A stretch of DNA of 64,000 bases, from contig DXDM01000056.1 in the NCBI GenBank assembly GCA_019115485.1, forward strand, positions 1 through 64,000, given 5' to 3'. Below the pieces are notes generated by a model. The model was not told where the DNA came from. It saw only the letters and a list, made by a program, of their open reading frames with translations, and did no database searches. Made by a program: the position numbers and the translations under genes. The DNA is from Candidatus Barnesiella excrementavium (GTDB lineage: Bacteria; Bacteroidota; Bacteroidia; Bacteroidales; Barnesiellaceae). Shown here in pieces: positions 1 through 64,000 of this stretch. Positions within the stretch are counted from its first letter, which is position 1. The number at the start of each line of letters is the position of its first letter.

Positions 1-243
1 TCTACAAGAATGATTGTCAATCACCCAGTTCTCTTTTTGTTTACCCTGTGGCATCGAACGACCGTCAAACTCTATCACATCAAGCGGTTGGGCAAAATCA
101 ATCTCATGCCCTTGTACTGCACCAGCTTGACCGTCATCACGTACAATACGAATCCACTCTTTAGGATTATCTAAATCAATGCCACCAGGGCATAATCCTC
201 CGTTCTTGCAACTGACAGCAAGAAGAAAAACTCGCTTTTTCAT
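1..243 (-). CDS. Dual-OB-domain-like protein, 3' part outside window
   Basis: Eighty-one codons are visible and the frame runs off the left edge. The protein opens with MKKRVFLLAVSCKNGG, then LCPGGIDL and EWIRIVR, a hydrophobic strand and a Cys-containing loop followed by a Trp. From memory this matches the small family annotated as 'dual OB domain-containing protein', often found beside DUF488 genes; its biochemical role is unknown. The ATG shares bases with the stop of the upstream DUF488 gene (TAATG), which suggests translational coupling in one operon. Composition is AT-rich like the other cassette genes. The fold assignment is the weak part; that this is a real coding region is well supported by its conserved look and the coupled start. 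Confidence 0.7.
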   Translation of the reverse strand, partial: MKKRVFLLAVSCKNGGLCPGGIDLDNPKEWIRIVRDDGQAGAVQGHEIDFAQPLDVIEFDGRSMPQGKQKENWVIDNHSCR

Positions 244-707
244 TATAGGTTTCCTCCGAATTTAATATCGTTTCTAAATTTATTGAGAAGCATCTCGCTA
301 AGAACTCTTCTGTGACACTTTTCGTTTGTCGGCTCAGAGCATAGCAGCACAACATTTTCATACTTTCCAAACTCTTCAACAAAGTTGGAAATATTGGATT
401 TGTATTCAAGCTGTTTCCTATATGCCACCTCAAATAATTTGTAATCCTTACTCATAGGACAAGACTTATCTCTAACCTCTTTCAGTAATTCCTTAGTCGG
501 TGCCAAGTCCACACGGTGTTTATATTTACAGCCATTTGCCAATTCTGAAAGGAAATACGGTAAATCTTGCTCAAATGCAAAGCGTGATAATTGCCCATTA
601 GGATTAAGTCGTACATCCACAAGGCAATCAATATTGTTCGCTTTGATGATTCCAAAAAACTCTTTTGCAGTTTTTTTTGTGAAGCCAATGTTGAATAAGT
701 TAATCAT
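243..707 (-). CDS. DUF488 family protein, short paralogue
   Basis: A 154-residue protein with both DUF488 signatures: LFNIGFTKKTAKEFF at the N-terminus leading to CLVDVRLNPNGQ, and LLCSEPTNEKCHRR near the C-terminus. The conserved Cys-Ser-Glu and Cys-His-Arg groups of the family are present; DUF488 proteins have no established activity. The reading frame is open back to 818, but the ATG at 707 gives the usual family start just before the first beta-strand, and upstream codons overlap the previous gene. It overlaps the upstream DUF488 gene by 8 nt and its stop overlaps the next start, so the three are translated as one unit. It differs strongly from its neighbour paralogue, so this is not a recent duplication. 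Confidence 0.85.
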   Translation of the reverse strand: MINLFNIGFTKKTAKEFFGIIKANNIDCLVDVRLNPNGQLSRFAFEQDLPYFLSELANGCKYKHRVDLAPTKELLKEVRDKSCPMSKDYKLFEVAYRKQLEYKSNISNFVEEFGKYENVVLLCSEPTNEKCHRRVLSEMLLNKFRNDIKFGGNL

Positions 708-1476
708 AGTTCTCTGTATTATTGTAGTTAAACCTTTTCCATCCGTGTAATAAATTCCAATATCTATCGCAGAAGTCATAAATCTTTTCTTGCTCGGTAT
801 TTCCGAAATAATTATCAAGGATTTCTTCCTTGAACATCATATTCAGCACTTTTTTCTTTTCGCAAACAAAAATCTCAAGATGCTTATCCAAATCCGAGTT
901 TGATATAAAGTGAATTCCACCATCAGGCTTTTCGACAATATGCCTTACTTCAAGCCAATCACCGTATCTTTGTTCAAGTGCTTTGCTCACCAAAAAATAT
1001 CTGTGACAATCCATTGGTTTCTTTTCACTGCACATCAAGCACAATGTGTAATTTTTGTCATATGCATCTTCAATGCGTTTTAATCCGCTTACAAAATGCT
1101 CATCATGCCTAAATTTTCGAAAATCTACAATCTCATCTGAGCCAAGCAATTCTGTTTTCTCTGGACGATAACTTTTTGCTATGGGGAAAACCTCTTGCTC
1201 GAAGAATATGTCCGCTGCCTTAGAAAATACCTCTTGCTGACTATTGGCTTTGGCACCAATTTCCGGCATATTCATGTATGGTATGCCCAATTCCTTTCCT
1301 GCAATTTTCATATTGTCTGCATTACATTGTGGATATTGCTTGGAGAAGGGAACAGAACGCACATCTACTAAAAAGTTTATTCCATATCCTTTTAATGTTT
1401 GAAACATACGCTCAATTTCAATGTCAAAACCATTTTGAAACAGCGTATAACCCATTGTATAGATAATTTTCTTCAT
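700..1476 (-). CDS. DUF488 family protein, long paralogue
   Basis: A 258-residue protein. It begins KKIIYTMGYTLFQNGF, followed by FLVDVRSVPFSKQYP, and carries LCLMCSEKKPMDCHRYF at about residues 150-170, the conserved DUF488 pattern with CSE and CHR groups. About 70 extra C-terminal residues, charged and Tyr/Trp-rich, are absent from the shorter paralogue next door. It starts 2 nt after the stop of the FkbH-like gene and overlaps the following DUF488 gene, which supports one transcript. A pair of divergent DUF488 proteins encoded side by side suggests a heteromer, but that is inference. No catalytic function can be stated for the family. Confidence 0.85.
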   Translation of the reverse strand: MKKIIYTMGYTLFQNGFDIEIERMFQTLKGYGINFLVDVRSVPFSKQYPQCNADNMKIAGKELGIPYMNMPEIGAKANSQQEVFSKAADIFFEQEVFPIAKSYRPEKTELLGSDEIVDFRKFRHDEHFVSGLKRIEDAYDKNYTLCLMCSEKKPMDCHRYFLVSKALEQRYGDWLEVRHIVEKPDGGIHFISNSDLDKHLEIFVCEKKKVLNMMFKEEILDNYFGNTEQEKIYDFCDRYWNLLHGWKRFNYNNTENYD

Positions 1477-1478
1477 AA

Positions 1479-2999
1479 TTACAACAATTTCAATCTTGTA
1501 TTATTTTTCAACAGTTCTATACTACGCAAATCAAATTCTGAACTATAATATGAGTCAAAGTAATATACATTGAAAGCCTTTTTGCTTTTATGTATATTAA
1601 GAAGATGATTATAAAAACAAGGCTCATTCTCAAAATGCCTAAAAAAGACATCGCAACCTACAGGAACACTATCACAACTATCAGTAAATACACACCCATA
1701 ATATTTGTTTATAAACTCCTGAATTTTTGTATTCTCATCATTGAATTGACAGGCAAACTGAAAACATTTTCTGGGAAAACTCTTTAATAAATATATGATA
1801 ATAAATTCTTCTAAGCCAATCTCAAAATATCGACAACTTACTGCCCAATTAAGAATACTGCATATTGAACCATCTATGTCTGAATATGTAATGGCAGAAC
1901 AAATACCTAAATTATCACCATTTGAACGATACATTTCAAAGAATAACGATTTGGTATTAGAAAAATCTATCGGTTCAGATACAAGCTTAAATTGGTTTGA
2001 TTTTGCATACAGTTTTCTTGCCTGAATCTGGTTTATATCATCACTAACCTTGACAAGTAACTGCGGGAGATAACTTTTCTCACGTTCTTGCTGTAAGACC
2101 GCATATAATCGTTTACGACTTCTTGATTTCAATGAAAGCTCAAATCTATCAAAAGCACCACAAGTTAAAAGCAAAGTTAGAAGTTCATCATGATTATCCC
2201 AATCGGGCACAAACACCTCAGGCAAATTCTGTCTGACTTCTTCACGAACAATTTGGTTATCATCAATAAAGACACAAGCACTTGTTAATATTGATAACTT
2301 TTGTGCTATGGCTTTTATGTTTTTGCTCTTATCGTTATAATTAGCGACAATACAGTCTATTTGGCCTTTAAGAGGAAATTCCTCCTCATTGAGTCGGTCA
2401 ATAGCGGACAGAACTTTTTCAATGTCATTGCGTGAGCATATTGCAATGTACAATCCCTGTTCTTTCGCTAAGGCTTGTATGAAACGCATAAATCCTACAA
2501 ACGGAATTGCATCATTTGAACGGAGACTTTGTTTAATTGCATCGATACCATCTTCTGCAAGGGTTCCTTTCCATATCGTATCGTCTAGGTCAAGAATGAT
2601 AGCTTTATACAAGGTCTTTGACTTGCATATAATCTGTGAAATGATTTGCATAACCAGTATTCCGACAATGGAAATTCCCGTTTTACTTGACAAATATATT
2701 GTCGATACAAAGTTTTCTATCTTGTATCCAAAAAATTCATCATTTGCGTTCCCTCTAATAGTATATTCTACTTGTATTTCATCTATGGTATCTTGCCCGT
2801 TGGATATTGTCACTTCAAAACCATACGTTTGCAATTTGCGAAGAAGAAAGGACAAATCATGGTCGTCTGCAGCAATAAAACCTGCAACACCACCTATATT
2901 AACTATGTAATTGCTTGTGATGAAGTTGCGAAATTGCCTTACATAGTTGTTGATGTAAACATCTATGTATTTGTTAACTGGTGACTCTATTTCTGTCAT
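1479..2999 (-). CDS. FkbH-like HAD-IIIC phosphatase with GNAT-like C-terminus
   Basis: A 506-residue protein. Residues 1-130 match no family I recognise. Residues about 131-260 form a HAD core: motif I AIILDLDDTIWKGTLAEDG (D137 and D139), a Ser at AICSRND, and motif III VFIDDN. The C-terminal third carries LNWAVSCRYFEIGLEEF, resembling the GNAT-like part of FkbH proteins. Known FkbH enzymes make glyceryl-acyl carrier protein for polyketides, but no carrier protein or synthase is visible here. The frame also has a TTG at 3005; the ATG at 2999 is the likelier start, with GGGAGA upstream. It is first in a four-gene AT-rich operon with two DUF488 genes and sits behind a long structured leader. 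Confidence 0.8.
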   Translation of the reverse strand: MTEIESPVNKYIDVYINNYVRQFRNFITSNYIVNIGGVAGFIAADDHDLSFLLRKLQTYGFEVTISNGQDTIDEIQVEYTIRGNANDEFFGYKIENFVSTIYLSSKTGISIVGILVMQIISQIICKSKTLYKAIILDLDDTIWKGTLAEDGIDAIKQSLRSNDAIPFVGFMRFIQALAKEQGLYIAICSRNDIEKVLSAIDRLNEEEFPLKGQIDCIVANYNDKSKNIKAIAQKLSILTSACVFIDDNQIVREEVRQNLPEVFVPDWDNHDELLTLLLTCGAFDRFELSLKSRSRKRLYAVLQQEREKSYLPQLLVKVSDDINQIQARKLYAKSNQFKLVSEPIDFSNTKSLFFEMYRSNGDNLGICSAITYSDIDGSICSILNWAVSCRYFEIGLEEFIIIYLLKSFPRKCFQFACQFNDENTKIQEFINKYYGCVFTDSCDSVPVGCDVFFRHFENEPCFYNHLLNIHKSKKAFNVYYFDSYYSSEFDLRSIELLKNNTRLKLL

Positions 3000-3252
3000 A
3001 ATCAAAACATTGTCTCCCAGTCCCCGAAGACCTCATATTATTTTACACCAAAGCGTGGAACTGCGATGCCACGTCTGATTGGAGGTCGTAGGAAAAACCT
3101 GTGCACGGATATGGAAATAGCAGCCCACGCTATAGCGTGAGAACCACTATGCCATCTCTTGTGCACAATTGAAAATTTCCTACGTTTCCAATCACAAGAC
3201 AAGCATAACGCTTCTTTGATTTATCGTATGTCTGGCAAGAGTCGCCTCCAGC
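3000..3252 (-). ncRNA. Structured 5' leader RNA of the FkbH/DUF488 operon
   Basis: About 250 nt lie between the promoter and the FkbH-like start without an ORF, and they fold strongly. The outer stem pairs 3076-3083 with 3187-3194 (8 bp) and continues, past a small internal loop, as 3087-3095 with 3176-3184 (9 bp). Inside it, GTGCAC at 3101-3106 can pair with GTGCAC at 3161-3166, and the 14-base palindrome CACGCTATAGCGTG occupies 3126-3139. Smaller hairpins lie at 3054-3073 (CGTGG/CCACG) and 3201-3213 (AAGC/GCTT). It could be a cis-regulatory leader or a small RNA that is itself part of the system. I cannot match it to a named RNA family. The pairings are read directly; the function is unknown. 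Confidence 0.6.
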
Positions 3253-3258
3253 CAAATA

Positions 3259-3266
3259 CAAAGATA
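3259..3266 (-). promoter_or_regulatory. Promoter -7 element for FkbH/DUF488 operon
   Basis: TATCTTTG on the minus strand matches the Bacteroidota -7 consensus TAnnTTTG. It would start transcription near 3252, about 250 nt before the first gene, and so defines the leader RNA. Confidence 0.6.
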
Positions 3267-3534
3267 GCGAATTTCCTTGATACACAATCTTATTTAGATA
3301 AAAATCAATGATTTGATACTTATTTTATTATCTGTTTGTACCCATATTGGGTCATGATAGACTTAATATGTTGATTTTCACGAATACTCAATAATTCCCC
3401 GACAATACTAATCGCTTTCCACATATTCAATAATATTGCAAGAAGAATAATGTTTAAGCGTATTCAATCCCATTTAAAGGGCTGGCGAATAAGTCCGTGT
3501 GGGAACAAAGCGGGAACAATAGGTACAAAATAAA
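3267..3534. other. AT-rich gap between cassette and tRNA-Leu
   Basis: No gene is visible. The stretch is AT-rich and contains GGGAACAA twice in close succession around 3502-3519. It separates the cassette promoter from the tRNA terminator and may include a junction of inserted DNA, but I see no recombinase gene and no copy of the tRNA 3' end here. Confidence 0.4.
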
Positions 3535-3570
3535 ATCGGCTAAGTATTGATATTCAATTACTTAGCCGAT
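3535..3570 (-). terminator. Rho-independent terminator of tRNA-Leu
   Basis: ATCGGCTAAGTA at 3535-3546 pairs perfectly with 3559-3570 (12 bp, 12-nt loop). On the minus strand the stem is followed by a T-rich run (TTTTATTTTG), directly after the tRNA gene. Confidence 0.8.
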
Positions 3571-3577
3571 TCCCTCG

Positions 3578-3661
3578 TACCCAGAGCCGGGATCGAACCG
3601 GCATGGAGGTTAATCCACTGGTGTTTGAGACCAGCGCGTCTACCGATTCCGCCATCTGGGC
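3578..3661 (-). tRNA. tRNA-Leu (anticodon CAA)
   Basis: The minus strand reads as a complete 84-nt class II tRNA. It has a 7-bp acceptor stem (GCCCAGA with TCTGGGT), a D arm with GGTAGACGCG, an anticodon stem CTGGT/ACCAG around the loop CTCAAAC giving anticodon CAA, a long variable arm and a T loop GGTTCGATCCC. CCA is not encoded. It decodes UUG. Its promoter lies just upstream and a strong terminator just downstream. Its 3' end faces the AT-rich FkbH/DUF488 cassette, the usual side for insertion of integrative elements. Confidence 0.95.
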
Positions 3662-3674
3662 AGAAAAGACGCGG

Positions 3675-3682
3675 CAAAGGTA
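3675..3682 (-). promoter_or_regulatory. Promoter -7 element for tRNA-Leu
   Basis: TACCTTTG on the minus strand fits TAnnTTTG and lies 14 nt before the first tRNA base, a suitable distance for a tRNA transcript. Confidence 0.6.
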
Positions 3683-3804
3683 AGGATAGATTTCGAATGC
3701 TCCAAATATTCTCTGTTTTTTTTCAAAAAAAGTTATTCCACACATCTTTCTAAGGAAAAATAAATTACATTAGCGGAAGAATTAACATAAAAAATGGCAC
3801 AATC

Positions 3805-4881
3805 ATGGAAAATAGATATTGTGTAATTATGGGAGGCGGCGTAGGCAGCCGTTTTTGGCCTTTCAGCCGAAATAGCAGACCGAAACAATTTCTCGATTTC
3901 TTCGGGATAGGACGTTCACTGCTGCAAATGAGCTACGACCGTTTCGTAAAGATAATTCCCAAAGACCACATCTTCATCGTAACAAACGAAATCTATGTCG
4001 ATGTGATTAAGGAACAACTACCCGAACTGCCCGAAGCCAATATCCTGCTGGAACCGGCCCGACGCAACACGGCTCCCTGCATCGCCTGGGCGGCTTATCA
4101 CATACGGGCCATCAACCCCAACGCCAACATTGTGGTAGCACCCTCCGACCACCTCATTCTCAAAGAAGAGGAGTTTGCCCGCTGCATCAATCTGGGACTC
4201 GAATTCGTGGCCAAATACCCGGCCTTGCTGACCTTGGGTATCAAGCCCAACCGACCCGAAACGGGATATGGCTACATACAGATTGGCGAGGATGCCGAGG
4301 GTGACATCAAAACGGTAAAGACCTTTACCGAGAAACCCAACCTCGAGTTTGCCAAGATGTTTGTCGAGAGCGGCGAATTCTTCTGGAATTCGGGTATATT
4401 TATCTGGAATGTACAGACGATTATCAACGCCTTCCAGAGATTCCTGCCCGATATTTCCAACCGGTTCGAAGAGCATAACGAGGTATTTAACACACCGGCC
4501 GAACAGGCGTTTATCAATACCAATTTTGCGGCTTGTCCCAATATCTCGATCGACTTCGGTATCATGGAGAAGGCCTCGAACGTATTCGTGCTCTGTGCCG
4601 ACTTCGGGTGGAGCGACCTGGGTTCGTGGAGCGCCCTGTATGACCACTCGCCCAAAAACAAGGACGGCAATGTGGCTCAGGGCTGCAAAACACTGCTCTA
4701 CAATACCGCCAACAACGTGATTGCCGTAAAGGGCGACAAGCTGGTAGTTGTTGAGGGTTTGAAAGACTATATCATTGCCGAGGCCGACAATGTGCTGCTC
4801 ATCTGCCCCAAGAGCGAGGAACAGAAAATCAAACAATTTGTCACCGATGCCAAAATGGCCTACGACGATACCTACATCTAA
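3805..4881 (+). CDS. manC: Mannose-1-phosphate guanylyltransferase
   Basis: This enzyme makes GDP-mannose from mannose-1-phosphate and GTP in the cytoplasm, a precursor for mannose, fucose and related sugars in surface glycans. The N-terminal nucleotidyltransferase signature VIMGGGVGSRFWPFSR followed by PKQFLDFFG is at residues 7-32. EKP (FTEKPNL) and FWNSGIFIW lie further in, and VVEGLKDYIIA is near the end. At 358 residues it is the short form without the fused C-terminal isomerase cupin. It is monocistronic here: a tRNA gene diverges upstream and deoC converges downstream across a shared terminator. A glycosyltransferase cluster at 14-21 kb is a plausible user of the product, though nothing links them directly. 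No clear -7 element was found upstream. Confidence 0.93.
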   Translation: MENRYCVIMGGGVGSRFWPFSRNSRPKQFLDFFGIGRSLLQMSYDRFVKIIPKDHIFIVTNEIYVDVIKEQLPELPEANILLEPARRNTAPCIAWAAYHIRAINPNANIVVAPSDHLILKEEEFARCINLGLEFVAKYPALLTLGIKPNRPETGYGYIQIGEDAEGDIKTVKTFTEKPNLEFAKMFVESGEFFWNSGIFIWNVQTIINAFQRFLPDISNRFEEHNEVFNTPAEQAFINTNFAACPNISIDFGIMEKASNVFVLCADFGWSDLGSWSALYDHSPKNKDGNVAQGCKTLLYNTANNVIAVKGDKLVVVEGLKDYIIAEADNVLLICPKSEEQKIKQFVTDAKMAYDDTYI

Positions 4882-4911
4882 CCCGTTGGCCACATTGTTT
4901 CAGGATAAAAG

Positions 4912-4944
4912 AAAGGGGCCGGAGATTGTTCTCCGGCCCTTCCT
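4912..4944. terminator. Bidirectional terminator between manC and deoC
   Basis: GGGCCGGAGA at 4916-4925 pairs with TCTCCGGCCC at 4930-4939 over a 4-nt loop. A-rich sequence on the left and T-rich sequence on the right let it serve both converging genes. Confidence 0.8.
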
Positions 4945-4968
4945 TTATCACATCATTTTTGCGCTCTC

Positions 4969-5862
4969 TTAAAAGAATTTCGTGGGTGTGCCCCAAATGT
5001 CGGTAAGCAGGTTGTTGGCCAACCGGCTGGCACCGATTCTGAAATGTTCGTTGTTGAGCCATTTCTCACCCAACACCTCTTTGACCACGCAGTAATACTT
5101 CACGGCGTCGACCGTTGTCGAGATGCCACCGGCAGGCTTGAAACCAATCATCGTACCCGTCTGCTCGTAATACTCTTTAATGGCCTGACACATCACGTAA
5201 GCGGCTTCGAGCGTAGCAGCCGGCTCGGTTTTGCCCGTCGAGGTCTTGATGAAATCGGCACCCGAATAGATGGACAACAACGATGCCTTCTTGATATTCG
5301 ATGCTGTCTTCAAGGCACCCGATTCGAGAATCACTTTCAGGTGCGACTCCTTGCAGGCCTGTTTCAGCTCCTCAATCTCCTGGCACATCTCCTCATAGTT
5401 GCCGGCCAGGAAATTGCCTACGTTGATGACAATATCGATTTCGTCGGCACCATCGGCTACGGCAAGCGCCGTCTCGGCCACCTTCACCTCGGTAAAGGTC
5501 TGCGACGAGGGGAAACCACCCGACACAGCAGCAATATTCACGGCCGACACGTCGAGATTGGCCCGAACGGTTCCGGCAAAATTGGGATACACGCAGATGG
5601 CAGCCACGTTGTCCATCTCGGGGTGCTCCTCTTCAAAATCGTTCACCCGCTTGGTCATACGGGTAATCGACTCGGTGTTGTCCTCGGTATGCAGCGACGT
5701 CAGGTCGATGCAGTGAAACAAAAACTTGTACACGTCGGGCGTACTGTTTGCGGCCAGGTTGTCCCGAACGATTTTCTCAACGGCAGCCGCTACCTGAGCA
5801 TCGTCCAAATCGGTATTGTACCGACTCAACATTTCTTCGTACTTGTCCAATTTATTATCCAT
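4969..5862 (-). CDS. deoC: Deoxyribose-phosphate aldolase
   Basis: This enzyme cleaves 2-deoxyribose-5-phosphate to glyceraldehyde-3-phosphate and acetaldehyde in deoxynucleoside breakdown. The protein has 297 residues. It contains VAAICVYPNF, DEIDIVINVG, KVILESGALK and the Schiff-base lysine motif DFIKTSTGK, then GFKPAGGIST, in the order expected for a class I DERA TIM barrel. The first ~45 residues are an extension seen in the longer form of the family. It is the last gene of dtd-mazG-deoC: its ATG lies inside the end of the MazG-like gene (8-nt overlap). Transcription ends at the shared hairpin with manC. Confidence 0.93.
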   Translation of the reverse strand: MDNKLDKYEEMLSRYNTDLDDAQVAAAVEKIVRDNLAANSTPDVYKFLFHCIDLTSLHTEDNTESITRMTKRVNDFEEEHPEMDNVAAICVYPNFAGTVRANLDVSAVNIAAVSGGFPSSQTFTEVKVAETALAVADGADEIDIVINVGNFLAGNYEEMCQEIEELKQACKESHLKVILESGALKTASNIKKASLLSIYSGADFIKTSTGKTEPAATLEAAYVMCQAIKEYYEQTGTMIGFKPAGGISTTVDAVKYYCVVKEVLGEKWLNNEHFRIGASRLANNLLTDIWGTPTKFF

Positions 5863-6190
5863 GCTTGGTCAGTTTAGGATTATTGATATGTCTTGTTTTA
5901 TCTCGATTGGTCTTCTTCTCGATATTCTTTTCAAAAGCGGCGGTCAAATCGACCCCCGTCTGATTGGCCAGGCAGAGCAGCACCCAGAAGACGTCGCAAA
6001 GTTCGTCCGACAGGTCGCTCTGTTCTTCTCCGGGCTTGAACGACTGGTCGCCATACCGGCGCGAAATGATACGGGCCACCTCGCCCACCTCTTCGGTCAG
6101 GATAGCCATATTGGTCAACTCGCTGAAATATCTTACCCCAACGCTCCTGATCCAAGTATCGACCTGCTCTTGTGCCTCTTTTATCGTCAT
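5855..6190 (-). CDS. MazG-like nucleotide pyrophosphohydrolase
   Basis: A 111-residue single-domain protein of the all-alpha MazG/dUTPase-like fold. The metal-binding pattern is visible as AILTEEVGEVAR (EExxE type) and, further on, SDELCDVFWVLL (ExxD type). Such enzymes hydrolyse NTPs or dNTPs to monophosphate and pyrophosphate, often as house-cleaning of non-canonical nucleotides; the exact substrate cannot be read. The frame is open to 6223 but the ATG at 6190 (MTIKEAQEQVDTW) fits the family start and leaves 5 nt after the dtd stop. It sits between a D-aminoacyl-tRNA deacylase and deoC in one operon, a quality-control and nucleotide-salvage grouping. Confidence 0.85.
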   Translation of the reverse strand: MTIKEAQEQVDTWIRSVGVRYFSELTNMAILTEEVGEVARIISRRYGDQSFKPGEEQSDLSDELCDVFWVLLCLANQTGVDLTAAFEKNIEKKTNRDKTRHINNPKLTKHG

Positions 6191-6195
6191 AATCT

Positions 6196-6648
6196 CTACT
6201 CCTTGTTTTTGGTATCCATACAAATCGTTACCGGACCGTCATTCACCAATTCTACCTGCATGTCGGCCCCGAAAACGCCCGTGGCGACCTGTCGCCCCAC
6301 CTCCTCGGAGAAACGCCGGCAGAAGGCCTCATACATAGGCACAGCCACCTCGTGACCGGCTGCCCGTATGTACGACGGACGGTTCCCCTTCTTGGTCGAG
6401 GCCAACAGCGTGAACTGACTCACTACCATCGCTTCGCCTCCAATATCGAGCAGGGAGCGGTTCATCACCCCGTTTTCATCGTCGAAAATACGCAGGTTGG
6501 CACACTTCTTCACCAGCCATTCGAGATCCGAGAGCTCATCGCTCTCTTCAACTCCCAGCAAAATCAAAAGCCCTTGTCCGATAGCGGAATGCAACTCCCC
6601 ACCTATCGTTACCGAAGCTCGCTTTACTCGTTGAACAACTACTCTCAT
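6196..6648 (-). CDS. dtd: D-aminoacyl-tRNA deacylase
   Basis: This enzyme removes D-amino acids, and glycine from mischarged tRNA-Ala, from tRNAs. At 150 residues it has the standard DTD length, beginning MRVVVQRVKRASVTIGG. The two family motifs are present: VSQFTLLA at about residue 80 and the C-terminal Gly-Pro motif in LVNDGPVTI. The cytosolic enzyme is a homodimer. The gene heads the dtd-mazG-deoC operon, with a -7 promoter element about 100 nt upstream. Confidence 0.95.
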   Translation of the reverse strand: MRVVVQRVKRASVTIGGELHSAIGQGLLILLGVEESDELSDLEWLVKKCANLRIFDDENGVMNRSLLDIGGEAMVVSQFTLLASTKKGNRPSYIRAAGHEVAVPMYEAFCRRFSEEVGRQVATGVFGADMQVELVNDGPVTICMDTKNKE

Positions 6649-6747
6649 GAGATTCTTTTCGTTCTATCACATCGATGCCGAGCACCCCGCTACACCTTCA
6701 CCTTTTATGCACGAAAGCCTGCATCGGGAACATTTTTGCATCAGCTA

Positions 6748-6755
6748 CAAAGATA
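6748..6755 (-). promoter_or_regulatory. Promoter -7 element for dtd-mazG-deoC
   Basis: TATCTTTG on the minus strand, about 100 nt before the dtd ATG, in the 234-nt gap after uvrC. Confidence 0.55.
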
Positions 6756-6882
6756 ATACAATCGCCCACAGAAACAAATTTTATTTCAGTCCACTCCCCT
6801 CTGCCGTAAAGTCTCCGGGGCAACATGAACAAAGAGGATTTATAGAATAGAGCGCAATCTACTGAATATCAAAATAATACAT

Positions 6883-8679
6883 TCATTTCAACTGATTCTT
6901 GATAATCCGGGCCTTAGCCTCTCCGATAACCGAAGCCAAATCGGCTTCCGAAGCCTCCTTGATGCGCTTCACGCTCTTGAAATGCGTCAACAAGGCATCT
7001 CGGGTTTTGGGACCTATCCCGGCAATGGAATCGAGTGCCGATTTCACCTGCCCTTTGCTCCGCTTGTTGCGGTGGAAGGTGATACCGAATCGGTGGGCCT
7101 CGTCGCGCATGTGCTGGATTACCCGCAGCGACTCGGAGTTTTTATCGATATACAACGGCAGGGAATCGCCGGGAAAATAGATCTCCTCCAACCGCTTGGC
7201 AATACCCACAATGGGCACCTTGCCTCGCAGCCCCAGGGCTTCGAGCGATTCCAGCGCAGCACTCAACTGCCCTTTGCCTCCATCGACGATAACGAGCTGG
7301 GGCAGCTCCTCCCCTTCGTCGAGCAGACGCCGGTAGCGGCGATAAATAATCTCACGCATCGAAGCAAAGTCGTCGGGCCCCACTACGGTCTTAATATCAA
7401 AATGGCGATAATCCTTCTTCGAGGGTTTCCCTTTCTTGAAGACGACACACGAGGCCACCGGATTGGTGCCTTGGATATTGGAATTATCGAAGCACTCCAT
7501 GTGCCACGGCAATTCGGGCAATCTGAAATCTTGCTGTATGCGCGAGAGCACCCGCATGACCCGCTGCTCGGGATTCAACTTTTCGTTCTGTTTCAGCCGG
7601 TCGATCTTATACTGCTTCACATTCTGCTCCGAAACGGCCAACACTTTTTTCTTGTCGCCCCGTTGCGGAACCACAAATTCCAAATCGTCGAAACTCGACT
7701 CGGGCATGAAAGGCACCAACGCTTCCCGGGCCTTGCTGCCGAATCGCGAACGCAACTCGGCAATACCCAAGGAGAGTATTTCGGGAGCCGATTCATCGAG
7801 CTTTTTCTTATACTCAATCGTAATACTTTGCACAATCGAACCACCCCGCACATGCATGTAATTGACAAAGGCCACCCCCTCGTCCTCGTCGTAGGAGAAG
7901 ACATCGATTTCGTGCAAAGCCGGATTTACAATCACCGATTTAGCCTTGTATTTCTCGATTAAATCATACTTCTCTTTAATCGCCTGCGCCTCCTCGAAAC
8001 GCAACTCGGCCGAGAGCTTCTGCATCTCCTCCAACAAGTGCCGGCTCAGCTGGTGTATATCCCCGTTGAGAATCTGCCGCACCTGTTCGATATAGCCGTC
8101 ATACTCCTCCTCCGAAATCTTCCCCTCGCAGCACCCCTTGCAGTTCTTGATATGGTATTGCAAGCATACTCTAAACCGTTTTTTTTCGATGTTTTCGGGG
8201 GTGAGTGCATAGTTGCAGGTACGTATGGGATAGAGTTCGCGAATCAGTTCCAGCACGGTTTTGGCCAGATGCACGTTGGCATACGGACCATAATACTTCG
8301 AACCATCGTGATACACCTTACGGGTGAGGAATACCCGGGGAAAGTGTTCGCTGCGCAGGCAAATCCACGGATAGGTCTTGTCGTCTTTGAGTAAAACGTT
8401 GTAGCGGGGCTTGTACTCCTTGATCAGACTGTTTTCAAGATGCAAGGCATCTTCCTCGGTTTTGACAACGATATATTGCAGGTCATAGATGTTCTTGACC
8501 AGCATGTTCGTCTTGGCCGAATCGTGCACCTTGTTGAAGTACGACGACACCCGACGTTTCAGGTTCTTTGCCTTCCCCACATAAATAATCTTGCCCGTTT
8601 TATCGAAGTATTGATACACCCCGGGGGTGTCGGGCAAAAGGGCAAGTTTATTCTTGATATTTTCGTTTTTCTCGATCAA
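6883..8679 (-). CDS. uvrC: UvrABC excinuclease subunit C
   Basis: This is the dual-incision nuclease of nucleotide excision repair, acting with UvrA and UvrB. In order: a GIY-YIG domain (residues 13-95, with PGVYQYF and IIYVGKAKNLKRR), a Cys-rich middle, a UVR helical hairpin near residue 200 for UvrB contact, the RNase H-like second nuclease domain (ECFDNSNIQGTNPVASCVVF) and a C-terminal helix-hairpin-helix region (SIAGIGPKTRDALL). At 598 residues it has the usual length. The start must be TTG at 8679: no in-frame ATG occurs before about residue 59, which would delete half of the GIY-YIG domain. AAGGCGA precedes the TTG. It starts 6 nt after the apt stop. Confidence 0.95.
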   Translation of the reverse strand: MIEKNENIKNKLALLPDTPGVYQYFDKTGKIIYVGKAKNLKRRVSSYFNKVHDSAKTNMLVKNIYDLQYIVVKTEEDALHLENSLIKEYKPRYNVLLKDDKTYPWICLRSEHFPRVFLTRKVYHDGSKYYGPYANVHLAKTVLELIRELYPIRTCNYALTPENIEKKRFRVCLQYHIKNCKGCCEGKISEEEYDGYIEQVRQILNGDIHQLSRHLLEEMQKLSAELRFEEAQAIKEKYDLIEKYKAKSVIVNPALHEIDVFSYDEDEGVAFVNYMHVRGGSIVQSITIEYKKKLDESAPEILSLGIAELRSRFGSKAREALVPFMPESSFDDLEFVVPQRGDKKKVLAVSEQNVKQYKIDRLKQNEKLNPEQRVMRVLSRIQQDFRLPELPWHMECFDNSNIQGTNPVASCVVFKKGKPSKKDYRHFDIKTVVGPDDFASMREIIYRRYRRLLDEGEELPQLVIVDGGKGQLSAALESLEALGLRGKVPIVGIAKRLEEIYFPGDSLPLYIDKNSESLRVIQHMRDEAHRFGITFHRNKRSKGQVKSALDSIAGIGPKTRDALLTHFKSVKRIKEASEADLASVIGEAKARIIKNQLK

Positions 8680-8685
8680 TTCGCC

Positions 8686-9210
8686 TTAATATTTAATCAA
8701 AGCCTCTACCTCCACATCGGCAGGGAAAGCCTCGCGGCCTTTCAAAAATTCCAGTTCGACAAGGAAGTTGACATAGACTTTTTTCGGATTAAACCGTTTC
8801 ACCAGATTATACGCAGCCAGCATGGTTCCACCCGTTGCCAGCAAATCGTCGTGCAGCAAAACCACATCGTCTTCACACAGGGCATCTTTGTGAATCTCGA
8901 TAACATCTACCCCATACTCCTTGGTGTAACTCTCCTGCCAGGTCTCGGCCGGCAATTTACCCGGCTTGCGCATAGGTACGAATCCGGCACCGATACGGGT
9001 AGCTACAATAGGCCCCATAATAAACCCGCGAGACTCGATACCCACCACTTTGGTAATACCCTTCTCGGCATACATGCGAGTGAGCATATCCGACAACTCC
9101 TTCAAGCAATCGGCATCTTTGAACACCGTAGTCAAATCTCTAAATATAATTCCCTTTTGCGGAAAATCGACTACATCGCGAATCTTGCTTTTAATAATCT
9201 CTACACTCAT
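8686..9210 (-). CDS. apt: Adenine phosphoribosyltransferase
   Basis: This enzyme converts adenine and PRPP to AMP in purine salvage. The 174-residue protein has the type I phosphoribosyltransferase PRPP loop VVLLHDDLLATGGTM, the upstream GIESRGFIMG and the N-terminal FPQKGIIFRDLTT typical of Apt. The frame continues upstream to 9294, but those 28 codons would translate the parS site and the mnmG-apt spacer; the ATG at 9210 (MSVEIIKSKI) matches the usual length. It lies between mnmG (71 nt upstream) and uvrC (6 nt downstream). Confidence 0.94.
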   Translation of the reverse strand: MSVEIIKSKIRDVVDFPQKGIIFRDLTTVFKDADCLKELSDMLTRMYAEKGITKVVGIESRGFIMGPIVATRIGAGFVPMRKPGKLPAETWQESYTKEYGVDVIEIHKDALCEDDVVLLHDDLLATGGTMLAAYNLVKRFNPKKVYVNFLVELEFLKGREAFPADVEVEALIKY

Positions 9211-9265
9211 TTTTATTCTTGTTTTTGTTTGTTTTCTCCTTTTGTAGAAAGGCTTTCGGCCGTTT

Positions 9266-9281
9266 TGTTTCACGTGAAACA
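9266..9281. promoter_or_regulatory. parS centromere site
   Basis: TGTTTCACGTGAAACA is a perfect 16-bp palindrome and matches the broadly conserved chromosomal parS consensus bound by ParB/Spo0J. It ends one base before the mnmG stop codon. ParB bound here would help segregate the origin region. No parA or parB gene is in the window. Confidence 0.88.
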
Positions 9282-11156
9282 TTAGCGTCCGCAAAGCAGC
9301 AATAAGATGTTTATATCACTCGGTGAGATGCCGGGAATGCGCGAAGCCTGGGCAATGGTTTCGGGATCTATCCGCTCCAACTTCTGGCGGGCTTCGGTCG
9401 ACAAGGCATGCAGTTCGCTATACTTGAACTTGCCCCGTATGCGAATATGTTCCAACCGGGCAATCTTCTCGGCAATCATCTTTTCCCGATCGATATAGCC
9501 CTGGTATTTCATCTTTATCTCGGCAGCCTCGACAATCTCTTCCCGACGGTTTTTGATGGAATCCATCTCCCGTTTCAAGGCCGGGACCAATTGCGAGAGT
9601 TGTTCCAAATCGAGCTGCGGGCGCAGAACGAGGTCGATTAACCGCACACCCTGTTTCAACGGTGTAGTACCCAAAGCCTCCAATCCGGTATTGATGTAAG
9701 CGGGTTTTATCGAATAGTGTTCGGCGAAATGGATTAAATGGGCTACCCGGTCCTTCTTCTCCTTCCACAAATCATACCGCTCTTGTTTGGCCAATCCCAA
9801 CTGATAGGAGCGCTCGGTCAACCGCATGTCGGCGTCGTCCTGCCGCAGCAGAATGCGATATTCGGCCCGCGAGGTGAACATACGATAGGGCTCGTCGACC
9901 CCCTTGGTAACCAGGTCGTCGATAAGTACGCCGATATAGGCTTCGTCGCGACCCAGCGTAAACGGCTCGCCACCGTGACAGTTGATGTGGGCATTGATAC
10001 CGGCCACAAGCCCCTGCCCTCCGGCCTCTTCATAACCGGTCGTACCGTTTATCTGTCCGGCAAAAAAGAGGTTGGCAATCCGTTTGGTTTCGAGGTTGTG
10101 ATTCAACTGCGTGGGATCGAAATAGTCATATTCGATGGCATATCCGGGGCGATAGATGCGCACATCGCGCAAGGCCGGGATTGCCTGCAAAGCCCGCACC
10201 TGTACATCGAGCGGAAGCGACGAGGAGAAACCGTTGAGGTAGTACTCCTGGGTCGTCTCTCCCTCGGGTTCGAGAAAGAGCTGATGCTCGGTTTTATCGG
10301 GGAAAGTGACAATTTTGGTTTCGATACTGGGACAATAACGGGGTCCTATACTCTGTATCTGCCCGTTGTAAAGCGGCGAATCGGGCAGTCCGGCACGCAA
10401 GATGTCGTGAACCTGCTCGTTGGTATAGATGGTCCAACAGCTGCGCTGCTTCAACGGACGAGGCTTGAAATCGAGGAACGAGAACTTGTGAAAATCGTTA
10501 TCGCCCTGTTGCTCGGCAGCCTCGTCGAAGTGAATGCTGCGGCCGTCAATTCGTACCGGTGTACCCGTCTTCATGCGTCCGGCGGTAAAACCCAGCTCCA
10601 CCAATTGCTCGGTGATTCCGTATGAGGCAGGCTCCGAAATACGACCTCCCCGCAGTTTCGTGCGTCCGATATGCATCAGGCCGTTCATGAAAGTACCTGT
10701 CGTGAGTACCACACACTTGGCCGTAAAGGTCACATTCATGGCCGTTACCACGCCTGCCACCTGCCCATCTTTTACAAGAATCTGATTTACAGAATCTTGC
10801 CACATATACAGGTTATCGGTATTTTCGAGTATCGAACGCCAGGTGGTGATGAACTTGGCTCGGTCGCTCTGCGAACGGGGACTCCACATGGCGGGCCCCT
10901 TCGAGCGGTTCAGCATTCTGAATTGTATAGCCGTTTTATCGGTCACAATCCCCATAAAACCGCCCAAAGCGTCGATTTCGCGAACAATCTGTCCCTTGGC
11001 AATTCCACCTACGGCAGGATTGCAACTCATCTGGGCTATCTTGTTCATGTCCATAGTGATAAGCAGAGTTTTCGAGCCCAAGTTGGCCGAAGCGCATGCC
11101 GCTTCGCAACCGGCATGACCTGCACCCACTACGATTACATCATAATTAAAATCCAT
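9282..11156 (-). CDS. mnmG: tRNA U34 carboxymethylaminomethyl synthesis protein MnmG (GidA)
   Basis: With MnmE, this FAD protein installs the cmnm5 group on wobble uridine 34 of certain tRNAs. The Rossmann FAD-binding motif VIVVGAGHAGCEAACASANLG is at residues 7-28. Other landmarks are SCNPAVGGIAKGQ, TGTFMNGLMHIGR, FFAGQINGTTGYEEAAGQG-like sequence and a C-terminal helical domain. It has 624 residues, the full family length. It follows ybeY by 76 nt and precedes apt across a short spacer that carries a parS site. In many bacteria gidA lies close to the replication origin. Confidence 0.96.
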   Translation of the reverse strand: MDFNYDVIVVGAGHAGCEAACASANLGSKTLLITMDMNKIAQMSCNPAVGGIAKGQIVREIDALGGFMGIVTDKTAIQFRMLNRSKGPAMWSPRSQSDRAKFITTWRSILENTDNLYMWQDSVNQILVKDGQVAGVVTAMNVTFTAKCVVLTTGTFMNGLMHIGRTKLRGGRISEPASYGITEQLVELGFTAGRMKTGTPVRIDGRSIHFDEAAEQQGDNDFHKFSFLDFKPRPLKQRSCWTIYTNEQVHDILRAGLPDSPLYNGQIQSIGPRYCPSIETKIVTFPDKTEHQLFLEPEGETTQEYYLNGFSSSLPLDVQVRALQAIPALRDVRIYRPGYAIEYDYFDPTQLNHNLETKRIANLFFAGQINGTTGYEEAGGQGLVAGINAHINCHGGEPFTLGRDEAYIGVLIDDLVTKGVDEPYRMFTSRAEYRILLRQDDADMRLTERSYQLGLAKQERYDLWKEKKDRVAHLIHFAEHYSIKPAYINTGLEALGTTPLKQGVRLIDLVLRPQLDLEQLSQLVPALKREMDSIKNRREEIVEAAEIKMKYQGYIDREKMIAEKIARLEHIRIRGKFKYSELHALSTEARQKLERIDPETIAQASRIPGISPSDINILLLLCGR

Positions 11157-11232
11157 TGTATCTTATCTCTCCGTGCCTGGTGAGGAAAAAGGGCTCGCCC
11201 CCTTCCCCATCGCCGGTCACTTTTATACTCGA

Positions 11233-11646
11233 TTATCTCAATTTCAGAGCCTCGTCTTCGCAACGAGTCATCGCCTCGCGTTCACCCGGACCTTTGTCGT
11301 TGATTCCGCACAAATGCAGAATACCGTGAATGATGATGCGATGAAGCTCCTCGTCGTAGTCGGTTCCAAACTGCTCGGCATTGGAACGGACCGTGTCCAC
11401 GCTGATAAATATATCGCCGCTGATCTTGTCGCCCTCGGTGTAGTCGAAGGTGATTACATCGGTATAATAGTCATGCTGCAAATAGGCTCGATTCACTTCG
11501 AGAATTTTCTCATCGGAGCAAAAAATGTAGGCAATATCGCCGCATCTTTTCCCGTAACCCAAAGCGACCCGACGTATCCAGTCGGTCGTCTCCCTCTTTT
11601 TTATCGCCGGCATCTTGACATCTTCGGCAAAATAACTCACAGCCAT
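11233..11646 (-). CDS. ybeY: Endoribonuclease YbeY
   Basis: A single-strand-specific metallo-endoribonuclease involved in 16S rRNA maturation and ribosome quality control. The zinc-binding signature HGILHLCGINDKG (HxxxHxxGxD type) lies near the C-terminus, and the DVITFDY strand is intact. At 137 residues it is slightly short, as in other Bacteroidota. It is preceded by a TAnnTTTG element 27 nt upstream and is the likely first gene of a transcript continuing into mnmG, apt and uvrC. Confidence 0.93.
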   Translation of the reverse strand: MAVSYFAEDVKMPAIKKRETTDWIRRVALGYGKRCGDIAYIFCSDEKILEVNRAYLQHDYYTDVITFDYTEGDKISGDIFISVDTVRSNAEQFGTDYDEELHRIIIHGILHLCGINDKGPGEREAMTRCEDEALKLR

Positions 11647-11672
11647 AACTTATTCGCTTTATAATACCGTTG

Positions 11673-11680
11673 CAAAGATA
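11673..11680 (-). promoter_or_regulatory. Promoter -7 element for ybeY-mnmG
   Basis: TATCTTTG on the minus strand, 27 nt before the ybeY ATG, leaving a short leader. Confidence 0.6.
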
Positions 11681-11709
11681 GTGCAAACCACGGGTAGAAA
11701 CAAGTTTAT

Positions 11710-12942
11710 TTATTTGAAGAAGAAATAGGAAACCGTAATGGCCGAGATGGCTCCTATCACATCGGCCAGTAGCGCATACCCCACAGCATAGCGGGTTTTG
11801 CGCACCCCTACACTGCCGAAGTAGACGGCCAAGATATAGAAGGTGGTATCGGTCGAACCCTGTACGGTGCAGGCAACACGACCCACAAACGAATCAACGC
11901 CATAGGAGGACATGGCATCGACCATCATTCCGCGCGAACCGCTACCGCTCAGCGACTTCATCAGCGCCGTGGGCAAGGCGCCCACAAACTCGGTATCGAT
12001 GCCCAGCCACCCGAAGAAGGCGGCAAAGCCGTCGACGATATAATCCATCGCTCCCGAGGCCCGGAATATCGCGATGGCTACCAGGATAGCCACCAGGTAG
12101 GGAATGATCATCACCGCCGTCTTGAATCCCTCCTTGGCCCCCTCGATAAAGGCATCATAGACATTGATACGCTTCACAAGTCCCGAGACGATGAAGACGA
12201 CGATAATCGTAAACAGAATGCTGTTGGCGGCAAAGGCCGAATAGGTCGAAATCTTATCCTCGGGCAGCGACGAGAAGTAGTAGAACACCCCGCCCACAAA
12301 GGCCGTGAGACCCAGCCCCCACAGCAGAATCACCCGGTCGAAGATGTTGATGCGCTGCTTGATGCAGAGAGCCAACAGCCCCACAAAGGTGGCCATGAAG
12401 GTGGCTATGAGGATAGGCAGAAAAACGTCGGACGGATTGGCGGCCCCCATCTGTGCCCGATAGGTCATCACCCCGATGGGTATGAGTGTCAGTCCCGAAG
12501 CGTTCAGCACCAGAAACATCAGCATCGCGTCGGTAGCCGTGTCTTTCTTGGGGTTCAGCTCCTGCAACTCGTTCATCGCCTTCAACCCCAGCGGGGTGGC
12601 GGCGTTGTCGAGCCCCAGCATGTTGGCCGATACATTCATGAACATCGACCCCAGCGCCGGGTGCCCCTTGGGTACCCCCGGGAAGAGCCGCGTGAAGAGC
12701 GGACTGATTAATCGCGACAAAACGGCAATCATGCCGCCCCGCTCGCCTATCTTCATCAATCCGAGCCAAAGGGTGAGCACACCCGTCAACCCCAACGAAA
12801 TATCAAAGGCGTTGCGGGCCGACGCAAACGAAGCATTCATGATGTCGGTCCAAATCACCGTATTGCCATACACCACGGTCTGAACCACCGCCACGACAAA
12901 GGCGATGACAAAGAAAGCAATCCAGATGTAATTAAGAACCAT
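11710..12942 (-). CDS. Nucleoside-recognition/SpmA-SpmB-like membrane protein
   Basis: A 410-residue polytopic membrane protein with two repeated 'nucleoside recognition' (Gate) halves. The first half contains SANMLGLDNAATPLG and the second SLSGSGSRGMM followed by VQGSTDTTFY; together they look like a fusion of the SpmA and SpmB spore-maturation proteins of Firmicutes. About ten hydrophobic helices alternate with short loops. In non-sporulating Bacteroidota the transported substrate is unknown, so a transport role is inference from the fold. It is monocistronic, with a TATTTTTG -7 element about 33 nt upstream. Confidence 0.88.
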   Translation of the reverse strand: MVLNYIWIAFFVIAFVVAVVQTVVYGNTVIWTDIMNASFASARNAFDISLGLTGVLTLWLGLMKIGERGGMIAVLSRLISPLFTRLFPGVPKGHPALGSMFMNVSANMLGLDNAATPLGLKAMNELQELNPKKDTATDAMLMFLVLNASGLTLIPIGVMTYRAQMGAANPSDVFLPILIATFMATFVGLLALCIKQRINIFDRVILLWGLGLTAFVGGVFYYFSSLPEDKISTYSAFAANSILFTIIVVFIVSGLVKRINVYDAFIEGAKEGFKTAVMIIPYLVAILVAIAIFRASGAMDYIVDGFAAFFGWLGIDTEFVGALPTALMKSLSGSGSRGMMVDAMSSYGVDSFVGRVACTVQGSTDTTFYILAVYFGSVGVRKTRYAVGYALLADVIGAISAITVSYFFFK

Positions 12943-12974
12943 ACGACCGTCTTTGGATTTTTCGTTTCACGAAA

Positions 12975-12982
12975 CAAAAATA
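12975..12982 (-). promoter_or_regulatory. Promoter -7 element for SpmAB-like gene
   Basis: TATTTTTG on the minus strand fits TAnnTTTG and lies 33 nt before the ATG. Confidence 0.45.
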
Positions 12983-13281
12983 GTAAATTTAAAGAAATCG
13001 CCTCCATTCCTTCTCCAAAAAAGGAATGGAGTCTGCACGCCGGCACCACCCGTTCTATTTCGTTTATTCGTCCATACGGCCAAAAATCAGCCCATTCAAT
13101 TATATATCAATATATTATCCTGTTTTTATCCTCGTGAGAATCGCATATTTCATCTCATTTGACCACCTATGCGTAAATTTTCCAGCCAAAGAGTTCCATT
13201 TTAACAATTCAAAACATTGTCATCACAATAGTTACAAAAAGCAATCAATCCGAAAAAAATCGGTCTCCTCAAAATATTTGC

Positions 13282-13289
13282 TACCTTTG
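13282..13289 (+). promoter_or_regulatory. Promoter -7 element for AlkD-like gene
   Basis: TACCTTTG fits TAnnTTTG and lies 17 nt before the ATG, so the transcript has a very short leader. Confidence 0.6.
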
Positions 13290-13306
13290 CCCAAAATCGA
13301 AATGTC

Positions 13307-14008
13307 ATGCACACAGCCCAAGAGATAGAGAATGCCATGCGAGCGGTCGCCAACCCCGAAAAAATAAAAATCCTCTCCGGATTCTTCAAAACCGGAAAAG
13401 GGGAGTATGGCGAAAACGATATCTTCATCGGAGTACCGGTACCTGCCACCCGCGCCATTGCCAAGAGCTATCGCGACACACCACTCACCGAACTGGTGCA
13501 ACTGCTGCACAGTCCGGTACACGAGTTGCGCATGGCTGCCCTCCTGTGCATGGTCGAACAGTTCAAGCATGCCGACGACAACCGGCGAACAGCCCTGTAT
13601 GAAACCTACCTGGCCCATACCGACTGCATCAACAACTGGGACCTGGTAGACCTCTCGGCCGCTCAAATCGTGGGAGCCTACCTCGAACACCGCGACCACG
13701 CCCCACTCTACCGGCTGGCTCAAAGCAAGCTGCTGTGGGAACAGCGCATCGCCATCGTTGCCACCTGGCAATGGATTCGACGGGGCCACCTCGACGACAC
13801 CCTCGCGCTGGCCGACTTGTTGCTCCATCACGAACACGACCTGATTCGCAAAGCCACGGGCTGGATGCTGCGCGAGGTGGGCAAGAAGGACAAGACCCGC
13901 CTGTGCCGGTTCCTCGACAGCCGATACCGAAACATGCCGCGTACGACCCTGCGCTATGCCATCGAACGGTTCACACCCGAGGAGCGCAAACATTATATGC
14001 AAAAGTAA
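13307..14008 (+). CDS. AlkD-like DNA alkylation repair glycosylase
   Basis: A 233-residue all-helical HEAT-like repeat protein of the AlkC/AlkD family, which excises positively charged N3- and N7-alkylpurines without flipping the base. Diagnostic sequence is CINNWDLVDLSA, containing the catalytic Asp of the NWDxVD motif. RKATGWMLREVGKKD near residue 185 is the other strongly conserved segment, with the Trp that contacts the lesion. VPVPATRAIAK near the N-terminus is also typical. The gene stands alone with its own promoter, between the SpmAB-like gene and the glycosyltransferase cluster. Confidence 0.93.
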   Translation: MHTAQEIENAMRAVANPEKIKILSGFFKTGKGEYGENDIFIGVPVPATRAIAKSYRDTPLTELVQLLHSPVHELRMAALLCMVEQFKHADDNRRTALYETYLAHTDCINNWDLVDLSAAQIVGAYLEHRDHAPLYRLAQSKLLWEQRIAIVATWQWIRRGHLDDTLALADLLLHHEHDLIRKATGWMLREVGKKDKTRLCRFLDSRYRNMPRTTLRYAIERFTPEERKHYMQK

Positions 14009-14118
14009 GAAACACAATATAGGAGTATCACCTCTTCCAACAACTGAAAAAGACTTTCGAACCTCCAACCCCACTCCAAATTTCCACGCCATTATTGGCA
14101 AGCATACGTGATAAACAC

Positions 14119-14126
14119 TACCTTTG
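14119..14126 (+). promoter_or_regulatory. Promoter -7 element for glycosyltransferase cluster
   Basis: TACCTTTG fits TAnnTTTG, with a TTG about 21 nt upstream as a possible -33 element. It lies about 65 nt before the first glycosyltransferase gene and likely drives 14.2-20.1 kb. Confidence 0.55.
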
Positions 14127-14190
14127 TCAAAAATAAAAATCGAGACAGTCGGGAATAACTCCTGTTATCGATAAACCAAAAGATTCTCTC

Positions 14191-16182
14191 ATGGAACACA
14201 TTCATCTATTCTTTGCCTTAAACGACAACTATTGCCCCCACTGTTGCACGACGATGGTTTCCATTTTGGGAAACAACGGGAATCTCTTTTTCGAATTTTA
14301 TCTATTATCCGACTATATATCACCCGAGAACCGACAAAAGTTAGATTGTCTCAACCAACAGTATGACCATTTTCAGATTCATTACGTCAAGGTCGATAAC
14401 ACCATATTCAAACAGTTTGACCTAAATATCCAGTATATTACACCTCAAACCTACTACCGGTATGCCATAGCCGAATGGTTTCCCCAGCTCGACAAGGCAC
14501 TCTATCTCGACTGCGACTTAATCGTCAAAGGCAGTCTTGAAGAGTTGTGGCACACGGATATTTCGGACTACCTGTGTGCCGGAGTTCCCGATTTGTGGAT
14601 TGAAAACATCTACTATAAACCCGAGATAAAACTTCAACCACACGAATGCTATATCAACGCCGGAGTACTCCTGCTCAATCTGAAAAAGATGAGAGCAGAG
14701 CACACTTACCAAACGTTGTGCCAAACAACCGAACAACCACCCTGCAAAATAAAGTTTCAAGACCAGGATATCATCAACCTGGTGTGCCGGGGCAAAATCA
14801 AGGCCCTGCCCGAGCGATTCAATTTTTCAACTGAAAACGCATTCAAACACCCGAATCAAATTCCCGAGGCGGTTATCGTCCACTATACGGGTGAAAGAAA
14901 ACCTTGGAGTAAGGGAGTTTGCGGAAATCCCTTGAAACAGCTATATTTCGACTATTGGGAAAAAACACCCTACTATACCCCTTTACAAAACGCCATGATG
15001 AAACTCTCCAAACTATTCACACCGACCCCCAAAAACACCAATCGCCCCATACGCGTCGCCCTGATTATCGACGAATTTTTCGGTGGAGCCGGCACCGCTT
15101 TTGGAGGATACGGCTTTCTTGCCCGCCACTACATTGCCAAATATCTCCCCTGCGACGATATTCAAATCGATGTCTTACTGGGCCTCAACCCCAAAAGAAA
15201 GTGCAAAAAAGCCATTAAAACCCGAGTCGACAATGTCGATGTCTATACCCTTCCCGGTCGGAAATATGCCGCAAGATGGTTCAAGAAAAAGAATTACGAC
15301 CTCTATTTTTCGCTCGAACTGACCACCTCGTTCCTGCAATACGAAAAAGACAAGAACAAACGACTGCTCCTGTGGATACAGGACCCCCGACCGTGGAAAG
15401 ACTGGCTCGAAATACAGACCGTCAAGCTCTTCCCCGAGTCTTGCTATTGGGACACCCAGATTTACGAACTCGTTCATCGGCTCTACACCGAAAATCGGGT
15501 CACCTTCGTCACGCAAGGCCGGTTCCTCATCGAGAAAGCCCGATGCCTGTACCGGCTGTCGCCCGACACTCCCATCGATTATCTGCCCAACCCGGTCGAT
15601 ATCGACCCGCAATTCGATGTAACGAAGTATCCCAAAAAGAATACCATTATCTTCATCGGCCGCATCGAGTCGGTCAAACGGGGCTGGTTATTCTGCGAGA
15701 TAGCCAAACGCATGCCCGAATATCAGTTCTATATGCTGGGACAGTCTTTTCGCGAAAAAAGTCAAAACGACAGTATCATGAATCAATATCACTCCGGCAT
15801 TGACAACCTCCATTTTACCGGACATGTCGAAGGCGAAGAAAAATTCAAGTACATCAAAGAGGCCAAAATACTGGTAAACACCTCGATACACGAGGCTCTC
15901 CCCGTCACCTTCCTCGAATCGCTGGCCTATGGCACCCTGCTGGTAAGTTGCCAGAACCCCGAGAACCTCACCGAAAAATTCGGTGTGTATACCGGTCCCG
16001 TTCTGGGCGATGGATTTGACAAGATAGAGCTCTTTGTCGATGCCATACGCTCACTGCTTCAAGATGAAGAACGTCGAAAAACACTCTCCATTGCCGGGTA
16101 TGAATATGTCAAACAGATACACAACGTATCTGATTTCATACGTAACACCCGCGCACTCATTCGGCAGGAAGCCCGGCGATAA
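14191..16182 (+). CDS. GT8-GT4 fused glycosyltransferase
   Basis: A 663-residue protein with two transferase domains. Residues 1-270 are GT8-like (LPS galactosyl/glucosyltransferase type): HLFFALNDNYCPHC, the metal-binding DxD in YLDCDLIVKG (D107, D109), YINAGVLLLNLKKMR and the C-terminal HYTGERKPW. Residues about 285-660 are a GT4-like GT-B domain: a Gly-rich N-terminal loop (FFGGAGTAFGGYGFLARHY), IIFIGRIESVKRGW and the NTSIHEALPVTFLESLAYG segment with the paired Glu residues. Two sequential sugar additions by one polypeptide is the natural reading. Sugar donors and acceptor are unknown. It is first in a run of five co-oriented sugar-transfer genes. Confidence 0.88.
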   Translation: MEHIHLFFALNDNYCPHCCTTMVSILGNNGNLFFEFYLLSDYISPENRQKLDCLNQQYDHFQIHYVKVDNTIFKQFDLNIQYITPQTYYRYAIAEWFPQLDKALYLDCDLIVKGSLEELWHTDISDYLCAGVPDLWIENIYYKPEIKLQPHECYINAGVLLLNLKKMRAEHTYQTLCQTTEQPPCKIKFQDQDIINLVCRGKIKALPERFNFSTENAFKHPNQIPEAVIVHYTGERKPWSKGVCGNPLKQLYFDYWEKTPYYTPLQNAMMKLSKLFTPTPKNTNRPIRVALIIDEFFGGAGTAFGGYGFLARHYIAKYLPCDDIQIDVLLGLNPKRKCKKAIKTRVDNVDVYTLPGRKYAARWFKKKNYDLYFSLELTTSFLQYEKDKNKRLLLWIQDPRPWKDWLEIQTVKLFPESCYWDTQIYELVHRLYTENRVTFVTQGRFLIEKARCLYRLSPDTPIDYLPNPVDIDPQFDVTKYPKKNTIIFIGRIESVKRGWLFCEIAKRMPEYQFYMLGQSFREKSQNDSIMNQYHSGIDNLHFTGHVEGEEKFKYIKEAKILVNTSIHEALPVTFLESLAYGTLLVSCQNPENLTEKFGVYTGPVLGDGFDKIELFVDAIRSLLQDEERRKTLSIAGYEYVKQIHNVSDFIRNTRALIRQEARR

Positions 16183-16245
16183 GACCCGGACGTTCAAAAA
16201 GCCGGATTTTCGCAACAAAATCACTACTTTCATAAAAAGAGAAGC

Positions 16246-17226
16246 ATGACCCCCAAAGTCTCTATTGTTATCCCCGTTTACAATGTAGGACGATACCTCG
16301 AAAAATGCCTCACCTCGGTCATCAATCAGACATTTGCCGAGCTGGAAATCATCGTTGTCAACGACGGCAGCACCGATGACTCGGCCGCAATCATCGCCCG
16401 TTTTGCCTCACAGGACCCCCGCATCGTGGTAATCGACAAAACCAACGAAGGGCTTGCCTATGCCCGTAAATCGGGGGTAGAACAGGCCAGAGGCACGTAT
16501 GTATACCACCTCGACGGCGACGACTATATCGAGCCCGACGCCATCGAACTGATGTATGCCAAGGCTCGGGAAACCCAAGCCGACATAACGGTATTCCCCT
16601 TTACCATCGAATATGACGATGCCGCAAAATCAGAGCAATCGCTCCCGCCCTCTCACGACAGCTACACGCACCTGGAATACTTCTCCGACATCGCCTTCTC
16701 CAAAGCCTATTGGGGGGTATGGAGCTATTTGCACAAACGGAGCCTGTATGACCACGGTGTCACATTTCACAAAGGATTGAATTACGGGGAAGATGTCTAC
16801 CTCACCACCCAACTGGTCTACTACGCCTCGCGCATCGTTGCATTGAGGAGCAAACCGCTCTTCCACTACACCATACGCAAAAGCTCCATTACCAACAGCC
16901 GGTTCAATGAGAACAAGGCCAATGATATACTCCTCTACCCCAACCTGGTCGACGACTTTCTGAAAGATAAACCCGAATATCCGTCCTTGCAAAAAGAGAT
17001 TGGAGCCATTCGAATACAAGCCTACAACACCCTGCTGAGCAAACGCTGGTTCCACAACGCTCACCTACTGAGTAAAGAGTCCCTATCCCTCTTGCGCCAA
17101 TATCCCGATCTCCGAAACATACCTCAAATCAGAGCCTTCCGCAAACTCTTCACCCTCTATGCCCACAGTAGAATATTAGGAAGATTGTACGCTCAATATT
17201 ATATTTGCAAAAAGAAAATCAAATAA
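16246..17226 (+). CDS. GT2 family glycosyltransferase, paralogue 1
   Basis: A 326-residue GT-A transferase. It starts KVSIVIPVYNVGRYLEKCL and has VVNDGSTDDS, the nucleotide-sugar DxD region YHLDGDDYIEPDA and the acceptor-side GLNYGEDVYL with its conserved ED. The C-terminal ~100 residues are helical. Its neighbour downstream is a clear paralogue with the same order of motifs and a matching C-terminus, so the pair arose by tandem duplication. It follows the GT8-GT4 gene by 63 nt. It probably adds a sugar to a surface glycan; the sugar cannot be predicted. Confidence 0.9.
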   Translation: MTPKVSIVIPVYNVGRYLEKCLTSVINQTFAELEIIVVNDGSTDDSAAIIARFASQDPRIVVIDKTNEGLAYARKSGVEQARGTYVYHLDGDDYIEPDAIELMYAKARETQADITVFPFTIEYDDAAKSEQSLPPSHDSYTHLEYFSDIAFSKAYWGVWSYLHKRSLYDHGVTFHKGLNYGEDVYLTTQLVYYASRIVALRSKPLFHYTIRKSSITNSRFNENKANDILLYPNLVDDFLKDKPEYPSLQKEIGAIRIQAYNTLLSKRWFHNAHLLSKESLSLLRQYPDLRNIPQIRAFRKLFTLYAHSRILGRLYAQYYICKKKIK

Positions 17227-17228
17227 GA

Positions 17229-18197
17229 ATGGCTACCAAGGTTTCTGTCGTTATTCCCGTTTACAACGTAGGCAAGCAACTCGAAACCTGCTTGCAATCG
17301 GTTATCGGGCAAACTTTCCCCGACATCGAAATCATTGTGGTCAACGACGGCAGCACCGACAACTCTCCCGAGATTATCGCCCGATTCGCCCGACACGACT
17401 CCCGCATCGTAGTCATCGACAAGCCCAACGAGGGCGTTGCCTGGGCCCGGCAATGCGGCGTGAACGCGGCCCATGGAGAATACATACAATACCTCGACGG
17501 CGACGATTACCTCGAACCCGACGCCATTGAACGACTCTACCGAAAAGCTACCGACGAACAGGCCGACATGGTTGTCCTGCCCTTCTGGATAGAATATGAG
17601 TCCCGCAGGAAAGCCTCCAACCCCACACCGGGAACTTACGACTCCGTCTCCTTTTTCTACTCCCTGGCCTTCTGCCGCAACTATTGGGCCGTGTGGTCTT
17701 TCCTGCACAGGAGATCACTCTATACGCAGGTACATGTAGAGAAAGGGCTGAGTTACGGCGAAGACGCCTATTTGGCAGCACAATTAACCTGTTTCGCCCA
17801 CAAGATTGTGGTACTGGAATCGCACCCCCTGTTACACTATGTCATTCGAAACGACTCGGCAACCCTCAGCCGTTTCTCCGAAAAAAAGGCCCGCGATATC
17901 GAACGATACCCCCAGCTGCAACGACAGTTCTACCAAGACAAACCCACCTATCGGCAAGTCGAGAAAGCCCTCGCCAATGTCGAGTTGGGAGCTATTGTCC
18001 TGCTGTTGAGCAAGCGCTGGTTCTCAGAGGCCAGGCGCCTTGCCCTGCGGGCCATGGCGATAGAGAAACAGTTCCCGGGACTGCTGCAACAACGACCGGC
18101 CCGTCACTATCGCAAACTGCTGAAAGCCTATGCCCACAGCGAACGGCTGGGCAAACTGATGGCCCGATACTATCTATTAACCCGAAAAATAAAATAA
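17229..18197 (+). CDS. GT2 family glycosyltransferase, paralogue 2
   Basis: A 322-residue GT-A transferase, paralogous along its whole length to the gene just upstream: KVSVVIPVYNVGKQLETCL, VVNDGSTDNS, YLDGDDYLEPDA, GLSYGEDAYL. The frame extends back to 17205, but the ATG at 17229 gives MATKVSVVIP, aligned with the paralogue's start, and lies 2 nt after its stop. The two probably act in successive steps of the same glycan. Divergence is spread evenly, so the duplication is not recent. Confidence 0.9.
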   Translation: MATKVSVVIPVYNVGKQLETCLQSVIGQTFPDIEIIVVNDGSTDNSPEIIARFARHDSRIVVIDKPNEGVAWARQCGVNAAHGEYIQYLDGDDYLEPDAIERLYRKATDEQADMVVLPFWIEYESRRKASNPTPGTYDSVSFFYSLAFCRNYWAVWSFLHRRSLYTQVHVEKGLSYGEDAYLAAQLTCFAHKIVVLESHPLLHYVIRNDSATLSRFSEKKARDIERYPQLQRQFYQDKPTYRQVEKALANVELGAIVLLLSKRWFSEARRLALRAMAIEKQFPGLLQQRPARHYRKLLKAYAHSERLGKLMARYYLLTRKIK

Positions 18198-18205
18198 CGA
18201 CAGGT

Positions 18206-19342
18206 ATGAAACTGCTTTTCTTTTCACATGGGAAACGAGCTAACGGTGGAGCCGAACGATACCTGCTCGACCTCATCAAAGGGCTCAAACACTTAAACCC
18301 CTCGTGGCAGATATATGTAGTCTTCCCGCAACAAGACGAGCTGTGGGAAATGGCTCGACCCTATCTTTCGGGATACGCCTTTATCCGGCAACCCTGGTGG
18401 TTGGTACGACCGGCCAAAAAGGGTTGGAGAAAGCGGCTCCTGTTCCATCTGCAAAAAAAGAAAGCTATCCGCCACACTCGTGCCTACCTTCGAACCGTCA
18501 ACCCCGACATAGCGCTCACAAACACCCTGGCTACCCCTGTCGGAGCCTGGGCTGCCCAGGCCGAAAATATCGAACACATCTGGTTGATTCACGAAATCCC
18601 CGAACTGGCGCGTAACCTGACTTACCTGTTCGACGAAAGGCGATGCTTAATCCAGGTAGACCGACTTTCACAAGGAATAATCGTCCCCTCCAATTTTGCA
18701 AAAACATATTATCAGACACACTCCTCCATCACCCCGCAAAAGATAGCGGTTCTATATCAGTCGGTCGACATTGTCCCGCCAACACCCGTCGAGTCGAAGC
18801 ACCCCTTCACCATAGGCATGCTGGCCAATTTCGAACCCAACAAAGGACAGCACATCGCCATCGAGGCCCTACGCGAAGTCGTGAAAGAATACCCCGACAC
18901 CCACCTGCTTTTAATCGGAGGGAACAACAGCCGATATGCCCAAAAAATCAAAAAAACGATTCTCGACGACGGGTTGGAATCGAACATCACCATCGTCCAA
19001 CACACCTCGCACCCTCACGACTACCTCATACAGGCCGACGTGGCACTGGTATGTTCGGGTTTCGAATGTTTCGGACGAGTCATTGTCGAAGGGCTTAAAT
19101 GCGGGTTGCCGGTTTTTGTCCCCGACAAGCCTTTTGGCCGGGAGTTGATACAGGAGGGCTACAACGGATTTCTCTATCATCGGGACAATCCGCAGAGCCT
19201 GGCCCGAAAAATCATACATCTGCGACAATCCCAAGAGTTGGCTACCTTGAAACAGAATGCCCTGAAATCGGTCGAGAACCGATTCTCAATCCCGACATTC
19301 GCCCAAGAATTTATTGTAATCATCAACGCCATGCGACCATGA
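18206..19342 (+). CDS. GT4 family glycosyltransferase
   Basis: A 378-residue GT-B enzyme. The N-terminus MKLLFFSHGKRANGGAERYL has the GG-A-E acceptor loop common in GT4, FTIGMLANFEPNKGQHIAIEA marks the start of the donor domain, and VCSGFECFGRVIVEGLKCG carries the paired Glu motif that binds the nucleotide-sugar. The frame is open upstream to 17684 across the previous gene, but the ATG at 18206, 8 nt after the previous stop, is the natural start. Its last codon overlaps the next gene's ATG (ATGA). It probably adds mannose, glucose or a related sugar to the cluster's glycan. Confidence 0.9.
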   Translation: MKLLFFSHGKRANGGAERYLLDLIKGLKHLNPSWQIYVVFPQQDELWEMARPYLSGYAFIRQPWWLVRPAKKGWRKRLLFHLQKKKAIRHTRAYLRTVNPDIALTNTLATPVGAWAAQAENIEHIWLIHEIPELARNLTYLFDERRCLIQVDRLSQGIIVPSNFAKTYYQTHSSITPQKIAVLYQSVDIVPPTPVESKHPFTIGMLANFEPNKGQHIAIEALREVVKEYPDTHLLLIGGNNSRYAQKIKKTILDDGLESNITIVQHTSHPHDYLIQADVALVCSGFECFGRVIVEGLKCGLPVFVPDKPFGRELIQEGYNGFLYHRDNPQSLARKIIHLRQSQELATLKQNALKSVENRFSIPTFAQEFIVIINAMRP

Positions 19343-20130
19343 AAAAACAGTCGGTAATCATCGTCATACCCATCTACACGACACAGCTGACCGAGTTTGA
19401 ACACGCTTCACTGCGTCAATGTTTCCAGGTTCTGGGAGCCTACGACATCTGTTTCATCAAGCCCCGTTCGCTCGACATCGCTCCGCTTGCCGAGAGGTAT
19501 CGAGCCAACCATGTTTTTGAATTTCCCGATACCTGTTTCTTAGGTATTGCCGCCTATAACCGGCTAATGATGTCGCCTCGTTTCTACGAGACCTTCCTGC
19601 AATGGGAGTACATGCTCATCTATCAACCCGATGCCTGGGTCTTTGAAGACAGCCTCGACCAATGGTGCTCCCGGGGATACGACTACATAGGGGCTCCCTG
19701 GATTCCCAAGCCCAAATATACCCGTCTCTATTACCGTATATTTACCGGATTGAAACGGTTCTATTGCCTCTTTTCCAAAGCCTCGGATTACAGTCGGCTC
19801 TATTATCGGGTAGGCAATGGCGGACTATCGCTGCGACGTATCTCGCTCTTCGCCCGCATTGCCCGCACAATGGACAATCAAATCAACCGCTATCTAAGTC
19901 ACCCCGGTGTCGATTTCTACAACGAAGATGTCTTTTGGAGTCTCGAAGTAAATCGGGAAAAAGAACAATTAAGAATACCCGGTTGGCAAGAGGCACTCCA
20001 ATTCTCCTTCGACAAGAATCCGGCCGTCTGCTATCGGCTCAACTCTTATCGGCTCCCCTTCGGGTGCCATGGGTGGAGCAAAAAAAGCATGTTGCCTTTT
20101 TGGGAACAGCATATACCGGTCATCAAGTAG
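19339..20130 (+). CDS. DUF5672 family protein (putative glycosyltransferase)
   Basis: A 263-residue protein. Landmarks are FPDTCFLGIAAYNRLMMS, YMLIYQPDAWVF, GYDYIGAPWI, VGNGGLSLR and NEDVFWS, a series I associate with DUF5672, a family found in polysaccharide gene clusters. YQPDAW and NEDVFW resemble the acidic metal and acceptor sites of GT-A enzymes, so a glycosyltransferase role is likely but inferred. The ATG overlaps the preceding stop (ATGA), showing tight coupling with the GT4 gene. It is the last gene of the plus-strand cluster and converges with the GT4 gene at 20154-21374. Confidence 0.82.
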   Translation: MKKQSVIIVIPIYTTQLTEFEHASLRQCFQVLGAYDICFIKPRSLDIAPLAERYRANHVFEFPDTCFLGIAAYNRLMMSPRFYETFLQWEYMLIYQPDAWVFEDSLDQWCSRGYDYIGAPWIPKPKYTRLYYRIFTGLKRFYCLFSKASDYSRLYYRVGNGGLSLRRISLFARIARTMDNQINRYLSHPGVDFYNEDVFWSLEVNREKEQLRIPGWQEALQFSFDKNPAVCYRLNSYRLPFGCHGWSKKSMLPFWEQHIPVIK

Positions 20131-20153
20131 GGTAAAACCGATTCCTGCCAATT

Positions 20154-21374
20154 TTATAAAAAGGGAATATAGCGCGCTATCTTCTTGCGGATATTCGACG
20201 AGGTCTGTACAAAACGCTCCTCATCAGTCGACGACGCGCTATCGTCGAAACATTTCAGATACACGGCATTCATCTCATCGGCCAGCCGTTTCGGGTCGAA
20301 GCGCACCACATAGGCCTTGCCGGCCTCGATCATCTCGCGACGCAAGTCGGCATCGCCCAACACCCGCTTCATGGCCGCAGCCATACCCGCCACATCGTCG
20401 GGCCCGACATAGAGCGAGCGTGGTCCTCCCGCCTCTTCGAGGCACGAACCCGTAGCGGCAATCACCGGCACCCCGGCCGAAAGCGCCTCGACAATGGGGA
20501 TACCGAATCCCTCGAAACGCGACGGATAGACAAAAGCCTCGGCCATGTGATACAACACCGGCAGGTCACCGAATTTCAGGTTGTGAATTATATGTATCCG
20601 GTCGCTCAACCCGTGCGCCTCGATATACTCTTTCACCTTATCGGCATAAGCCGTACTCTTGCCCACAGCCACCAGATGCACATCGCCCAACTGCTCGACG
20701 GCCTTTACCGCCAGCAGCAGATTCTTGCGCTCCTCGATGGTGCCCACACTCAAAATGAATTGGTCGGGCAGATGATAGGCCTCCCGCACACGTGCCTTGG
20801 CCTTGGCCTCGGCCGATACCGGCTGGGCAAAAACCGGGTCGCACCCCTGATACACCACATCAATCTTGTCGGGCGAGATACCGTAGAACTTCACGATGTC
20901 GCGTTTGGTACACTCGCTCACCGCTACAATGCGGTCGGCCTTGCGGCAGGCATATCGAAATTTGTAATTATAGATAATGCGATCGAGCCAGTGATAGTAT
21001 TGCGGATAGCGCAGGAAAATCAAGTCGTGAATGGTCACCACGCTGCGTATGCCCGTGCGGTGGATACCCACCGGCAACTCGTTGCTCAGACCGTGGTACA
21101 GCTGCACCCCGTCCTGCAACAGCCCGCGCTTGATAAAGAAGGTACGCCACAGAGCCTTGCATCGTTTCATCAGGAAAGAGCGAGGTTGTATCGAAGCCAC
21201 ATTCTTGTGCTTCAACAGGGAATCGTACAACGCATTCTTGCATTTCTTGGGAATGTACATGCGGTATTTGTGCTCGTTGCCATACGTAGCCATCGTGTCC
21301 ACCATGAATCGGCTGTAATTGCCCAATCCGGTAAAGTTGGCGTTAGCTCTCTTTGCATCAAATCCTATAATCAT
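20154..21374 (-). CDS. GT4 family glycosyltransferase (mannosyltransferase-like)
   Basis: A 406-residue GT-B enzyme of the type found in O-antigen and capsule loci. It starts MIIGFDAKRANANFTGLGNYSR and has VVTIHDLIFLRYPQYY and RIVAVSECTKRDIVKFYG, a pair typical of WbdA- and RfaB-like mannosyltransferases. The donor domain follows, with SVGTIEERKNL and YPSRFEGFGIPIVEALSAG (paired Glu). It faces the other cluster genes but is GC-richer than them, which may mean a separate history. GDP-mannose from manC would be a fitting donor, but specificity is inferred only from similarity. A promoter element lies about 240 nt upstream. Confidence 0.9.
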   Translation of the reverse strand: MIIGFDAKRANANFTGLGNYSRFMVDTMATYGNEHKYRMYIPKKCKNALYDSLLKHKNVASIQPRSFLMKRCKALWRTFFIKRGLLQDGVQLYHGLSNELPVGIHRTGIRSVVTIHDLIFLRYPQYYHWLDRIIYNYKFRYACRKADRIVAVSECTKRDIVKFYGISPDKIDVVYQGCDPVFAQPVSAEAKAKARVREAYHLPDQFILSVGTIEERKNLLLAVKAVEQLGDVHLVAVGKSTAYADKVKEYIEAHGLSDRIHIIHNLKFGDLPVLYHMAEAFVYPSRFEGFGIPIVEALSAGVPVIAATGSCLEEAGGPRSLYVGPDDVAGMAAAMKRVLGDADLRREMIEAGKAYVVRFDPKRLADEMNAVYLKCFDDSASSTDEERFVQTSSNIRKKIARYIPFL

Positions 21375-21611
21375 TCCTCAAAAACAATTTACAATTTACG
21401 GTATACATTAAAATAGATGTATTCCTCATCTGTTTTGCTGCATGGCCCATAAAAAAATTCGTTATTTTTTATATCCCTGTAAATAGAGAAGATAAGAAAC
21501 TCATTTCTATAACGTTATCATCGACATTTCCCCCTATTCGATTTCCCCGTTTTTTCGTTTCTTCCCAAAGAGCAAAGTCCGCGGGCAACTATTCTACACA
21601 GAATCCGCCTG

Positions 21612-21619
21612 CAAAGGTA
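21612..21619 (-). promoter_or_regulatory. Promoter -7 element toward GT4 gene
   Basis: TACCTTTG on the minus strand. It implies a leader of roughly 230 nt before the GT4 ATG. Confidence 0.45.
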
Positions 21620-21639
21620 CATTTTGTTGCAATTATTTC

Positions 21640-21647
21640 TATCTTTG
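21640..21647 (+). promoter_or_regulatory. Promoter -7 element for nadB
   Basis: TATCTTTG fits TAnnTTTG and lies 53 nt before the nadB ATG. Confidence 0.6.
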
Positions 21648-21699
21648 TGCAAATAAAAATGGGGTGCAACCCCCGTATTTCCCCCAAAAAGAAAGAGAG

Positions 21700-23283
21700 A
21701 TGATACAAAAATTCGACTTTTTAATCATCGGTTCCGGTATCGCCGGAATGAGTTATGCCCTCAAAGTGGCACACAAAGGAAAAGTAGCCCTCATCTGCAA
21801 AACCGAACTGGAAGAGGCCAATACGTTTTTTGCACAAGGTGGCGTAGCCTCGGTGACCAATACTCTGGTTGATAACTTCGAGAAGCACATCGAAGACACC
21901 ATGATTGCCGGCGACTGGCTCAGCGACCGCGCCGCTGTCGAAAAGGTAGTACGAGAGGCTCCCTCGCAAATCAAACAACTCATCGAGTGGGGTGTCGACT
22001 TCGACAAAAACGAGAAAGGCGAGTTCGACCTGCATCGCGAAGGCGGCCACTCCGAATTTCGTATCCTCCACCATAAGGACAACACCGGTGCCGAAATTCA
22101 GGACAGCCTCATCAAGGCCGTCAAGCAGCACCCCAATATCACCATCTTCGAGAAACATTTCGCCATCGAAATCATCACCCAGCACCACCTGGGGGTAACC
22201 GTCACGCGGCAGACTCCCGACATCGAGTGTTACGGGGCCTATGTGCTCGACCTCAATACGGGCAAGGTAGATACCTTCCTCTCCAAAGTAACCCTCATGG
22301 CTACCGGCGGCGTAGGCGCCATCTACCAGACCACCACCAACCCGCTCGTGGCCACCGGCGACGGCATCGCCATGGTCTACCGAGCCAAAGGTACCGTCAA
22401 GGACATGGAGTTTATCCAGTTCCACCCCACGGCCCTCTACCACCCCGGCGACCGCCCCTCGTTCCTCATCACCGAGGCCATGCGCGGATACGGCGCCGTG
22501 TTGCGTACGCTCGACGGCAAGGAGTTCATGCAGAAGTACGACCCGCGGCTCTCGCTGGCTCCCCGCGACATCGTGGCCCGTGCCATCGACAACGAGATGA
22601 AAAACCGGGGCGAAGACCACGTCTACCTCGACGTAACTCACAAAGACCCCGAAGAGACCAAGAAACACTTCCCCAACATCTACGAGAAGTGCCTCAGCCT
22701 GGGTATCGACATCACCCGCGACTACATACCCGTAGCCCCGGCCGCCCACTACCTGTGCGGCGGTATCAAAGTCGACCTGGACGCCCGCTCCTCCATCAAC
22801 CGTCTCTATGCCGTGGGCGAGTGTTCCTGCACCGGTCTGCACGGCGGTAACCGACTGGCTTCCAACTCGCTTATCGAAGCCGTGGTCTATGCCGACACCG
22901 CAGCCAAGCACAGCCTCAAAGTCATCGACAACTACTCCTATCAGGAGAACGTTCCCGAGTGGAACGACGAGGGGACCGTGGAACCCGAAGAGATGGTGCT
23001 CATCACCCAAAGTGTCAAGGAGGTGGGCCAAATCATGAGTACCTACGTGGGCATCGTCCGCTCCAACTTGCGACTCAAACGCGCCTGGGACCGTCTCGAT
23101 ATTCTCTACGAGGAGACCGAGGACCTCTTCAAACGCAGCAAAGCCTCGAAAGAGATTTGCGAATTGCGCAACATGATCAACACCGGCTATCTGGTGATGC
23201 GTCAGGCCATGGACCGTAAGGAGAGTCGAGGGCTGCACTACAACATCGACTATCCCCACCCCGACTTTATCCCCCACAAGTAA
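21700..23283 (+). CDS. nadB: L-aspartate oxidase
   Basis: This FAD enzyme oxidises L-aspartate to iminoaspartate, which NadA condenses with dihydroxyacetone phosphate to quinolinate in NAD synthesis. In anaerobes fumarate can replace oxygen as acceptor. The 527-residue protein starts MIQKFDFLIIGSGIAGMSYA (FAD motif). It has FFAQGGVASV, the active-site stretch FHPTALYHPGDRPSFLITEA and GLHGGNRLASNSLIE, all shared with the fumarate reductase flavoprotein family. A GTG further upstream (21664) is less likely than the ATG at 21700 with its good ribosome site. nadA is encoded separately at 46961-47950. Confidence 0.95.
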   Translation: MIQKFDFLIIGSGIAGMSYALKVAHKGKVALICKTELEEANTFFAQGGVASVTNTLVDNFEKHIEDTMIAGDWLSDRAAVEKVVREAPSQIKQLIEWGVDFDKNEKGEFDLHREGGHSEFRILHHKDNTGAEIQDSLIKAVKQHPNITIFEKHFAIEIITQHHLGVTVTRQTPDIECYGAYVLDLNTGKVDTFLSKVTLMATGGVGAIYQTTTNPLVATGDGIAMVYRAKGTVKDMEFIQFHPTALYHPGDRPSFLITEAMRGYGAVLRTLDGKEFMQKYDPRLSLAPRDIVARAIDNEMKNRGEDHVYLDVTHKDPEETKKHFPNIYEKCLSLGIDITRDYIPVAPAAHYLCGGIKVDLDARSSINRLYAVGECSCTGLHGGNRLASNSLIEAVVYADTAAKHSLKVIDNYSYQENVPEWNDEGTVEPEEMVLITQSVKEVGQIMSTYVGIVRSNLRLKRAWDRLDILYEETEDLFKRSKASKEICELRNMINTGYLVMRQAMDRKESRGLHYNIDYPHPDFIPHK

Positions 23284-23342
23284 TGAAACTCTCGGCGGCC
23301 CGGCCGCCGGCTCAATAGGAGAACCGTATTCTTTCCAACCAT

Positions 23343-23382
23343 CAGCCCCTCAAAAGTAAAATTTATAACTTTTGAGGGGCTG
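23343..23382. repeat. Perfect 15-bp hairpin after nadB
   Basis: CAGCCCCTCAAAAGT at 23343-23357 pairs without mismatch with 23368-23382 over a 10-nt AT-only loop. No T-run follows on either strand, so it is an atypical terminator or an mRNA-stabilising element. Confidence 0.7.
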
Positions 23383-23462
23383 CTTAAACCGGACTTCGGG
23401 GTCCGCCCATTCTCCCCGACCCGCAAGAGCATCTTTTCTCGAACCCCTAAAAAAACAACCTT

Positions 23463-25601
23463 ATGAAGAATCGATTCCTCTCGGCCGCCCTGGCGACCTT
23501 AGTGATAACAACCCTCTCAACCAGTTGCAACCAAGTGAAAAAGATAGAACATCTACCCTATCCCGAAGCCGAACGCGGCAACGTGACCGACAACTACTTC
23601 GGGACCGAAGTGGCCGATCCCTACCGTTGGCTCGAAGACGATAACTCGGCCGCCACAGCCGCCTGGGTGAAGGCCGAAAACGAAGTGACCTTCGACTACC
23701 TGTCGAAGATTCCGTTCCGCCAGGCCATCAAGGAGCGGCTGACCCAACTGTGGAACTACCCCAAGGAGAGCGCCCCCTCGAAAAAGGGCGACTGGCTCTA
23801 CTACTCGCGCAACGACGGCTTGCAAAACCAGGACGTTATCTACCGGCGCGCCAACCCCGAGGCTACGCCCGAGGTATTCCTCGACCCCAACCGCCTGTCG
23901 GACGACGGGACGGTAGCACTGGCTGCCACCTCGTTCTCGAAAGACGGCAAATATTTCGCCTTCTCCACCGCAGCCTCCGGCTCGGACTGGATTGAAATCC
24001 GCATCATGGAGACCGCTACCAAACGGCTACTCGACGACAGCATCAAGTGGGTCAAATTCTCGGGAGCCGTCTGGTCGCCCGACGGCCAAGGGTTCTATTA
24101 CAGCGGATACGATGCCCCCAAGAAAGGGATATACTCGGCCAAGAACGAATATCAGAAGGTCTATTACCACCGGATAGGGACACCTCAAAGTGCCGACCGC
24201 CTCGTCTACACCGACCCGCAACACCCGCTCCGCTACTTCTCGGCCTGGGAGAGCGACGACAGCCGCTGGATTTTCGTCTCGTCGTCAGAGGGGACCTCGG
24301 GCAGCGAAATTCTCTACAAACGTAAGGGAGCCCCGAATTTCGAGGTGCTGCTCAAAGGTTTCGCCTACGATTACAGCATCGTCGATTGCAGCGACGACCA
24401 ACTCTACGTCCGCTCCAACGAAGGGGCCGAGAACTACAACCTCATCAAAATCGACCTCAACGACCCTTCGAAACGCGAAGTGGTGATTCCCGAGAAGGAG
24501 AATCTGCTCGAGAGTGTGCAGGCTGCCGGCGGCCGTCTGACGGCCATCTACCTCGAAGATGCCCAGAACAAGGTCTACCAATATACCCCCGACGGCACCC
24601 TCGTGCGTGAGGTGGAGCTACCGGGCATTGGTACCGTCGACGGTTTCGACGGCGAGAAAGAGGATACCCGCCTCTACTACTCGATTACCACCTTCACGGC
24701 TCCCGCAACCATCTATGCGTTCGACATCGAGAGCGGCCAGTCGACCCTCTATTTCCGCCCCGAGGTGGCCTTCAACCCCGACGATTTCACCACCGAACAG
24801 ATATTCTTCACCAGCAAGGACGGCACACGTGTACCCATGTTCGTCTCGTATAAGAAAGGGTTGAAACTCAACGGGAACAACCCCTGCTACCTCTACGGCT
24901 ACGGCGGTTTCCAAATCAGCCTCACCCCCTCGTTCAGCCCCTCGTCGATCATGTTCATGGAGCAGGGCGGTGTGTATGTATTCGTCACGCTGCGCGGAGG
25001 GCTCGAATATGGCGAGAAATGGCACAAGGCCGGCATGCTCGAAAACAAACAGAACGTATTCGACGACTTCATCTCGGCCGCCCAATACCTCATCGACAAC
25101 CGATACACCTCGTCGAAGAAACTGGCCATCGCCGGCGGCTCGAACGGCGGTCTGCTGGTGGGTGCCTGCGAGGTGCAGCGTCCCGACCTCTTCGCCGTGT
25201 GTCTGCCCAGTGTAGGGGTGATGGACATGCTCCGCTACCACAAGTTCACCATCGGCTGGGGCTGGGTGGTAGAGTACGGATCGAGCGACGACCCCGAACA
25301 ATTCAAGTACATCTACAAATACTCGCCGCTGCACAACATCAAGAAGGGCGAGAAATATCCCGCCACGCTCATCACCACGGCCGACCACGACGACCGGGTA
25401 GTCCCGGCCCACTCGTTCAAGTTTGCCGCACAGATGCAGTATGCCCAGACAGGCAGTGCCCCGATATTGATACGCATCGAAACCAAGGCCGGGCACGGAG
25501 CCGGCAAGCCCATTTCGAAACGTATAGACGAGGCTACCGACTGCTACTCGTTCCTCTTCCAGAACACGGGTACACCCTACAAGCCTGTCCATCAAAAGTA
25601 A
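23463..25601 (+). CDS. Prolyl oligopeptidase family serine peptidase, lipoprotein
   Basis: A 712-residue S9A peptidase that cleaves peptides after proline. Residues 1-22 form a lipoprotein signal ending in the lipobox LSTSC, so the enzyme is probably anchored in the envelope with its catalytic part in the periplasm or at the surface. Residues about 30-430 are the beta-propeller, starting near YFGTEVADPYRWLED. The alpha/beta-hydrolase domain carries the nucleophile in GGSNGGLLVGA, Asp in DHDDRVVPAHS and His in KAGHGAGKP. The length fits the family. It is monocistronic, ending in a good terminator. It probably serves peptide nutrition in an amino-acid-using anaerobe. Confidence 0.94.
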   Translation: MKNRFLSAALATLVITTLSTSCNQVKKIEHLPYPEAERGNVTDNYFGTEVADPYRWLEDDNSAATAAWVKAENEVTFDYLSKIPFRQAIKERLTQLWNYPKESAPSKKGDWLYYSRNDGLQNQDVIYRRANPEATPEVFLDPNRLSDDGTVALAATSFSKDGKYFAFSTAASGSDWIEIRIMETATKRLLDDSIKWVKFSGAVWSPDGQGFYYSGYDAPKKGIYSAKNEYQKVYYHRIGTPQSADRLVYTDPQHPLRYFSAWESDDSRWIFVSSSEGTSGSEILYKRKGAPNFEVLLKGFAYDYSIVDCSDDQLYVRSNEGAENYNLIKIDLNDPSKREVVIPEKENLLESVQAAGGRLTAIYLEDAQNKVYQYTPDGTLVREVELPGIGTVDGFDGEKEDTRLYYSITTFTAPATIYAFDIESGQSTLYFRPEVAFNPDDFTTEQIFFTSKDGTRVPMFVSYKKGLKLNGNNPCYLYGYGGFQISLTPSFSPSSIMFMEQGGVYVFVTLRGGLEYGEKWHKAGMLENKQNVFDDFISAAQYLIDNRYTSSKKLAIAGGSNGGLLVGACEVQRPDLFAVCLPSVGVMDMLRYHKFTIGWGWVVEYGSSDDPEQFKYIYKYSPLHNIKKGEKYPATLITTADHDDRVVPAHSFKFAAQMQYAQTGSAPILIRIETKAGHGAGKPISKRIDEATDCYSFLFQNTGTPYKPVHQK

Positions 25602-25633
25602 GTCGGCAAAATCATTCAGCAACCGATATGGAG

Positions 25634-25664
25634 AGAGTCTGGCCTCGTGCCAGACTCTTTTTTG
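25634..25664 (+). terminator. Terminator of the prolyl oligopeptidase gene
   Basis: AGAGTCTGGC at 25634-25643 pairs with GCCAGACTCT at 25649-25658 over a 5-nt loop and runs into TTTTTTG. Confidence 0.85.
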
Positions 25665-25793
25665 TTTCTTCCTCGACCACAAGTCTCTCCCCCCGACGGC
25701 AAAAACAGAATGCACAATCCCCCTCTTATTTCCTCTCTCCCGTGAACCTTTTTCACCACCGGCTGTTCTTACTGTACAAAAGCATCTGCCATT

Positions 25794-26369
25794 ATGAAAT
25801 CGATTCAAGGAACCCAAACCGAACAAAACCTGCTGAAAGCCTTTGCCGGTGAATCGCAGGCCCGCAACCGCTATACCCTCTTTGCCCAAAAGGCACGGGA
25901 AGAGGGCTATGAACAGATAAGTGCCGTCTTTGCCGAGACGGCCGAACAGGAGCTGGCACATGCCACCCGCTTCTTCAAATTCCTGCAAGGGGGCATGGTG
26001 AGCATCACCGCCGAATATCCGGCCGGACGCATAGGAAACACGGCCGAGAATCTGCTCGAAGCCGCCCAGGGCGAACTGCTCGAATGGAGCGACCTCTACA
26101 ACAACTTTGAACAGGTGGCCGTCGACGAGGGTTTCAAAGAGGTGGCCGTCGCCTTCAAGATGATTGCCCAGGTCGAAAACTTCCACGAATGGCGCTACCG
26201 CAAACTGCTCGAACGGCTTCAAAACGACACGGTATTCAAACGCGAGAAGACCATTCGCTGGCAATGCCGCAACTGCGGCTACATCTACGAAGGCACCGTG
26301 GCTCCGGCCCGCTGCCCGGCCTGTCTCGAACCGCGCGCCTTCTTCGAGCCTGCCCGCGACAACTATTGA
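25794..26369 (+). CDS. Rubrerythrin
   Basis: A non-haem di-iron peroxidase that reduces hydrogen peroxide in anaerobes. Residues 1-145 form the four-helix ferritin-like domain with the iron-binding glutamates in AGESQARNRY, ETAEQELAHA and NFHEWRYRK. The C-terminal 45 residues are a rubredoxin knuckle with CRNCGYIYEG and CPACLEP. The 191-residue length is standard. It is a single gene, cytoplasmic, presumably induced by oxygen, though no operator could be read upstream. Confidence 0.96.
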   Translation: MKSIQGTQTEQNLLKAFAGESQARNRYTLFAQKAREEGYEQISAVFAETAEQELAHATRFFKFLQGGMVSITAEYPAGRIGNTAENLLEAAQGELLEWSDLYNNFEQVAVDEGFKEVAVAFKMIAQVENFHEWRYRKLLERLQNDTVFKREKTIRWQCRNCGYIYEGTVAPARCPACLEPRAFFEPARDNY

Positions 26370-26399
26370 ACAAAACTATCTATCTTTTCATACGACCCT

Positions 26400-26435
26400 G
26401 CCCGTGGCCCGCGACACCCCGTCGCCGTCACGGGC
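26400..26435. terminator. Possible terminator between rubrerythrin and DUF2851 genes
   Basis: GCCCGTG at 26400-26406 pairs with CACGGGC at 26429-26435 over a long GC-rich loop that can pair further. No strong T-run follows, so this is tentative. Confidence 0.35.
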
Positions 26436-26457
26436 TTCTCATTGCCCGGCCGCACCG

Positions 26458-27741
26458 TTACCGCTTCATGGCCGAACGCGAGAGCAACTTGTGCCCGATG
26501 CGACAATAGAGGCACTTGTGAGCCTGACAATAGGCGTTGTTCAGCTGAATCACCGCCTGGCTCTCCAACGCATTGGTCACCCCGATACCCATCTCGGTGA
26601 AACGCCGCACAATCGAGTTCTTCTCGGGGCGCAACGATTCGAGCAACGACAGAGCCCGGTCGGCCATCGCCTCGTTGCCCGTGTGCAGTCCACAGGCATA
26701 CAGCAGCGGAGCCACCGTGTTAATCAACACGATATCGACAGCCCCCTCGCCCAGCACCGCTGTCGTCTCGGGCGAGGTGTGACCGAACAGGTAATGGGTA
26801 GTCCAATAGCCGGAGAGCTCGGCCTTGAAAATGGCGCGGAGCTCCTCGACATCGGCCGCCTCGCAAATGCGCGAAAACAGATTGAATCCCCGATGTATGT
26901 AGTGGGCCAGCAGGGCGATGCGCCGGTGAGGGAAATTGGCCGGACGCAACCGGAAAAACTTCCAACTGTCGCGATTGATGGGGGTCAACCCGAACTTGTT
27001 GCGCAGGAAGGCATACTCGCTTGTCAGCCGGGCGTAATAGTCGTCGCCCGCGCACTCCCCCTCGACCAGCAGTCCCGCCTGTCCGAAGAGGAAAGCCTCA
27101 ACCTGAGGCAACGAGTCGGCATGCTTCTGCATGAAGAGCAGCGGCAAGCTGCGGGCCAACCGCTCGAAGGCATCGCCGTTAATGCCGAATCCCAGGCTGC
27201 GGGCCAGCGAGATGTAGCACACCTCCTCCCAACTGCCCCGGTAGAGCTCCAACCAGTCGTACAGCCGTTGCGCCTTGGCCTGCAACCGTTCGATGGCCAG
27301 CGACGAGACCCAGTCGGCCAGCACCACCGGGTCGAAATCGCCGATATGGCGCGCACACGACTGCGACGCCGAGTGGGCGACCAGCGCCTCGTAATCGGCC
27401 CGGAACGTGGGCGAGCACGACAGCACCAGCGTGGGAATAGCCTCGCCGTTGGTCCGATAGACCTGGGCGTCGGCCACCTCGACCACATGCAGCACCACCG
27501 AGTCGTAGGCCGGGTCGAGGTGGTGGTTATGACGCCGCCAGTCCGAAGCCCGCCTGTGTATCTCCACATTACCTGCCCACACACAATCGTCGACCCCGAT
27601 TTTGGCATTGAAAAAATCGGGTCCCGAGTCGGTATTCAGCCGTCCTACATCGATGATTCGCAACCGTCGACCATCGACCGTCGTCAGTCTCGACGAATCG
27701 AAGAGCCGATGCTGCCACACATATTGCATCAGTTTTTCCAT
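26458..27741 (-). CDS. DUF2851 family protein
   Basis: A 427-residue cytoplasmic protein of a family common in Bacteroidota with no known function. The N-terminal region MQYVWQHRLFD, DVGRLNTDSGPDFFNAK, WAGNVEIHRRASDWRRH and VVLHVVEVAD is characteristic; its alternating strands with conserved D, E and H residues recall metal-dependent nucleic acid enzymes, but that is only a resemblance. The C-terminal half is helical and ends with LNNAYCQAHKCLYCRIG, a CxxC-containing tail that could bind metal. The frame is open to 27798; the ATG at 27741 (MEKLMQYVWQ) fits best. It is antiparallel to rubrerythrin and dapB, with no operon partner. Confidence 0.85.
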   Translation of the reverse strand: MEKLMQYVWQHRLFDSSRLTTVDGRRLRIIDVGRLNTDSGPDFFNAKIGVDDCVWAGNVEIHRRASDWRRHNHHLDPAYDSVVLHVVEVADAQVYRTNGEAIPTLVLSCSPTFRADYEALVAHSASQSCARHIGDFDPVVLADWVSSLAIERLQAKAQRLYDWLELYRGSWEEVCYISLARSLGFGINGDAFERLARSLPLLFMQKHADSLPQVEAFLFGQAGLLVEGECAGDDYYARLTSEYAFLRNKFGLTPINRDSWKFFRLRPANFPHRRIALLAHYIHRGFNLFSRICEAADVEELRAIFKAELSGYWTTHYLFGHTSPETTAVLGEGAVDIVLINTVAPLLYACGLHTGNEAMADRALSLLESLRPEKNSIVRRFTEMGIGVTNALESQAVIQLNNAYCQAHKCLYCRIGHKLLSRSAMKR

Positions 27742-27846
27742 AAACCTCCAATTCTTTTCTATCCTCCAAGCAGACAAGAAGCTGTTCGGCAGCGTCAAAT
27801 TTGTTAAAATCGTGAATTTTCACTTGCCTCGCCTCACACCTTTCAC

Positions 27847-27854
27847 TATCTTTG
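27847..27854 (+). promoter_or_regulatory. Promoter -7 element for dapB-lepB operon
   Basis: TATCTTTG fits TAnnTTTG and lies about 80 nt before the dapB ATG. Confidence 0.6.
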
Positions 27855-27934
27855 CATACTACATATGTGCAAATTAAACCAACCTTGTTGAATATACGGG
27901 TACAACCCGAGATGTTTTATAACAGAAGACAGAT

Positions 27935-28654
27935 ATGAAAATAGCACTGATCGGATATGGAAAGATGGGACATGCCATCGAAGAGATAGCGCTGTCCCGC
28001 GGACATGAGATTGTTTGTCGCATCGACAAAGATAACCAGGAAGATTTCGACTCGCCTCAATTCAAGAGCGCCGATGTAGCCATCGAGTTCACGGCTCCCA
28101 CCGTGGCCCTGGGCAACTACCGCCGGGCCTTCGCGGCCGGTGTGCCCGTGGTATCGGGAACAACGGGCTGGCTCGAACACCTGCCCGAAGTAAAGGCTGC
28201 TTGTGAAGCGGGGCAGACCTTCTTCTACGCCTCCAATTTCAGCCTGGGTGTGAACATCTTCTTTGCCGTCAACAAATACCTGGCCGGCATCATGAACCAC
28301 TTCCCCCAATACTCGGTGAGCCTCGAAGAGATTCACCACGTGCACAAACTCGACCACCCCAGCGGCACGGCCATCACCCTGGCCGAGGATATCATCGCCC
28401 AGCTCGACTCGAAACATTCGTGGACCGAGAACCTGCCCGCCCCGGCTGACGCCATTCCCGTCGTAGCCCGTCGTGAAGGCGAGGTGCCCGGTACCCACAC
28501 CATCACCTACGACAGCGAGGTCGACACGATACGCATCACCCACGAAGCCAAGAGCCGCAAGGGATTTGCCCTGGGTGCCGTCATCGCCGCCGAGTTCACG
28601 GTGGGTAAGAAAGGTTTCCTCACCATGCAAGACCTCTTCTCGTTCCTCAAATAA
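27935..28654 (+). CDS. dapB: 4-hydroxy-tetrahydrodipicolinate reductase
   Basis: This NAD(P)H-dependent enzyme makes tetrahydrodipicolinate for lysine and diaminopimelate, hence peptidoglycan. The 239-residue protein has the Rossmann start MKIALIGYGKMGHAIEE, the GTTGWLE segment and SNFSLGVNIFF. The catalytic motif EIHHVHKLDHPSGTA has paired His and the active-site Lys. The form with Lys-Leu-Asp in place of the Enterobacterial Lys-Val-Asp is usual for this phylum. It heads a four-gene series with two signal peptidase genes and wbqC. Confidence 0.95.
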   Translation: MKIALIGYGKMGHAIEEIALSRGHEIVCRIDKDNQEDFDSPQFKSADVAIEFTAPTVALGNYRRAFAAGVPVVSGTTGWLEHLPEVKAACEAGQTFFYASNFSLGVNIFFAVNKYLAGIMNHFPQYSVSLEEIHHVHKLDHPSGTAITLAEDIIAQLDSKHSWTENLPAPADAIPVVARREGEVPGTHTITYDSEVDTIRITHEAKSRKGFALGAVIAAEFTVGKKGFLTMQDLFSFLK

Positions 28655-28666
28655 CACCCCATTATC

Positions 28667-30115
28667 ATGGATCAAAAAACGCCATCGAAATACAGCCTCG
28701 CCGAACGGCTGAAACGGGTCAAGAAGACCCGCTGGATACGATTCTCGATCGTAGCCCTGCTCTACATCGGTTGGACCATCTGGCTCGACAACTACTACGT
28801 ATTGTTCGGCCTTCTGCTCCTCGTCGACATCTACCTCACCCAGTACATTCCCTGGGGCTGGTGGAAAACGAGCAAGAACCGGGCCGTGCGGGCCGTCATG
28901 GAGTGGGTCGACGCCATCATCTACGCTCTGGTACTGGTCTATTTCATTTTTATCTTCATCTTCCAGAACTACCAGATACCCTCGTCGTCGCTCGAAAAGT
29001 CGATGCTCGTAGGCGACTATCTGCTGGTGAGCAAAATGAGCTACGGCCCACGCGTGCCCAACACGCCGCTGCACTTCCCGCTGGCACAGCACACCCTGCC
29101 CCTTATCAACACCAAATCGTATATCGAGTGGCCGCAGTGGGGCTACCACCGGTTGAAAGGGTTCGGACAGGTAGAGCGTAACGACATCGTGGTCTTCAAC
29201 TTCCCGGCCGGCGATACCGTAGCCGTGAAACAGCCCAACCCCGACTACTACACCCTCTGTTTCCTCGAAGGACGCGAAGCCGTACACCGCAACAAAGCAC
29301 TTTACGGCGACATCGTCTACCGTCCCGTAGACCGTCGCGAGAACTATGTGAAACGCTGCGTGGGACTGCCCGGCGATACATTCAGCATCGTCAACAACGA
29401 CATCTACATCGACGGTGTGAAACAGCCCCGTCCCAAAAACATGCAGCTCAACTACCTGGTCAAAACCAGCGGCCGATACCTCACCAACAGCGACTTTGAG
29501 CGGTGGGGCATCAGCGTCGACGACCGCATACCCCTCGACGTGTCGAGTGTCAACGCCCGCATCAACCTATCCAGTTGGGGCATCACGTCGAACCCCGACG
29601 GCAGCATGAACCCCGTCTACGAGCTCCCCTTGACGCAGGCCATGATCGACCAGATGAAGAAGGACTCGTCGATTGAGCAAATCGTGAGCGAACCCGGATT
29701 CCTGGGCGGACAGACCTATCCGCTCGTGGCCTCGAACACCTGGACCCGCTCGGACTACGGTCCCGTGTGGATTCCCAAGAAGGGGGCCACCCTCAAACTC
29801 ACGCTCGACAACCTGCCCATCTACGAGCGGCCCATCGTCGCCTACGAGCATAACGACCTGCAAGTGAAAGATGGCAAAATCTACATCAACGGGGAGGAGA
29901 CCGACTCCTACACCTTCAAGATGGACTACTACATGATGCTGGGCGACAACCGCGACAAGTCGGCCGACAGCCGCTACTGGGGCTTCGTACCCGAAGACCA
30001 CATCGTGGGCAAACCCATGTTCGTATTCCTTTCGCTCGACAAAGACAAAGGTCTGTTCAGCGGCAAGATTCGGTTCAACCGCATGTTCAGATCGGTAGAC
30101 AGCCTCGTCAACTAA
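28667..30115 (+). CDS. lepB: Signal peptidase I, active form with large insertion
   Basis: A 482-residue membrane endopeptidase that removes signal peptides from exported proteins. N-terminal membrane segments lie at about residues 24-60 and 82-100. The catalytic Ser follows at IPSSSLEKSML (Ser108) and the general-base Lys at NYVKRCVGLPGD (Lys229). The C-terminal box GDNRDKSADSRYWGFVPEDH is intact. About 200 residues between the Lys region and this box form an insertion larger than in E. coli LepB. It starts 12 nt after dapB and is followed 4 nt later by a shorter paralogue lacking the catalytic residues. Confidence 0.94.
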   Translation: MDQKTPSKYSLAERLKRVKKTRWIRFSIVALLYIGWTIWLDNYYVLFGLLLLVDIYLTQYIPWGWWKTSKNRAVRAVMEWVDAIIYALVLVYFIFIFIFQNYQIPSSSLEKSMLVGDYLLVSKMSYGPRVPNTPLHFPLAQHTLPLINTKSYIEWPQWGYHRLKGFGQVERNDIVVFNFPAGDTVAVKQPNPDYYTLCFLEGREAVHRNKALYGDIVYRPVDRRENYVKRCVGLPGDTFSIVNNDIYIDGVKQPRPKNMQLNYLVKTSGRYLTNSDFERWGISVDDRIPLDVSSVNARINLSSWGITSNPDGSMNPVYELPLTQAMIDQMKKDSSIEQIVSEPGFLGGQTYPLVASNTWTRSDYGPVWIPKKGATLKLTLDNLPIYERPIVAYEHNDLQVKDGKIYINGEETDSYTFKMDYYMMLGDNRDKSADSRYWGFVPEDHIVGKPMFVFLSLDKDKGLFSGKIRFNRMFRSVDSLVN

Positions 30116-30119
30116 AACG

Positions 30120-31013
30120 ATGAAAAGAGAGACCATACGCACGATTCTTGTCACGATAGTCATCATTATCGCGAGCGTGTGGGCTATTCGCTTTTTTGTC
30201 GTCGAACCCTACCGCGTGCCGGCCGGACAGATGGAGAACAGCCTCCTGCCGGGCGACCAGCTGTGGGTCGACAAGTGGTCGCTGCGCTGGGGCAACCGTA
30301 CCCCCGCCTACCGCGACCTCCTGGTCTTTGAACTGCCCCCGCTCCTGCAATCCCAAACGGCTGTGACCGAGGTGGCCGTGGCCCGCTGCATAGGCCTGCC
30401 GGGCGACACGATTCGCAGCACCGGCAACCGGCTGTTTATCAACCGCAAGGCTGTGGCACAACCTCCGCTTATCCTCGAAGCCTACCTCTCGCCCGACTCG
30501 ATGCGCTACAATGTCAACCGCACCTTGCGTCACAGTGGGGTTCAATTTGTCGAACAGGGAAGCGTGGGGAGCAACCGGCTGCTGTTTCTCTCGCGATACG
30601 ATTACGAGAAGGTGTGCAGGACATTGGCCCCCGACTCGCTGCTCTACCCCGTGTTTCTCCGCCGCGACAACTATGAAATCGTACTCCCCTCGCGGGGCGA
30701 ATCGATACGGGTCACCCCACAAAATGCCGAGTGGCTGGCCCGCCTGCTCAACGAGTATGAAAACTGCCCCGTCACCTGCCGTGATGGAAAAATCTACAAG
30801 GAGGGGCACGAGGTGACTCGCTGCCGCCTCACCCGCGACTACTACTGGGTTGTGGGCGACAACCGGGCCGGCATGGCCGACTCGCGCACGTTCGGCCCCC
30901 TGCCCCACAGCCTGCTCATCGGCAAAGGGTTGTGGATAGGCTATTCGCGCGATACGCAAAAACCCTTCTGGCAATCGTTCCGCACCGACCGCTTCTTCAC
31001 CAAACCGCTATGA
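30120..31013 (+). CDS. Signal peptidase I paralogue lacking the Ser-Lys dyad
   Basis: A 297-residue S26-family protein with one N-terminal membrane helix (residues 8-26), GLPGDTI and the C-terminal box VGDNRAGMADSRTFGPLP. Aligned with the active gene upstream, the nucleophile position in VPAGQMENSLLPGD is Gln37 instead of Ser, and the general-base position in AVARCIGLPGD is Ala88 instead of Lys. Both were checked in the nucleotide sequence (cag and gcc). The fold seems intact, so a pseudoenzyme, perhaps a partner or regulator of the active peptidase, is more likely than a decayed gene. It overlaps wbqC by ATGA. Confidence 0.88.
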   Translation: MKRETIRTILVTIVIIIASVWAIRFFVVEPYRVPAGQMENSLLPGDQLWVDKWSLRWGNRTPAYRDLLVFELPPLLQSQTAVTEVAVARCIGLPGDTIRSTGNRLFINRKAVAQPPLILEAYLSPDSMRYNVNRTLRHSGVQFVEQGSVGSNRLLFLSRYDYEKVCRTLAPDSLLYPVFLRRDNYEIVLPSRGESIRVTPQNAEWLARLLNEYENCPVTCRDGKIYKEGHEVTRCRLTRDYYWVVGDNRAGMADSRTFGPLPHSLLIGKGLWIGYSRDTQKPFWQSFRTDRFFTKPL

Positions 31014-31636
31014 CCACCGTCTACCTCTCCACCGCCTATTTCGCCCCGGTATCCTACTACATGGCTCTGCTGGCCTACGACCGCATCGTCATCGAGCAGT
31101 GGTGCAACTACACCAAGCAGACCTACCGCAACCGCTGCCACATAGCCGGTGCCAACGGTATTTTGTCGCTGTCGGTTCCCGTGGTCAAACCCGACACGCT
31201 CAAATGCCCTACCCGCGACATTCGCATTTCCGACCACGGCGAGTGGCGCCACCTGCACTGGAATGCCATCGCCTCGGCCTACGGCTCGTCGCCCTTCTTC
31301 GAATACTATCAGGACGATATCCGCCCCTTTTTCGAGAAGCGCTATACCTTCCTCTTCGACTTCAACGAGGCCATACGCCGAACTATCTGCGACCTCATCG
31401 GTATCGACCCGCAGGTGGAGTTTACCGACCACTATGCCCAGCCGGCTCCCGGCGAAACCGACCTGCGCGAGGCCATACACCCCAAGCACGAGCTAGCCGA
31501 GACCTGTCCCTCGATACACCTCAAACCCTATTATCAGGTATTTACCTCGAAATACGGCTTCCTGCCCGACCTCAGCATTCTCGACCTTCTGATGAACATG
31601 GGACCCGAATCGATTCTTATCCTCAAAGATTTATAA
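31010..31636 (+). CDS. WbqC family protein
   Basis: A 208-residue protein of the WbqC-like family, named for a gene of O-antigen clusters; its biochemical activity is unclear. Recognisable segments are VYLSTAYFAPVSYYMALLAYD, the Cys/Asn-rich EQWCNYTKQTYRNRC, LSVPVVK, WRHLHWNAIASAYGSSPFFEYY and the C-terminal KYGFLPDLSILDLLMNMGPES. The frame is open from 30932; the ATG at 31010, overlapping the previous stop by 4 nt, aligns with the family start. It is the last gene of dapB-lepB-lepB'-wbqC. Confidence 0.88.
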   Translation: MTTVYLSTAYFAPVSYYMALLAYDRIVIEQWCNYTKQTYRNRCHIAGANGILSLSVPVVKPDTLKCPTRDIRISDHGEWRHLHWNAIASAYGSSPFFEYYQDDIRPFFEKRYTFLFDFNEAIRRTICDLIGIDPQVEFTDHYAQPAPGETDLREAIHPKHELAETCPSIHLKPYYQVFTSKYGFLPDLSILDLLMNMGPESILILKDL

Positions 31637-31666
31637 GAAATGGTCCTTAAAGGCTTCATTATCGCC

Positions 31667-31683
31667 TATCTTTGCTATCTTTG
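31667..31683 (+). promoter_or_regulatory. Two tandem -7 elements upstream of cysE
   Basis: TATCTTTG occurs at 31667-31674 and again at 31676-31683, 9 nt apart, each matching TAnnTTTG. They lie about 100-120 nt before the cysE ATG and could give two staggered transcription starts. Confidence 0.55.
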
Positions 31684-31784
31684 TACCCAAATGCCCACAG
31701 GCTGCCCCTCGACGCCGATTCCCGTGTAGACACCCCGGCCACAGGCGGCGCTTCCACGGCACCATCAAAACAGTTGATTTGCAC

Positions 31785-32687
31785 ATGAGCAGCTACAAAT
31801 ACGCCGAAAATCTGAAAGAGACGGTCAAGCAACTCTCCGACTTCCATTCGCTCGAAGAGTTGCACCACCAGAGTTGCAAGGGAGAGGTGCTCCCCTCGGG
31901 ACAACAACTGCGAGAACTCATCGCCTTGTGCCGTTCGCTCATCTTCCCGGGATTCTACGGTTCCCCCGACGTGAGCGACAAGAATCTGCTCTACCACACC
32001 GGCATCAATACCGAGAAGCTGTTCGACCTGCTGGTACAGCAAATCCTGGCAGGACTCCTGTTTGCCACTGACGATCCCGCCCTTCACAACGACCCGAACC
32101 GGCTTGAAGAACAGGCCGAACAAAAGGCAGTCGACTTCATCGCCTACCTGCCCGAGATGCGGCGGATACTCTCGACCGACGTCACGGCCATGTACAACGG
32201 CGATCCCGCGGCACAGAGCAAAGCCGAGGTTATCTTGTGCTACCCCGCCATACGGGCCATCTGCAACTACCGCATCGCCCACAAGCTGCTCACGCTGGGC
32301 GTGCCCCTCATACCCCGCATCATCACCGAGATGGCCCACTCCGAAACGGGCATCGACATACACCCCGCAGCCACCATCGGCGAATACTTTGCCATCGACC
32401 ACGGTACGGGTGTCGTCATCGGAGCCACCTCAATCATCGGAAACCGGGTGAAACTCTACCAGGGTGTCACGCTGGGTGCCCGCAGCTTCCCCCTCGACGA
32501 GCACAACAACCCCATCAAGGGGATAGCCCGTCACCCCATCATCGAGGACGACGTAATCATCTACTCCAACGCCACGATACTGGGACGCATCACCATCGGC
32601 AAAGGGGCTGTCATCGGCGGTAACATCTGGGTGACCGAAAACGTAGCTCCCGGCGAACGCCTGGTACAAGCCAAAGCCAAACAATAA
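31785..32687 (+). CDS. cysE: Serine O-acetyltransferase
   Basis: This enzyme transfers acetyl from acetyl-CoA to L-serine, giving O-acetylserine for cysteine synthesis. The 300-residue protein has a helical N-terminal domain (residues 1-175). A left-handed beta-helix of hexapeptide repeats follows: TGIDIHPAATIGEYFAIDHG, TGVVIGATSIIGNRVKLYQG, GVTLGARSF and HPIIEDDVIIYSNATILGR. The catalytic His-Asp pairs lie in IDIHP and AIDHGTG. It is longer than E. coli CysE, as in the EpsC/SatA type. An in-frame TTG lies 6 nt before the chosen ATG. It heads a run with the THUMP methyltransferase and purD. Confidence 0.92.
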   Translation: MSSYKYAENLKETVKQLSDFHSLEELHHQSCKGEVLPSGQQLRELIALCRSLIFPGFYGSPDVSDKNLLYHTGINTEKLFDLLVQQILAGLLFATDDPALHNDPNRLEEQAEQKAVDFIAYLPEMRRILSTDVTAMYNGDPAAQSKAEVILCYPAIRAICNYRIAHKLLTLGVPLIPRIITEMAHSETGIDIHPAATIGEYFAIDHGTGVVIGATSIIGNRVKLYQGVTLGARSFPLDEHNNPIKGIARHPIIEDDVIIYSNATILGRITIGKGAVIGGNIWVTENVAPGERLVQAKAKQ

Positions 32688-32711
32688 GAAACACTACAAT
32701 ACACACGAGTC

Positions 32712-34271
32712 GTGAACACCGAAAAATTTGAAATCGTAGCCAAAACGTTCCAGGGTCTCGAAGATGTCCTGGCCGAAGAAATCAGACAACTCGGAGGTGA
32801 AAACGTGGAGACGGGACGCCGCATGGTCTCCTTCCAGGGCGACAAAACCCTGCTCTACAAAGCCAATCTGGCTTGCCGCACTGCCCTGAGAATACTCAAA
32901 CCCATCTACAAGTTCGAAGCCGCAGACCCCGACGAGGTTTATGAAAAAATGAAAGCTTTCCCGTGGGAGACGCTGCTCTCACCCGAGACCACCTTCTCAA
33001 TCGACTCGGTCACCTACTCCGACAGTTTCAAGCACTCCAAGTTTGTCACCTACCGCGCCAAAGACGCCATAGCCGACTACTTCATGGAAAAGAGCGGCAA
33101 ACGACCCTCGGTGCGCCTTAACGGAGCCGAAGTGGTGCTCAACCTGCACATTGCGCAAATGAGCTGCACCCTCTCGCTCGACAGTTCGGGCGAGTCGCTC
33201 CACAAGCGGGGCTACCGTGTGGGACAGACCGAGGCGCCCATCAACGAGGTGCTGGCGGCCGGCATGATACTCAAAACCGGCTGGCACGGCGAGAAAGACC
33301 TCATCGACCCCATGTGCGGATCGGGTACCCTTCTCATCGAAGCCGCCCTCATCGCCACCAACACCTATCCCGGCATCTTCCGCAAGAGCTTTGCCTTCGA
33401 ACGGTGGAAGGACTTCGACGAGGAACTTTTCGAGACTCTCTACAACGACGACAGCCACGAACGCGAATTTACCCACCGCATATACGGCAGCGACATCTCG
33501 CCCCGGGCCATCGACATTGCCACCCAAAACATCAAGAGTGCCGGCGTGTCCAAATACATCGACCTCAAAGTCATGCCCTTCCAGCGGTATGAATCGGCAC
33601 CCTCGCCCGAAGGTATCCTCATCACCAACCCGCCCTATGGCGAACGGCTCACGTCGAGCGACCTGCTGGGGCTCTACGAATCGATAGGCAACCGGCTGAA
33701 ACATGTGTTCAAGGGCTACGAGGCCTGGATTATCAGCTATCACAAGGAGTGTTTCGACCGGATAGGGCTGAAACCTTCGGCCCGAATCGAACTCATGAAT
33801 GGAGCCCTCGAATGCGAATTCCGCAAATACGAAATCTTCGACGGCCGCTACAAGGAGTTCAAAGGCGAAGGTCGCAACCTCGACAAGCGGTACGACGCAC
33901 CTCACCGTCACCCCTCGCAAAACCCGGCGCCCTACAACCGGCACAAGGGGTATGAGGGACAGCGCGACGAACGTCCCCGCCGTGACGAACGTCCGAGAGG
34001 CGACGAACGCACTTGGCGCGGGGAGAAACCCTGGCGTGAAGAAAAACCCTGGCGCGGAGAGCGGTCGGAACGACCCGCATCGCGCCCGTCAACCCCCTTC
34101 AAGGGAAAATCCTTTGAACGCCGCGACCGCTTCAATCCCGAGGGTGAGAAACCGCATCGCCTGCACGGCGACGAGGCTTTCCGCAAATTCGTCACCTTCA
34201 AGCAACCCTCCATCAAACCCAACGACGAGACCGACAAACCTCATCAAGAGGAGACCGATAAAAAAGATTAA
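32712..34271 (+). CDS. THUMP-domain class I SAM RNA methyltransferase
   Basis: A 519-residue protein with a THUMP RNA-binding domain in residues 1-160 (FEIVAKTFQGLEDVLAEEI). An RlmL/YpsC-like N2-guanine methyltransferase domain spans about residues 160-395: SAM motif DLIDPMCGSGTLLIEAA and catalytic ILITNPPYGERL (NPPY). It probably modifies a guanine of 23S rRNA. From about residue 397 to the end the protein is a disordered Arg/Asp/Glu/Pro-rich tail with imperfect repeats such as RDERPR and EKPWR. The start is GTG at 32712; the next in-frame Met would remove part of the THUMP domain. It lies between cysE and purD. Confidence 0.9.
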   Translation: MNTEKFEIVAKTFQGLEDVLAEEIRQLGGENVETGRRMVSFQGDKTLLYKANLACRTALRILKPIYKFEAADPDEVYEKMKAFPWETLLSPETTFSIDSVTYSDSFKHSKFVTYRAKDAIADYFMEKSGKRPSVRLNGAEVVLNLHIAQMSCTLSLDSSGESLHKRGYRVGQTEAPINEVLAAGMILKTGWHGEKDLIDPMCGSGTLLIEAALIATNTYPGIFRKSFAFERWKDFDEELFETLYNDDSHEREFTHRIYGSDISPRAIDIATQNIKSAGVSKYIDLKVMPFQRYESAPSPEGILITNPPYGERLTSSDLLGLYESIGNRLKHVFKGYEAWIISYHKECFDRIGLKPSARIELMNGALECEFRKYEIFDGRYKEFKGEGRNLDKRYDAPHRHPSQNPAPYNRHKGYEGQRDERPRRDERPRGDERTWRGEKPWREEKPWRGERSERPASRPSTPFKGKSFERRDRFNPEGEKPHRLHGDEAFRKFVTFKQPSIKPNDETDKPHQEETDKKD

Positions 34272-34289
34272 CCCTAAAACACGACTGTC

Positions 34290-35558
34290 ATGAATATATT
34301 GCTGTTAGGCTCGGGAGGTCGCGAATGCGCCCTGGCCTGGAAAATAAAACAAAGTCCCAAAACCGACCGTCTCTACATCGCTCCCGGTAATGCCGGAACG
34401 GCCTCGATCGGTACCAACGTGGAAATCTCGGCTACTGACTTCGACGCCCTCGGCCGGTTTGCCGTCGAAAATCGGGTCGGCATGGTGGTCGTAGGTCCCG
34501 AAGACCCTCTGGTAAAAGGCATATACGACTACTTCAACGGCCACGACGAGCTGAAACATATCCCCGTCATCGGTCCTTCGAAAGAGGGTGCCCGTCTTGA
34601 AGGCAGCAAGGAGTTTGCCAAAGGCTTCATGATGCGTCACCACATTCCCACGGCCCGCTACCAAAGTTTCACCCGCGAGACACTCGACGCCGCATACGCC
34701 TTCCTCGAAACCCTCAAAGCACCCTATGTGCTCAAAGCCGACGGCCTGGCTGCCGGTAAAGGGGTGCTCATCATCGACAACCTGCAAGAGGCCAAAGAGG
34801 AGTTGAAACAGATGCTCGACGGCATGTTCGGCAGTGCCAGCCAGACGGTGGTCATCGAGGAGTTCCTCTCGGGTATCGAATGCTCCGTGTTCGTACTTAC
34901 CGACGGAAACGATTACCGTATACTCCCTGTGGCCAAAGACTACAAACGTATCGGCGAGGGCGATACCGGTCTCAACACCGGTGGCATGGGTGCCGTTTCG
35001 CCCGTACCTTTTGCCGACGCTACCTTCATGCAGAAGGTTGAGGAGCGCATTGTCAAACCTACAATCGAGGGGTTGAAGGCAGAGAGGATTACCTACAAGG
35101 GATTCATCTTCCTGGGCCTCATCAACGTGAGTGGCGAGCCTATGGTCATTGAATACAACGTGCGCATGGGCGACCCCGAAACCGAGGTGGTGATGCTGCG
35201 CATTCAGTCCGACCTGGTCGACCTGCTCGAAGGGGTGGCCCAAGGCAACCTGCGCGACAGAGAACTCGTCGAGGATTCCCGCAGCGCCGTTACCGTGATG
35301 CTGGTATCGGGCGGCTATCCCGGCCACTACGAGAAAGGCAAGGAGATTACGGGTCTCGACCGTGTGACCGAAAGCATTCCGTTCCACGCCGGGACCGCCT
35401 TCAAGGGGGGAAAAATCGTCACCAACGGCGGCCGTGTCATCGCCCTCAGTTCCTACGGAGCTACCAAGGAGGAGGCGCTTGCCCGCTCGTTCAAAAGTGC
35501 ACAGGTGGTTTCGTTTGAAGGTAAATATTTCCGCTCTGACATCGGAGCCGACCTCTAA
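34290..35558 (+). CDS. purD: Phosphoribosylamine--glycine ligase
   Basis: This enzyme catalyses the second step of purine synthesis, joining glycine to phosphoribosylamine with ATP. The 422-residue ATP-grasp enzyme starts [19 protein letters not shown]. It has [63 protein letters not shown] and [13 protein letters not shown], all in family order. It starts 18 nt after the methyltransferase gene and 6 nt before a membrane protein gene, so it is probably cotranscribed with both. Confidence 0.96.
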
Positions 35559-35564
35559 CCTGCC

Positions 35565-36539
35565 ATGAGTCTGAAACTGTTCATCAGCGGCAAATCACTG
35601 TCGGTCGGGTGGATTATCCTCTACCTGGCCGGTATCTACCTGACCGGTCATCTGGCGGCACAACCGACGGGTGGTACCTGTACCGGACTGCTCGCCCCCG
35701 GTGCCGGACAATGGCTTGCCCCTACCCTGCTCAACCGGCTGCTCAACGCCCTGCTTGTTCTCGTGGGCGGTGTGCTGCTGTTGCGCATCAACAACCGTTT
35801 CTCACTCATTCAGAAGCACACCCTGCTGCCGTTTATCTTCTTCCTGCTGTTCGAGTTGGTCTCGCCCTCACTCACCCTGCTGGGCGACGGCAATGTAACG
35901 GCCGTGGTACTGCTGCTCCTCTTCACCCTGCTGTTCCACTCCTATCAGTCGGAAAAGGCCCAACCGGCCTTTCTCATCATGCTCACCCTGGCGTTATGCA
36001 CCCTGTTTTGCACCCGCACAGTCTACTACATACCTCTCTTTCTCATCGGCTTCGCCCAGATGCGATACCTCTCGTTCAAATCGCTTTTGGGCGCGCTCGT
36101 CGGATTGATCACCCCCTTCTGGATAGGCATTGGACTCGACTGGATAGCCCCTTCGCAGCTGACCCGGCTTCTGCCCGATTTCGACCTTGTCATACCCCAG
36201 ACCATACCCTATGACAACCCACAACTCTGGGCGGTCGTTTTAACGGCGCTCCTGGGCCTTTTCTCGGGTACAACAATGCTTTATACCACTTTCAACGAGA
36301 AACGCCAAATACGGGCTTATAATGGTTTCGTAAACCTATCCTCGGTCTATGCGGCCCTCCTGCTCATACTCGACTACCGCAACTATACCCTCTATCTGCC
36401 CGTGCTTAATGCGGCCGTAGCCATGCAGGCAGCCATCTTCTTTACCAACAACGGAGGTAGAAAACCGGCAGTCATCTCGTTTTATCTTGTACTCATTCTT
36501 TACATTGCACTGTTCACATGGAATTTATTGCCAGCCTGA
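35565..36539 (+). CDS. DUF6427-like polytopic membrane protein
   Basis: A 324-residue, very hydrophobic protein with roughly nine or ten predicted membrane helices and few charged residues. Helices are evident at LSVGWIILYLAGIYLTG, LLNALLVLVGGVLLLRI, LLPFIFFLLFELVSPSL, FLIMLTLALCTLFC and up to the C-terminal VISFYLVLILYIALFTWNL. The overall look fits DUF6427, a Bacteroidota membrane family without known function; that name is from memory. It follows purD by 6 nt and overlaps the next gene by 22 nt. Confidence 0.72.
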   Translation: MSLKLFISGKSLSVGWIILYLAGIYLTGHLAAQPTGGTCTGLLAPGAGQWLAPTLLNRLLNALLVLVGGVLLLRINNRFSLIQKHTLLPFIFFLLFELVSPSLTLLGDGNVTAVVLLLLFTLLFHSYQSEKAQPAFLIMLTLALCTLFCTRTVYYIPLFLIGFAQMRYLSFKSLLGALVGLITPFWIGIGLDWIAPSQLTRLLPDFDLVIPQTIPYDNPQLWAVVLTALLGLFSGTTMLYTTFNEKRQIRAYNGFVNLSSVYAALLLILDYRNYTLYLPVLNAAVAMQAAIFFTNNGGRKPAVISFYLVLILYIALFTWNLLPA

Positions 36540-36988
36540 GCGAATGGGGATATCTGGGACTCTTTATCGCGGCCTTTCTGGCCGGTAGCATCATACCGTT
36601 CAGTTCCGAAGTGGTATTGGGTTTGCTGCTGGTGGCCGGATACGACCCGTGGGGGTGCGTGATTTCGGCCACGCTGGGCAACTGGCTGGGAGGTGTCACC
36701 TGCTACTACATAGGCTATCTGGGAAAAACCGAATGGATACACACCTATCTGAAAATGCCCGAAGAGAAACTCTCCAAGATGCAACACTTTCTCAAAGGCA
36801 AAGGCTCACTCTTCGGCTTCTTTGTCTTTATCCCCGTCATCGGCGACATCATGATTGTCGCCCTCGGGCTGCTGCGGGCCAATCCCATCGGCACGCTACT
36901 CTCGATGATGGCCGGCAAGTTCTCGCGTTACTATCTGGTAATCATCGGAGTCAACTATTTGAAAGAGTGGTTTCCCAATCTCTTCTGA
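36518..36988 (+). CDS. YqaA/VTT-domain (DedA-like) membrane protein
   Basis: A 156-residue protein of the small YqaA branch of the VTT/DedA superfamily. Signature parts are FIAAFLAGSIIPFSSEVVLGL, then ATLGNWLGGVTCYYIGYLGK and FFVFIPVIGDIMIVALGLLR with Gly and Pro in the re-entrant loops, then GKFSRYYLVIIG. Related proteins act as lipid scramblases or in membrane homeostasis; a role here is inferred. Its start lies inside the preceding gene (22-nt overlap), so translation is probably coupled. It converges with the Nudix gene, which ends 18 nt away. Confidence 0.88.
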   Translation: MEFIASLSEWGYLGLFIAAFLAGSIIPFSSEVVLGLLLVAGYDPWGCVISATLGNWLGGVTCYYIGYLGKTEWIHTYLKMPEEKLSKMQHFLKGKGSLFGFFVFIPVIGDIMIVALGLLRANPIGTLLSMMAGKFSRYYLVIIGVNYLKEWFPNLF

Positions 36989-37006
36989 TATCCCCCACCC
37001 CTTTAA

Positions 37007-37546
37007 TCAGTCGACATGCCAACAACTGTCGTCGCCCAACAGACGGGTAATGGCCCGTCGCATGGAGTGAAAGGCAAACTCATCGGGGTGAATCTCCTCA
37101 CGCCGCAGCCAGAAACACGAAGCCACATCGTCATGCGGGGTAAGGTGGTCGAGCGACTCATCGCTCCGACACAGAAAAAAGAGGTCCATCGTGTGCACGT
37201 CGAACCCCGAATAGCGGTAGATATTGGGATAGGAGAAGAGATAGCGCATCGACTGTGGCTTCCACCCTATCTCCTCCGAGAGTTCCCGCGAGACAGCCTC
37301 CTCGGCCGTCTCGCCACACTCGGTAAATCCACCCGGCAAATCGAGCATTCCCCGCGACGGTTCAAAGGCCCGTCGACACACCAGCAACCTCGACTGGCGG
37401 TCCATGACAAAGGCCGCCACCGACGCCTTGGGGTTGAGATAATAAACAAAGCCACAATCTTCACAACGCTTCGACGAAGCATCGTTCTCGACAAACCGGT
37501 GCGACCCGCACCGGGGACAATATTCAAACAGATGAAGCGGATGCAT
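37007..37546 (-). CDS. Nudix hydrolase with N-terminal zinc ribbon
   Basis: A 179-residue protein. The N-terminus CPRCG...CEDCGF is a zinc ribbon as in NudC-like (NADH pyrophosphatase) proteins. The Nudix box spans GGFTECGETAEEAVSRELSE, followed by EIG, with the REUXEE core intact. NPKASVAAFVMD and MLDLPGGF are also typical. It hydrolyses a nucleoside diphosphate linked to another group; the SQPWPFPxS motif of true NudC is not seen, so the substrate is open. It lies 17 nt downstream of the porZ-like gene on the same strand and could be cotranscribed. Confidence 0.9.
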   Translation of the reverse strand: MHPLHLFEYCPRCGSHRFVENDASSKRCEDCGFVYYLNPKASVAAFVMDRQSRLLVCRRAFEPSRGMLDLPGGFTECGETAEEAVSRELSEEIGWKPQSMRYLFSYPNIYRYSGFDVHTMDLFFLCRSDESLDHLTPHDDVASCFWLRREEIHPDEFAFHSMRRAITRLLGDDSCWHVD

Positions 37547-37563
37547 ACCCTTCCCGTTTACGT

Positions 37564-39945
37564 TTAATTGACCACCAAAATTTTGGTCACCACACCCGAT
37601 TGCTTACCCGTAGCCGTCGACGAGGCAAAGACCAGATAGACGCCTGTCTTCACCCGGTTACCCTTGCGGTCGCGACCGTCCCACGAAATCTGTCCACCAT
37701 TGGAATAGCCTTCGAAAAACAGGTTTCCAGCCACGTCAGTAATCTTGACCAGACTGTTGTCCATCAGACCGGTTACCGATATCCACCCCTCATAGTCGGG
37801 ACGTACAGGATTGGGGAAGGCATAGACACTGCTGTAATCCTCCGAAGCCTGTACCGCATCGGAACGATAGGCAGCCAGTCCGCTGGTCGTTCCCACATAA
37901 GCTATACCCGTGACAGGGTCGACAACCACCTCGGTAATGAAATTGGAAGGCAGCCCGCTATTTTCCGTCGTAAAGTGTTCCAGTATTTCAGACCCGTCGT
38001 CACTCACTACATAAAGCCCCGACTCCCGGGTGCCTATCCATTTGCGGTTGGCTCCATCGACAAAGATGTCGGAAATCTCAATATTTTGCAGCAGATAGTC
38101 GGCATTGTCGGTACCGTCGTTACGGGCTATCTTGATGCGCGTACAACGGAAATTGTCATTGAACACATTGTTGGGATTCGTAATGACAATCGGTCCTACC
38201 GAAGTTCCTATCCATATCTGCCCGTTATTATCCTCGGCAATGCAAGTATAGTAGTTGGGGGTGAATGTCTTGTTATCCTGGTCGACAAAAGATACAAAAT
38301 TTCTAGTCTTGTCATCGTCCGTCGTGTTGTAAGTCCCCTTGTCGTCAAAGGCAAAAACCGATCCTCCCCAAGAGCCCTTGACTATCCACTTAGCCGTAGA
38401 GTGTTTGGGGATAAGCAACTTGGCATATTTATTATTCTCAATTTCAGAATAATCAAACTGATACCAGTCGTTCACCGTCAGTTCATCGGTACTGACAGAC
38501 TGCTTTTCCCGAGGTAACATGCAAAGAGAAGGGATACCTTTCGATACAACCCATAAGTTCTTGTTATCATCAAATGCTGCATAAGGAACACTTAAAGCCC
38601 AATTATAGGTAAAAGGCGAATTCAGATGCGTATAATGTCCCACACATTCATTATCCGTAAATTTGTACATTCCCTCAAACCAGGTTCCCACATAAAAAGT
38701 TGATGGATCATCAGGGTCAAAAGCCAGATTATAACTCGCATATAAATATTTGTCATGTTTGTTATTGACCAAAGGAACTTCTCCCAGATCAAGTATGGAC
38801 CAATCGTTTTGATCCAATACGCTTATTCGAGTCTTTACATACTGCTCTTCCATTCCTATACGCGGACCTGTATTACTTACATATAACTTGTTGTCATTGA
38901 TAACCAGATTCCACGGATCCGATACATTCGGCACATCAGGTAAAAAAGGCTCCTTCAACATAGTCAATTGGTTACCCTCCATTTTGAAATGACACAATCC
39001 ATACTCACCCAACGCCCATATCGATTTATCCTTTTCATATGACGACGTCTGTACGTCGACCAAATATTCCGACTGATTCTGGAAATTGAATATATTTTCA
39101 AACTGCAAGGCACCGTTCTCAATTTCGGGCTTACAGAAGGCTACATAAACCAAACCTCTGAGTATAAAACCATCGTAATACTTTTCTACACAACGAACAC
39201 CCATACTCAATATACCTAACAAAGGAAAACCTTCGCTTTCTATATCATAGAAATACAGATCACCATTTTGGGAATAGAATAAATACTTATCATTAAACGG
39301 CTCCAAGTCATATATCACACTCCCCGATACCGATTTCAATATATTCCAACTGGAGAAATCATATTTTATCGCATCACTCTCAATATAATAGATAGCCTCA
39401 TCAGTCGCTATAAACCAGTAATTGTTACAAGCTCCTATCTTATTGATTTTTTGTTCATAATTATACGATTCGCTCACCTCGTATTTCTCATCGTTCAAAA
39501 CCACGATACCGAAATCGGTAGCCAAATAAATACGGTTACCATAAAAATTCACGTCATTGACAGCTTTTGAAGAGGTCATGATAACATTCTTGATATCGGG
39601 TATGTTATATAACTTACCATTATCATACAGAATATCTATATTCGAGTTGGTATATACGACTACCAGATAATTTTTGTCGTAGTTGTAATAAATATTGGAT
39701 ACTCCTGTGTCACTCAATCTGTTATTCTTGTTATAGGCCTCTAACTCATCTGTAACCTTATCGTAACAGAAAAGGGAAACACCCGACACAAAATAGACTC
39801 TATCGCCTGCATCTATGACTTTTACAGGGTCACCTGTCGAAGAGTAGATCTGCCAATTACCCACTGCCAGTTGAGCATGAGTCAAAAACGTAAGTGACCA
39901 TACTGCAAGAGTTACTAAAACCAATATTTTTCTTGACATACCCAT
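37564..39945 (-). CDS. porZ: PorZ-like beta-propeller protein of the type IX secretion pathway
   Basis: A 793-residue secreted protein. Residues 1-22 are a signal peptide (ILVLVTLAVWSLTFLTHAQ). The body consists of beta-propeller blades in two sets, with repeats such as YLATDFGIVVLND, IWIGTSVGPIVI, KWIGTRESGLYVVSDDG and YVGTTSGLAAYRSD. The C-terminus (VYAFPNPVRPDYEGWISVTG to GVYLVFAS) is an Ig-like sorting-type domain. This matches PorZ, the surface protein that delivers A-LPS to the type IX sortase in Porphyromonas; a general 'two-component regulator propeller' protein is the alternative. The start could be ATG 39945 or 39939. It lies directly after rdgB. The N-terminal two thirds is noticeably AT-richer than neighbouring genes. 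Confidence 0.7.
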   Translation of the reverse strand: MGMSRKILVLVTLAVWSLTFLTHAQLAVGNWQIYSSTGDPVKVIDAGDRVYFVSGVSLFCYDKVTDELEAYNKNNRLSDTGVSNIYYNYDKNYLVVVYTNSNIDILYDNGKLYNIPDIKNVIMTSSKAVNDVNFYGNRIYLATDFGIVVLNDEKYEVSESYNYEQKINKIGACNNYWFIATDEAIYYIESDAIKYDFSSWNILKSVSGSVIYDLEPFNDKYLFYSQNGDLYFYDIESEGFPLLGILSMGVRCVEKYYDGFILRGLVYVAFCKPEIENGALQFENIFNFQNQSEYLVDVQTSSYEKDKSIWALGEYGLCHFKMEGNQLTMLKEPFLPDVPNVSDPWNLVINDNKLYVSNTGPRIGMEEQYVKTRISVLDQNDWSILDLGEVPLVNNKHDKYLYASYNLAFDPDDPSTFYVGTWFEGMYKFTDNECVGHYTHLNSPFTYNWALSVPYAAFDDNKNLWVVSKGIPSLCMLPREKQSVSTDELTVNDWYQFDYSEIENNKYAKLLIPKHSTAKWIVKGSWGGSVFAFDDKGTYNTTDDDKTRNFVSFVDQDNKTFTPNYYTCIAEDNNGQIWIGTSVGPIVITNPNNVFNDNFRCTRIKIARNDGTDNADYLLQNIEISDIFVDGANRKWIGTRESGLYVVSDDGSEILEHFTTENSGLPSNFITEVVVDPVTGIAYVGTTSGLAAYRSDAVQASEDYSSVYAFPNPVRPDYEGWISVTGLMDNSLVKITDVAGNLFFEGYSNGGQISWDGRDRKGNRVKTGVYLVFASSTATGKQSGVVTKILVVN

Positions 39946-39948
39946 CAA

Positions 39949-40530
39949 CTATAATGTATTCAAAAATTCCGACAATTTCTTTACAGCTATCGCCCGATGA
40001 CTTATTTTATTCTTCTCTTCCTCTCCCATTTGAGCAAAAGTCTCATGGTAGCCATCGGGGACAAAAATCGAATCATAACCAAACCCCGAGGTTCCTCGAC
40101 GCTCTTCTATAATTCGCCCGGCTATCTCTCCATAGAAAAGATGTTCTTTGCCTCCTAAAATCAACGCTATGCAGGTGACAAAACTTGCCTTACGATTGGT
40201 ATTATCACCCAAATTGAACAGTAACTTGTCGATATTACGCTCCGAATTGGCAGGTTCTCCCGCATACCGGGCCGAATAGACACCCGGCTCTCCATGCAAT
40301 GCCTCTACCAGCAGACCCGTATCGTCGGCAAAACAGTCGTATTCATATTTTTCTTTCACATAACGAGCTTTTTGCAGGGCATTCCCCTCAAACGTATCGG
40401 CCGTTTCAGGTATGTCATCGTGACACGCTATATCGTTCAAACTGAGTATCTCTATCTTGTCTCCAACTATGGCTGTTATCTCTTCCAGTTTATGTTTATT
40501 ATTTGTGGCAAAAACCAGTTTCCTTTTCAT
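39949..40530 (-). CDS. rdgB: XTP/dITP diphosphatase (Ham1/RdgB)
   Basis: This enzyme hydrolyses ITP, dITP and XTP to monophosphates, keeping deaminated purines out of nucleic acids. The 193-residue protein starts [17 protein letters not shown] and has [34 protein letters not shown] and the C-terminal SGFGYDSIF...ISHRAIA motifs. It is transcribed from a divergent promoter region shared with the phosphoethanolamine transferase gene, and its stop lies 3 nt before the porZ-like start, so the two are probably one transcript. Confidence 0.95.
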
Positions 40531-40540
40531 TTTTTATTTC

Positions 40541-40548
40541 TATCTTTG
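40541..40548 (+). promoter_or_regulatory. Promoter -7 element for phosphoethanolamine transferase
   Basis: TATCTTTG on the plus strand, 88 nt before the ATG at 40636, within the divergent region. Confidence 0.5.
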
Positions 40549-40623
40549 CATTTGCTAATGCAAAATCATCACCTTTTCAACGAATATATAAAAAGCCGTC
40601 AATCGTCTTTAATATCATCTTTA

Positions 40624-40631
40624 CAAAGATA
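40624..40631 (-). promoter_or_regulatory. Promoter -7 element for rdgB
   Basis: TATCTTTG on the minus strand, about 94 nt before the rdgB ATG. The two opposed -7 elements face each other, so their transcripts would overlap by about 70 nt at the 5' ends. Confidence 0.5.
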
Positions 40632-40635
40632 AAGA

Positions 40636-42159
40636 ATGAAGAAAATATCTGAAATTATTAACGTAAAACTTTATGTTTTAATTGCATTATTAGCACTTTT
40701 TTATGGCTTTGCCTTTATCTTGTCCGACTTTTACGACTCACCTTTCGACAGTATATATGACTTGCTGATTCTCTCTTTACAATGGGCAGTGGTAGTTGCT
40801 GCTACCTTCGGATTTCTTTATCTCATCGTCCTCAACAAGTATGTTTTTGCCATACTCTTTCCCATACTTACCGTCAGTTGCAGCATTCTCGCTTACATGA
40901 GATATGCCCTGCAAATATCGCTCACCCCCATGCTCATCGACCTGGCTTTTGTTAATGATGCAAGAACCTGGTTTGAAAATTTCAATCTGCAATTACTCCT
41001 CTGGATTGTTTTTTCTTTGGCTATTTCAATAGGCTGTGTGTTCTACCGTTGGAAATACATCAAAGTTCAATACCCTGTTCTACACCTATTTATTGCCGTT
41101 TGCATCATTTTACTGACCAACAGCTGGTCATTCAAAAGACCTGTTTCACAACGCATTCCTTACGTTATTTATTATAGCATAAAAGATTACTTGGACAGTA
41201 GGAAAATTATACAAGAGAACCGAGAGACCTTCATAAAAAACGATGCTTATACCTCTGTCGACTCTCTTAACGTAGTACTTGTTCTGGGGGAATCATTACG
41301 TGCCGACCACCTTGCCTTGAACGGATACACGAGAAATACAACTCCCTTCCTGTCCCGTGATTCCAACGTTATATCCTACCCTCACATCTACACCATTCCA
41401 TACTATACGCACACCAGCATTCCCCACCTGCTCACCCGGGCCGACAGCATTTCGCCCGACAGAGCCTATGAAGAGGAGTCGTTCATCTCTCTTTTCAAAC
41501 AAGCCGGGTATAAAACCTGCTGGATTGCCAATCAAGAGTCGGTACCTACTTACGTCTATTTCATGAACGAATGCGATACACTCATTTATGTGAATGGAGG
41601 AAAATCACTTTATATCTTCGACAAATGGTTGGACGGTGATTTACTACCCGACTATCGAAATGCTCTCGATCCTGAAAATCCTAAAACACTCACCATTCTA
41701 CACACCATAGGATCTCACTGGTGGTACAATGCACACTACCCCGATTCGTTTGAAATCTTCAAACCCGTGATAAAAAGTCGGGTAATAAAAACAAATACCC
41801 AGGAAGAGATGATCAACTCCTACGACAATACGATTCTTTACACCGACTTTGTCATTCACCAGTTTATCAATGAACTCAAAGAGCGATGTGCCATACTCTT
41901 CTACATCTCGGACCACGGAGAATCTTTGGGAGAAAATGGATATTATCTGCATGGAGAAGACCGCCCCGAATTACATAATCCGGCCTGTTTCATCTGGTAC
42001 TCCACAGCCTATCAAAAAAGATTTCCCGAACGGATAGAACAGTTGAAACAACACCGAAACGACCGGTATCTGACCGATTTCCTATTTCATACAATTCTCG
42101 ATGCGGCCAGCATCGAGACATCTTACAAGAACAAACAGTTAAGCCTTATCAATCCATAG
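40636..42159 (+). CDS. Phosphoethanolamine transferase (EptA-type sulfatase fold)
   Basis: A 507-residue inner-membrane enzyme. About five membrane helices occupy residues 10-190, followed by a periplasmic sulfatase-fold domain. The metal and nucleophile motifs are VLGESLRADHLALNGY (acidic metal ligand), SYPHIYTIPYYTHTSIPHLL with the conserved Thr region, TLIYVNGGKSLYI and FYISDHGESLGENGYYLHG (Asp-His metal ligands). It probably moves phosphoethanolamine from phosphatidylethanolamine to lipid A or another glycan, which lowers negative charge and can give resistance to cationic peptides. It is followed 4 nt later by an acyltransferase gene; both are AT-richer than most of the window. Confidence 0.88.
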   Translation: MKKISEIINVKLYVLIALLALFYGFAFILSDFYDSPFDSIYDLLILSLQWAVVVAATFGFLYLIVLNKYVFAILFPILTVSCSILAYMRYALQISLTPMLIDLAFVNDARTWFENFNLQLLLWIVFSLAISIGCVFYRWKYIKVQYPVLHLFIAVCIILLTNSWSFKRPVSQRIPYVIYYSIKDYLDSRKIIQENRETFIKNDAYTSVDSLNVVLVLGESLRADHLALNGYTRNTTPFLSRDSNVISYPHIYTIPYYTHTSIPHLLTRADSISPDRAYEEESFISLFKQAGYKTCWIANQESVPTYVYFMNECDTLIYVNGGKSLYIFDKWLDGDLLPDYRNALDPENPKTLTILHTIGSHWWYNAHYPDSFEIFKPVIKSRVIKTNTQEEMINSYDNTILYTDFVIHQFINELKERCAILFYISDHGESLGENGYYLHGEDRPELHNPACFIWYSTAYQKRFPERIEQLKQHRNDRYLTDFLFHTILDAASIETSYKNKQLSLINP

Positions 42160-42163
42160 CCGT

Positions 42164-43174
42164 ATGAAACGATTCATATGGATAGACTATGCCAAATCAA
42201 TAGGTATATATTTTGTAGTATTGGGACATACCCATCTATATACTCCACTGAGCAATGTCATCTATACATGGCTCATGCCTGTATTTTTCTTCATATCGGG
42301 GTATCTCTTCTCTTTTGAAAAAAACACTTCACTCAAAACTTTTGCCTGGAAAAGATTCAAAAGCCTGCTGATACCCTATCTTTGGATAAACTTAATCACC
42401 TATCTGTTCTGGCTTTTCGTAGGACGAAAATTTGGCGATGACTCCAACCTGGACATCTGCTGGTATTCCCCCCTCATCAATACGCTACTGGGAAACGGAA
42501 AACAGATGATACACAATATTCCCACGTGGTTCTACATCTGTCTGTACGGCCTGGAAATGTTTTATTACATATTCTTCAAGCACGTTAAAAAAAGATATAT
42601 AGGACTAATTATCTTGATTATAGCAGGATATCTCAACTATACTTTCAACCCTTATGTATTACCTTTCAGTCTCAATACCGCACTGGTAGGCATGATATTC
42701 TATGGTTTCGGATATGAACTTAAAAATCGAAAATACATATTCAAATCCAACATCATCTACATCATATTCTCCCTGTTACTGATCATCGTCGTAGCCCATT
42801 TCAACGGAAGAATAAACATGTATAAAAACTATTATGGCAATTATCCCCTTTTCCTGGTAGGAGCTTTCAGCGGAATCTACCTGATAGCCGCTTTATCTAC
42901 CTTATTATCAAATATCTTCAAAGAGAGAAAATGGATTACTTATGTTTCAAAAAATACAATTATAATCAGTGGATTTCACCTGCTCATGTTCTCTTTTATG
43001 AAAGGCTTCCTGGTATTTGTTCTACACATTCCCATTGCATTTCTCTATGAGAAAATACTTATCAATGTTCTTTTCGCAGCCGTGAGCCTCGTTTTATGCC
43101 TGCCTGTCGCTTACATAATCAACCGTTACGTTCCCTTTATCGTCGGAAAGAAAAAAAGCCCTCTACGGGGCTAA
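42164..43174 (+). CDS. Acyltransferase-3 family membrane protein
   Basis: A 336-residue polytopic protein with about ten membrane helices. The N-terminus MKRFIWIDYAKSIGIYFVVL with the following GH (catalytic His of the R-x10-H motif) and MPVFFFISGYLFSF identify the OafA/NodX-like acyltransferase 3 family, which acetylates or acylates surface sugars and lipids. It starts 4 nt after the phosphoethanolamine transferase gene, so the two probably form one surface-modification operon. The last codons contain the terminator of the converging YitT gene. Confidence 0.9.
   Translation: MKRFIWIDYAKSIGIYFVVLGHTHLYTPLSNVIYTWLMPVFFFISGYLFSFEKNTSLKTFAWKRFKSLLIPYLWINLITYLFWLFVGRKFGDDSNLDICWYSPLINTLLGNGKQMIHNIPTWFYICLYGLEMFYYIFFKHVKKRYIGLIILIIAGYLNYTFNPYVLPFSLNTALVGMIFYGFGYELKNRKYIFKSNIIYIIFSLLLIIVVAHFNGRINMYKNYYGNYPLFLVGAFSGIYLIAALSTLLSNIFKERKWITYVSKNTIIISGFHLLMFSFMKGFLVFVLHIPIAFLYEKILINVLFAAVSLVLCLPVAYIINRYVPFIVGKKKSPLRG
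43150..43172 (-). terminator. Terminator of YitT gene within acyltransferase 3' end
   Basis: On the minus strand AGCCC and GGGCT (43157-43161 with 43168-43172) pair over a 6-nt loop and are followed by seven T residues. It overlaps the coding end of the converging acyltransferase gene. Confidence 0.6.
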
Positions 43175-43176
43175 TT

Positions 43177-44046
43177 TCAAGTCTTTATCTTGTCGAAACC
43201 TTCGCCATAGACGCCCACGACGTTCGATTGTGAGATAAAGGCCTTGGGGTCTATCGATTTGATCAACCGGAATATCTTGACCGACTCGTTGCGCTTAGCC
43301 AGAATCATCAGCACCTTCTTGGGCTGTTTGGAATACCACCCCATACCATCAAGCACGGTTACACCCCGGTGTATATCCTGATTGACATGTGTGGCTATCT
43401 CTTCATACTTGTCCGACAAAATCAATATCTGTACCGACTGGCGCTTACCGTTGATGACCATATCCATCGTGTAGCTCATCACACCCATCACCACATAACC
43501 GAAAATCATCTTCTCTATACTGTGGAACAGCACATACGAACTGGCAATAATCAGGAAGTCGATATACATCATCATCTTGGCAAACGAGATGTTTTTGTAC
43601 TTGTTGACGATGGCGGCTATGATATCGGTTCCTCCCGTACTACCGTTCGACACAAATACCAAACCTACTCCCAGACCACACAAGATACCACCGATAATGG
43701 CCGACATGAAGGGTTGTTCCTCGACCAGGGAATGAGGTATGAACTCGGGCAATATACCCAGGAAAAACGAACACATGAACACACTGAAAATCGTGCGCAC
43801 GAAAAATTTCAATCCCAATATCTTGATTGCAGCCAACAACAGTATTACGTTGATGGTAAAATATGAAGCCGATACCGGTATTTTCGTTCCATAATAGATT
43901 AAGGCCGCAATACCGGTCACACCGCCGGTAGTAATTTCGTTAGGCAGCAAAAATCCCACCCAACCCAGCGCATACAGCAATAAGCCGAATATGATGACCA
44001 TGTAGTCTTTTACGGCATACAGCACACTGTTAAAAGGCAATCGCAT
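43177..44046 (-). CDS. YitT family membrane protein (DUF161/DUF2179)
   Basis: A 289-residue protein with five or six membrane helices in residues 10-195 and a soluble C-terminal DUF2179 domain. Typical parts are LYALGWVGFLLPNEITTGGV, GLGVGLVFVSNGSTGGTDII and, in the C-terminal domain, RGVTVLDGMGWYSKQPKKVL and IKSIDPKAFIS. YitT proteins are widespread with no firmly assigned transport activity. It stands alone on the minus strand between the acyltransferase and leuS, with its own terminator. Confidence 0.92.
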   Translation of the reverse strand: MRLPFNSVLYAVKDYMVIIFGLLLYALGWVGFLLPNEITTGGVTGIAALIYYGTKIPVSASYFTINVILLLAAIKILGLKFFVRTIFSVFMCSFFLGILPEFIPHSLVEEQPFMSAIIGGILCGLGVGLVFVSNGSTGGTDIIAAIVNKYKNISFAKMMMYIDFLIIASSYVLFHSIEKMIFGYVVMGVMSYTMDMVINGKRQSVQILILSDKYEEIATHVNQDIHRGVTVLDGMGWYSKQPKKVLMILAKRNESVKIFRLIKSIDPKAFISQSNVVGVYGEGFDKIKT

Positions 44047-44102
44047 ACTACTCTCTGTTTCTTAAACCTTTTACTCTTTCTTTTCCTTTATATTCAAAAA
44101 AT

Positions 44103-44134
44103 ATCCATGCCCGTCATGAGTGGCAGGCATGGAT
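44103..44134 (-). terminator. Terminator of leuS
   Basis: ATCCATGCC at 44103-44111 pairs with GGCATGGAT at 44126-44134. On the minus strand it is followed by ATTTTTTG, just after the leuS stop. Confidence 0.8.
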
Positions 44135-44146
44135 TATGTTTTTTCA

Positions 44147-46918
44147 TTATATCACAATATTGACAATCTTGTTGGGTACCACGATAATCTTCTTGGGTGT
44201 CTTGCCTTCGAGCCATCGGGCCGACGATTCATGATTAAGAACCAACTGCTCTATCTCTTCACGCGGAGTCCCTGCCTTGATTTCAAGGCTGAAACGGGCC
44301 TTGCCGTTGAACGAGATGGCATAGGTAACCACATCTTCTTTCAGATACTCTTCGTTCCACTCGGGCCACTGGGCATCGCATACCGTGTGGTCGTGACCCA
44401 ATTCGTGCCACAACTCTTCGCTGATGTGCGGAGCAAAGGGTGCCAACAGAACAACAATCTTCTCGAGCATCTGTTTGTTGCGTGATTTGAGAGCCGTCAG
44501 TTCGTTTACACAAATCATGAAGGCACTTATCGAGGTGTTGTAGGAGAAGTTCTCCACATCCCACGAAATCTTCTTGATAAGTTTGTGTACCGATTTCAAC
44601 TCCTCTTTTGTGGGTTCACCCTCTTTCACAGCCAGACTGTCACCCTGGTAGAAGAGATTCCACAGCTTTTTTAGGAAACGGTGCACACCGTCTATGCCGT
44701 TGGTATCCCACGGTTTGCTCTGTTCGATAGGACCCAGGAACATTTCATACAGACGCAGCGTATCGGCTCCGTATTTCTCGACAATATCATCAGGGTTCAC
44801 CACATTGAACATCGATTTCGACATCTTCTCCACGGCCCAACCGCAGATGTAGCGACCGTCGTCTTCCAAGATGAACTCGGCCGTAGCAAACTCTGGACGC
44901 CATTTTTTGAAAGCTTCTATATCGAGTACATCGTTGCTCACAATGTTTACATCGACATGAATCGGAGTCGTGTCATACTCCTTTTTCTTGTTGAGCGAAA
45001 CAAACGTATTGGTGTCCTTGATACGATAGACAAAGTTGGAACGACCCTGTATCATACCCTGGTTTATCAGTTTCTTGAAGGGTTCGTCCTCGCAAACCAC
45101 CCCTTTATCGAAGAGAAACTTGTTCCAGAAACGGCTGTAAATAAGGTGTCCCGTAGCGTGTTCGGTACCTCCTATGTAGAGGTCGACATTGCGCCAATAC
45201 TCGTCGTTCTCCTTCGATACCAAAGCCTTGTCGTTGTGGGGATCCATATAACGCAAGTAGTAGGCCGACGACCCTGCAAAACCGGGCATCGTGCACAGTT
45301 CCAACGGATAGTGATCTTCCGTCTCCCAGTTCTTGGCGCGACCCAGCGGAGGTTCGCCGCTCTCGGTAGGCAGGAACTTGTCTACCTCGGGCAACTTCAA
45401 CGGCAACTTGCTCTCGTCGAGCATATAGGGCATTCCATCTTTATAATAGACGGGGAAGGGTTCGCCCCAGTAACGCTGGCGGCTGAATATGGCATCGCGC
45501 AGACGGTAGTTCACCTTTACACGACCTATGCCCTTCTCCTTGATAAATTTCTTGGTAGCAGCGATAGCCTCCTTAACCTCCATACCGTTCAGGTCGAGAC
45601 CGTTTCCACACGAATTAATCATCTTACCCTCCTTGGCGTCGAAGCTCTCCTCCGATACATCGCAACCCTCGATCAAAGGAATGATGGGCAGATTGAAATG
45701 TTTGGCAAAGGCATAGTCGCGACTGTCGTGAGCCGGTACGGCCATGATGGCACCCGTACCGTAACCGGCCAGTACATAATCACTCACATAGATAGGAATG
45801 TGCTTATTGTTCAACGGATTGATGGCATAGGCCCCGGTAAACACACCCGTCACGCTGCGATCCATGAGGCGCTCGCGCTCGGTACGGTGCTTGATACTGT
45901 CGAGGTATTGGTCGACGGCCTCTCTCTGTTCGGGAGTTACTACCTGATTCACATATTCGCTCTCGGGAGCCAAAACCATGAAGGTAACTCCAAATACAGT
46001 ATCGGCACGGGTTGTAAAGATGGTAAATTCGACATCCGAATCAACCACCTTGAACTGCATCTCGGCACCTTCCGAACGGCCTATCCAGTTCTTCTGCGTC
46101 TCTTTGAGTGAATCGGTCCAGTCAATTTTATCGAGTCCGTCGAGCAGACGTTGGGCATAGGCCGATACCCGAAGGCACCATTGGCGCATCACCTTTTGCT
46201 CCACAGGATAACCGCCGCGTATCGATACCCCTTCACTCACCTCGTCATTGGCCAACACTGTACCCAACTTCGGACACCAGTTTACCATCGTGTCGCCCAG
46301 GTAAGCGATGCGGTAGTTCATCAACACCGTCTGTTGCTCCTTTTCGCTCTTGGCCTTCCATTCGTCGGCCGTGAACGAAAGCTCTTCGCTACAAGCGGCA
46401 TTCAACCCTTCGGTACCTTTCGTCTCAAAAGCCTTTACCAACTCTTCGACAGGACGAGCCTGCTGCTTGTCGTTGTCGTAGTAGCTGTTGAACATCTGGA
46501 TAAAGGCCCATTGCGTCCATTTGTAATAGTTGGGATCGCAGGTGCGTATCTCGCGACTCCAATCGTAGCAGAAACCTATCTTGTCCAACTGCTCGCGATA
46601 ACGGTTGATATTCTTTTCGGTCGTGATGGCCGGGTGCTGACCCGTCTGTATGGCATATTGTTCGGCCGGAAGTCCGTAAGCGTCGTAACCCATGGGGTGA
46701 AGCACGTTGAATCCTTTCAGACGCTTGTAGCGGGAATAGATGTCAGAAGCGATATACCCCAGCGGGTGACCTACGTGCAGACCTGCGCCCGAAGGGTAGG
46801 GGAACATGTCCAATACGTAGTACTTGGGTTTCTCCTTGTTCTCGGTCACCTGGTAGATGTGATTCTCTTTCCAGTACTTCTGCCACTTTTTCTCTATTTC
46901 TTTGAAATTATATTCCAT
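44147..46918 (-). CDS. leuS: Leucyl-tRNA synthetase
   Basis: A class I synthetase that charges tRNA-Leu. The 923-residue protein has [16 protein letters not shown] (HIGH motif) near residue 42 and the CP1 editing domain with TFMVLAPES and [12 protein letters not shown]. The catalytic loop is [18 protein letters not shown] (KMSKS). A C-terminal anticodon-binding helical domain follows. It is about 60 residues longer than E. coli LeuRS, mainly through an insertion near residues 165-215, usual in Bacteroidota. The frame allows a start at 46927, but the ATG at 46918 ([13 protein letters not shown]) is the family start. It follows nadA by 42 nt. Confidence 0.96.
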
Positions 46919-46960
46919 GATGAACAATATGATAGTTGATATATTTTATTTACTCATCTC

Positions 46961-47950
46961 TTAAATTCCCAGCGAAGCCGATATGTCGAGCATGCGTCGT
47001 ATGGGTTTGATAGCCTCCCGGGCTATGGCTTCGTCGACTACAATCTCGGGCAACTCGTATTTGAGGGTGTTGTACAACTTCTTCATCGTGTTCAACCGCA
47101 TGAAGTTGCATTCGCTGCAACCGCAGGTGCTGTCGTCGGGAGGTGCCGGAATAAACTCCTTGTCGGGGTTGTTTTTCTTCATCTCGTGCAAAATACCCGA
47201 TTCGGTAGCCACAATGAAACGTTTGCAATCCGACTGGGTGGCAAAGCGCAACAGGGCTGCCGTCGAACCCACCTTGTCGGCAACGAGCAGAATATCGCGC
47301 TTGCATTCGGGGTGAGCCAGCAACAGAGCATCGGGATACTGTTTTTTCAAGGCTACGATCTTCTCGAGCGAGAATTGCGAGTGCACATGGCAGGCACCGT
47401 CCCACAACAACATGTGACGACCCGTCACACCGTTAATGTAATTTCCCAGGTTCTTGTCGGGACCGAATATGAGCTTTTCATCGGCCGGGAAGCTCTCGAC
47501 AATCTGTTTGGCGTTCGACGAAGTGACTACCACATCGGTGTGAGCCTTCACGGCTGCCGAAGTGTTCACATAGGAGATTACCTTGTAGCCGGGGTGCTGT
47601 TTCACAAACTCGGCAAAGGCATCGGCCGGACAACTGTCGGCCAACGAGCAACCGGCATTCAAATCGGGTATCAACACCTTCTTGTCGGGACAGATAATCT
47701 TGGCCGTCTCGCCCATGAAGTGTACACCGCAAAGAACCAGTATCGAGGCATCGGTCTTGGCCGCCCACTGCGCCAGCGCCAGCGAATCGCCTACGTAGTC
47801 GGCAATATCCTGTATCTCGCCCGACTGATAGTAGTGAGCCAGCACGACGGCATTCTTCTCCCGTTTCATCTTCTCGATTTCGGCTACCACATCTACCCCC
47901 TCGGGAACGGGCATATCCACATAACCTTTTGAGATATCTACATCGAACAT
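46961..47950 (-). CDS. nadA: Quinolinate synthase A
   Basis: A [4Fe-4S] enzyme that condenses iminoaspartate (from NadB) with dihydroxyacetone phosphate to quinolinate. The 329-residue protein has VVLAHYYQSGEIQDIADYVGD, the first cluster cysteine in DLNAGCSLADSCPAD, HVHSQFSLEKI, the second Cys in LAHPECKRDI and the third in CGCSECNFMRLN. Its partner nadB is encoded about 25 kb away at 21.7 kb. It lies upstream of leuS and next to the AT-rich region that looks like the replication origin. Confidence 0.95.
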   Translation of the reverse strand: MFDVDISKGYVDMPVPEGVDVVAEIEKMKREKNAVVLAHYYQSGEIQDIADYVGDSLALAQWAAKTDASILVLCGVHFMGETAKIICPDKKVLIPDLNAGCSLADSCPADAFAEFVKQHPGYKVISYVNTSAAVKAHTDVVVTSSNAKQIVESFPADEKLIFGPDKNLGNYINGVTGRHMLLWDGACHVHSQFSLEKIVALKKQYPDALLLAHPECKRDILLVADKVGSTAALLRFATQSDCKRFIVATESGILHEMKKNNPDKEFIPAPPDDSTCGCSECNFMRLNTMKKLYNTLKYELPEIVVDEAIAREAIKPIRRMLDISASLGI

Positions 47951-48328
47951 ATATATATTCCTTTTTATTTTTTAATTTAAAATCTTTATTGTTGATGATA
48001 ATAGGCTGTTGATAGCAAGGATAACTTCTTGTTAAAAGTATTGCTTTTTATCTTATCAACCTTTTGTTCGGGGTTATCGAGGTGTTGTCAACGACATTAT
48101 ATTTTTATAATGAGTAGCTTAACCTCCCTATCAACGCCCTGTTTACAAACTGCAAAGTTAATAACTTTATTCTATTTGCATGATTGATAAATAGATATTT
48201 TAAGGTGGATACATCAACTAAAAACTCGTGGCTTTATTATTTGCATTTTGAAGATAAGGGGTTGTATAAAGATAATATTTTGATTTCAAAATTTTGAATG
48301 CCTTTTTATCACTTCTTTTTGTAACCTA

Positions 48329-48359
48329 TTATCCACATTTGTCCACATACTTATTCACG
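48329..48359 (+). promoter_or_regulatory. Tandem DnaA-box cluster
   Basis: Three 9-mers in the same orientation with 10- and 12-nt spacing: TTATCCACA, TTGTCCACA, TTATTCACG. The first is the canonical DnaA box; the others differ by one or two bases. Confidence 0.65.
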
Positions 48360-48417
48360 GTGTTGTTTACAGAGCAGGGGAGGGACAATATGAATTGTCT
48401 CTGTCGGTTGTATGTAT

Positions 48418-48425
48418 TATCTTTG
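48418..48425 (+). promoter_or_regulatory. Promoter -7 element for TrmH-like gene
   Basis: TATCTTTG fits TAnnTTTG and lies 26 nt before the ATG at 48451. Confidence 0.55.
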
Positions 48426-48450
48426 TCGTTACTTGTAAAGACAGTTGTTT

Positions 48451-48981
48451 ATGAAGAAAAAGAGTATTCTCGACTTGCACCGTATTTCGCAGGAGGAGTT
48501 TAAACATCTCGAAAAGATACCGTTGGTAGTTGTGCTGGACAATGTGCGCAGCCTGAACAATATCGGGTCGGTATTCCGCACGGCCGATGCCTTCAAGGTC
48601 GACTGTATATACCTGTGCGGCATTACGGCTACACCGCCTCATACCGATATACACAAGACTGCCTTGGGAGCCGAGGATAGTGTAGACTGGATTTATGAGC
48701 CAGATACCTGTACCGTTGTTGATAAGTTGTTGGCTGCCGGTTACGAGGTCTATGCCATCGAGCAGGTAGAGGGGAGTATCAGCCTCACTGACATAGAGTT
48801 GGACAAACACAAGCGTTATGCCGTCATCTTGGGTAACGAGGTGAAGGGAGTTCAACAGTCGGTGGTTGACAAGTGTACGGGAAGCATCGAGATACCCCAA
48901 TTCGGAACCAAGCACTCGTTGAATGTATCGGTGACTGCCGGTTTGGTAATCTGGGATTTTTTCAAACAGTTGGGATTATAG
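48451..48981 (+). CDS. TrmH (SpoU) family RNA 2'-O-methyltransferase
   Basis: A 176-residue SPOUT methyltransferase. Motif 1 is VVLDNVRSLNNIGSVFRTADAF, motif 2 YAVILGNEVKGV and motif 3 IEIPQFGTKHSLNVSVTAGLVI, the trefoil-knot SAM and RNA 2'-O-ribose methylation site. It lacks the N-terminal substrate-binding domain of RlmB-type enzymes, so tRNA or rRNA specificity cannot be read. The frame begins at a TTG at 48445; the ATG at 48451 is preferred. It lies between the two AT-rich origin-like segments and overlaps the end of the converging DUF4294 gene by 6 nt. Confidence 0.9.
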   Translation: MKKKSILDLHRISQEEFKHLEKIPLVVVLDNVRSLNNIGSVFRTADAFKVDCIYLCGITATPPHTDIHKTALGAEDSVDWIYEPDTCTVVDKLLAAGYEVYAIEQVEGSISLTDIELDKHKRYAVILGNEVKGVQQSVVDKCTGSIEIPQFGTKHSLNVSVTAGLVIWDFFKQLGL

Positions 48982-49578
48982 CGAACCTTGTTCGACCAGA
49001 ATGCAGATGCGTTCGATGGTCTTGTCTTTACCTTCGGGTTGCCAGTCGGTTTTGAGCGAAGCGCCGAACATCTTGCCGAAGAACTGCCAGAAGTTGGCTC
49101 TGAAACTGCCCAGAAATGCCTTTATCAACTCATAGGAAGACTGGTTACACTCTCTGTTAATCAATTTGATGAGCATCTTTCCCTGCGACAGGGTAAACTT
49201 TTTCAACACCGGTTTATATTGTTGGAAAACCTCTTTCTCCATGCGTTTCATATGTTCTTCGCGGGCTTCATCGTCGGGCAGAGTCTCCATATATTCATAA
49301 GTCTCTATGAAGATCGAGTAGATCAGTTTGGCGTAGGGTAGGGTCTTTTTCACATCGCGCACCGTCTTCCAGTAAAATTTTTCCTCTTTTTTGTTTTTGA
49401 ATTTTTCGGGCGGGAATACATAGAAGGTTCGCAGACCTATCATCGGTACCGTGTCGTTGTCGATGATGACTCGGTAAAAATGTTTATAGGCCGGGTGTTC
49501 TTCCTGGAATACCTGAGCCCGCAGACCCGGAACTATCAGAAAGAGAAAAAGAAACAATATGGATAATCCTCTCTTCAT
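48976..49578 (-). CDS. DUF4294 domain protein, exported
   Basis: A 200-residue protein with a signal peptide (MKRGLSILFLFLFLIVPGLRAQ) followed by a DUF4294-like body: YRVIIDNDTVPMIGLRTFYVF, YWKTVRDVKKTLPYAKLIYS, QGKMLIKLINRECNQSSYELIKAF and FRANFWQFFGKMFGASLKT. The family is restricted to Bacteroidota and has no assigned function; a periplasmic location is inferred from the signal. The frame is open to 49644 but the signal peptide fixes the start at 49578. A TACATTTG element at 49585-49592 immediately upstream would leave almost no leader. Confidence 0.88.
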   Translation of the reverse strand: MKRGLSILFLFLFLIVPGLRAQVFQEEHPAYKHFYRVIIDNDTVPMIGLRTFYVFPPEKFKNKKEEKFYWKTVRDVKKTLPYAKLIYSIFIETYEYMETLPDDEAREEHMKRMEKEVFQQYKPVLKKFTLSQGKMLIKLINRECNQSSYELIKAFLGSFRANFWQFFGKMFGASLKTDWQPEGKDKTIERICILVEQGSL

Positions 49579-49782
49579 CGGGTACAAATGTAAACCATTC
49601 GATTTTTCGATGACTATTTTTTTTACAATAATTATAATATTCACCGCTGTGAATAGCTTGTGTCGATAAGTTGTGTACAGCTGGTGAATAGAGTGGTTTA
49701 TTTTATGTGAATATTTTGGTAATCAGTAATATATGATTTGTTGATAAATGTAGATTCATTTTCATTTTTCAGGTTGAAATCT

Positions 49783-49791
49783 TGTGGATAA
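49783..49791 (-). promoter_or_regulatory. DnaA box
   Basis: TGTGGATAA is the exact complement of the canonical DnaA box TTATCCACA, in a very AT-rich intergenic stretch. Confidence 0.6.
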
Positions 49792-49911
49792 GCTATTCAT
49801 ATCTCAAAAATGGGGTTGTTCTTTTCATCTGTACATTCGCATGGTTGACAAACTATTGATAAGTAGGTTTATTTGAAAGTGTATATATTTGTTTATCAAT
49901 AGAATACAGAT

Positions 49912-49920
49912 TTATACACA
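49912..49920 (+). promoter_or_regulatory. DnaA box
   Basis: TTATACACA matches the TTATNCACA consensus exactly. Confidence 0.55.
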
Positions 49921-49982
49921 GGCTGTTTATAAATGGAAGATATATCCGTTTCACACCGTTGCGTGAAATCGTGTGGTCCATA

Positions 49983-50026
49983 TAAAAAAAAGTAGTCTTA
50001 AACTCTCCTTGCAGTTTAAGACTACT
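49983..50026 (-). terminator. Terminator of the SPFH/YidD operon
   Basis: AGTAGTCTTAAACT at 49991-50004 pairs perfectly with 50013-50026 over an 8-nt loop. On the minus strand it runs into eight or more T residues, 25 nt after the zinc-ribbon gene stop. Confidence 0.88.
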
Positions 50027-50050
50027 GGTCATGGTATGGGAATCTGTCGC

Positions 50051-50638
50051 TTAAATCAGTTGAGGCGAGGGAGTCTCGGTTTGAGCGTGAAATTCATCTA
50101 CATCGTAAGGCGATATTTGATGGGCCAAAGCCTCTTCGATCAATTCGTGGTAATTGGGTTTGGTATTCAAATATTTTCTTTCGAAGTAGTCGTATTTGAT
50201 GTAAGCCAGGAAATAATAGAATATGGCTTGCGGGTCAATCATGATGGCCGCATTGAGATATTCTATCATCTTGTCAATATCGGCACGCGGAGTCACAAAA
50301 GGTTTCTTTCCCTTTAACAGGGCCATGGCAGCCAGGTAGAAGGGTTCGGGGTTCTCAAAGTTATCCTCCATGGCCTTTTCAAAGGCAGGCAAAGCCTTGT
50401 CGTAGAGTTTCAGTTTGAGGTAACAGATACCGATCGACAGGTTGATATCCCGGTTATCGGGATTGTTTTCAAGCGTTTTCCGGTATGAATTGGCATATTT
50501 GTTCAGTTGCAAGGTTGACAAAGATGCTGCCGACTTCATAGAGGTGATGATGATGGGACTGCCACAATGCTCACACTCTTTATCTTTTGCTGCTACGGGA
50601 GCCCCGCAGTTGGGACATAACAAGCTGATTACTTCCAT
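50051..50638 (-). CDS. Zinc-ribbon protein with TPR-like helices
   Basis: A 195-residue protein. Residues 8-27 form a zinc ribbon (CPNCGAPVAAKDKECEHCGS). After a linker come TPR-like helical pairs: NKYANSYRKTLENNPDN, DINLSIGICYLKLKLYDKAL, AFEKAMEDNFENPEPFYLAA and MIEYLNAAIMIDPQAIFYYF. It is probably a cytoplasmic scaffold; no enzymatic motif is visible. It is the last gene of a five-gene minus-strand operon, 4 nt after the four-helix membrane protein, and is followed by a strong terminator. Confidence 0.8.
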   Translation of the reverse strand: MEVISLLCPNCGAPVAAKDKECEHCGSPIIITSMKSAASLSTLQLNKYANSYRKTLENNPDNRDINLSIGICYLKLKLYDKALPAFEKAMEDNFENPEPFYLAAMALLKGKKPFVTPRADIDKMIEYLNAAIMIDPQAIFYYFLAYIKYDYFERKYLNTKPNYHELIEEALAHQISPYDVDEFHAQTETPSPQLI

Positions 50639-50642
50639 AAGT

Positions 50643-51377
50643 TTATTTCTTTGAGTGGTTAGAGAGATAATTCAGTTGGTTGAGATATTGTTTCACTTGG
50701 TTTTCCATACTTTTTTTCAACTTTGCCAACTCTTCTTCGCCGAGGTTGTCGCCGATTTCCATGTCGTTCATCTCGTTGATGATGTTTTTTAAGAGAGATT
50801 GACCGTTGGCACTTTCGATGCTGTATGGGGGCAGATATTTGATTTTTTTGATCAGCAGGTCAAACTCTTTCCATACCGAGGTAAAATCGACGGGGGCCGT
50901 ACTCAGTGCATTTGACAGTCGATTGATGGATAAATTCAATCGGTCTACCACGTCGTTTATCGAGTAGAGTCGCTGTTGTTGGGCATTCATCTCTTTTTGA
51001 TAGGACTTGTCGGTATCTTTTACCAAGGCGGCAACCACCACCCAGAGGAAGAGAAGCACGATGTGCACCGACAGGTATATGTTGTAAGAGACGAAATTGC
51101 GGAGAAGCAGGGAATACAACAGCAGCCAGATGATACCGGCTATCAGGTAGTAGGAGAGGGTTATCCACAACGAAGACGTGAAAGCTACCGATGTATTTTC
51201 CTTTTTACCGACCGAGTAGAGATAGAGGAAGAAGAAAGACTCTACGACCAGCACGGTGTAGACCAGGTTGGTGTAGAACAAGGCACCTGCACCCTCGGGT
51301 TTGAAAAGGAAAAACAGTGCAACGACTATGATAGCCCCGATAACGGGCAATATGATATTTTTGACAGTCAGTTTCAT
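50643..51377 (-). CDS. Four-helix membrane protein with cytoplasmic tail
   Basis: A 244-residue protein I do not recognise. Four hydrophobic helices are clear at about residues 8-25, 33-55, 68-90 and 98-117, followed by a ~125-residue hydrophilic helical tail with coiled-coil character (DVVDRLNLSINRLSNAL near the start, KLKKSMENQVKQYLNQLNYL at the end). It sits between the SPFH-GYF gene (19 nt upstream) and the zinc-ribbon gene (4 nt downstream), so it could be the membrane partner of the SPFH protein. That is inference from position. Confidence 0.72.
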   Translation of the reverse strand: MKLTVKNIILPVIGAIIVVALFFLFKPEGAGALFYTNLVYTVLVVESFFFLYLYSVGKKENTSVAFTSSLWITLSYYLIAGIIWLLLYSLLLRNFVSYNIYLSVHIVLLFLWVVVAALVKDTDKSYQKEMNAQQQRLYSINDVVDRLNLSINRLSNALSTAPVDFTSVWKEFDLLIKKIKYLPPYSIESANGQSLLKNIINEMNDMEIGDNLGEEELAKLKKSMENQVKQYLNQLNYLSNHSKK

Positions 51378-51396
51378 AACACTCTCTTTTTAATTG

Positions 51397-52578
51397 TTAT
51401 TGGGCAAAGGGAGGGGGAGGCGGCGGGGTTGCACCGAACAGCGCTTTCAGCTCGGGACAATCGCCTGCTTTGCTCCATTGCGGCATGCCGTTTTTCCACA
51501 CGTAAGTCTCGCGGGTCACACTACCCTGGGCAACCATGTTCTGCAAGGCACTCATGCCGACAGGACCCTGTTGCACCCCGTTTATAATCACGTGGTAGGC
51601 TGTTTCGACAGGAGGGGGAGGAGGAGTCTGCGCACCCATCGTTTGTCCCGAGATGTTGTTCATCTGCTGGCCGAATGAGGCACCTATGCCGGCACCCATG
51701 CCCAGACCTATGCCGGCGCCCATGAATGCGCTTTGGGCACTGCCTTCGTTCCCGGCAGCCGTCTCCATCACGTCGAACTGGCGTTCCTGCTGGTAGGTAT
51801 AGCCCTCGATATTTCGACGCATGGCGCGGCTTTGGGCCGACAGCACTTCTTGCACGTTGGGATCGTCGTCCTTGTAGTTGATGTTGGCTATGTTGAAATT
51901 TTCGAGGCTTAACCCGTATTGCTTGAATTCCTGGGCGAGAATGTCGTGCAGGTATTTCGATATTTCCGACGAATACTGGGGCAGGTCGATCAGAGAGATC
52001 TGTTTCTCGCGCGAGAACTTTCCGAAGCACCCGTTCAACTCCTGTGCAATCATCGATTTGAACTGCTCTATGATACTTTTGGTATCGAATATGTGCAAGG
52101 TACCCACCAGCTCGCCCAGCAGCATGGCCGAGTCGCTCACCCTGATACCGTACTCTCCGAAAGCCCTCATGGGGATAGGTACCCGGTATAAGGGGTCGTG
52201 TACGGTTACGGGAGCCGGGGTTCCGAACTTCAAGTTACGACGCACGGTCTTGCTCACATACCACACTTCGGCCGTGAAGGGCGTGCGTCCCCCGAAAGGA
52301 AGGTTAATCAATTTCTGCAAGACCGGTATGTTGTTGGCCGACAGGGTGTGTGTGCCCGGTCCGAAAATATCGCACACAGCACCTCCCCGTACAAATACGG
52401 CTTCTTGGCTTTGATTGACAATGAGTTGCGATGCTGTCGACAAATTTTCGTACGGAAATTTCCAGACGATTTCATCGGGTAATCCGTTGTATTTGATGAC
52501 GTCGATCAAGCCTTTGCGTTCAGCACCTTGACCGTCATAGGTTTCGCCATCGGTTCTGTTTTTACTGAAAAAGCCCAT
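51397..52578 (-). CDS. SPFH-domain protein with C-terminal GYF_2 domain
   Basis: A 393-residue protein. Residues about 20-270 are an SPFH/Band-7 domain of the YdjI or 'virion core protein' type: GLIDVIKYNGLPDEIVWKFP, LIVNQSQEAVFVRGGAVCD, FGPGTHTLSANNIPVL and LAQEFKQYGLSLENFNIANI. A Gly/Ala/Met-rich linker (GAGIGLGMGAGIGASFG) and a proline run follow, then a GYF_2 domain at about residues 330-385 (YHVIINGVQQGPVGMSAL, TYVWKNGMPQWSKA) and a proline-rich end. There is no membrane helix. Such proteins assemble at membranes; GYF domains bind proline-rich peptides. It is third in the operon, 16 nt after the YidD-like gene. Confidence 0.87.
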   Translation of the reverse strand: MGFFSKNRTDGETYDGQGAERKGLIDVIKYNGLPDEIVWKFPYENLSTASQLIVNQSQEAVFVRGGAVCDIFGPGTHTLSANNIPVLQKLINLPFGGRTPFTAEVWYVSKTVRRNLKFGTPAPVTVHDPLYRVPIPMRAFGEYGIRVSDSAMLLGELVGTLHIFDTKSIIEQFKSMIAQELNGCFGKFSREKQISLIDLPQYSSEISKYLHDILAQEFKQYGLSLENFNIANINYKDDDPNVQEVLSAQSRAMRRNIEGYTYQQERQFDVMETAAGNEGSAQSAFMGAGIGLGMGAGIGASFGQQMNNISGQTMGAQTPPPPPVETAYHVIINGVQQGPVGMSALQNMVAQGSVTRETYVWKNGMPQWSKAGDCPELKALFGATPPPPPPFAQ

Positions 52579-52594
52579 TTTCTTGATATTCTAT

Positions 52595-53062
52595 TTAAGG
52601 ATTATCTATTTTATATTCAATGCCTCGACACGTAACGAAAAGTCGGCGTATAATTTTCAGGCCCCCTTTTATCACGTCATATTTCTGTATCGACGCAATG
52701 GCATACTCCGAGCAGGTAGGTTTGCAAATACATTTGCGTCTTGTGCTTTCAGGTGCATAGTGCTGATACAGTTCGATGGCCGATATGCATATCTTTTTCC
52801 GTCCGAGTACCAGCACGAGAAACCAGTAAAAAAGGTGTTGATAAATCAGCGTATCGGCGATTCCAAGGTCTGTATTCGTGTTGTCGGTTGTGAAAAAATA
52901 GAAGAGCAGACTACCACAAGCACTTATACCACCTATGACAAACTCTGTCAATATCAACTTTTCGATTACCGAAAGAAAAGTAATAGGAGGTCTGTATAGA
53001 GGCCGCCTATTACAATATTCCCATAGTTCCTCTTGTTCTTTTTTCTTTAAGAGGTTATCCAT
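52595..53062 (-). CDS. yidD: YidD-domain protein with N-terminal extension
   Basis: A 155-residue protein whose C-terminal ~65 residues match YidD, the membrane protein insertion efficiency factor: AIELYQHYAPESTRRKCICK, PTCSEYAIASIQKYDVIKGG and IIRRLFVTCRG, with the conserved CxPTCSxYA core. Ordinary YidD is about 80 residues and lies next to rnpA and yidC; here it has an extra 85-residue N-terminus with one or two membrane segments (TEFVIGGISACGSLLFYFF) and lies in an SPFH operon. This may be a second, specialised copy. The ATG overlaps the previous stop (ATGA). The frame is open to 53143. Confidence 0.8.
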   Translation of the reverse strand: MDNLLKKKEQEELWEYCNRRPLYRPPITFLSVIEKLILTEFVIGGISACGSLLFYFFTTDNTNTDLGIADTLIYQHLFYWFLVLVLGRKKICISAIELYQHYAPESTRRKCICKPTCSEYAIASIQKYDVIKGGLKIIRRLFVTCRGIEYKIDNP

Positions 53063-53745
53063 CAAGAGTTTTTCTTTTCTCTCAGCTTGGCTTTCATGGC
53101 TTGAATAGCCCGTTCGGTATATTCGTTCTGATCCATGGCGCAATAGAATTTATCGCCGGGAACAGTCAAAGCGAATCGGTTGGTATCGATGTTTTTCAAT
53201 ACGGTCTCTTTCTTGGCGGGATCGTAGATAGGCGTCTCTTCGGTATCCGACGAAGTCGAGAAGTTGGTAATGTCTTTGTAGAAGTATTCCTCGGTCGACT
53301 CGCGTTTACCGTCTTCGTCCATGTTGAAGGTATATTGGTACAGGTATACCTGAGTAGAGCTGAAGAACAACCACGAAACCTGGTAAGCCGAGCTTCTCCA
53401 CATGTTGTCTTTTCCCAAGCGGCTCAATGTGTTTTTACCATATTTGAAACCTTCAAAGTGAACCGGTTCGATTTCCTGTACTTCGCTTTCGTCAAGACCT
53501 ATCTTGTTCAAAGCCTTTTGTTTGAAGTTCATGCTGTTGAGACGCTCCTTAACCATTTGGTCATACTCTTCGTCTTTCATTCGCTTGCTCAAACAGCCGT
53601 CTTCGTTACAGAAATAACGGATTACTTTTACTTGATCGTCGCTGCGACCTTTAATTCTTTGTTTAACCCATTCCGAATCATTGTTCCGTTTCTTCCAGAA
53701 AATGTAGGCTCCTACGGCAATGATTAAAATTACTAAAAAGATCAT
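53062..53745 (-). CDS. Membrane-anchored protein of unknown function
   Basis: A 227-residue protein with one N-terminal membrane helix (MIFLVILIIAVGAYIFW), a basic segment and a soluble domain of about 190 residues that I do not recognise. Landmarks are a CNEDGC motif near residue 50, WRSSAYQVSWLFFSSTQVYLY and EYTERAIQAMKAKLREK at the end. The middle (QVSWLFFSSTQVYLYQYTF) looks like strands of a PH-like or lipocalin-like fold, but this is speculative. It is first in the SPFH/YidD operon and its stop overlaps the YidD start. The chosen ATG at 53745 begins the membrane helix; an upstream in-frame start at 53778 adds eleven residues. Confidence 0.75.
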   Translation of the reverse strand: MIFLVILIIAVGAYIFWKKRNNDSEWVKQRIKGRSDDQVKVIRYFCNEDGCLSKRMKDEEYDQMVKERLNSMNFKQKALNKIGLDESEVQEIEPVHFEGFKYGKNTLSRLGKDNMWRSSAYQVSWLFFSSTQVYLYQYTFNMDEDGKRESTEEYFYKDITNFSTSSDTEETPIYDPAKKETVLKNIDTNRFALTVPGDKFYCAMDQNEYTERAIQAMKAKLREKKNS

Positions 53746-53852
53746 GATGTTTTGATTTTGATAATTAATAATACGCAAAGATTGTAAATGCTTGCCTGAT
53801 AATAGATATACCTGATGTCTATAAAGTAGACAAGTCTTGTTAATTTTATAAA

Positions 53853-54170
53853 CTATTTTTTTATTTTAAATGAAAAGATATAGGGCCCTTCGTTCGGAAG
53901 ATTCTCTTTCTCCACGACTTTCAATACGATATAGAGTTCCTTGGATAATTTCTTTTCCTCTTTCTCTTCAAAACACAGGTATTTCAGGAAATCGAAATTC
54001 AAGGCTTCGGATATATTCTCGAGCATCTCGATATCGATGCTTTTGCGTTCAAATATGTCGTAGACAACGGTGCGTGTGCGATTGATTCTTCGAGCAAACT
54101 CGCTGATGCTCAAATTACTCTCTTCAAACTTTTTCTTGATTAGTTTTCCTAAATGGATATCTCTTTTCAT
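53853..54170 (-). CDS. XRE-type helix-turn-helix regulator
   Basis: A 105-residue protein. Residues 6-65 form a Cro/CI-type HTH: IHLGKLIKKKFEESNLSISE, FARRINRTRTVVYDIFERKS and IDIEMLENISEALNFDFLKY. The remaining 40 residues are charged and of unknown role. It lies upstream of the SPFH/YidD operon on the same strand, with about 107 nt between, and may regulate that operon or itself. A TATCTTTG element at 54467-54474 would give a leader of nearly 300 nt. Confidence 0.85.
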   Translation of the reverse strand: MKRDIHLGKLIKKKFEESNLSISEFARRINRTRTVVYDIFERKSIDIEMLENISEALNFDFLKYLCFEEKEEKKLSKELYIVLKVVEKENLPNEGPYIFSFKIKK

Positions 54171-54466
54171 GGAAGGTAGAGGGTAGATGCCGTTCCCCTT
54201 ACGATATCTAAGCCCGTGTGAATTCTACTGTTACTCAATAGAGAGCGCAGGAGAAATGTGTTTTTCAATGAAATAAAAATCCGTCGTCACTTTCTCACCC
54301 TCCTGTGCGAGAGGCTTGAAATTTCTGCAAAACCGGAAAAAGGGGAACCTATGCTTTTATTTTACAGGATAGACGAATTTTTAATTATTGGAAAGCAAAT
54401 GACGCTCTCTGTGTTATCATACTCTTTCTTGTCGATTTGGATTTCAGTCCCCCCCTTTCGACTAAA

Positions 54467-54474
54467 CAAAGATA
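54467..54474 (-). promoter_or_regulatory. Promoter -7 element toward XRE regulator
   Basis: TATCTTTG on the minus strand, nearly 300 nt before the XRE ATG. It is the only clear match in the gap. Confidence 0.4.
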
Positions 54475-54558
54475 AAAAGAAGATTTAAAAAGACAAAGAG
54501 ATGGGGTGGCAAAAAGAACATTTTGAACATAAAGTGGCGAAATGATGGACATAACGCT

Positions 54559-54566
54559 TATTTTTG
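54559..54566 (+). promoter_or_regulatory. Promoter -7 element for radical SAM gene
   Basis: TATTTTTG fits TAnnTTTG and lies 20 nt before the ATG at 54587. Confidence 0.5.
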
Positions 54567-54586
54567 TACACACAAACAGAAAGGTT

Positions 54587-55366
54587 ATGCAGACAGTTTT
54601 ATTTCATGAAATCATTTACGGACCGGTGCACAGCCGTCGGTTGGGTATATCGTTGGGTGTCAATCTGTTGCCAACCGATGGCAAGTTGTGCTCGTTTGAC
54701 TGTGTCTATTGCGAGTGCGGATACAACGCACAGGGGGTAGGCAAGAGCGGTTTGCCTTCGGCCGACCAGGTGGAGGAGGCGTTGAAAACCCGTTTACAGG
54801 CCATGCACGCTGCGGGCGAGAAGCTCGATGTGATTACTTTTGCCGGGAATGGCGAGCCTACGTTGCACCCTCAGTTCGAGAAAATCATAGACACCACGCT
54901 CTACCTGCGCGACCACTACTATCCCGAGGCCAAGATCAGTGTGCTCTCCAATGCCACCCGCATTCACAACGAGTCGGTATTCCGGGCATTGAACCGTGTC
55001 GACAACAATATACTCAAACTCGATTCGCTCCGTCCCGAGACAGTGGCTTTAATTGATCAGCCCAACGACCCCCATTATGACGTGAACCGGGTGGTGTGCG
55101 ACTTGCGGCGCTTCTCGGGCAATGTAATCGTGCAGACCATGTTCCTGCGGGGCTGGCACAACGGGCAGCGCATCGACAATACCGTTGAGGAGGAGCTCTC
55201 GCCCTGGTTAGAGGCGTTGCAATACATTTCGCCGCGTTCGGTCATGATTTATACCATCGACCGCAAAACTCCTGAGGAGGCGCTCGAAAAGGTCTCTCGC
55301 GAGGAGTTAGAGCAGATAGCCGGTCGGGTGCGCGAGTTGGGTATCGAGGTTTCGGTCTCGGCCTGA
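54587..55366 (+). CDS. Radical SAM protein
   Basis: A 259-residue radical SAM enzyme. The cluster-binding CxxxCxxC motif is in KLCSFDCVYCECGY, after GPVHSRRLGISLGVNLLP, a start typical of the wybutosine/Fe-S oxidoreductase-like group found in anaerobes. FAGNGEPTLHPQF (the GGE-like SAM motif) and SVLSNATRIH follow, and the C-terminal part completes the barrel. The substrate is unknown. The frame is open to 54542, but the ATG at 54587 (MQTVLFHEIIYGP) follows AGAAAGG and a -7 element. It is monocistronic, ending before a strong bidirectional terminator. Confidence 0.9.
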   Translation: MQTVLFHEIIYGPVHSRRLGISLGVNLLPTDGKLCSFDCVYCECGYNAQGVGKSGLPSADQVEEALKTRLQAMHAAGEKLDVITFAGNGEPTLHPQFEKIIDTTLYLRDHYYPEAKISVLSNATRIHNESVFRALNRVDNNILKLDSLRPETVALIDQPNDPHYDVNRVVCDLRRFSGNVIVQTMFLRGWHNGQRIDNTVEEELSPWLEALQYISPRSVMIYTIDRKTPEEALEKVSREELEQIAGRVRELGIEVSVSA

Positions 55367-55413
55367 TTGCCGTTCAAGACCATTACTCCTATATAGAGTC
55401 CGACGTATACACA

Positions 55414-55452
55414 GAACCCCCGGTGCAAACGATTTGCACCGGGGGTTCTTGT
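55414..55452. terminator. Bidirectional terminator between radical SAM and LRR genes
   Basis: GAACCCCCGGTGCAAA at 55414-55429 pairs perfectly with 55433-55448 (16 bp, 3-nt loop) between two converging genes. Confidence 0.85.
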
Positions 55453-55473
55453 GTAGGAACGAAAGGGGGAATG

Positions 55474-58425
55474 TTATTTCACAATCACCTTTTTGCTTTG
55501 TGTCGAGCTTGCGTTATGAACTTTGACTATATAGATACCTTGGTTAAGGTCGAGGTCCAGTTGGTTGATTACGCGGCCTTCCCACACGAGGCTTCCGCTG
55601 GCGGTGTAGACTTGGGCCTGAGCCTCGTCGGCTTCGATTTTAAGTACGCCGGGTTGGCTCCATACCTTCACGCCGTTGGTCTCGGTCTCGTCGATACCCG
55701 ATGCGTCGGCAAATTCGGCCGTTACGACCGAAGCCATCTTCACGACAAACGAACCGCTTACACTCACACCGTTTACCTTTACGCTTCTCAGCAAGTAGCC
55801 TTCGTCGGGCAGAGCGGTGACGGTCACTGTCGTGTTCTTGGCCACCTTGTCGCCCGAGTTCACCACTTGGTTGTCGGCATTGCGCAGTTCCAGTGAACCG
55901 TTCTCCGAGGGTTCGATGGTGATGTAGGCCACGTCGCAACCGCTACCGTCGCCATCGATAGAGGGTTTCCAGCCTTTTTTCGAGGCGATGGAGGTCTCGC
56001 TGGTCTCGGCTTTGTTAGCCTTGTCGCTGATACCGGCTATGAAGAGATTGGCATTAGTCGGTGTGGTGGCACAAACCGGCAAGTGGTAGAAGAGGTCGTT
56101 GAGCTCGCAGGCTGTCATGCCGTTGTCGGCACATACGAGGTAATTGAGTTTCGTGTTGTTCGACAGGTCGAGCGTGGTGAGCTGGTTGCCGTCGCAGAAG
56201 AGACGTTCAAGCTCGGTGTTGGCCGAGAGGTCGAGCGTGGTGAGCTGGTTGTTCGAGCAGGTGAGCCGCACCAGTTTGGTATTGTGGCTCACGTCGAGGG
56301 TAGTCAACCCTATGCTGCTGCAATGCAACTCTTGCAGGTTGGTGAGCATGCTCACGTCGATCGAGCCCAGTTGCAAGTTGTTCTGCACGTCGAGCAACAT
56401 CAGTTGGGTGTTGTTGGACAGTTTGATGGACGAGAGCGAGTTGTTCTTGACGACAGCCTCTTCGAGTTCGGGATTGTGCGACAGGTCGAGCGAAGTCAAT
56501 CCGCAGTTGTAACAGGTGAGCGAGAAGAGCTTCGGGTTGTTCGAGAGGTCGAGCGTACCGATTTCGTTATAGGAGCAGTTGAGTTTGGTCAGTTCGGGGT
56601 TGTTCGAGAGGTCGAGTGTGGTGATGTAGTTCCAATAGCAGTCGAGAGTAGCCAGTGTAGCGTTGTGGGTTACGTCGAGCGAAGTCAGTTTGTTTTCCGA
56701 GCAGTCGAAGTAGTCGATTAAACCGCTTATTTTTACGGTTGTCCCTTTGGAATTACCTTTGAGGCGTGCAATCGATTCGTTATCGATGGTGAGTGTCTCT
56801 GTTTCACCGTTACCCCAGTCGACTTCCACCTCGGTCTCGGGGTCGATACCGCTTATGCCGAACGAGAGAGCGGTGTTGTTTTCTACCCCTACGGTGATGT
56901 AGTTGTTGGCGGCTATGGGAACGAATACGGCAGCCACGGTTACATCTTCGGTAGCGGCGAAAATGTTACCGTTGATGCGTTGGCCGTTTACTTCGTAGTA
57001 GCGTACCTGGTAACCTTCGGCCGGCGAGGCGGTGATGTAGGTAGGTACACCCGATTCGAGCGTGTTGTTTTCCACAGCGTGCAGTTCGTGTGAAACCAGG
57101 TCGGGTTGCGAGAGGGTGAAGGTACCCATCTCCGAGGGTACGAGGGTAGCCGTCACCGTGCCGCAGGTGGCGCTGCCGTCGCCCGTTACATCGACAGTCC
57201 ATTTCAATTCGGTAGCAAGCGAGGTGTTGCTGGTCTCGGCGTTGCTGCCTTCGAGCCAGAGGTTGGTGTTGGGACTGGTCTTTTCCAGACCTGAGAGTGT
57301 CTGGTACATGTAGTTGAGGCTGCACGGGGTCATACCGGCATTGTTGCGAATATCGATGGTGTTGATACCCTGGTTGTAGTAGAAATCGAGAAAGGTGAAG
57401 CGGTTGTTTTGTCCCCAGAATTTTTCCAGATAGCTGTTCTGGCTCAAATCGATTTCGGTCAGCTGGTTGTTACCGCATTTGAGCGATTTCAACCGGGGCA
57501 TGTTCGACACGTTCAACTTGGTCAGCTGATTGCCGTCGCACGACAGGTTGGTAATGTTGCCGTTGGCCGAGAGGTCGAGACTCTTTATCTGGTTGTTGCT
57601 GCACACCAGGTCCATCAGCTCCGTATTGATGAATACGTTCAGTTCAGTCAGGTAGTTGTCGTTGCAGAAGAGTTTTTCGAGTTTTTCGTTTTTGGTCAGG
57701 TCGAGCGATTGAATGTAGTTGTAACGCACATCGAGCTGTTGCAGTTCGGGCAGTTTGGTCACATCAATCTCTATCAGGGAGTTACCCTCCAAATTGACGT
57801 AATAGAGGTTGGGGCAACCCGAGAGGTCGATGTCACTCAAATCGTTGTCGTAGGCCGTAATCGATTCCAGAGCACCTCCTTCGCTGGGGAGTAAGATGGT
57901 GGTGATGGCACCCCGGTCGTCGGGATCGGACGTATTGGTTCGGTCGTATCGGCAGTCGAGGATTCTCAGTTTTTTGTGTTCCAACAGGTTCAGGAACATC
58001 AGCTTGGGATTGTTGTAGCAGTTGAGGGTTTCGAGATTCAGTGCACCCGAAATATCGAGATTGGTACGTTCTATCTCGTTGTTGTAGCAATCGAGGGTGG
58101 TCAATTCGGGTTCGTTGACAATCGAAATCGAGGTAATGTGCGATTCGGAGCAGTCGAACGAACGCATGGGCGAGAGTATCCGTATCGTGTCACCCACCTG
58201 GGTGCCGCTTATGTTACGTGTAATCATACCGTCTACGATGTATTCTTTTTGAACACTGTCACCCCAATCGACGATTACTTTACCGTCCGATGCCACCGGG
58301 GTGGGAAGATAGAACGTGATGTCGCTGCCCGGTTCGAGCGAGGTGGTGAGTTTGATTTCACTCCATGCCGTCGATACGCCCGAGGCGAGGCACAAAGCAA
58401 ACAAGAAAGTTGTAAAATTTTTCAT
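55474..58425 (-). CDS. Leucine-rich-repeat surface protein with C-terminal sorting domain
   Basis: A 983-residue exported protein. The signal peptide is residues 1-21. Two similar modules follow, about 480 residues apart. Each has a PKD-like start (VIVDWGDS near residue 52, VEVDWGNG near residue 535), then DCSE and a run of 21-residue repeats of the form LTTLDLSNNxxLxxLxCxxNQ with a Cys at a fixed position. Each closes with a CELN/CSLN helix and a threonine-rich strand domain. A bacterial-repeat-like domain (ENNTLESGVPTYITASPAEG) joins them. The last ~75 residues (VKVWSQPGVLKIEADEAQAQ to GIYIVKVH) resemble type IX secretion sorting domains. Cell-surface adhesion or glycan binding is likely by analogy with BspA and internalin-like proteins. 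It is monocistronic. Confidence 0.88.
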   Translation of the reverse strand: MKNFTTFLFALCLASGVSTAWSEIKLTTSLEPGSDITFYLPTPVASDGKVIVDWGDSVQKEYIVDGMITRNISGTQVGDTIRILSPMRSFDCSESHITSISIVNEPELTTLDCYNNEIERTNLDISGALNLETLNCYNNPKLMFLNLLEHKKLRILDCRYDRTNTSDPDDRGAITTILLPSEGGALESITAYDNDLSDIDLSGCPNLYYVNLEGNSLIEIDVTKLPELQQLDVRYNYIQSLDLTKNEKLEKLFCNDNYLTELNVFINTELMDLVCSNNQIKSLDLSANGNITNLSCDGNQLTKLNVSNMPRLKSLKCGNNQLTEIDLSQNSYLEKFWGQNNRFTFLDFYYNQGINTIDIRNNAGMTPCSLNYMYQTLSGLEKTSPNTNLWLEGSNAETSNTSLATELKWTVDVTGDGSATCGTVTATLVPSEMGTFTLSQPDLVSHELHAVENNTLESGVPTYITASPAEGYQVRYYEVNGQRINGNIFAATEDVTVAAVFVPIAANNYITVGVENNTALSFGISGIDPETEVEVDWGNGETETLTIDNESIARLKGNSKGTTVKISGLIDYFDCSENKLTSLDVTHNATLATLDCYWNYITTLDLSNNPELTKLNCSYNEIGTLDLSNNPKLFSLTCYNCGLTSLDLSHNPELEEAVVKNNSLSSIKLSNNTQLMLLDVQNNLQLGSIDVSMLTNLQELHCSSIGLTTLDVSHNTKLVRLTCSNNQLTTLDLSANTELERLFCDGNQLTTLDLSNNTKLNYLVCADNGMTACELNDLFYHLPVCATTPTNANLFIAGISDKANKAETSETSIASKKGWKPSIDGDGSGCDVAYITIEPSENGSLELRNADNQVVNSGDKVAKNTTVTVTALPDEGYLLRSVKVNGVSVSGSFVVKMASVVTAEFADASGIDETETNGVKVWSQPGVLKIEADEAQAQVYTASGSLVWEGRVINQLDLDLNQGIYIVKVHNASSTQSKKVIVK

Positions 58426-58499
58426 ACGATTTGTTTTGTTTTAGTCTTCAACGTGGATTATTACTTCCGAAATGAAATTCTATAATACAAAATTGAGAA

Positions 58500-58538
58500 A
58501 AAAACAGCAAAATAGCAACAGCCGAAGCGTTGCTATTT
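58500..58538 (-). terminator. Terminator of the TPR lipoprotein gene
   Basis: AAATAGCAAC at 58510-58519 pairs with GTTGCTATTT at 58529-58538. On the minus strand a T-rich run (TTGCTGTTTTTTT) follows, downstream of the gene at 58591-59991. Confidence 0.6.
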
Positions 58539-58590
58539 GTAAATAAAATGGAGTTGATTATCAGATAGATACAGTTTAAAACGTTGCAAT

Positions 58591-59991
58591 TTAACGTTTT
58601 GAAAGATTTTCTTCTCCCAAAATGACTGTGCCCAAACCCTGTTCCAAAAAGTTTTTGGGTATCTTTTTTCGGATACGGGTGCGTTGCGACCGTATGGTTT
58701 CGTTGCTGATTCCCCGGCAGGTTGCACACTCCCGGGTCGAGAAGCCCAACTGAATCAGAGTGCACAGAAAAGCGTCGTTTCCCGTGAGCGGCACTACGTT
58801 GGCGAGTTGCTTCAAATAGAGGTCGAACGCATCGACAGCAAGTGTTTGAAATTGCTTCTGTTCGTCGTAGCTGAGCGACTCTTTGCCCGAACTGATCTTC
58901 GGGTACCAGAGCGAGTAGGTGGGAGTGGCCTTGAAGTCGCGGCAGCACCTTTCGCCGGTTTTGCGAATGATGTCGATAAGCTGCAATTCGCGGTTCTCGT
59001 TCTCTTGGGCCCGAGCCTCCTGCTTCTGCCACTTGTGGGCAAACAGCTGTTCGTTGCGGCGTTTCAAATGGCGTCGGTAGAAGAGGAAGACCGCTACCGA
59101 GAGCAGTAGCACGGCCACCACGCATATTGCTACGGCGACGAGGAGGCGCGTGTGGCTTTGCTCCTTCAAGTCGGTGGTGATGCGCAGGTGTTCCTGGTGG
59201 TCAATCTGGTGCGACACGGCCGAGTATTCAATCGAGTCGGAGAGGTGATTGGCCTTTTTCAGATAGCTGTATTGAATCGAGTCGGTCAATCCCGCCTCCT
59301 TGGGCAGGTAGGCCAGTTTGAAATAGGCCGAAGCCTTCACCATCTTGTCCTTGCTGAGGCTGGCCTGTTCGAGGTAGAGCAGGGCCGAGTCGTATTGCTT
59401 TTGCAAGGCAAAGAGCTGTCCCCGCACGGCATAGTTGCGCAGGCGTTTCACTTCGTCGCGGGTGAGCGACAGGGCCCGGGCGTTGCAGGCTAAGGCCTCA
59501 TCGAGGTTGTTCTGTCGTTTATAGGCGCTGGCGAGGTTGTTGTAGACCGATGATTGTTCCTCCCGGTTCTTGATTTGGTCGAAGAATTGGAGGGGTTGCT
59601 TGAAATAGAACAGCACACTGTCGCTGTCTTTGTAGAGGAAATGATATTTGCCTAGCCCCCGATAGGCGCGCGACAGGTTGCTTTTGTCGTCGAGCTTTTG
59701 TGACACCTTCAAGGCTTGCCGGTAGCTGTCGTAGGCCGTTTCGTAGCTGTTGTAGTCCAGCAGCAGGTCGCCCAACCGGTTGTATATGTCGCCCTTCAAG
59801 GTATCGTTTGGGGCCTTGTCCAGTTGTTTAAGAGCCTGGTGGTAGAGGATTATGGCCGAATCGGGAATATGACGCTCTTCCATCTCCACACCTTTCCGAT
59901 AGAGTTTTTGGGCTTGTTCGGAGTGGTATTGGTTGCATGAGACCGATAAAAGTACGATACATAATATGACAAATAAAACCGCTCTCCGCAT
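58591..59991 (-). CDS. TPR lipoprotein with membrane helix and C-terminal HTH-like region
   Basis: A 466-residue protein. Residues 1-19 are a lipoprotein signal (IVLLSVSC). Residues about 25-260 are TPR repeats (ARSxLYHQALKQLDKAPNDT type, SVYNNLASAYKRQNNLDEAL, YAVRGQLFALQKQYDSALLY). One membrane helix spans residues 283-305 (LLVAVAICVVAVLLLSVAVF), then a basic, coiled-coil segment. A C-terminal domain ends in LGFSTRECATCRGISNETIR, which resembles a LuxR-type helix-turn-helix. This architecture is common in Bacteroidota sensor-regulators that bridge the inner membrane. Its position upstream of the LRR gene, on the same strand, suggests it may control it. Confidence 0.82.
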   Translation of the reverse strand: MRRAVLFVILCIVLLSVSCNQYHSEQAQKLYRKGVEMEERHIPDSAIILYHQALKQLDKAPNDTLKGDIYNRLGDLLLDYNSYETAYDSYRQALKVSQKLDDKSNLSRAYRGLGKYHFLYKDSDSVLFYFKQPLQFFDQIKNREEQSSVYNNLASAYKRQNNLDEALACNARALSLTRDEVKRLRNYAVRGQLFALQKQYDSALLYLEQASLSKDKMVKASAYFKLAYLPKEAGLTDSIQYSYLKKANHLSDSIEYSAVSHQIDHQEHLRITTDLKEQSHTRLLVAVAICVVAVLLLSVAVFLFYRRHLKRRNEQLFAHKWQKQEARAQENENRELQLIDIIRKTGERCCRDFKATPTYSLWYPKISSGKESLSYDEQKQFQTLAVDAFDLYLKQLANVVPLTGNDAFLCTLIQLGFSTRECATCRGISNETIRSQRTRIRKKIPKNFLEQGLGTVILGEENLSKR

Positions 59992-60011
59992 GATTCTGGC
60001 AAATAATGAGC

Positions 60012-60019
60012 CAAAGATA
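60012..60019 (-). promoter_or_regulatory. Promoter -7 element for TPR lipoprotein gene
   Basis: TATCTTTG on the minus strand, 20 nt before the ATG. Confidence 0.55.
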
Positions 60020-60084
60020 CAAATAATTCGTTATTTTGAAACGCTATTTTCTCGATTAGCGACATTTTGTGTGTGGGGGGAGGA

Positions 60085-60125
60085 TATAAAAAAACAATCC
60101 CGGGAGAGATATCCCGGGATTGTTT
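60085..60125 (-). terminator. Terminator of frdCAB
   Basis: AAACAATCCCGGGA at 60092-60105 pairs perfectly with 60112-60125 over a 6-nt loop. The minus strand continues into a T-run, 23 nt after the frdB stop. Confidence 0.9.
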
Positions 60126-60147
60126 GGGTGTATGAAAGTCTCGTGGA

Positions 60148-60903
60148 TTAGTCTTTCAGTTTGGCGCAGATAAACTCGCGGTTCAAGCGGGCGATGTTGG
60201 TGAGCGAGATGTTCTTGGGGCACTCGGCAGCGCAGGCACCGGTGTTGGTGCAGTTACCGAATCCCAGTTCGTCCATCTTGGCCACCATGGCGCGGGCACG
60301 AGCGGCAGCCTCGACGCGGCCTTGCGGCAGCAGGGCATACTGGCTTACCTTGGCCGATACGAAAAGCATGGCCGAACCGTTCTTGCAGGCAGCTACGCAG
60401 GCACCGCAACCGATACAGGTAGCCGAGTCCATGGCTTCGTCGGCAGCCTCTTTCGAGATGGGAATTGCGTTGGCATCTTGTGCACCGCCCGTGTTGATTG
60501 AGATATAACCACCGGCTTGTTGGATTTTGTCGAAGGCACGACGGTCTACCATCAGGTCGCGGATTACGGGGAATCCGGCCGAACGCCACGGCTCAACCGT
60601 GATCACGTCGCCATCGTTGAACTTGCGCATGTGCAGCTGGCAGGTCGTTACGCTGGTGTCGGGGCCGTGGGGGTGTCCGTTGATATAGAGCGAGCACATG
60701 CCGCAGATACCTTCGCGGCAGTCGTGATCGAAAACTACGGGCTCTTTGCCCTCGTTGATGAGTTGCTCGTTGAGCAGGTCGAGCATTTCGAGGAAAGAGC
60801 TGTCGGTAGATACACCGTTGAGTTTATAAGTCTCAAATCTACCTTTTTCTTTGGGACCTTTTTGGCGCCAAATTTTGAGTGTTATATTGATTGTTTTTTC
60901 CAT
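60148..60903 (-). CDS. frdB: Fumarate reductase/succinate dehydrogenase iron-sulfur subunit
   Basis: The electron-transfer subunit of complex II. The 251-residue protein has a plant-ferredoxin-like N-terminal domain with the [2Fe-2S] ligands in [20 protein letters not shown] and a following TCQLHMRKF Cys. The C-terminal domain holds the two cubane-type clusters: [18 protein letters not shown] and [15 protein letters not shown]. It is of the longer form typical of B-type complex II with a single cytochrome subunit. It is the last gene of frdC-frdA-frdB, 43 nt after frdA. In Bacteroidales this complex mostly reduces fumarate to succinate in anaerobic respiration. Confidence 0.96.
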
Positions 60904-60946
60904 AACTTTATCGTGTTATACCGGAATTAAACGGCGATTAGACAAA

Positions 60947-62968
60947 TTATTTCTTGTAGTTACGTTGTTGAACCTTGATAGCCTCGTATTTCAGTTCTTC
61001 CTTCAATAGTTCGGGCTTTTTATCTTCGCCTTGGTATTTCCAGCAGCTTACATACATAAAGTGTTCGTCGTCACGTTTGGCCTCTCCGTCTTCGGTTTGA
61101 TACTCTTCACGGAAGTGGCCGCCACAAGACTCTTCGCGGTTGAGAGCGTCGAGAGCCATCAACTTGCCTATTTCGAGGAAGTCCTCAACGCGCAGGGCTT
61201 TTTCGAGCTCCACGTTCAGCGTATTGGCTTCGCCCGGGATACGTACGTTGGTGTAGAATTCTTTCTTCACCTCGTCGATTTTTTTGAGCGCGGTTTCCAG
61301 TCCGGCTTTGTTACGACCCATACCTACATACTCGACCATGATGTGGCCCAGCTCTTTGTGAATCGAGTCAACCGAACGTTTACCCTTGATGTTCATCAGT
61401 CGGGCGATACGGGCCTTGACAGCCTTTTCGGCCTCTACGAACTCGGGCAGGTCGGTCGAGAAGCGGGGTACCTGAATCTGATCCGACAGGTAGTTCTGAA
61501 TCGTGTAGGGCAATACGAAGTAACCGTCGGCCAAACCTTGCATCAGGGCCGATGCACCCAGACGGTTGGCACCGTGGTCCGAGAAGTTGGCCTCGCCGAT
61601 GGCGAACAGACCGGGGATAGAGGTCATCAGTTCGTAGTCTACCCAGATACCGCCCATCGTGTAGTGCGATGCGGGATAGATCATCATAGGCGTTTCGTAG
61701 GGGTTCTGGTCTACAATCTTCTCGTACATCTGGAACAGGTTGCCGTAGCGGCTGGCCACAGCCTCTTTACCCTTGATTTGGATAGCAGCAGCTTCGCCAC
61801 CCAGTTTTTCGATTTCGTGGTGGTCGAGACCTTGGATAGCCTGTTTACCCAGACGCTCGATACTCTCTTTGAAGTCGAGGTATACGGCATAACCCGAGGG
61901 GCTTACGCCATAACCGGCGTCGCAACGCTCTTTGGCGGCACGCGAAGCCACGTCGCGCGGTACGAGGTTACCGAATGCCGGGTAACGACGCTCCAAGTAG
62001 TAGTCGCGGTCTTCTTCCTTGATATCGGTCGGTTTCAGTTTGCCGGCACGGATAGCGGCAGCATCTTCTTTCTTTTTGGGAACCCAGATGCGGCCGTCGT
62101 TACGCAGCGACTCCGACATCAGCGTCAGTTTCGATTGGAACTCGCCGTGTACGGGAATACAGGTGGGGTGAATCTGAGCATAGGCGGGGTTGGCAAAGTA
62201 GGCACCCTTGTGGTAGCACTGTACGGCTACCGAACCGTTCGATGCCATGGCGTTGGTCGAGAGGAAATATACGTTGCCGTATCCACCGGTGGCGATAACC
62301 ACGGCATGAGCGGCAAAGCGTTCGATTTCGCCGGTTACCAGGTTGCGGGCGATGATACCGCGGGCACGGCCGTCGATGATGACGAGGTCGAGCATTTCGT
62401 AGCGGGTATACTGTTTTACGGTACCTTTTTTCACCTGACGGTTGAGGGCGGCGTAGGCGCCGAGCAGCAACTGTTGTCCCGTTTGACCCTTGGCGTAGAA
62501 GGTACGCGATACCTGGGCACCGCCGAACGAACGGTTGGCCAACTGGCCGCCGTATTCACGGGCGAAAGGTACGCCTTGTGCCACGCATTGGTCGATGATG
62601 TTGTTCGATACTTCGGCCAGACGATAAACGTTGGCTTCGCGGGCGCGGTAGTCACCCCCCTTGATCGTATCGTAGAAGAGGCGGTATACCGAGTCACCGT
62701 CGTTCTGATAGTTTTTGGCAGCGTTGATACCGCCTTGTGCGGCAATCGAGTGTGCGCGGCGGGGCGAATCCTGAATACAGAAGTTCAGCACGTTGAATCC
62801 CAGTTCGCCCAGCGTAGCGGCAGCCGAGCCACCGGCCAGACCCGTACCTACGACGATGATGTCGAGACGACGTTTATTGGCCGGGTTCACCAGTTTTTGG
62901 TGAGCTTTATAATTGGTCCACTTTTCAGCCAAGGGGCCTTCGGGTATTTTAGAATCTATTGTAGCCAT
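60947..62968 (-). CDS. frdA: Fumarate reductase/succinate dehydrogenase flavoprotein subunit
   Basis: The catalytic subunit carrying covalent FAD. The 673-residue protein has the Rossmann motif [20 protein letters not shown] and the FAD-attachment His in [17 protein letters not shown]. The substrate-site segments are [39 protein letters not shown] and [18 protein letters not shown]. It is about 70 residues longer than E. coli FrdA, as in epsilonproteobacterial and Bacteroidota enzymes. It lies on the cytoplasmic side of the membrane with FrdB. frdC ends 53 nt upstream. A very long open frame on the opposite strand is a codon-bias shadow. Confidence 0.96.
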
Positions 62969-63020
62969 AACAATTTTTTTTCTTTGAAATGAATAGTTTG
63001 GTTTATTAAAGGGGTCAATC

Positions 63021-63695
63021 TTAGCAGCAGGTCAAGCTCATGACATAGAACGAGACGGCTACTACGATAAAGCCCAGGCAGATGATGGTTGCAAAAATGT
63101 TGGAGATGCATTTCCAGCGGTTGAACCATACGTGGTTGTTGATACCCAGGGTTTGGATAGCGCTCCAGAATCCGTGAGTGAGGTGGAACCACAAAGCTAC
63201 AAACCAAATGAGGTAAAGCACTACGTAAACCGGGTTGCTGAACGTCTGTTGTATCAGCGCGATGCCGTCTTGGGGATCTACACCGGGCATGTGACCCAGA
63301 ATTTCGTTAAGCTGCATTTTGTACCAGAAGTTGAAGAGGTGCAAAGCCAAGCCCAGCAGGACGATGATACCCAGCACGAGCATGTTTTGCGAGGCCCACT
63401 CTACGGTTTGCGGACGTGTGTTGACCAGATAGCGGTCGTTACCACGGGCCCGGCGGTTCTGCAAGGTCAGCCAGAAGGCGTAGATGATGTGAATCACAGC
63501 TCCGGCGGCCAGAATGACGGTTCCTATCAGAGCATACCAGTTAGCTCCCAGGAATTCGCAAACAGCATTGTAGCCGTCATGGCTGATTAACGCCACTAAG
63601 TTCATACACATGTGAAACGTTAAAAATAGGACGAGAAAGAGTCCGGTCACACTCATGACTACTTTTCGTCCTATGGACGAGTTACTTAACCACAT
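63021..63695 (-). CDS. frdC: Fumarate reductase/succinate dehydrogenase cytochrome b subunit
   Basis: The membrane anchor and haem-binding subunit. The 224-residue protein has five membrane helices, matching the B-type (Wolinella/Bacillus) cytochrome b558. Likely haem-ligand histidines sit in [32 protein letters not shown] and [12 protein letters not shown]. It exchanges electrons with the menaquinone pool. It is the first gene of frdCAB, with a -7 element about 60 nt upstream. Confidence 0.95.
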
Positions 63696-63754
63696 AGGAT
63701 TTGAATTTAAGTTATTATTTGTTGTAAATAAAGATTATGCAACTTTACACCATG

Positions 63755-63762
63755 CAAAAGTA
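63755..63762 (-). promoter_or_regulatory. Promoter -7 element for frdCAB
   Basis: TACTTTTG on the minus strand fits TAnnTTTG and lies about 60 nt before the frdC ATG. Confidence 0.5.
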
Positions 63763-63933
63763 AATGAAGTATGCGGAATATCCAAGCCAATAAGGAAATA
63801 TTTCTTTAATGTATAGCCGCTTTGGCGCCTTTGACTCGGAGTGATAAAGAATGTAAAAACGCTTTGTTTTTATTAAAATCGCTCTTCCTTTTAACGAAGA
63901 CAGAAGCGCTCTTTGCAAAAAATCTCCAACAAG

Positions 63934-63967
63934 TTTGGATTTTTTGTGTTCTACTTCCTTATCTTTG
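63934..63967 (+). promoter_or_regulatory. Promoter for right-edge gene
   Basis: TATCTTTG at 63960-63967 is a -7 match and TTTG at 63934-63937 sits 22 nt upstream as a -33 candidate. It lies 24 nt before an ATG. Confidence 0.5.
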
Positions 63968-63991
63968 TCGCACGATCAATTTACAAAGTAT

Positions 63992-64000
63992 ATGAAAAAT
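63992..64000 (+). CDS. First codons of a gene cut by the window end
   Basis: ATGAAAAAT follows a good promoter by 24 nt and reaches the last base. The start Met-Lys-Asn is common for exported proteins, but three codons allow no family call. Confidence 0.3.

What the first reader, a model, noticed from the sequence alone, without database searches (positions are those of the whole stretch)
1..3266. FkbH-like + two DUF488 + dual-OB cassette: candidate uncharacterised system
Four minus-strand genes are coupled by 2-nt spacing, an 8-nt overlap and a TAATG overlap, so they are made together. The mix is unusual: a HAD-IIIC phosphatase with a GNAT-like tail, normally linked to glyceryl-carrier-protein chemistry, two divergent DUF488 proteins that both keep the CSE and CHR groups, and a small protein starting like dual-OB nucleic-acid-binding proteins. 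No carrier protein or synthase is present. AT-rich composition and a tRNA neighbour suggest mobility. A nucleic-acid modification or conflict role is inference.
Basis: partly seen in the sequence, partly recalled or inferred. Interest (0 to 1): 0.8.

Follow-up and report, generated by a model that had tools for sequence, protein, structure and literature searches.

The report
Mobile DUF488 operon with FkbH enzyme
Four genes that travel together on small mobile islands in some Bacteroidota combine a catalogued candidate anti-virus trio with an unexpected enzyme related to those that load small sugar-derived acids onto carrier proteins.

Summary
Four tightly coupled minus-strand genes lie at window 1-3005: an FkbH-like HAD protein, two DUF488 proteins with intact motifs, and a dual-OB (DuOB) protein cut by the contig start. 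The 7 relatives found whose contigs reach far enough carry the same four genes in the same order (one FkbH frame is split). The FkbH-like proteins form their own clade (support 1.0), and 0 of 27 ordinary FkbH loci have DUF488 or DuOB within 1.5 kb. The cassette sits on an integrative island at tRNA-Leu: another contig of this genome has the duplicated tRNA end, a tyrosine integrase and a YhcG nuclease, and 4 of 6 same-genus relatives inspected look uninterrupted there.

The trio is not new: PADLOC lists it as candidate PDC-M45. The FkbH-like fourth gene, absent from PADLOC, appears to be the new part. One related trio carries an ACP-LnmK fusion instead. I read the operon as a mobile conflict/defence variant; the chemistry is inference. 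In passing: its leader belongs to a strongly covarying RNA family without a match in Rfam.

The parts
1479..3005 (-). FkbH-like protein (508 aa from TTG 3005; 506 aa from the likelier ATG 2999): N-terminal alpha/beta domain without a PDB match (about residues 1-130), HAD-IIIC phosphatase core, GNAT-like C-terminal part
   Evidence: (motifs DLDDT, CSRN, K226, IDDN, SNQF, SCR)
700..1476 (-). DUF488-B (258 aa), CSE...CHR intact; PADLOC PDC-M45B 88.3 bits
243..707 (-). DUF488-C (154 aa), CSE...CHR intact; PADLOC PDC-M45C 119.9 bits; PF22751 DUF488-N3a 41.1 bits
1..243 (-). DuOB protein, first 81 residues only (cut by contig start); PF22557 67.8 bits; PADLOC PDC-M45A 37.1 bits
3048..3217 (-). structured leader RNA of the operon (core of a conserved 5' UTR family; full leader about 3000-3260)
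3259..3266 (-). TATCTTTG at the start of the leader, resembling the Bacteroidetes -7 box TAnnTTTG (consensus recalled)
   Evidence: sequence
3577..3661 (-). tRNA-Leu(CAA), attachment gene of the island; its 3' end (3577-3585, 9 nt exact; 14 nt with one mismatch) recurs at the other island end (L195:2696-2704)

Best explanation
The locus is a mobile four-gene operon: a PDC-M45-type candidate defence trio (DuOB plus two DUF488 proteins with intact motifs) to which a distinct FkbH-like enzyme has become a fixed fourth part in one Bacteroidota lineage. It is carried on integrase-bearing islands at tRNA genes.

Most likely working, step by step: (1) the four genes are made together from one leader-bearing message (arrangement shown, transcription not); (2) DuOB binds the target, most likely nucleic acid (family knowledge, not tested); (3) the DUF488 pair does cysteine-dependent chemistry on nucleic-acid ends, bases or nucleotides (inferred from the intact CSE...CHR and from recalled literature); (4) the FkbH-like protein supplies or removes a phosphate or small acyl group through its intact HAD motifs and its conserved SCR-containing C-terminal part (inferred). 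The result would be modification or processing of foreign nucleic acid or of a signalling nucleotide that blocks phages or other mobile elements.
For: Operon and unit: same order in the 7 complete relatives found, and L042 agrees up to its contig end. Specific partnership: the 8 cassette FkbH proteins tested are monophyletic, support 1.0; ordinary FkbH loci 0 of 27 with DUF488/DuOB within 1.5 kb. Candidate defence trio: PADLOC PDC-M45A/B/C; a trio also lies near HORMA, AAA ATPase and TcmP genes on an Agrobacterium plasmid. Mobility: uninterrupted site in 4 of 6 relatives, att duplication, integrase, and a YhcG nuclease (PADLOC PDC-S02, 1.5e-127) on the same island; a 99.06%-identical 6,073-bp block with integrase and cassette at two different tRNA genes. 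Catalytic motifs kept.
Against: No anti-phage test of this operon appears in anything I read. In the scan of 77 neighbours against PADLOC, 53 families matched, but only YhcG was traced to a protein; the others shown (among them PDC-S13 1.6e-117, a Type I specificity subunit, PDC-S05, PDC-S09, IetA) were not placed, and 9 of 10 singly scanned neighbours had no match, so defence-island clustering is unproven. The trio does without FkbH in all 29 regions fetched without FkbH as query. Relatives of DUF488-C lie beside uvrA or uvrB in 3 of 7 plasmid regions read, which points to DNA repair as an alternative. The FkbH-like protein misses the curated FkbH cut-off, so its substrate cannot be assumed.
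Confidence: 0.5

Rival explanations
1. DNA-damage repair or tolerance cassette: the DUF488 proteins and DuOB recognise and clean damaged DNA ends or adducts (for example aldehyde- or acyl-phosphate-derived), and the FkbH-like protein removes a phosphate or an acyl adduct.
For: DUF488-C relatives sit next to uvrB in two plasmids, which also carry a formaldehyde-sensitive repressor or S-(hydroxymethyl)glutathione dehydrogenase gene, and next to uvrA, frmR and S-formylglutathione hydrolase genes in a third.
Against: In those three regions only one DUF488 gene and no DuOB or FkbH match was found. No repair gene was recognised beside the window's cassette, though its left side is missing, and the FkbH-like gene is absent from the 8 other same-genus genomes searched.
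Confidence: 0.2
2. Acyl-carrier chemistry for a small metabolite or surface modification: the FkbH-like enzyme loads glycerate on a carrier encoded elsewhere, and the DUF488/DuOB proteins are passengers or regulators.
For: [quoted passage not shown] In G018 an ACP-LnmK fusion overlaps the DuOB gene of a related trio.
Against: Neighbours of the cassette differ between relatives, and no carrier family is among the 25 Pfam families shown (of 121 matched) for 77 neighbours. The trio is usually without any acyl enzyme (28 of 29 regions without an LnmK match, 29 of 29 without FkbH).
Confidence: 0.15
3. The four genes are a chance cluster on a hypervariable tRNA island.
For: The island carries other cargo, and two same-genus relatives have different genes at the same tRNA.
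Against: Same order in Bacteroidales, Tangfeifania and Chitinophagaceae records at 43-79% FkbH identity.
Confidence: 0.03

Closest known systems
PDC-M45 (PADLOC phage-defence candidate; DuOB + two DUF488)
   Same: All three component models match the window's proteins; the order B-C-DuOB is also found in several trio loci.
   Different: The window's operon has a fourth, FkbH-like gene with no PADLOC match; 0 of 29 DUF488 regions fetched without FkbH as query have it.
DUF488-centred nucleic-acid-modifying conflict systems of the RapZ-C/DUF488/DUF4326 clade (Burroughs and Aravind 2023, recalled; paper not held)
   Same: DUF488 proteins with conserved Cys, DuOB partner, plasmid or island location; DUF4326 next to a DUF488-C relative on two plasmids.
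   Different: I recall no FkbH-like partner in that work but could not check it; if it is there, the fourth gene is already described.
FkbH-like glyceryl-ACP synthases (polyketide, tetronate pathways)
   Same: HAD-IIIC motifs, SNQF and SCR motifs of the C-terminal part kept; TIGR01686 matches at 1.8e-28.
   Different: Below the TIGR01686 cut-off; separate clade with long stem; N-terminal domain without a PDB match; none of the four genes is a carrier protein or synthase.
BF1531 of Bacteroides fragilis (PDB 3slr)
   Same: Best solved relative; the HAD part aligns at 8.1e-27.
   Different: The sequence match covers profile positions 115-294 only; the N-terminal and C-terminal parts are not matched. 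Its gene context was not looked at.

Membership tests
PDC-M45 | component A (DuOB) | tested here: met
   PDLC04653 6.5e-10, 37.1 bits on an 81-aa fragment; PF22557 above cut-off. PADLOC was not run on the full-length DuOB of cassette relatives.
PDC-M45 | components B and C (two DUF488) | tested here: met
   PDLC04657 1.2e-25 and PDLC04658 1.7e-35
PDC-M45 | protects against phage | not testable with these tools
   needs an experiment; the term PDC-M45 gave 0 papers
FkbH (TIGR01686) | score above curated cut-off 146.65 | tested here: not met
   99.6 bits
FkbH (TIGR01686) | carrier protein partner gene nearby | tested here: inconclusive
   no PP-binding match among the 4 proteins at E<=1 or among 10 proteins of relatives and of the other island half at E<=0.001; not among the 25 families shown of 121 for 77 neighbours; what follows DuOB in the window is not in the assembly
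HAD-IIIC phosphatase (TIGR01681) | score above cut-off 35.75 and four HAD motifs | tested here: met
   50.6 bits; motifs invariant in the 8 aligned copies
DUF488 (PF04343) | score above cut-off 22.2 and CSE...CHR motif | tested here: met
tRNA-integrating island | tyrosine integrase at one end, tRNA 3' end duplicated, uninterrupted site in relatives | tested here: met
   the two halves lie on contigs C43 and C51 and their linkage is inferred
tRNA-integrating island | excision or transfer | not testable with these tools
   needs PCR of the excised junction

The most novel reading that the evidence does not exclude
A self-contained mobile immune operon that uses acyl-phosphate/thioester-type chemistry (FkbH-like here, ACP-LnmK in a sister operon) to put a small acyl or glyceryl group on, or take it off, nucleic acids or nucleotides handled by DUF488 and DuOB proteins. 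That would be a chemistry not described for bacterial defence as far as I know.
Probability: 0.18. Interest if true: 0.88.

Novelty: new variant of a known kind. Interest (0 to 1): 0.6.

Why it matters
It adds a conserved enzyme of a recognisable chemistry type to a candidate defence trio whose activity is unknown to me, and so gives a concrete, testable substrate idea (1,3-bisphosphoglycerate or another acyl or phosphate donor). Enzymes of two families used elsewhere for loading carrier proteins are found in DUF488/DuOB operons (the FkbH-like clade; ACP-LnmK in one case). The leader found on the way is a covarying 5' UTR RNA in many Bacteroidales, unmatched in Rfam in my searches, in front of very different genes.

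Tried and rejected
Extending the window to the left: impossible, because the contig starts at window base 1 and the PF22557 search found no second DuOB piece in the assembly. Instead I found the probable other island end on contig C43.

ACP-LnmK as a general partner: rejected. The second clear LnmK locus (G303) has no DUF488 match; 1 of 29 DUF488 regions has LnmK, and that one is the query's own.

Leader as a fixed part of the cassette: rejected. It is 98-100% identical in L038 and L043 and 85-93% in L037, but not recognisable in L039, and it precedes unrelated genes elsewhere.

Fold of the FkbH N-terminal 129 residues: good model (pLDDT 79.5) but no PDB match at E<=0.001. The full-length model is weak (pLDDT 66.2), so its GNAT matches (E about 0.003-0.005) are only suggestive. 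A complex of the DUF488 pair was not predicted (no such tool).

Viral relatives: 2 FkbH relatives in IMG/VR and 2 in phage records, all at 27-30% identity; DUF488-C had none in the phage collection. The leader pattern had no exact match in IMG/VR. Literature: DUF488 with dual OB, and PDC-M45, gave 0 papers each; rhodanese with FkbH and HAD gave 0; the listings showed nothing on this operon.
Full report
What is there. The window begins at base 1 of contig C51 of a 2.68-Mb, 60-contig assembly, Bacteroidales-like by its relatives. Four minus-strand genes run from an FkbH-like gene (1479-3005) through DUF488-B (700-1476) and DUF488-C (243-707) to a DuOB gene cut at residue 81 (1-243). The starts of the FkbH-like gene and DUF488-C are better placed at ATG 2999 and ATG 707, from the leader spacing and the alignments.

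Families. Pfam gives DuOB for the fragment and DUF488 for both middle proteins. PADLOC gives PDC-M45A, B and C for the three, and nothing for the FkbH-like protein. NCBIfam gives HAD-IIIC above cut-off and FkbH below cut-off. That 'PDC' means phage-defence candidate is recalled; the tool describes PADLOC-DB as holding known and candidate defence systems.

Conservation of the unit. The FkbH-like protein alone was used as query. Among 9 genomes of its family (all one genus) only its own matches. Among 393 genomes of the order, 35 match, but only three (own, G049, G129) match strongly. A scan of GTDB contigs with a three-member alignment gave 7 loci, one of which is G049 again. Of the 8 different relatives, 7 show all four genes in the same order, and the eighth (L042) runs off its contig within DUF488-B. 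One of the 7 (L038) has the FkbH frame split in two; it is 99.06% identical to L043 over the shared element, so these two are not independent. The named records are Muribaculum, Gallipaludibacter, uncultured Bacteroidales, Tangfeifania, a Chitinophagaceae and an unassigned Bacteroidota. Apart from L038/L043, the flanking gene sets differ.

Specificity. In a tree of 35 FkbH-type proteins the 8 cassette proteins form one clade with support 1.0 and a long stem (L038 left out because of its split frame). None of 27 ordinary FkbH loci (of 33 other matches, the 27 for which DNA was given) has a DUF488 or DuOB match within 1.5 kb at E<=1e-4. Conversely, 29 DUF488 regions fetched without FkbH as query contain no FkbH match. 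21 of them have DUF488-B and DUF488-C side by side (one with a broken C frame), and 15 of these 21 have a DuOB match next to them, with profiles that were built in part from some of these loci. The 29 were picked from the best or paired hits (36 of 393 and 56 of 395 genomes with a match). So the trio is a core and the FkbH-like protein a lineage-specific fourth part.

Active sites. Both DUF488 proteins keep CSE...CHR in all cassette copies. The aligned FkbH-like proteins keep DLDDT, CSRN, the lysine of motif III, IDDN, SNQF and SCR. In the 24 ordinary FkbH proteins printed, motif I is DxDNT and SCR is kept, except for two whose C-terminal part is missing from the alignment. The first 129 residues form a confident small alpha/beta domain (pLDDT 79.5, pTM 0.76) without a PDB match at E<=0.001.

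A sister operon with carrier-protein chemistry. In G018 a DUF488-B/DUF488-C/DuOB trio is followed, through a TAATG overlap, by a 363-aa protein. Its first 70 residues resemble an acyl carrier protein (PF00550 E 0.047, below cut-off) and the rest is LnmK-like (TIGR04098 129.8 bits, cut-off 100; sequence). In a search of 384 order genomes only 3 have any match to it, one of these only weakly to the carrier part, and 1 of 3 genomes of G018's family, itself. The other clear one (G303) lies among genes that look, by eye, like polysaccharide synthesis, without a DUF488 match. It is a single case, so I treat it as a hint that acyl chemistry fits this kind of operon, not as proof.

Mobility. All 8 same-genus relatives share the tRNA-Leu neighbourhood; the far side of the tRNA was inspected in 6 (in G004 and G007 it lies at a contig end). 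In 4 of the 6, a gene that looks by eye like an ECF sigma factor, part of a SusC/FecR/sigma cluster, lies 162-343 bp from the tRNA end. A fifth (L193) has about 2 kb of other genes between, and the sixth (L189) has unrelated genes. In the window's own genome that sigma cluster is on contig C43, 95% identical to relative L188. The similarity runs up to GTACCCAGA, the tRNA-Leu 3' end, and is then followed by a tyrosine integrase and a YhcG/DUF1016 nuclease. The cassette is thus probably the other end of the same island; the middle is missing from the assembly. In L038 and L043 an identical tyrosine integrase and the cassette follow tRNA-Lys and tRNA-Arg respectively, and similarity starts inside the tRNA gene. 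That integrase is only distantly related to the one on C43 (20% over 167 residues), so the islands are of different kinds although the shared cassette DNA of window and L043 is 90-95% identical outside one divergent stretch.

Context elsewhere. DUF488-C relatives occur in 114 plasmid records. In the 7 regions read, partners were uvrB (2), uvrA (1), DUF4326 (2, one with a DuOB match), a DuOB/DUF488/DUF488 trio near HORMA and AAA genes (1), and an unannotated, by-eye trio-like set (1). Of 77 neighbours of the cassette relatives and of the island half, PADLOC matched 53 families at E<=1e-5, of which 25 are listed. YhcG alone matches 28 families; the remaining listed ones, such as PDC-S13 and a Type I specificity subunit, were not traced to a locus.

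Mechanism. Shown: co-arrangement, signs of mobility, conserved motifs, exclusive partnership of the FkbH-like clade members found. Inferred: target binding by DuOB, cysteine chemistry of DUF488, phosphate or acyl transfer by the FkbH-like protein, and a role against phages or other mobile elements. [quoted passage not shown] The idea of DNA-end processing by the DUF488 clade is recalled from Burroughs and Aravind 2023, which is not held.

Leader RNA. The operon's 5' leader is 98-100% identical, per 75-column block, from about 3236 to the start codon in L043 and L038, and 85-93% in L037, where sequence further out is unrelated. It folds with z = -4.9. Around it (2950-3800) Rfam gives only the tRNA and a weak non-overlapping hit at 3489-3572 at E<=1, and 10 further copies gave no Rfam match over the leader. 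blastn finds it in 44 of 384 order genomes, own included, and 7 plasmid records. On 28 trimmed copies (of 30 loci; L167 and L181 left out) the consensus structure forms 97.2% standard pairs, with 16 of 49 pairs changed on both sides; 0 of 500 shuffles reach either (1 of 500 for further pair types), and slid versions reach at most 48.9% (the structure came from the same alignment, which favours it). Of 29 copies, 27 have an ATG-started ORF of at least 60 aa within 100 nt downstream, 23 of them at 42-57 nt; random positions in the same loci give 3351 of 11600, and the other side 2 of 29. The genes are unrelated by eye, apart from a repeated small secreted family (7 of the copies) and a few with a similar radical-SAM-like gene further down (3). 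A covariance model finds 1-9 matches at E<=0.001 in each of 9 of 9 genus genomes (150 candidates a genome were scored, and one G004 row is the opposite strand of another). I found no description of it in passages of PMC2864571, PMC7366714 and PMC7160235 or in the listings; this is not a full literature check.

Noticed in passing
window 3048-3217 (-); L158-L187; L196-L225: Structured, covarying 5' leader RNA family, unmatched in Rfam 15, in front of very diverse genes with a spacing of 42-57 nt to an ATG in 23 of 29 copies.
   Followed up: partly
L193 (same-genus G002), same tRNA-Leu locus: The same kind of leader (73.5% over 204 nt) lies near the same tRNA in the opposite orientation, before a different gene (lipoprotein-like by eye).
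   Followed up: no
window about 1479-2060: The C-terminal part of the FkbH-like gene is only 39-76% identical to L043/L038 per 75-column block, while DNA upstream of it is 85-100% and downstream 95% identical: a mosaic allele.
   Followed up: no
L083:1633-2724 (-): ACP-LnmK fusion gene overlapping the DuOB gene of a DUF488/DUF488/DuOB trio.
   Followed up: partly
L076, L078, L080: Single DUF488-C relatives on plasmids beside uvrB or uvrA together with formaldehyde-response or related genes.
   Followed up: no
L038:7953-14022 and L043:7950-14021: Almost identical integrase-bearing island (99.06%) at tRNA-Lys in one assembly and tRNA-Arg in another; its integrase is only distantly related to the one on the window's island.
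   Followed up: yes
window 38000-44000 and 48000-51000: Further AT-rich stretches (36-45% GC) and a change of GC-skew sign near 48 kb.
   Followed up: no
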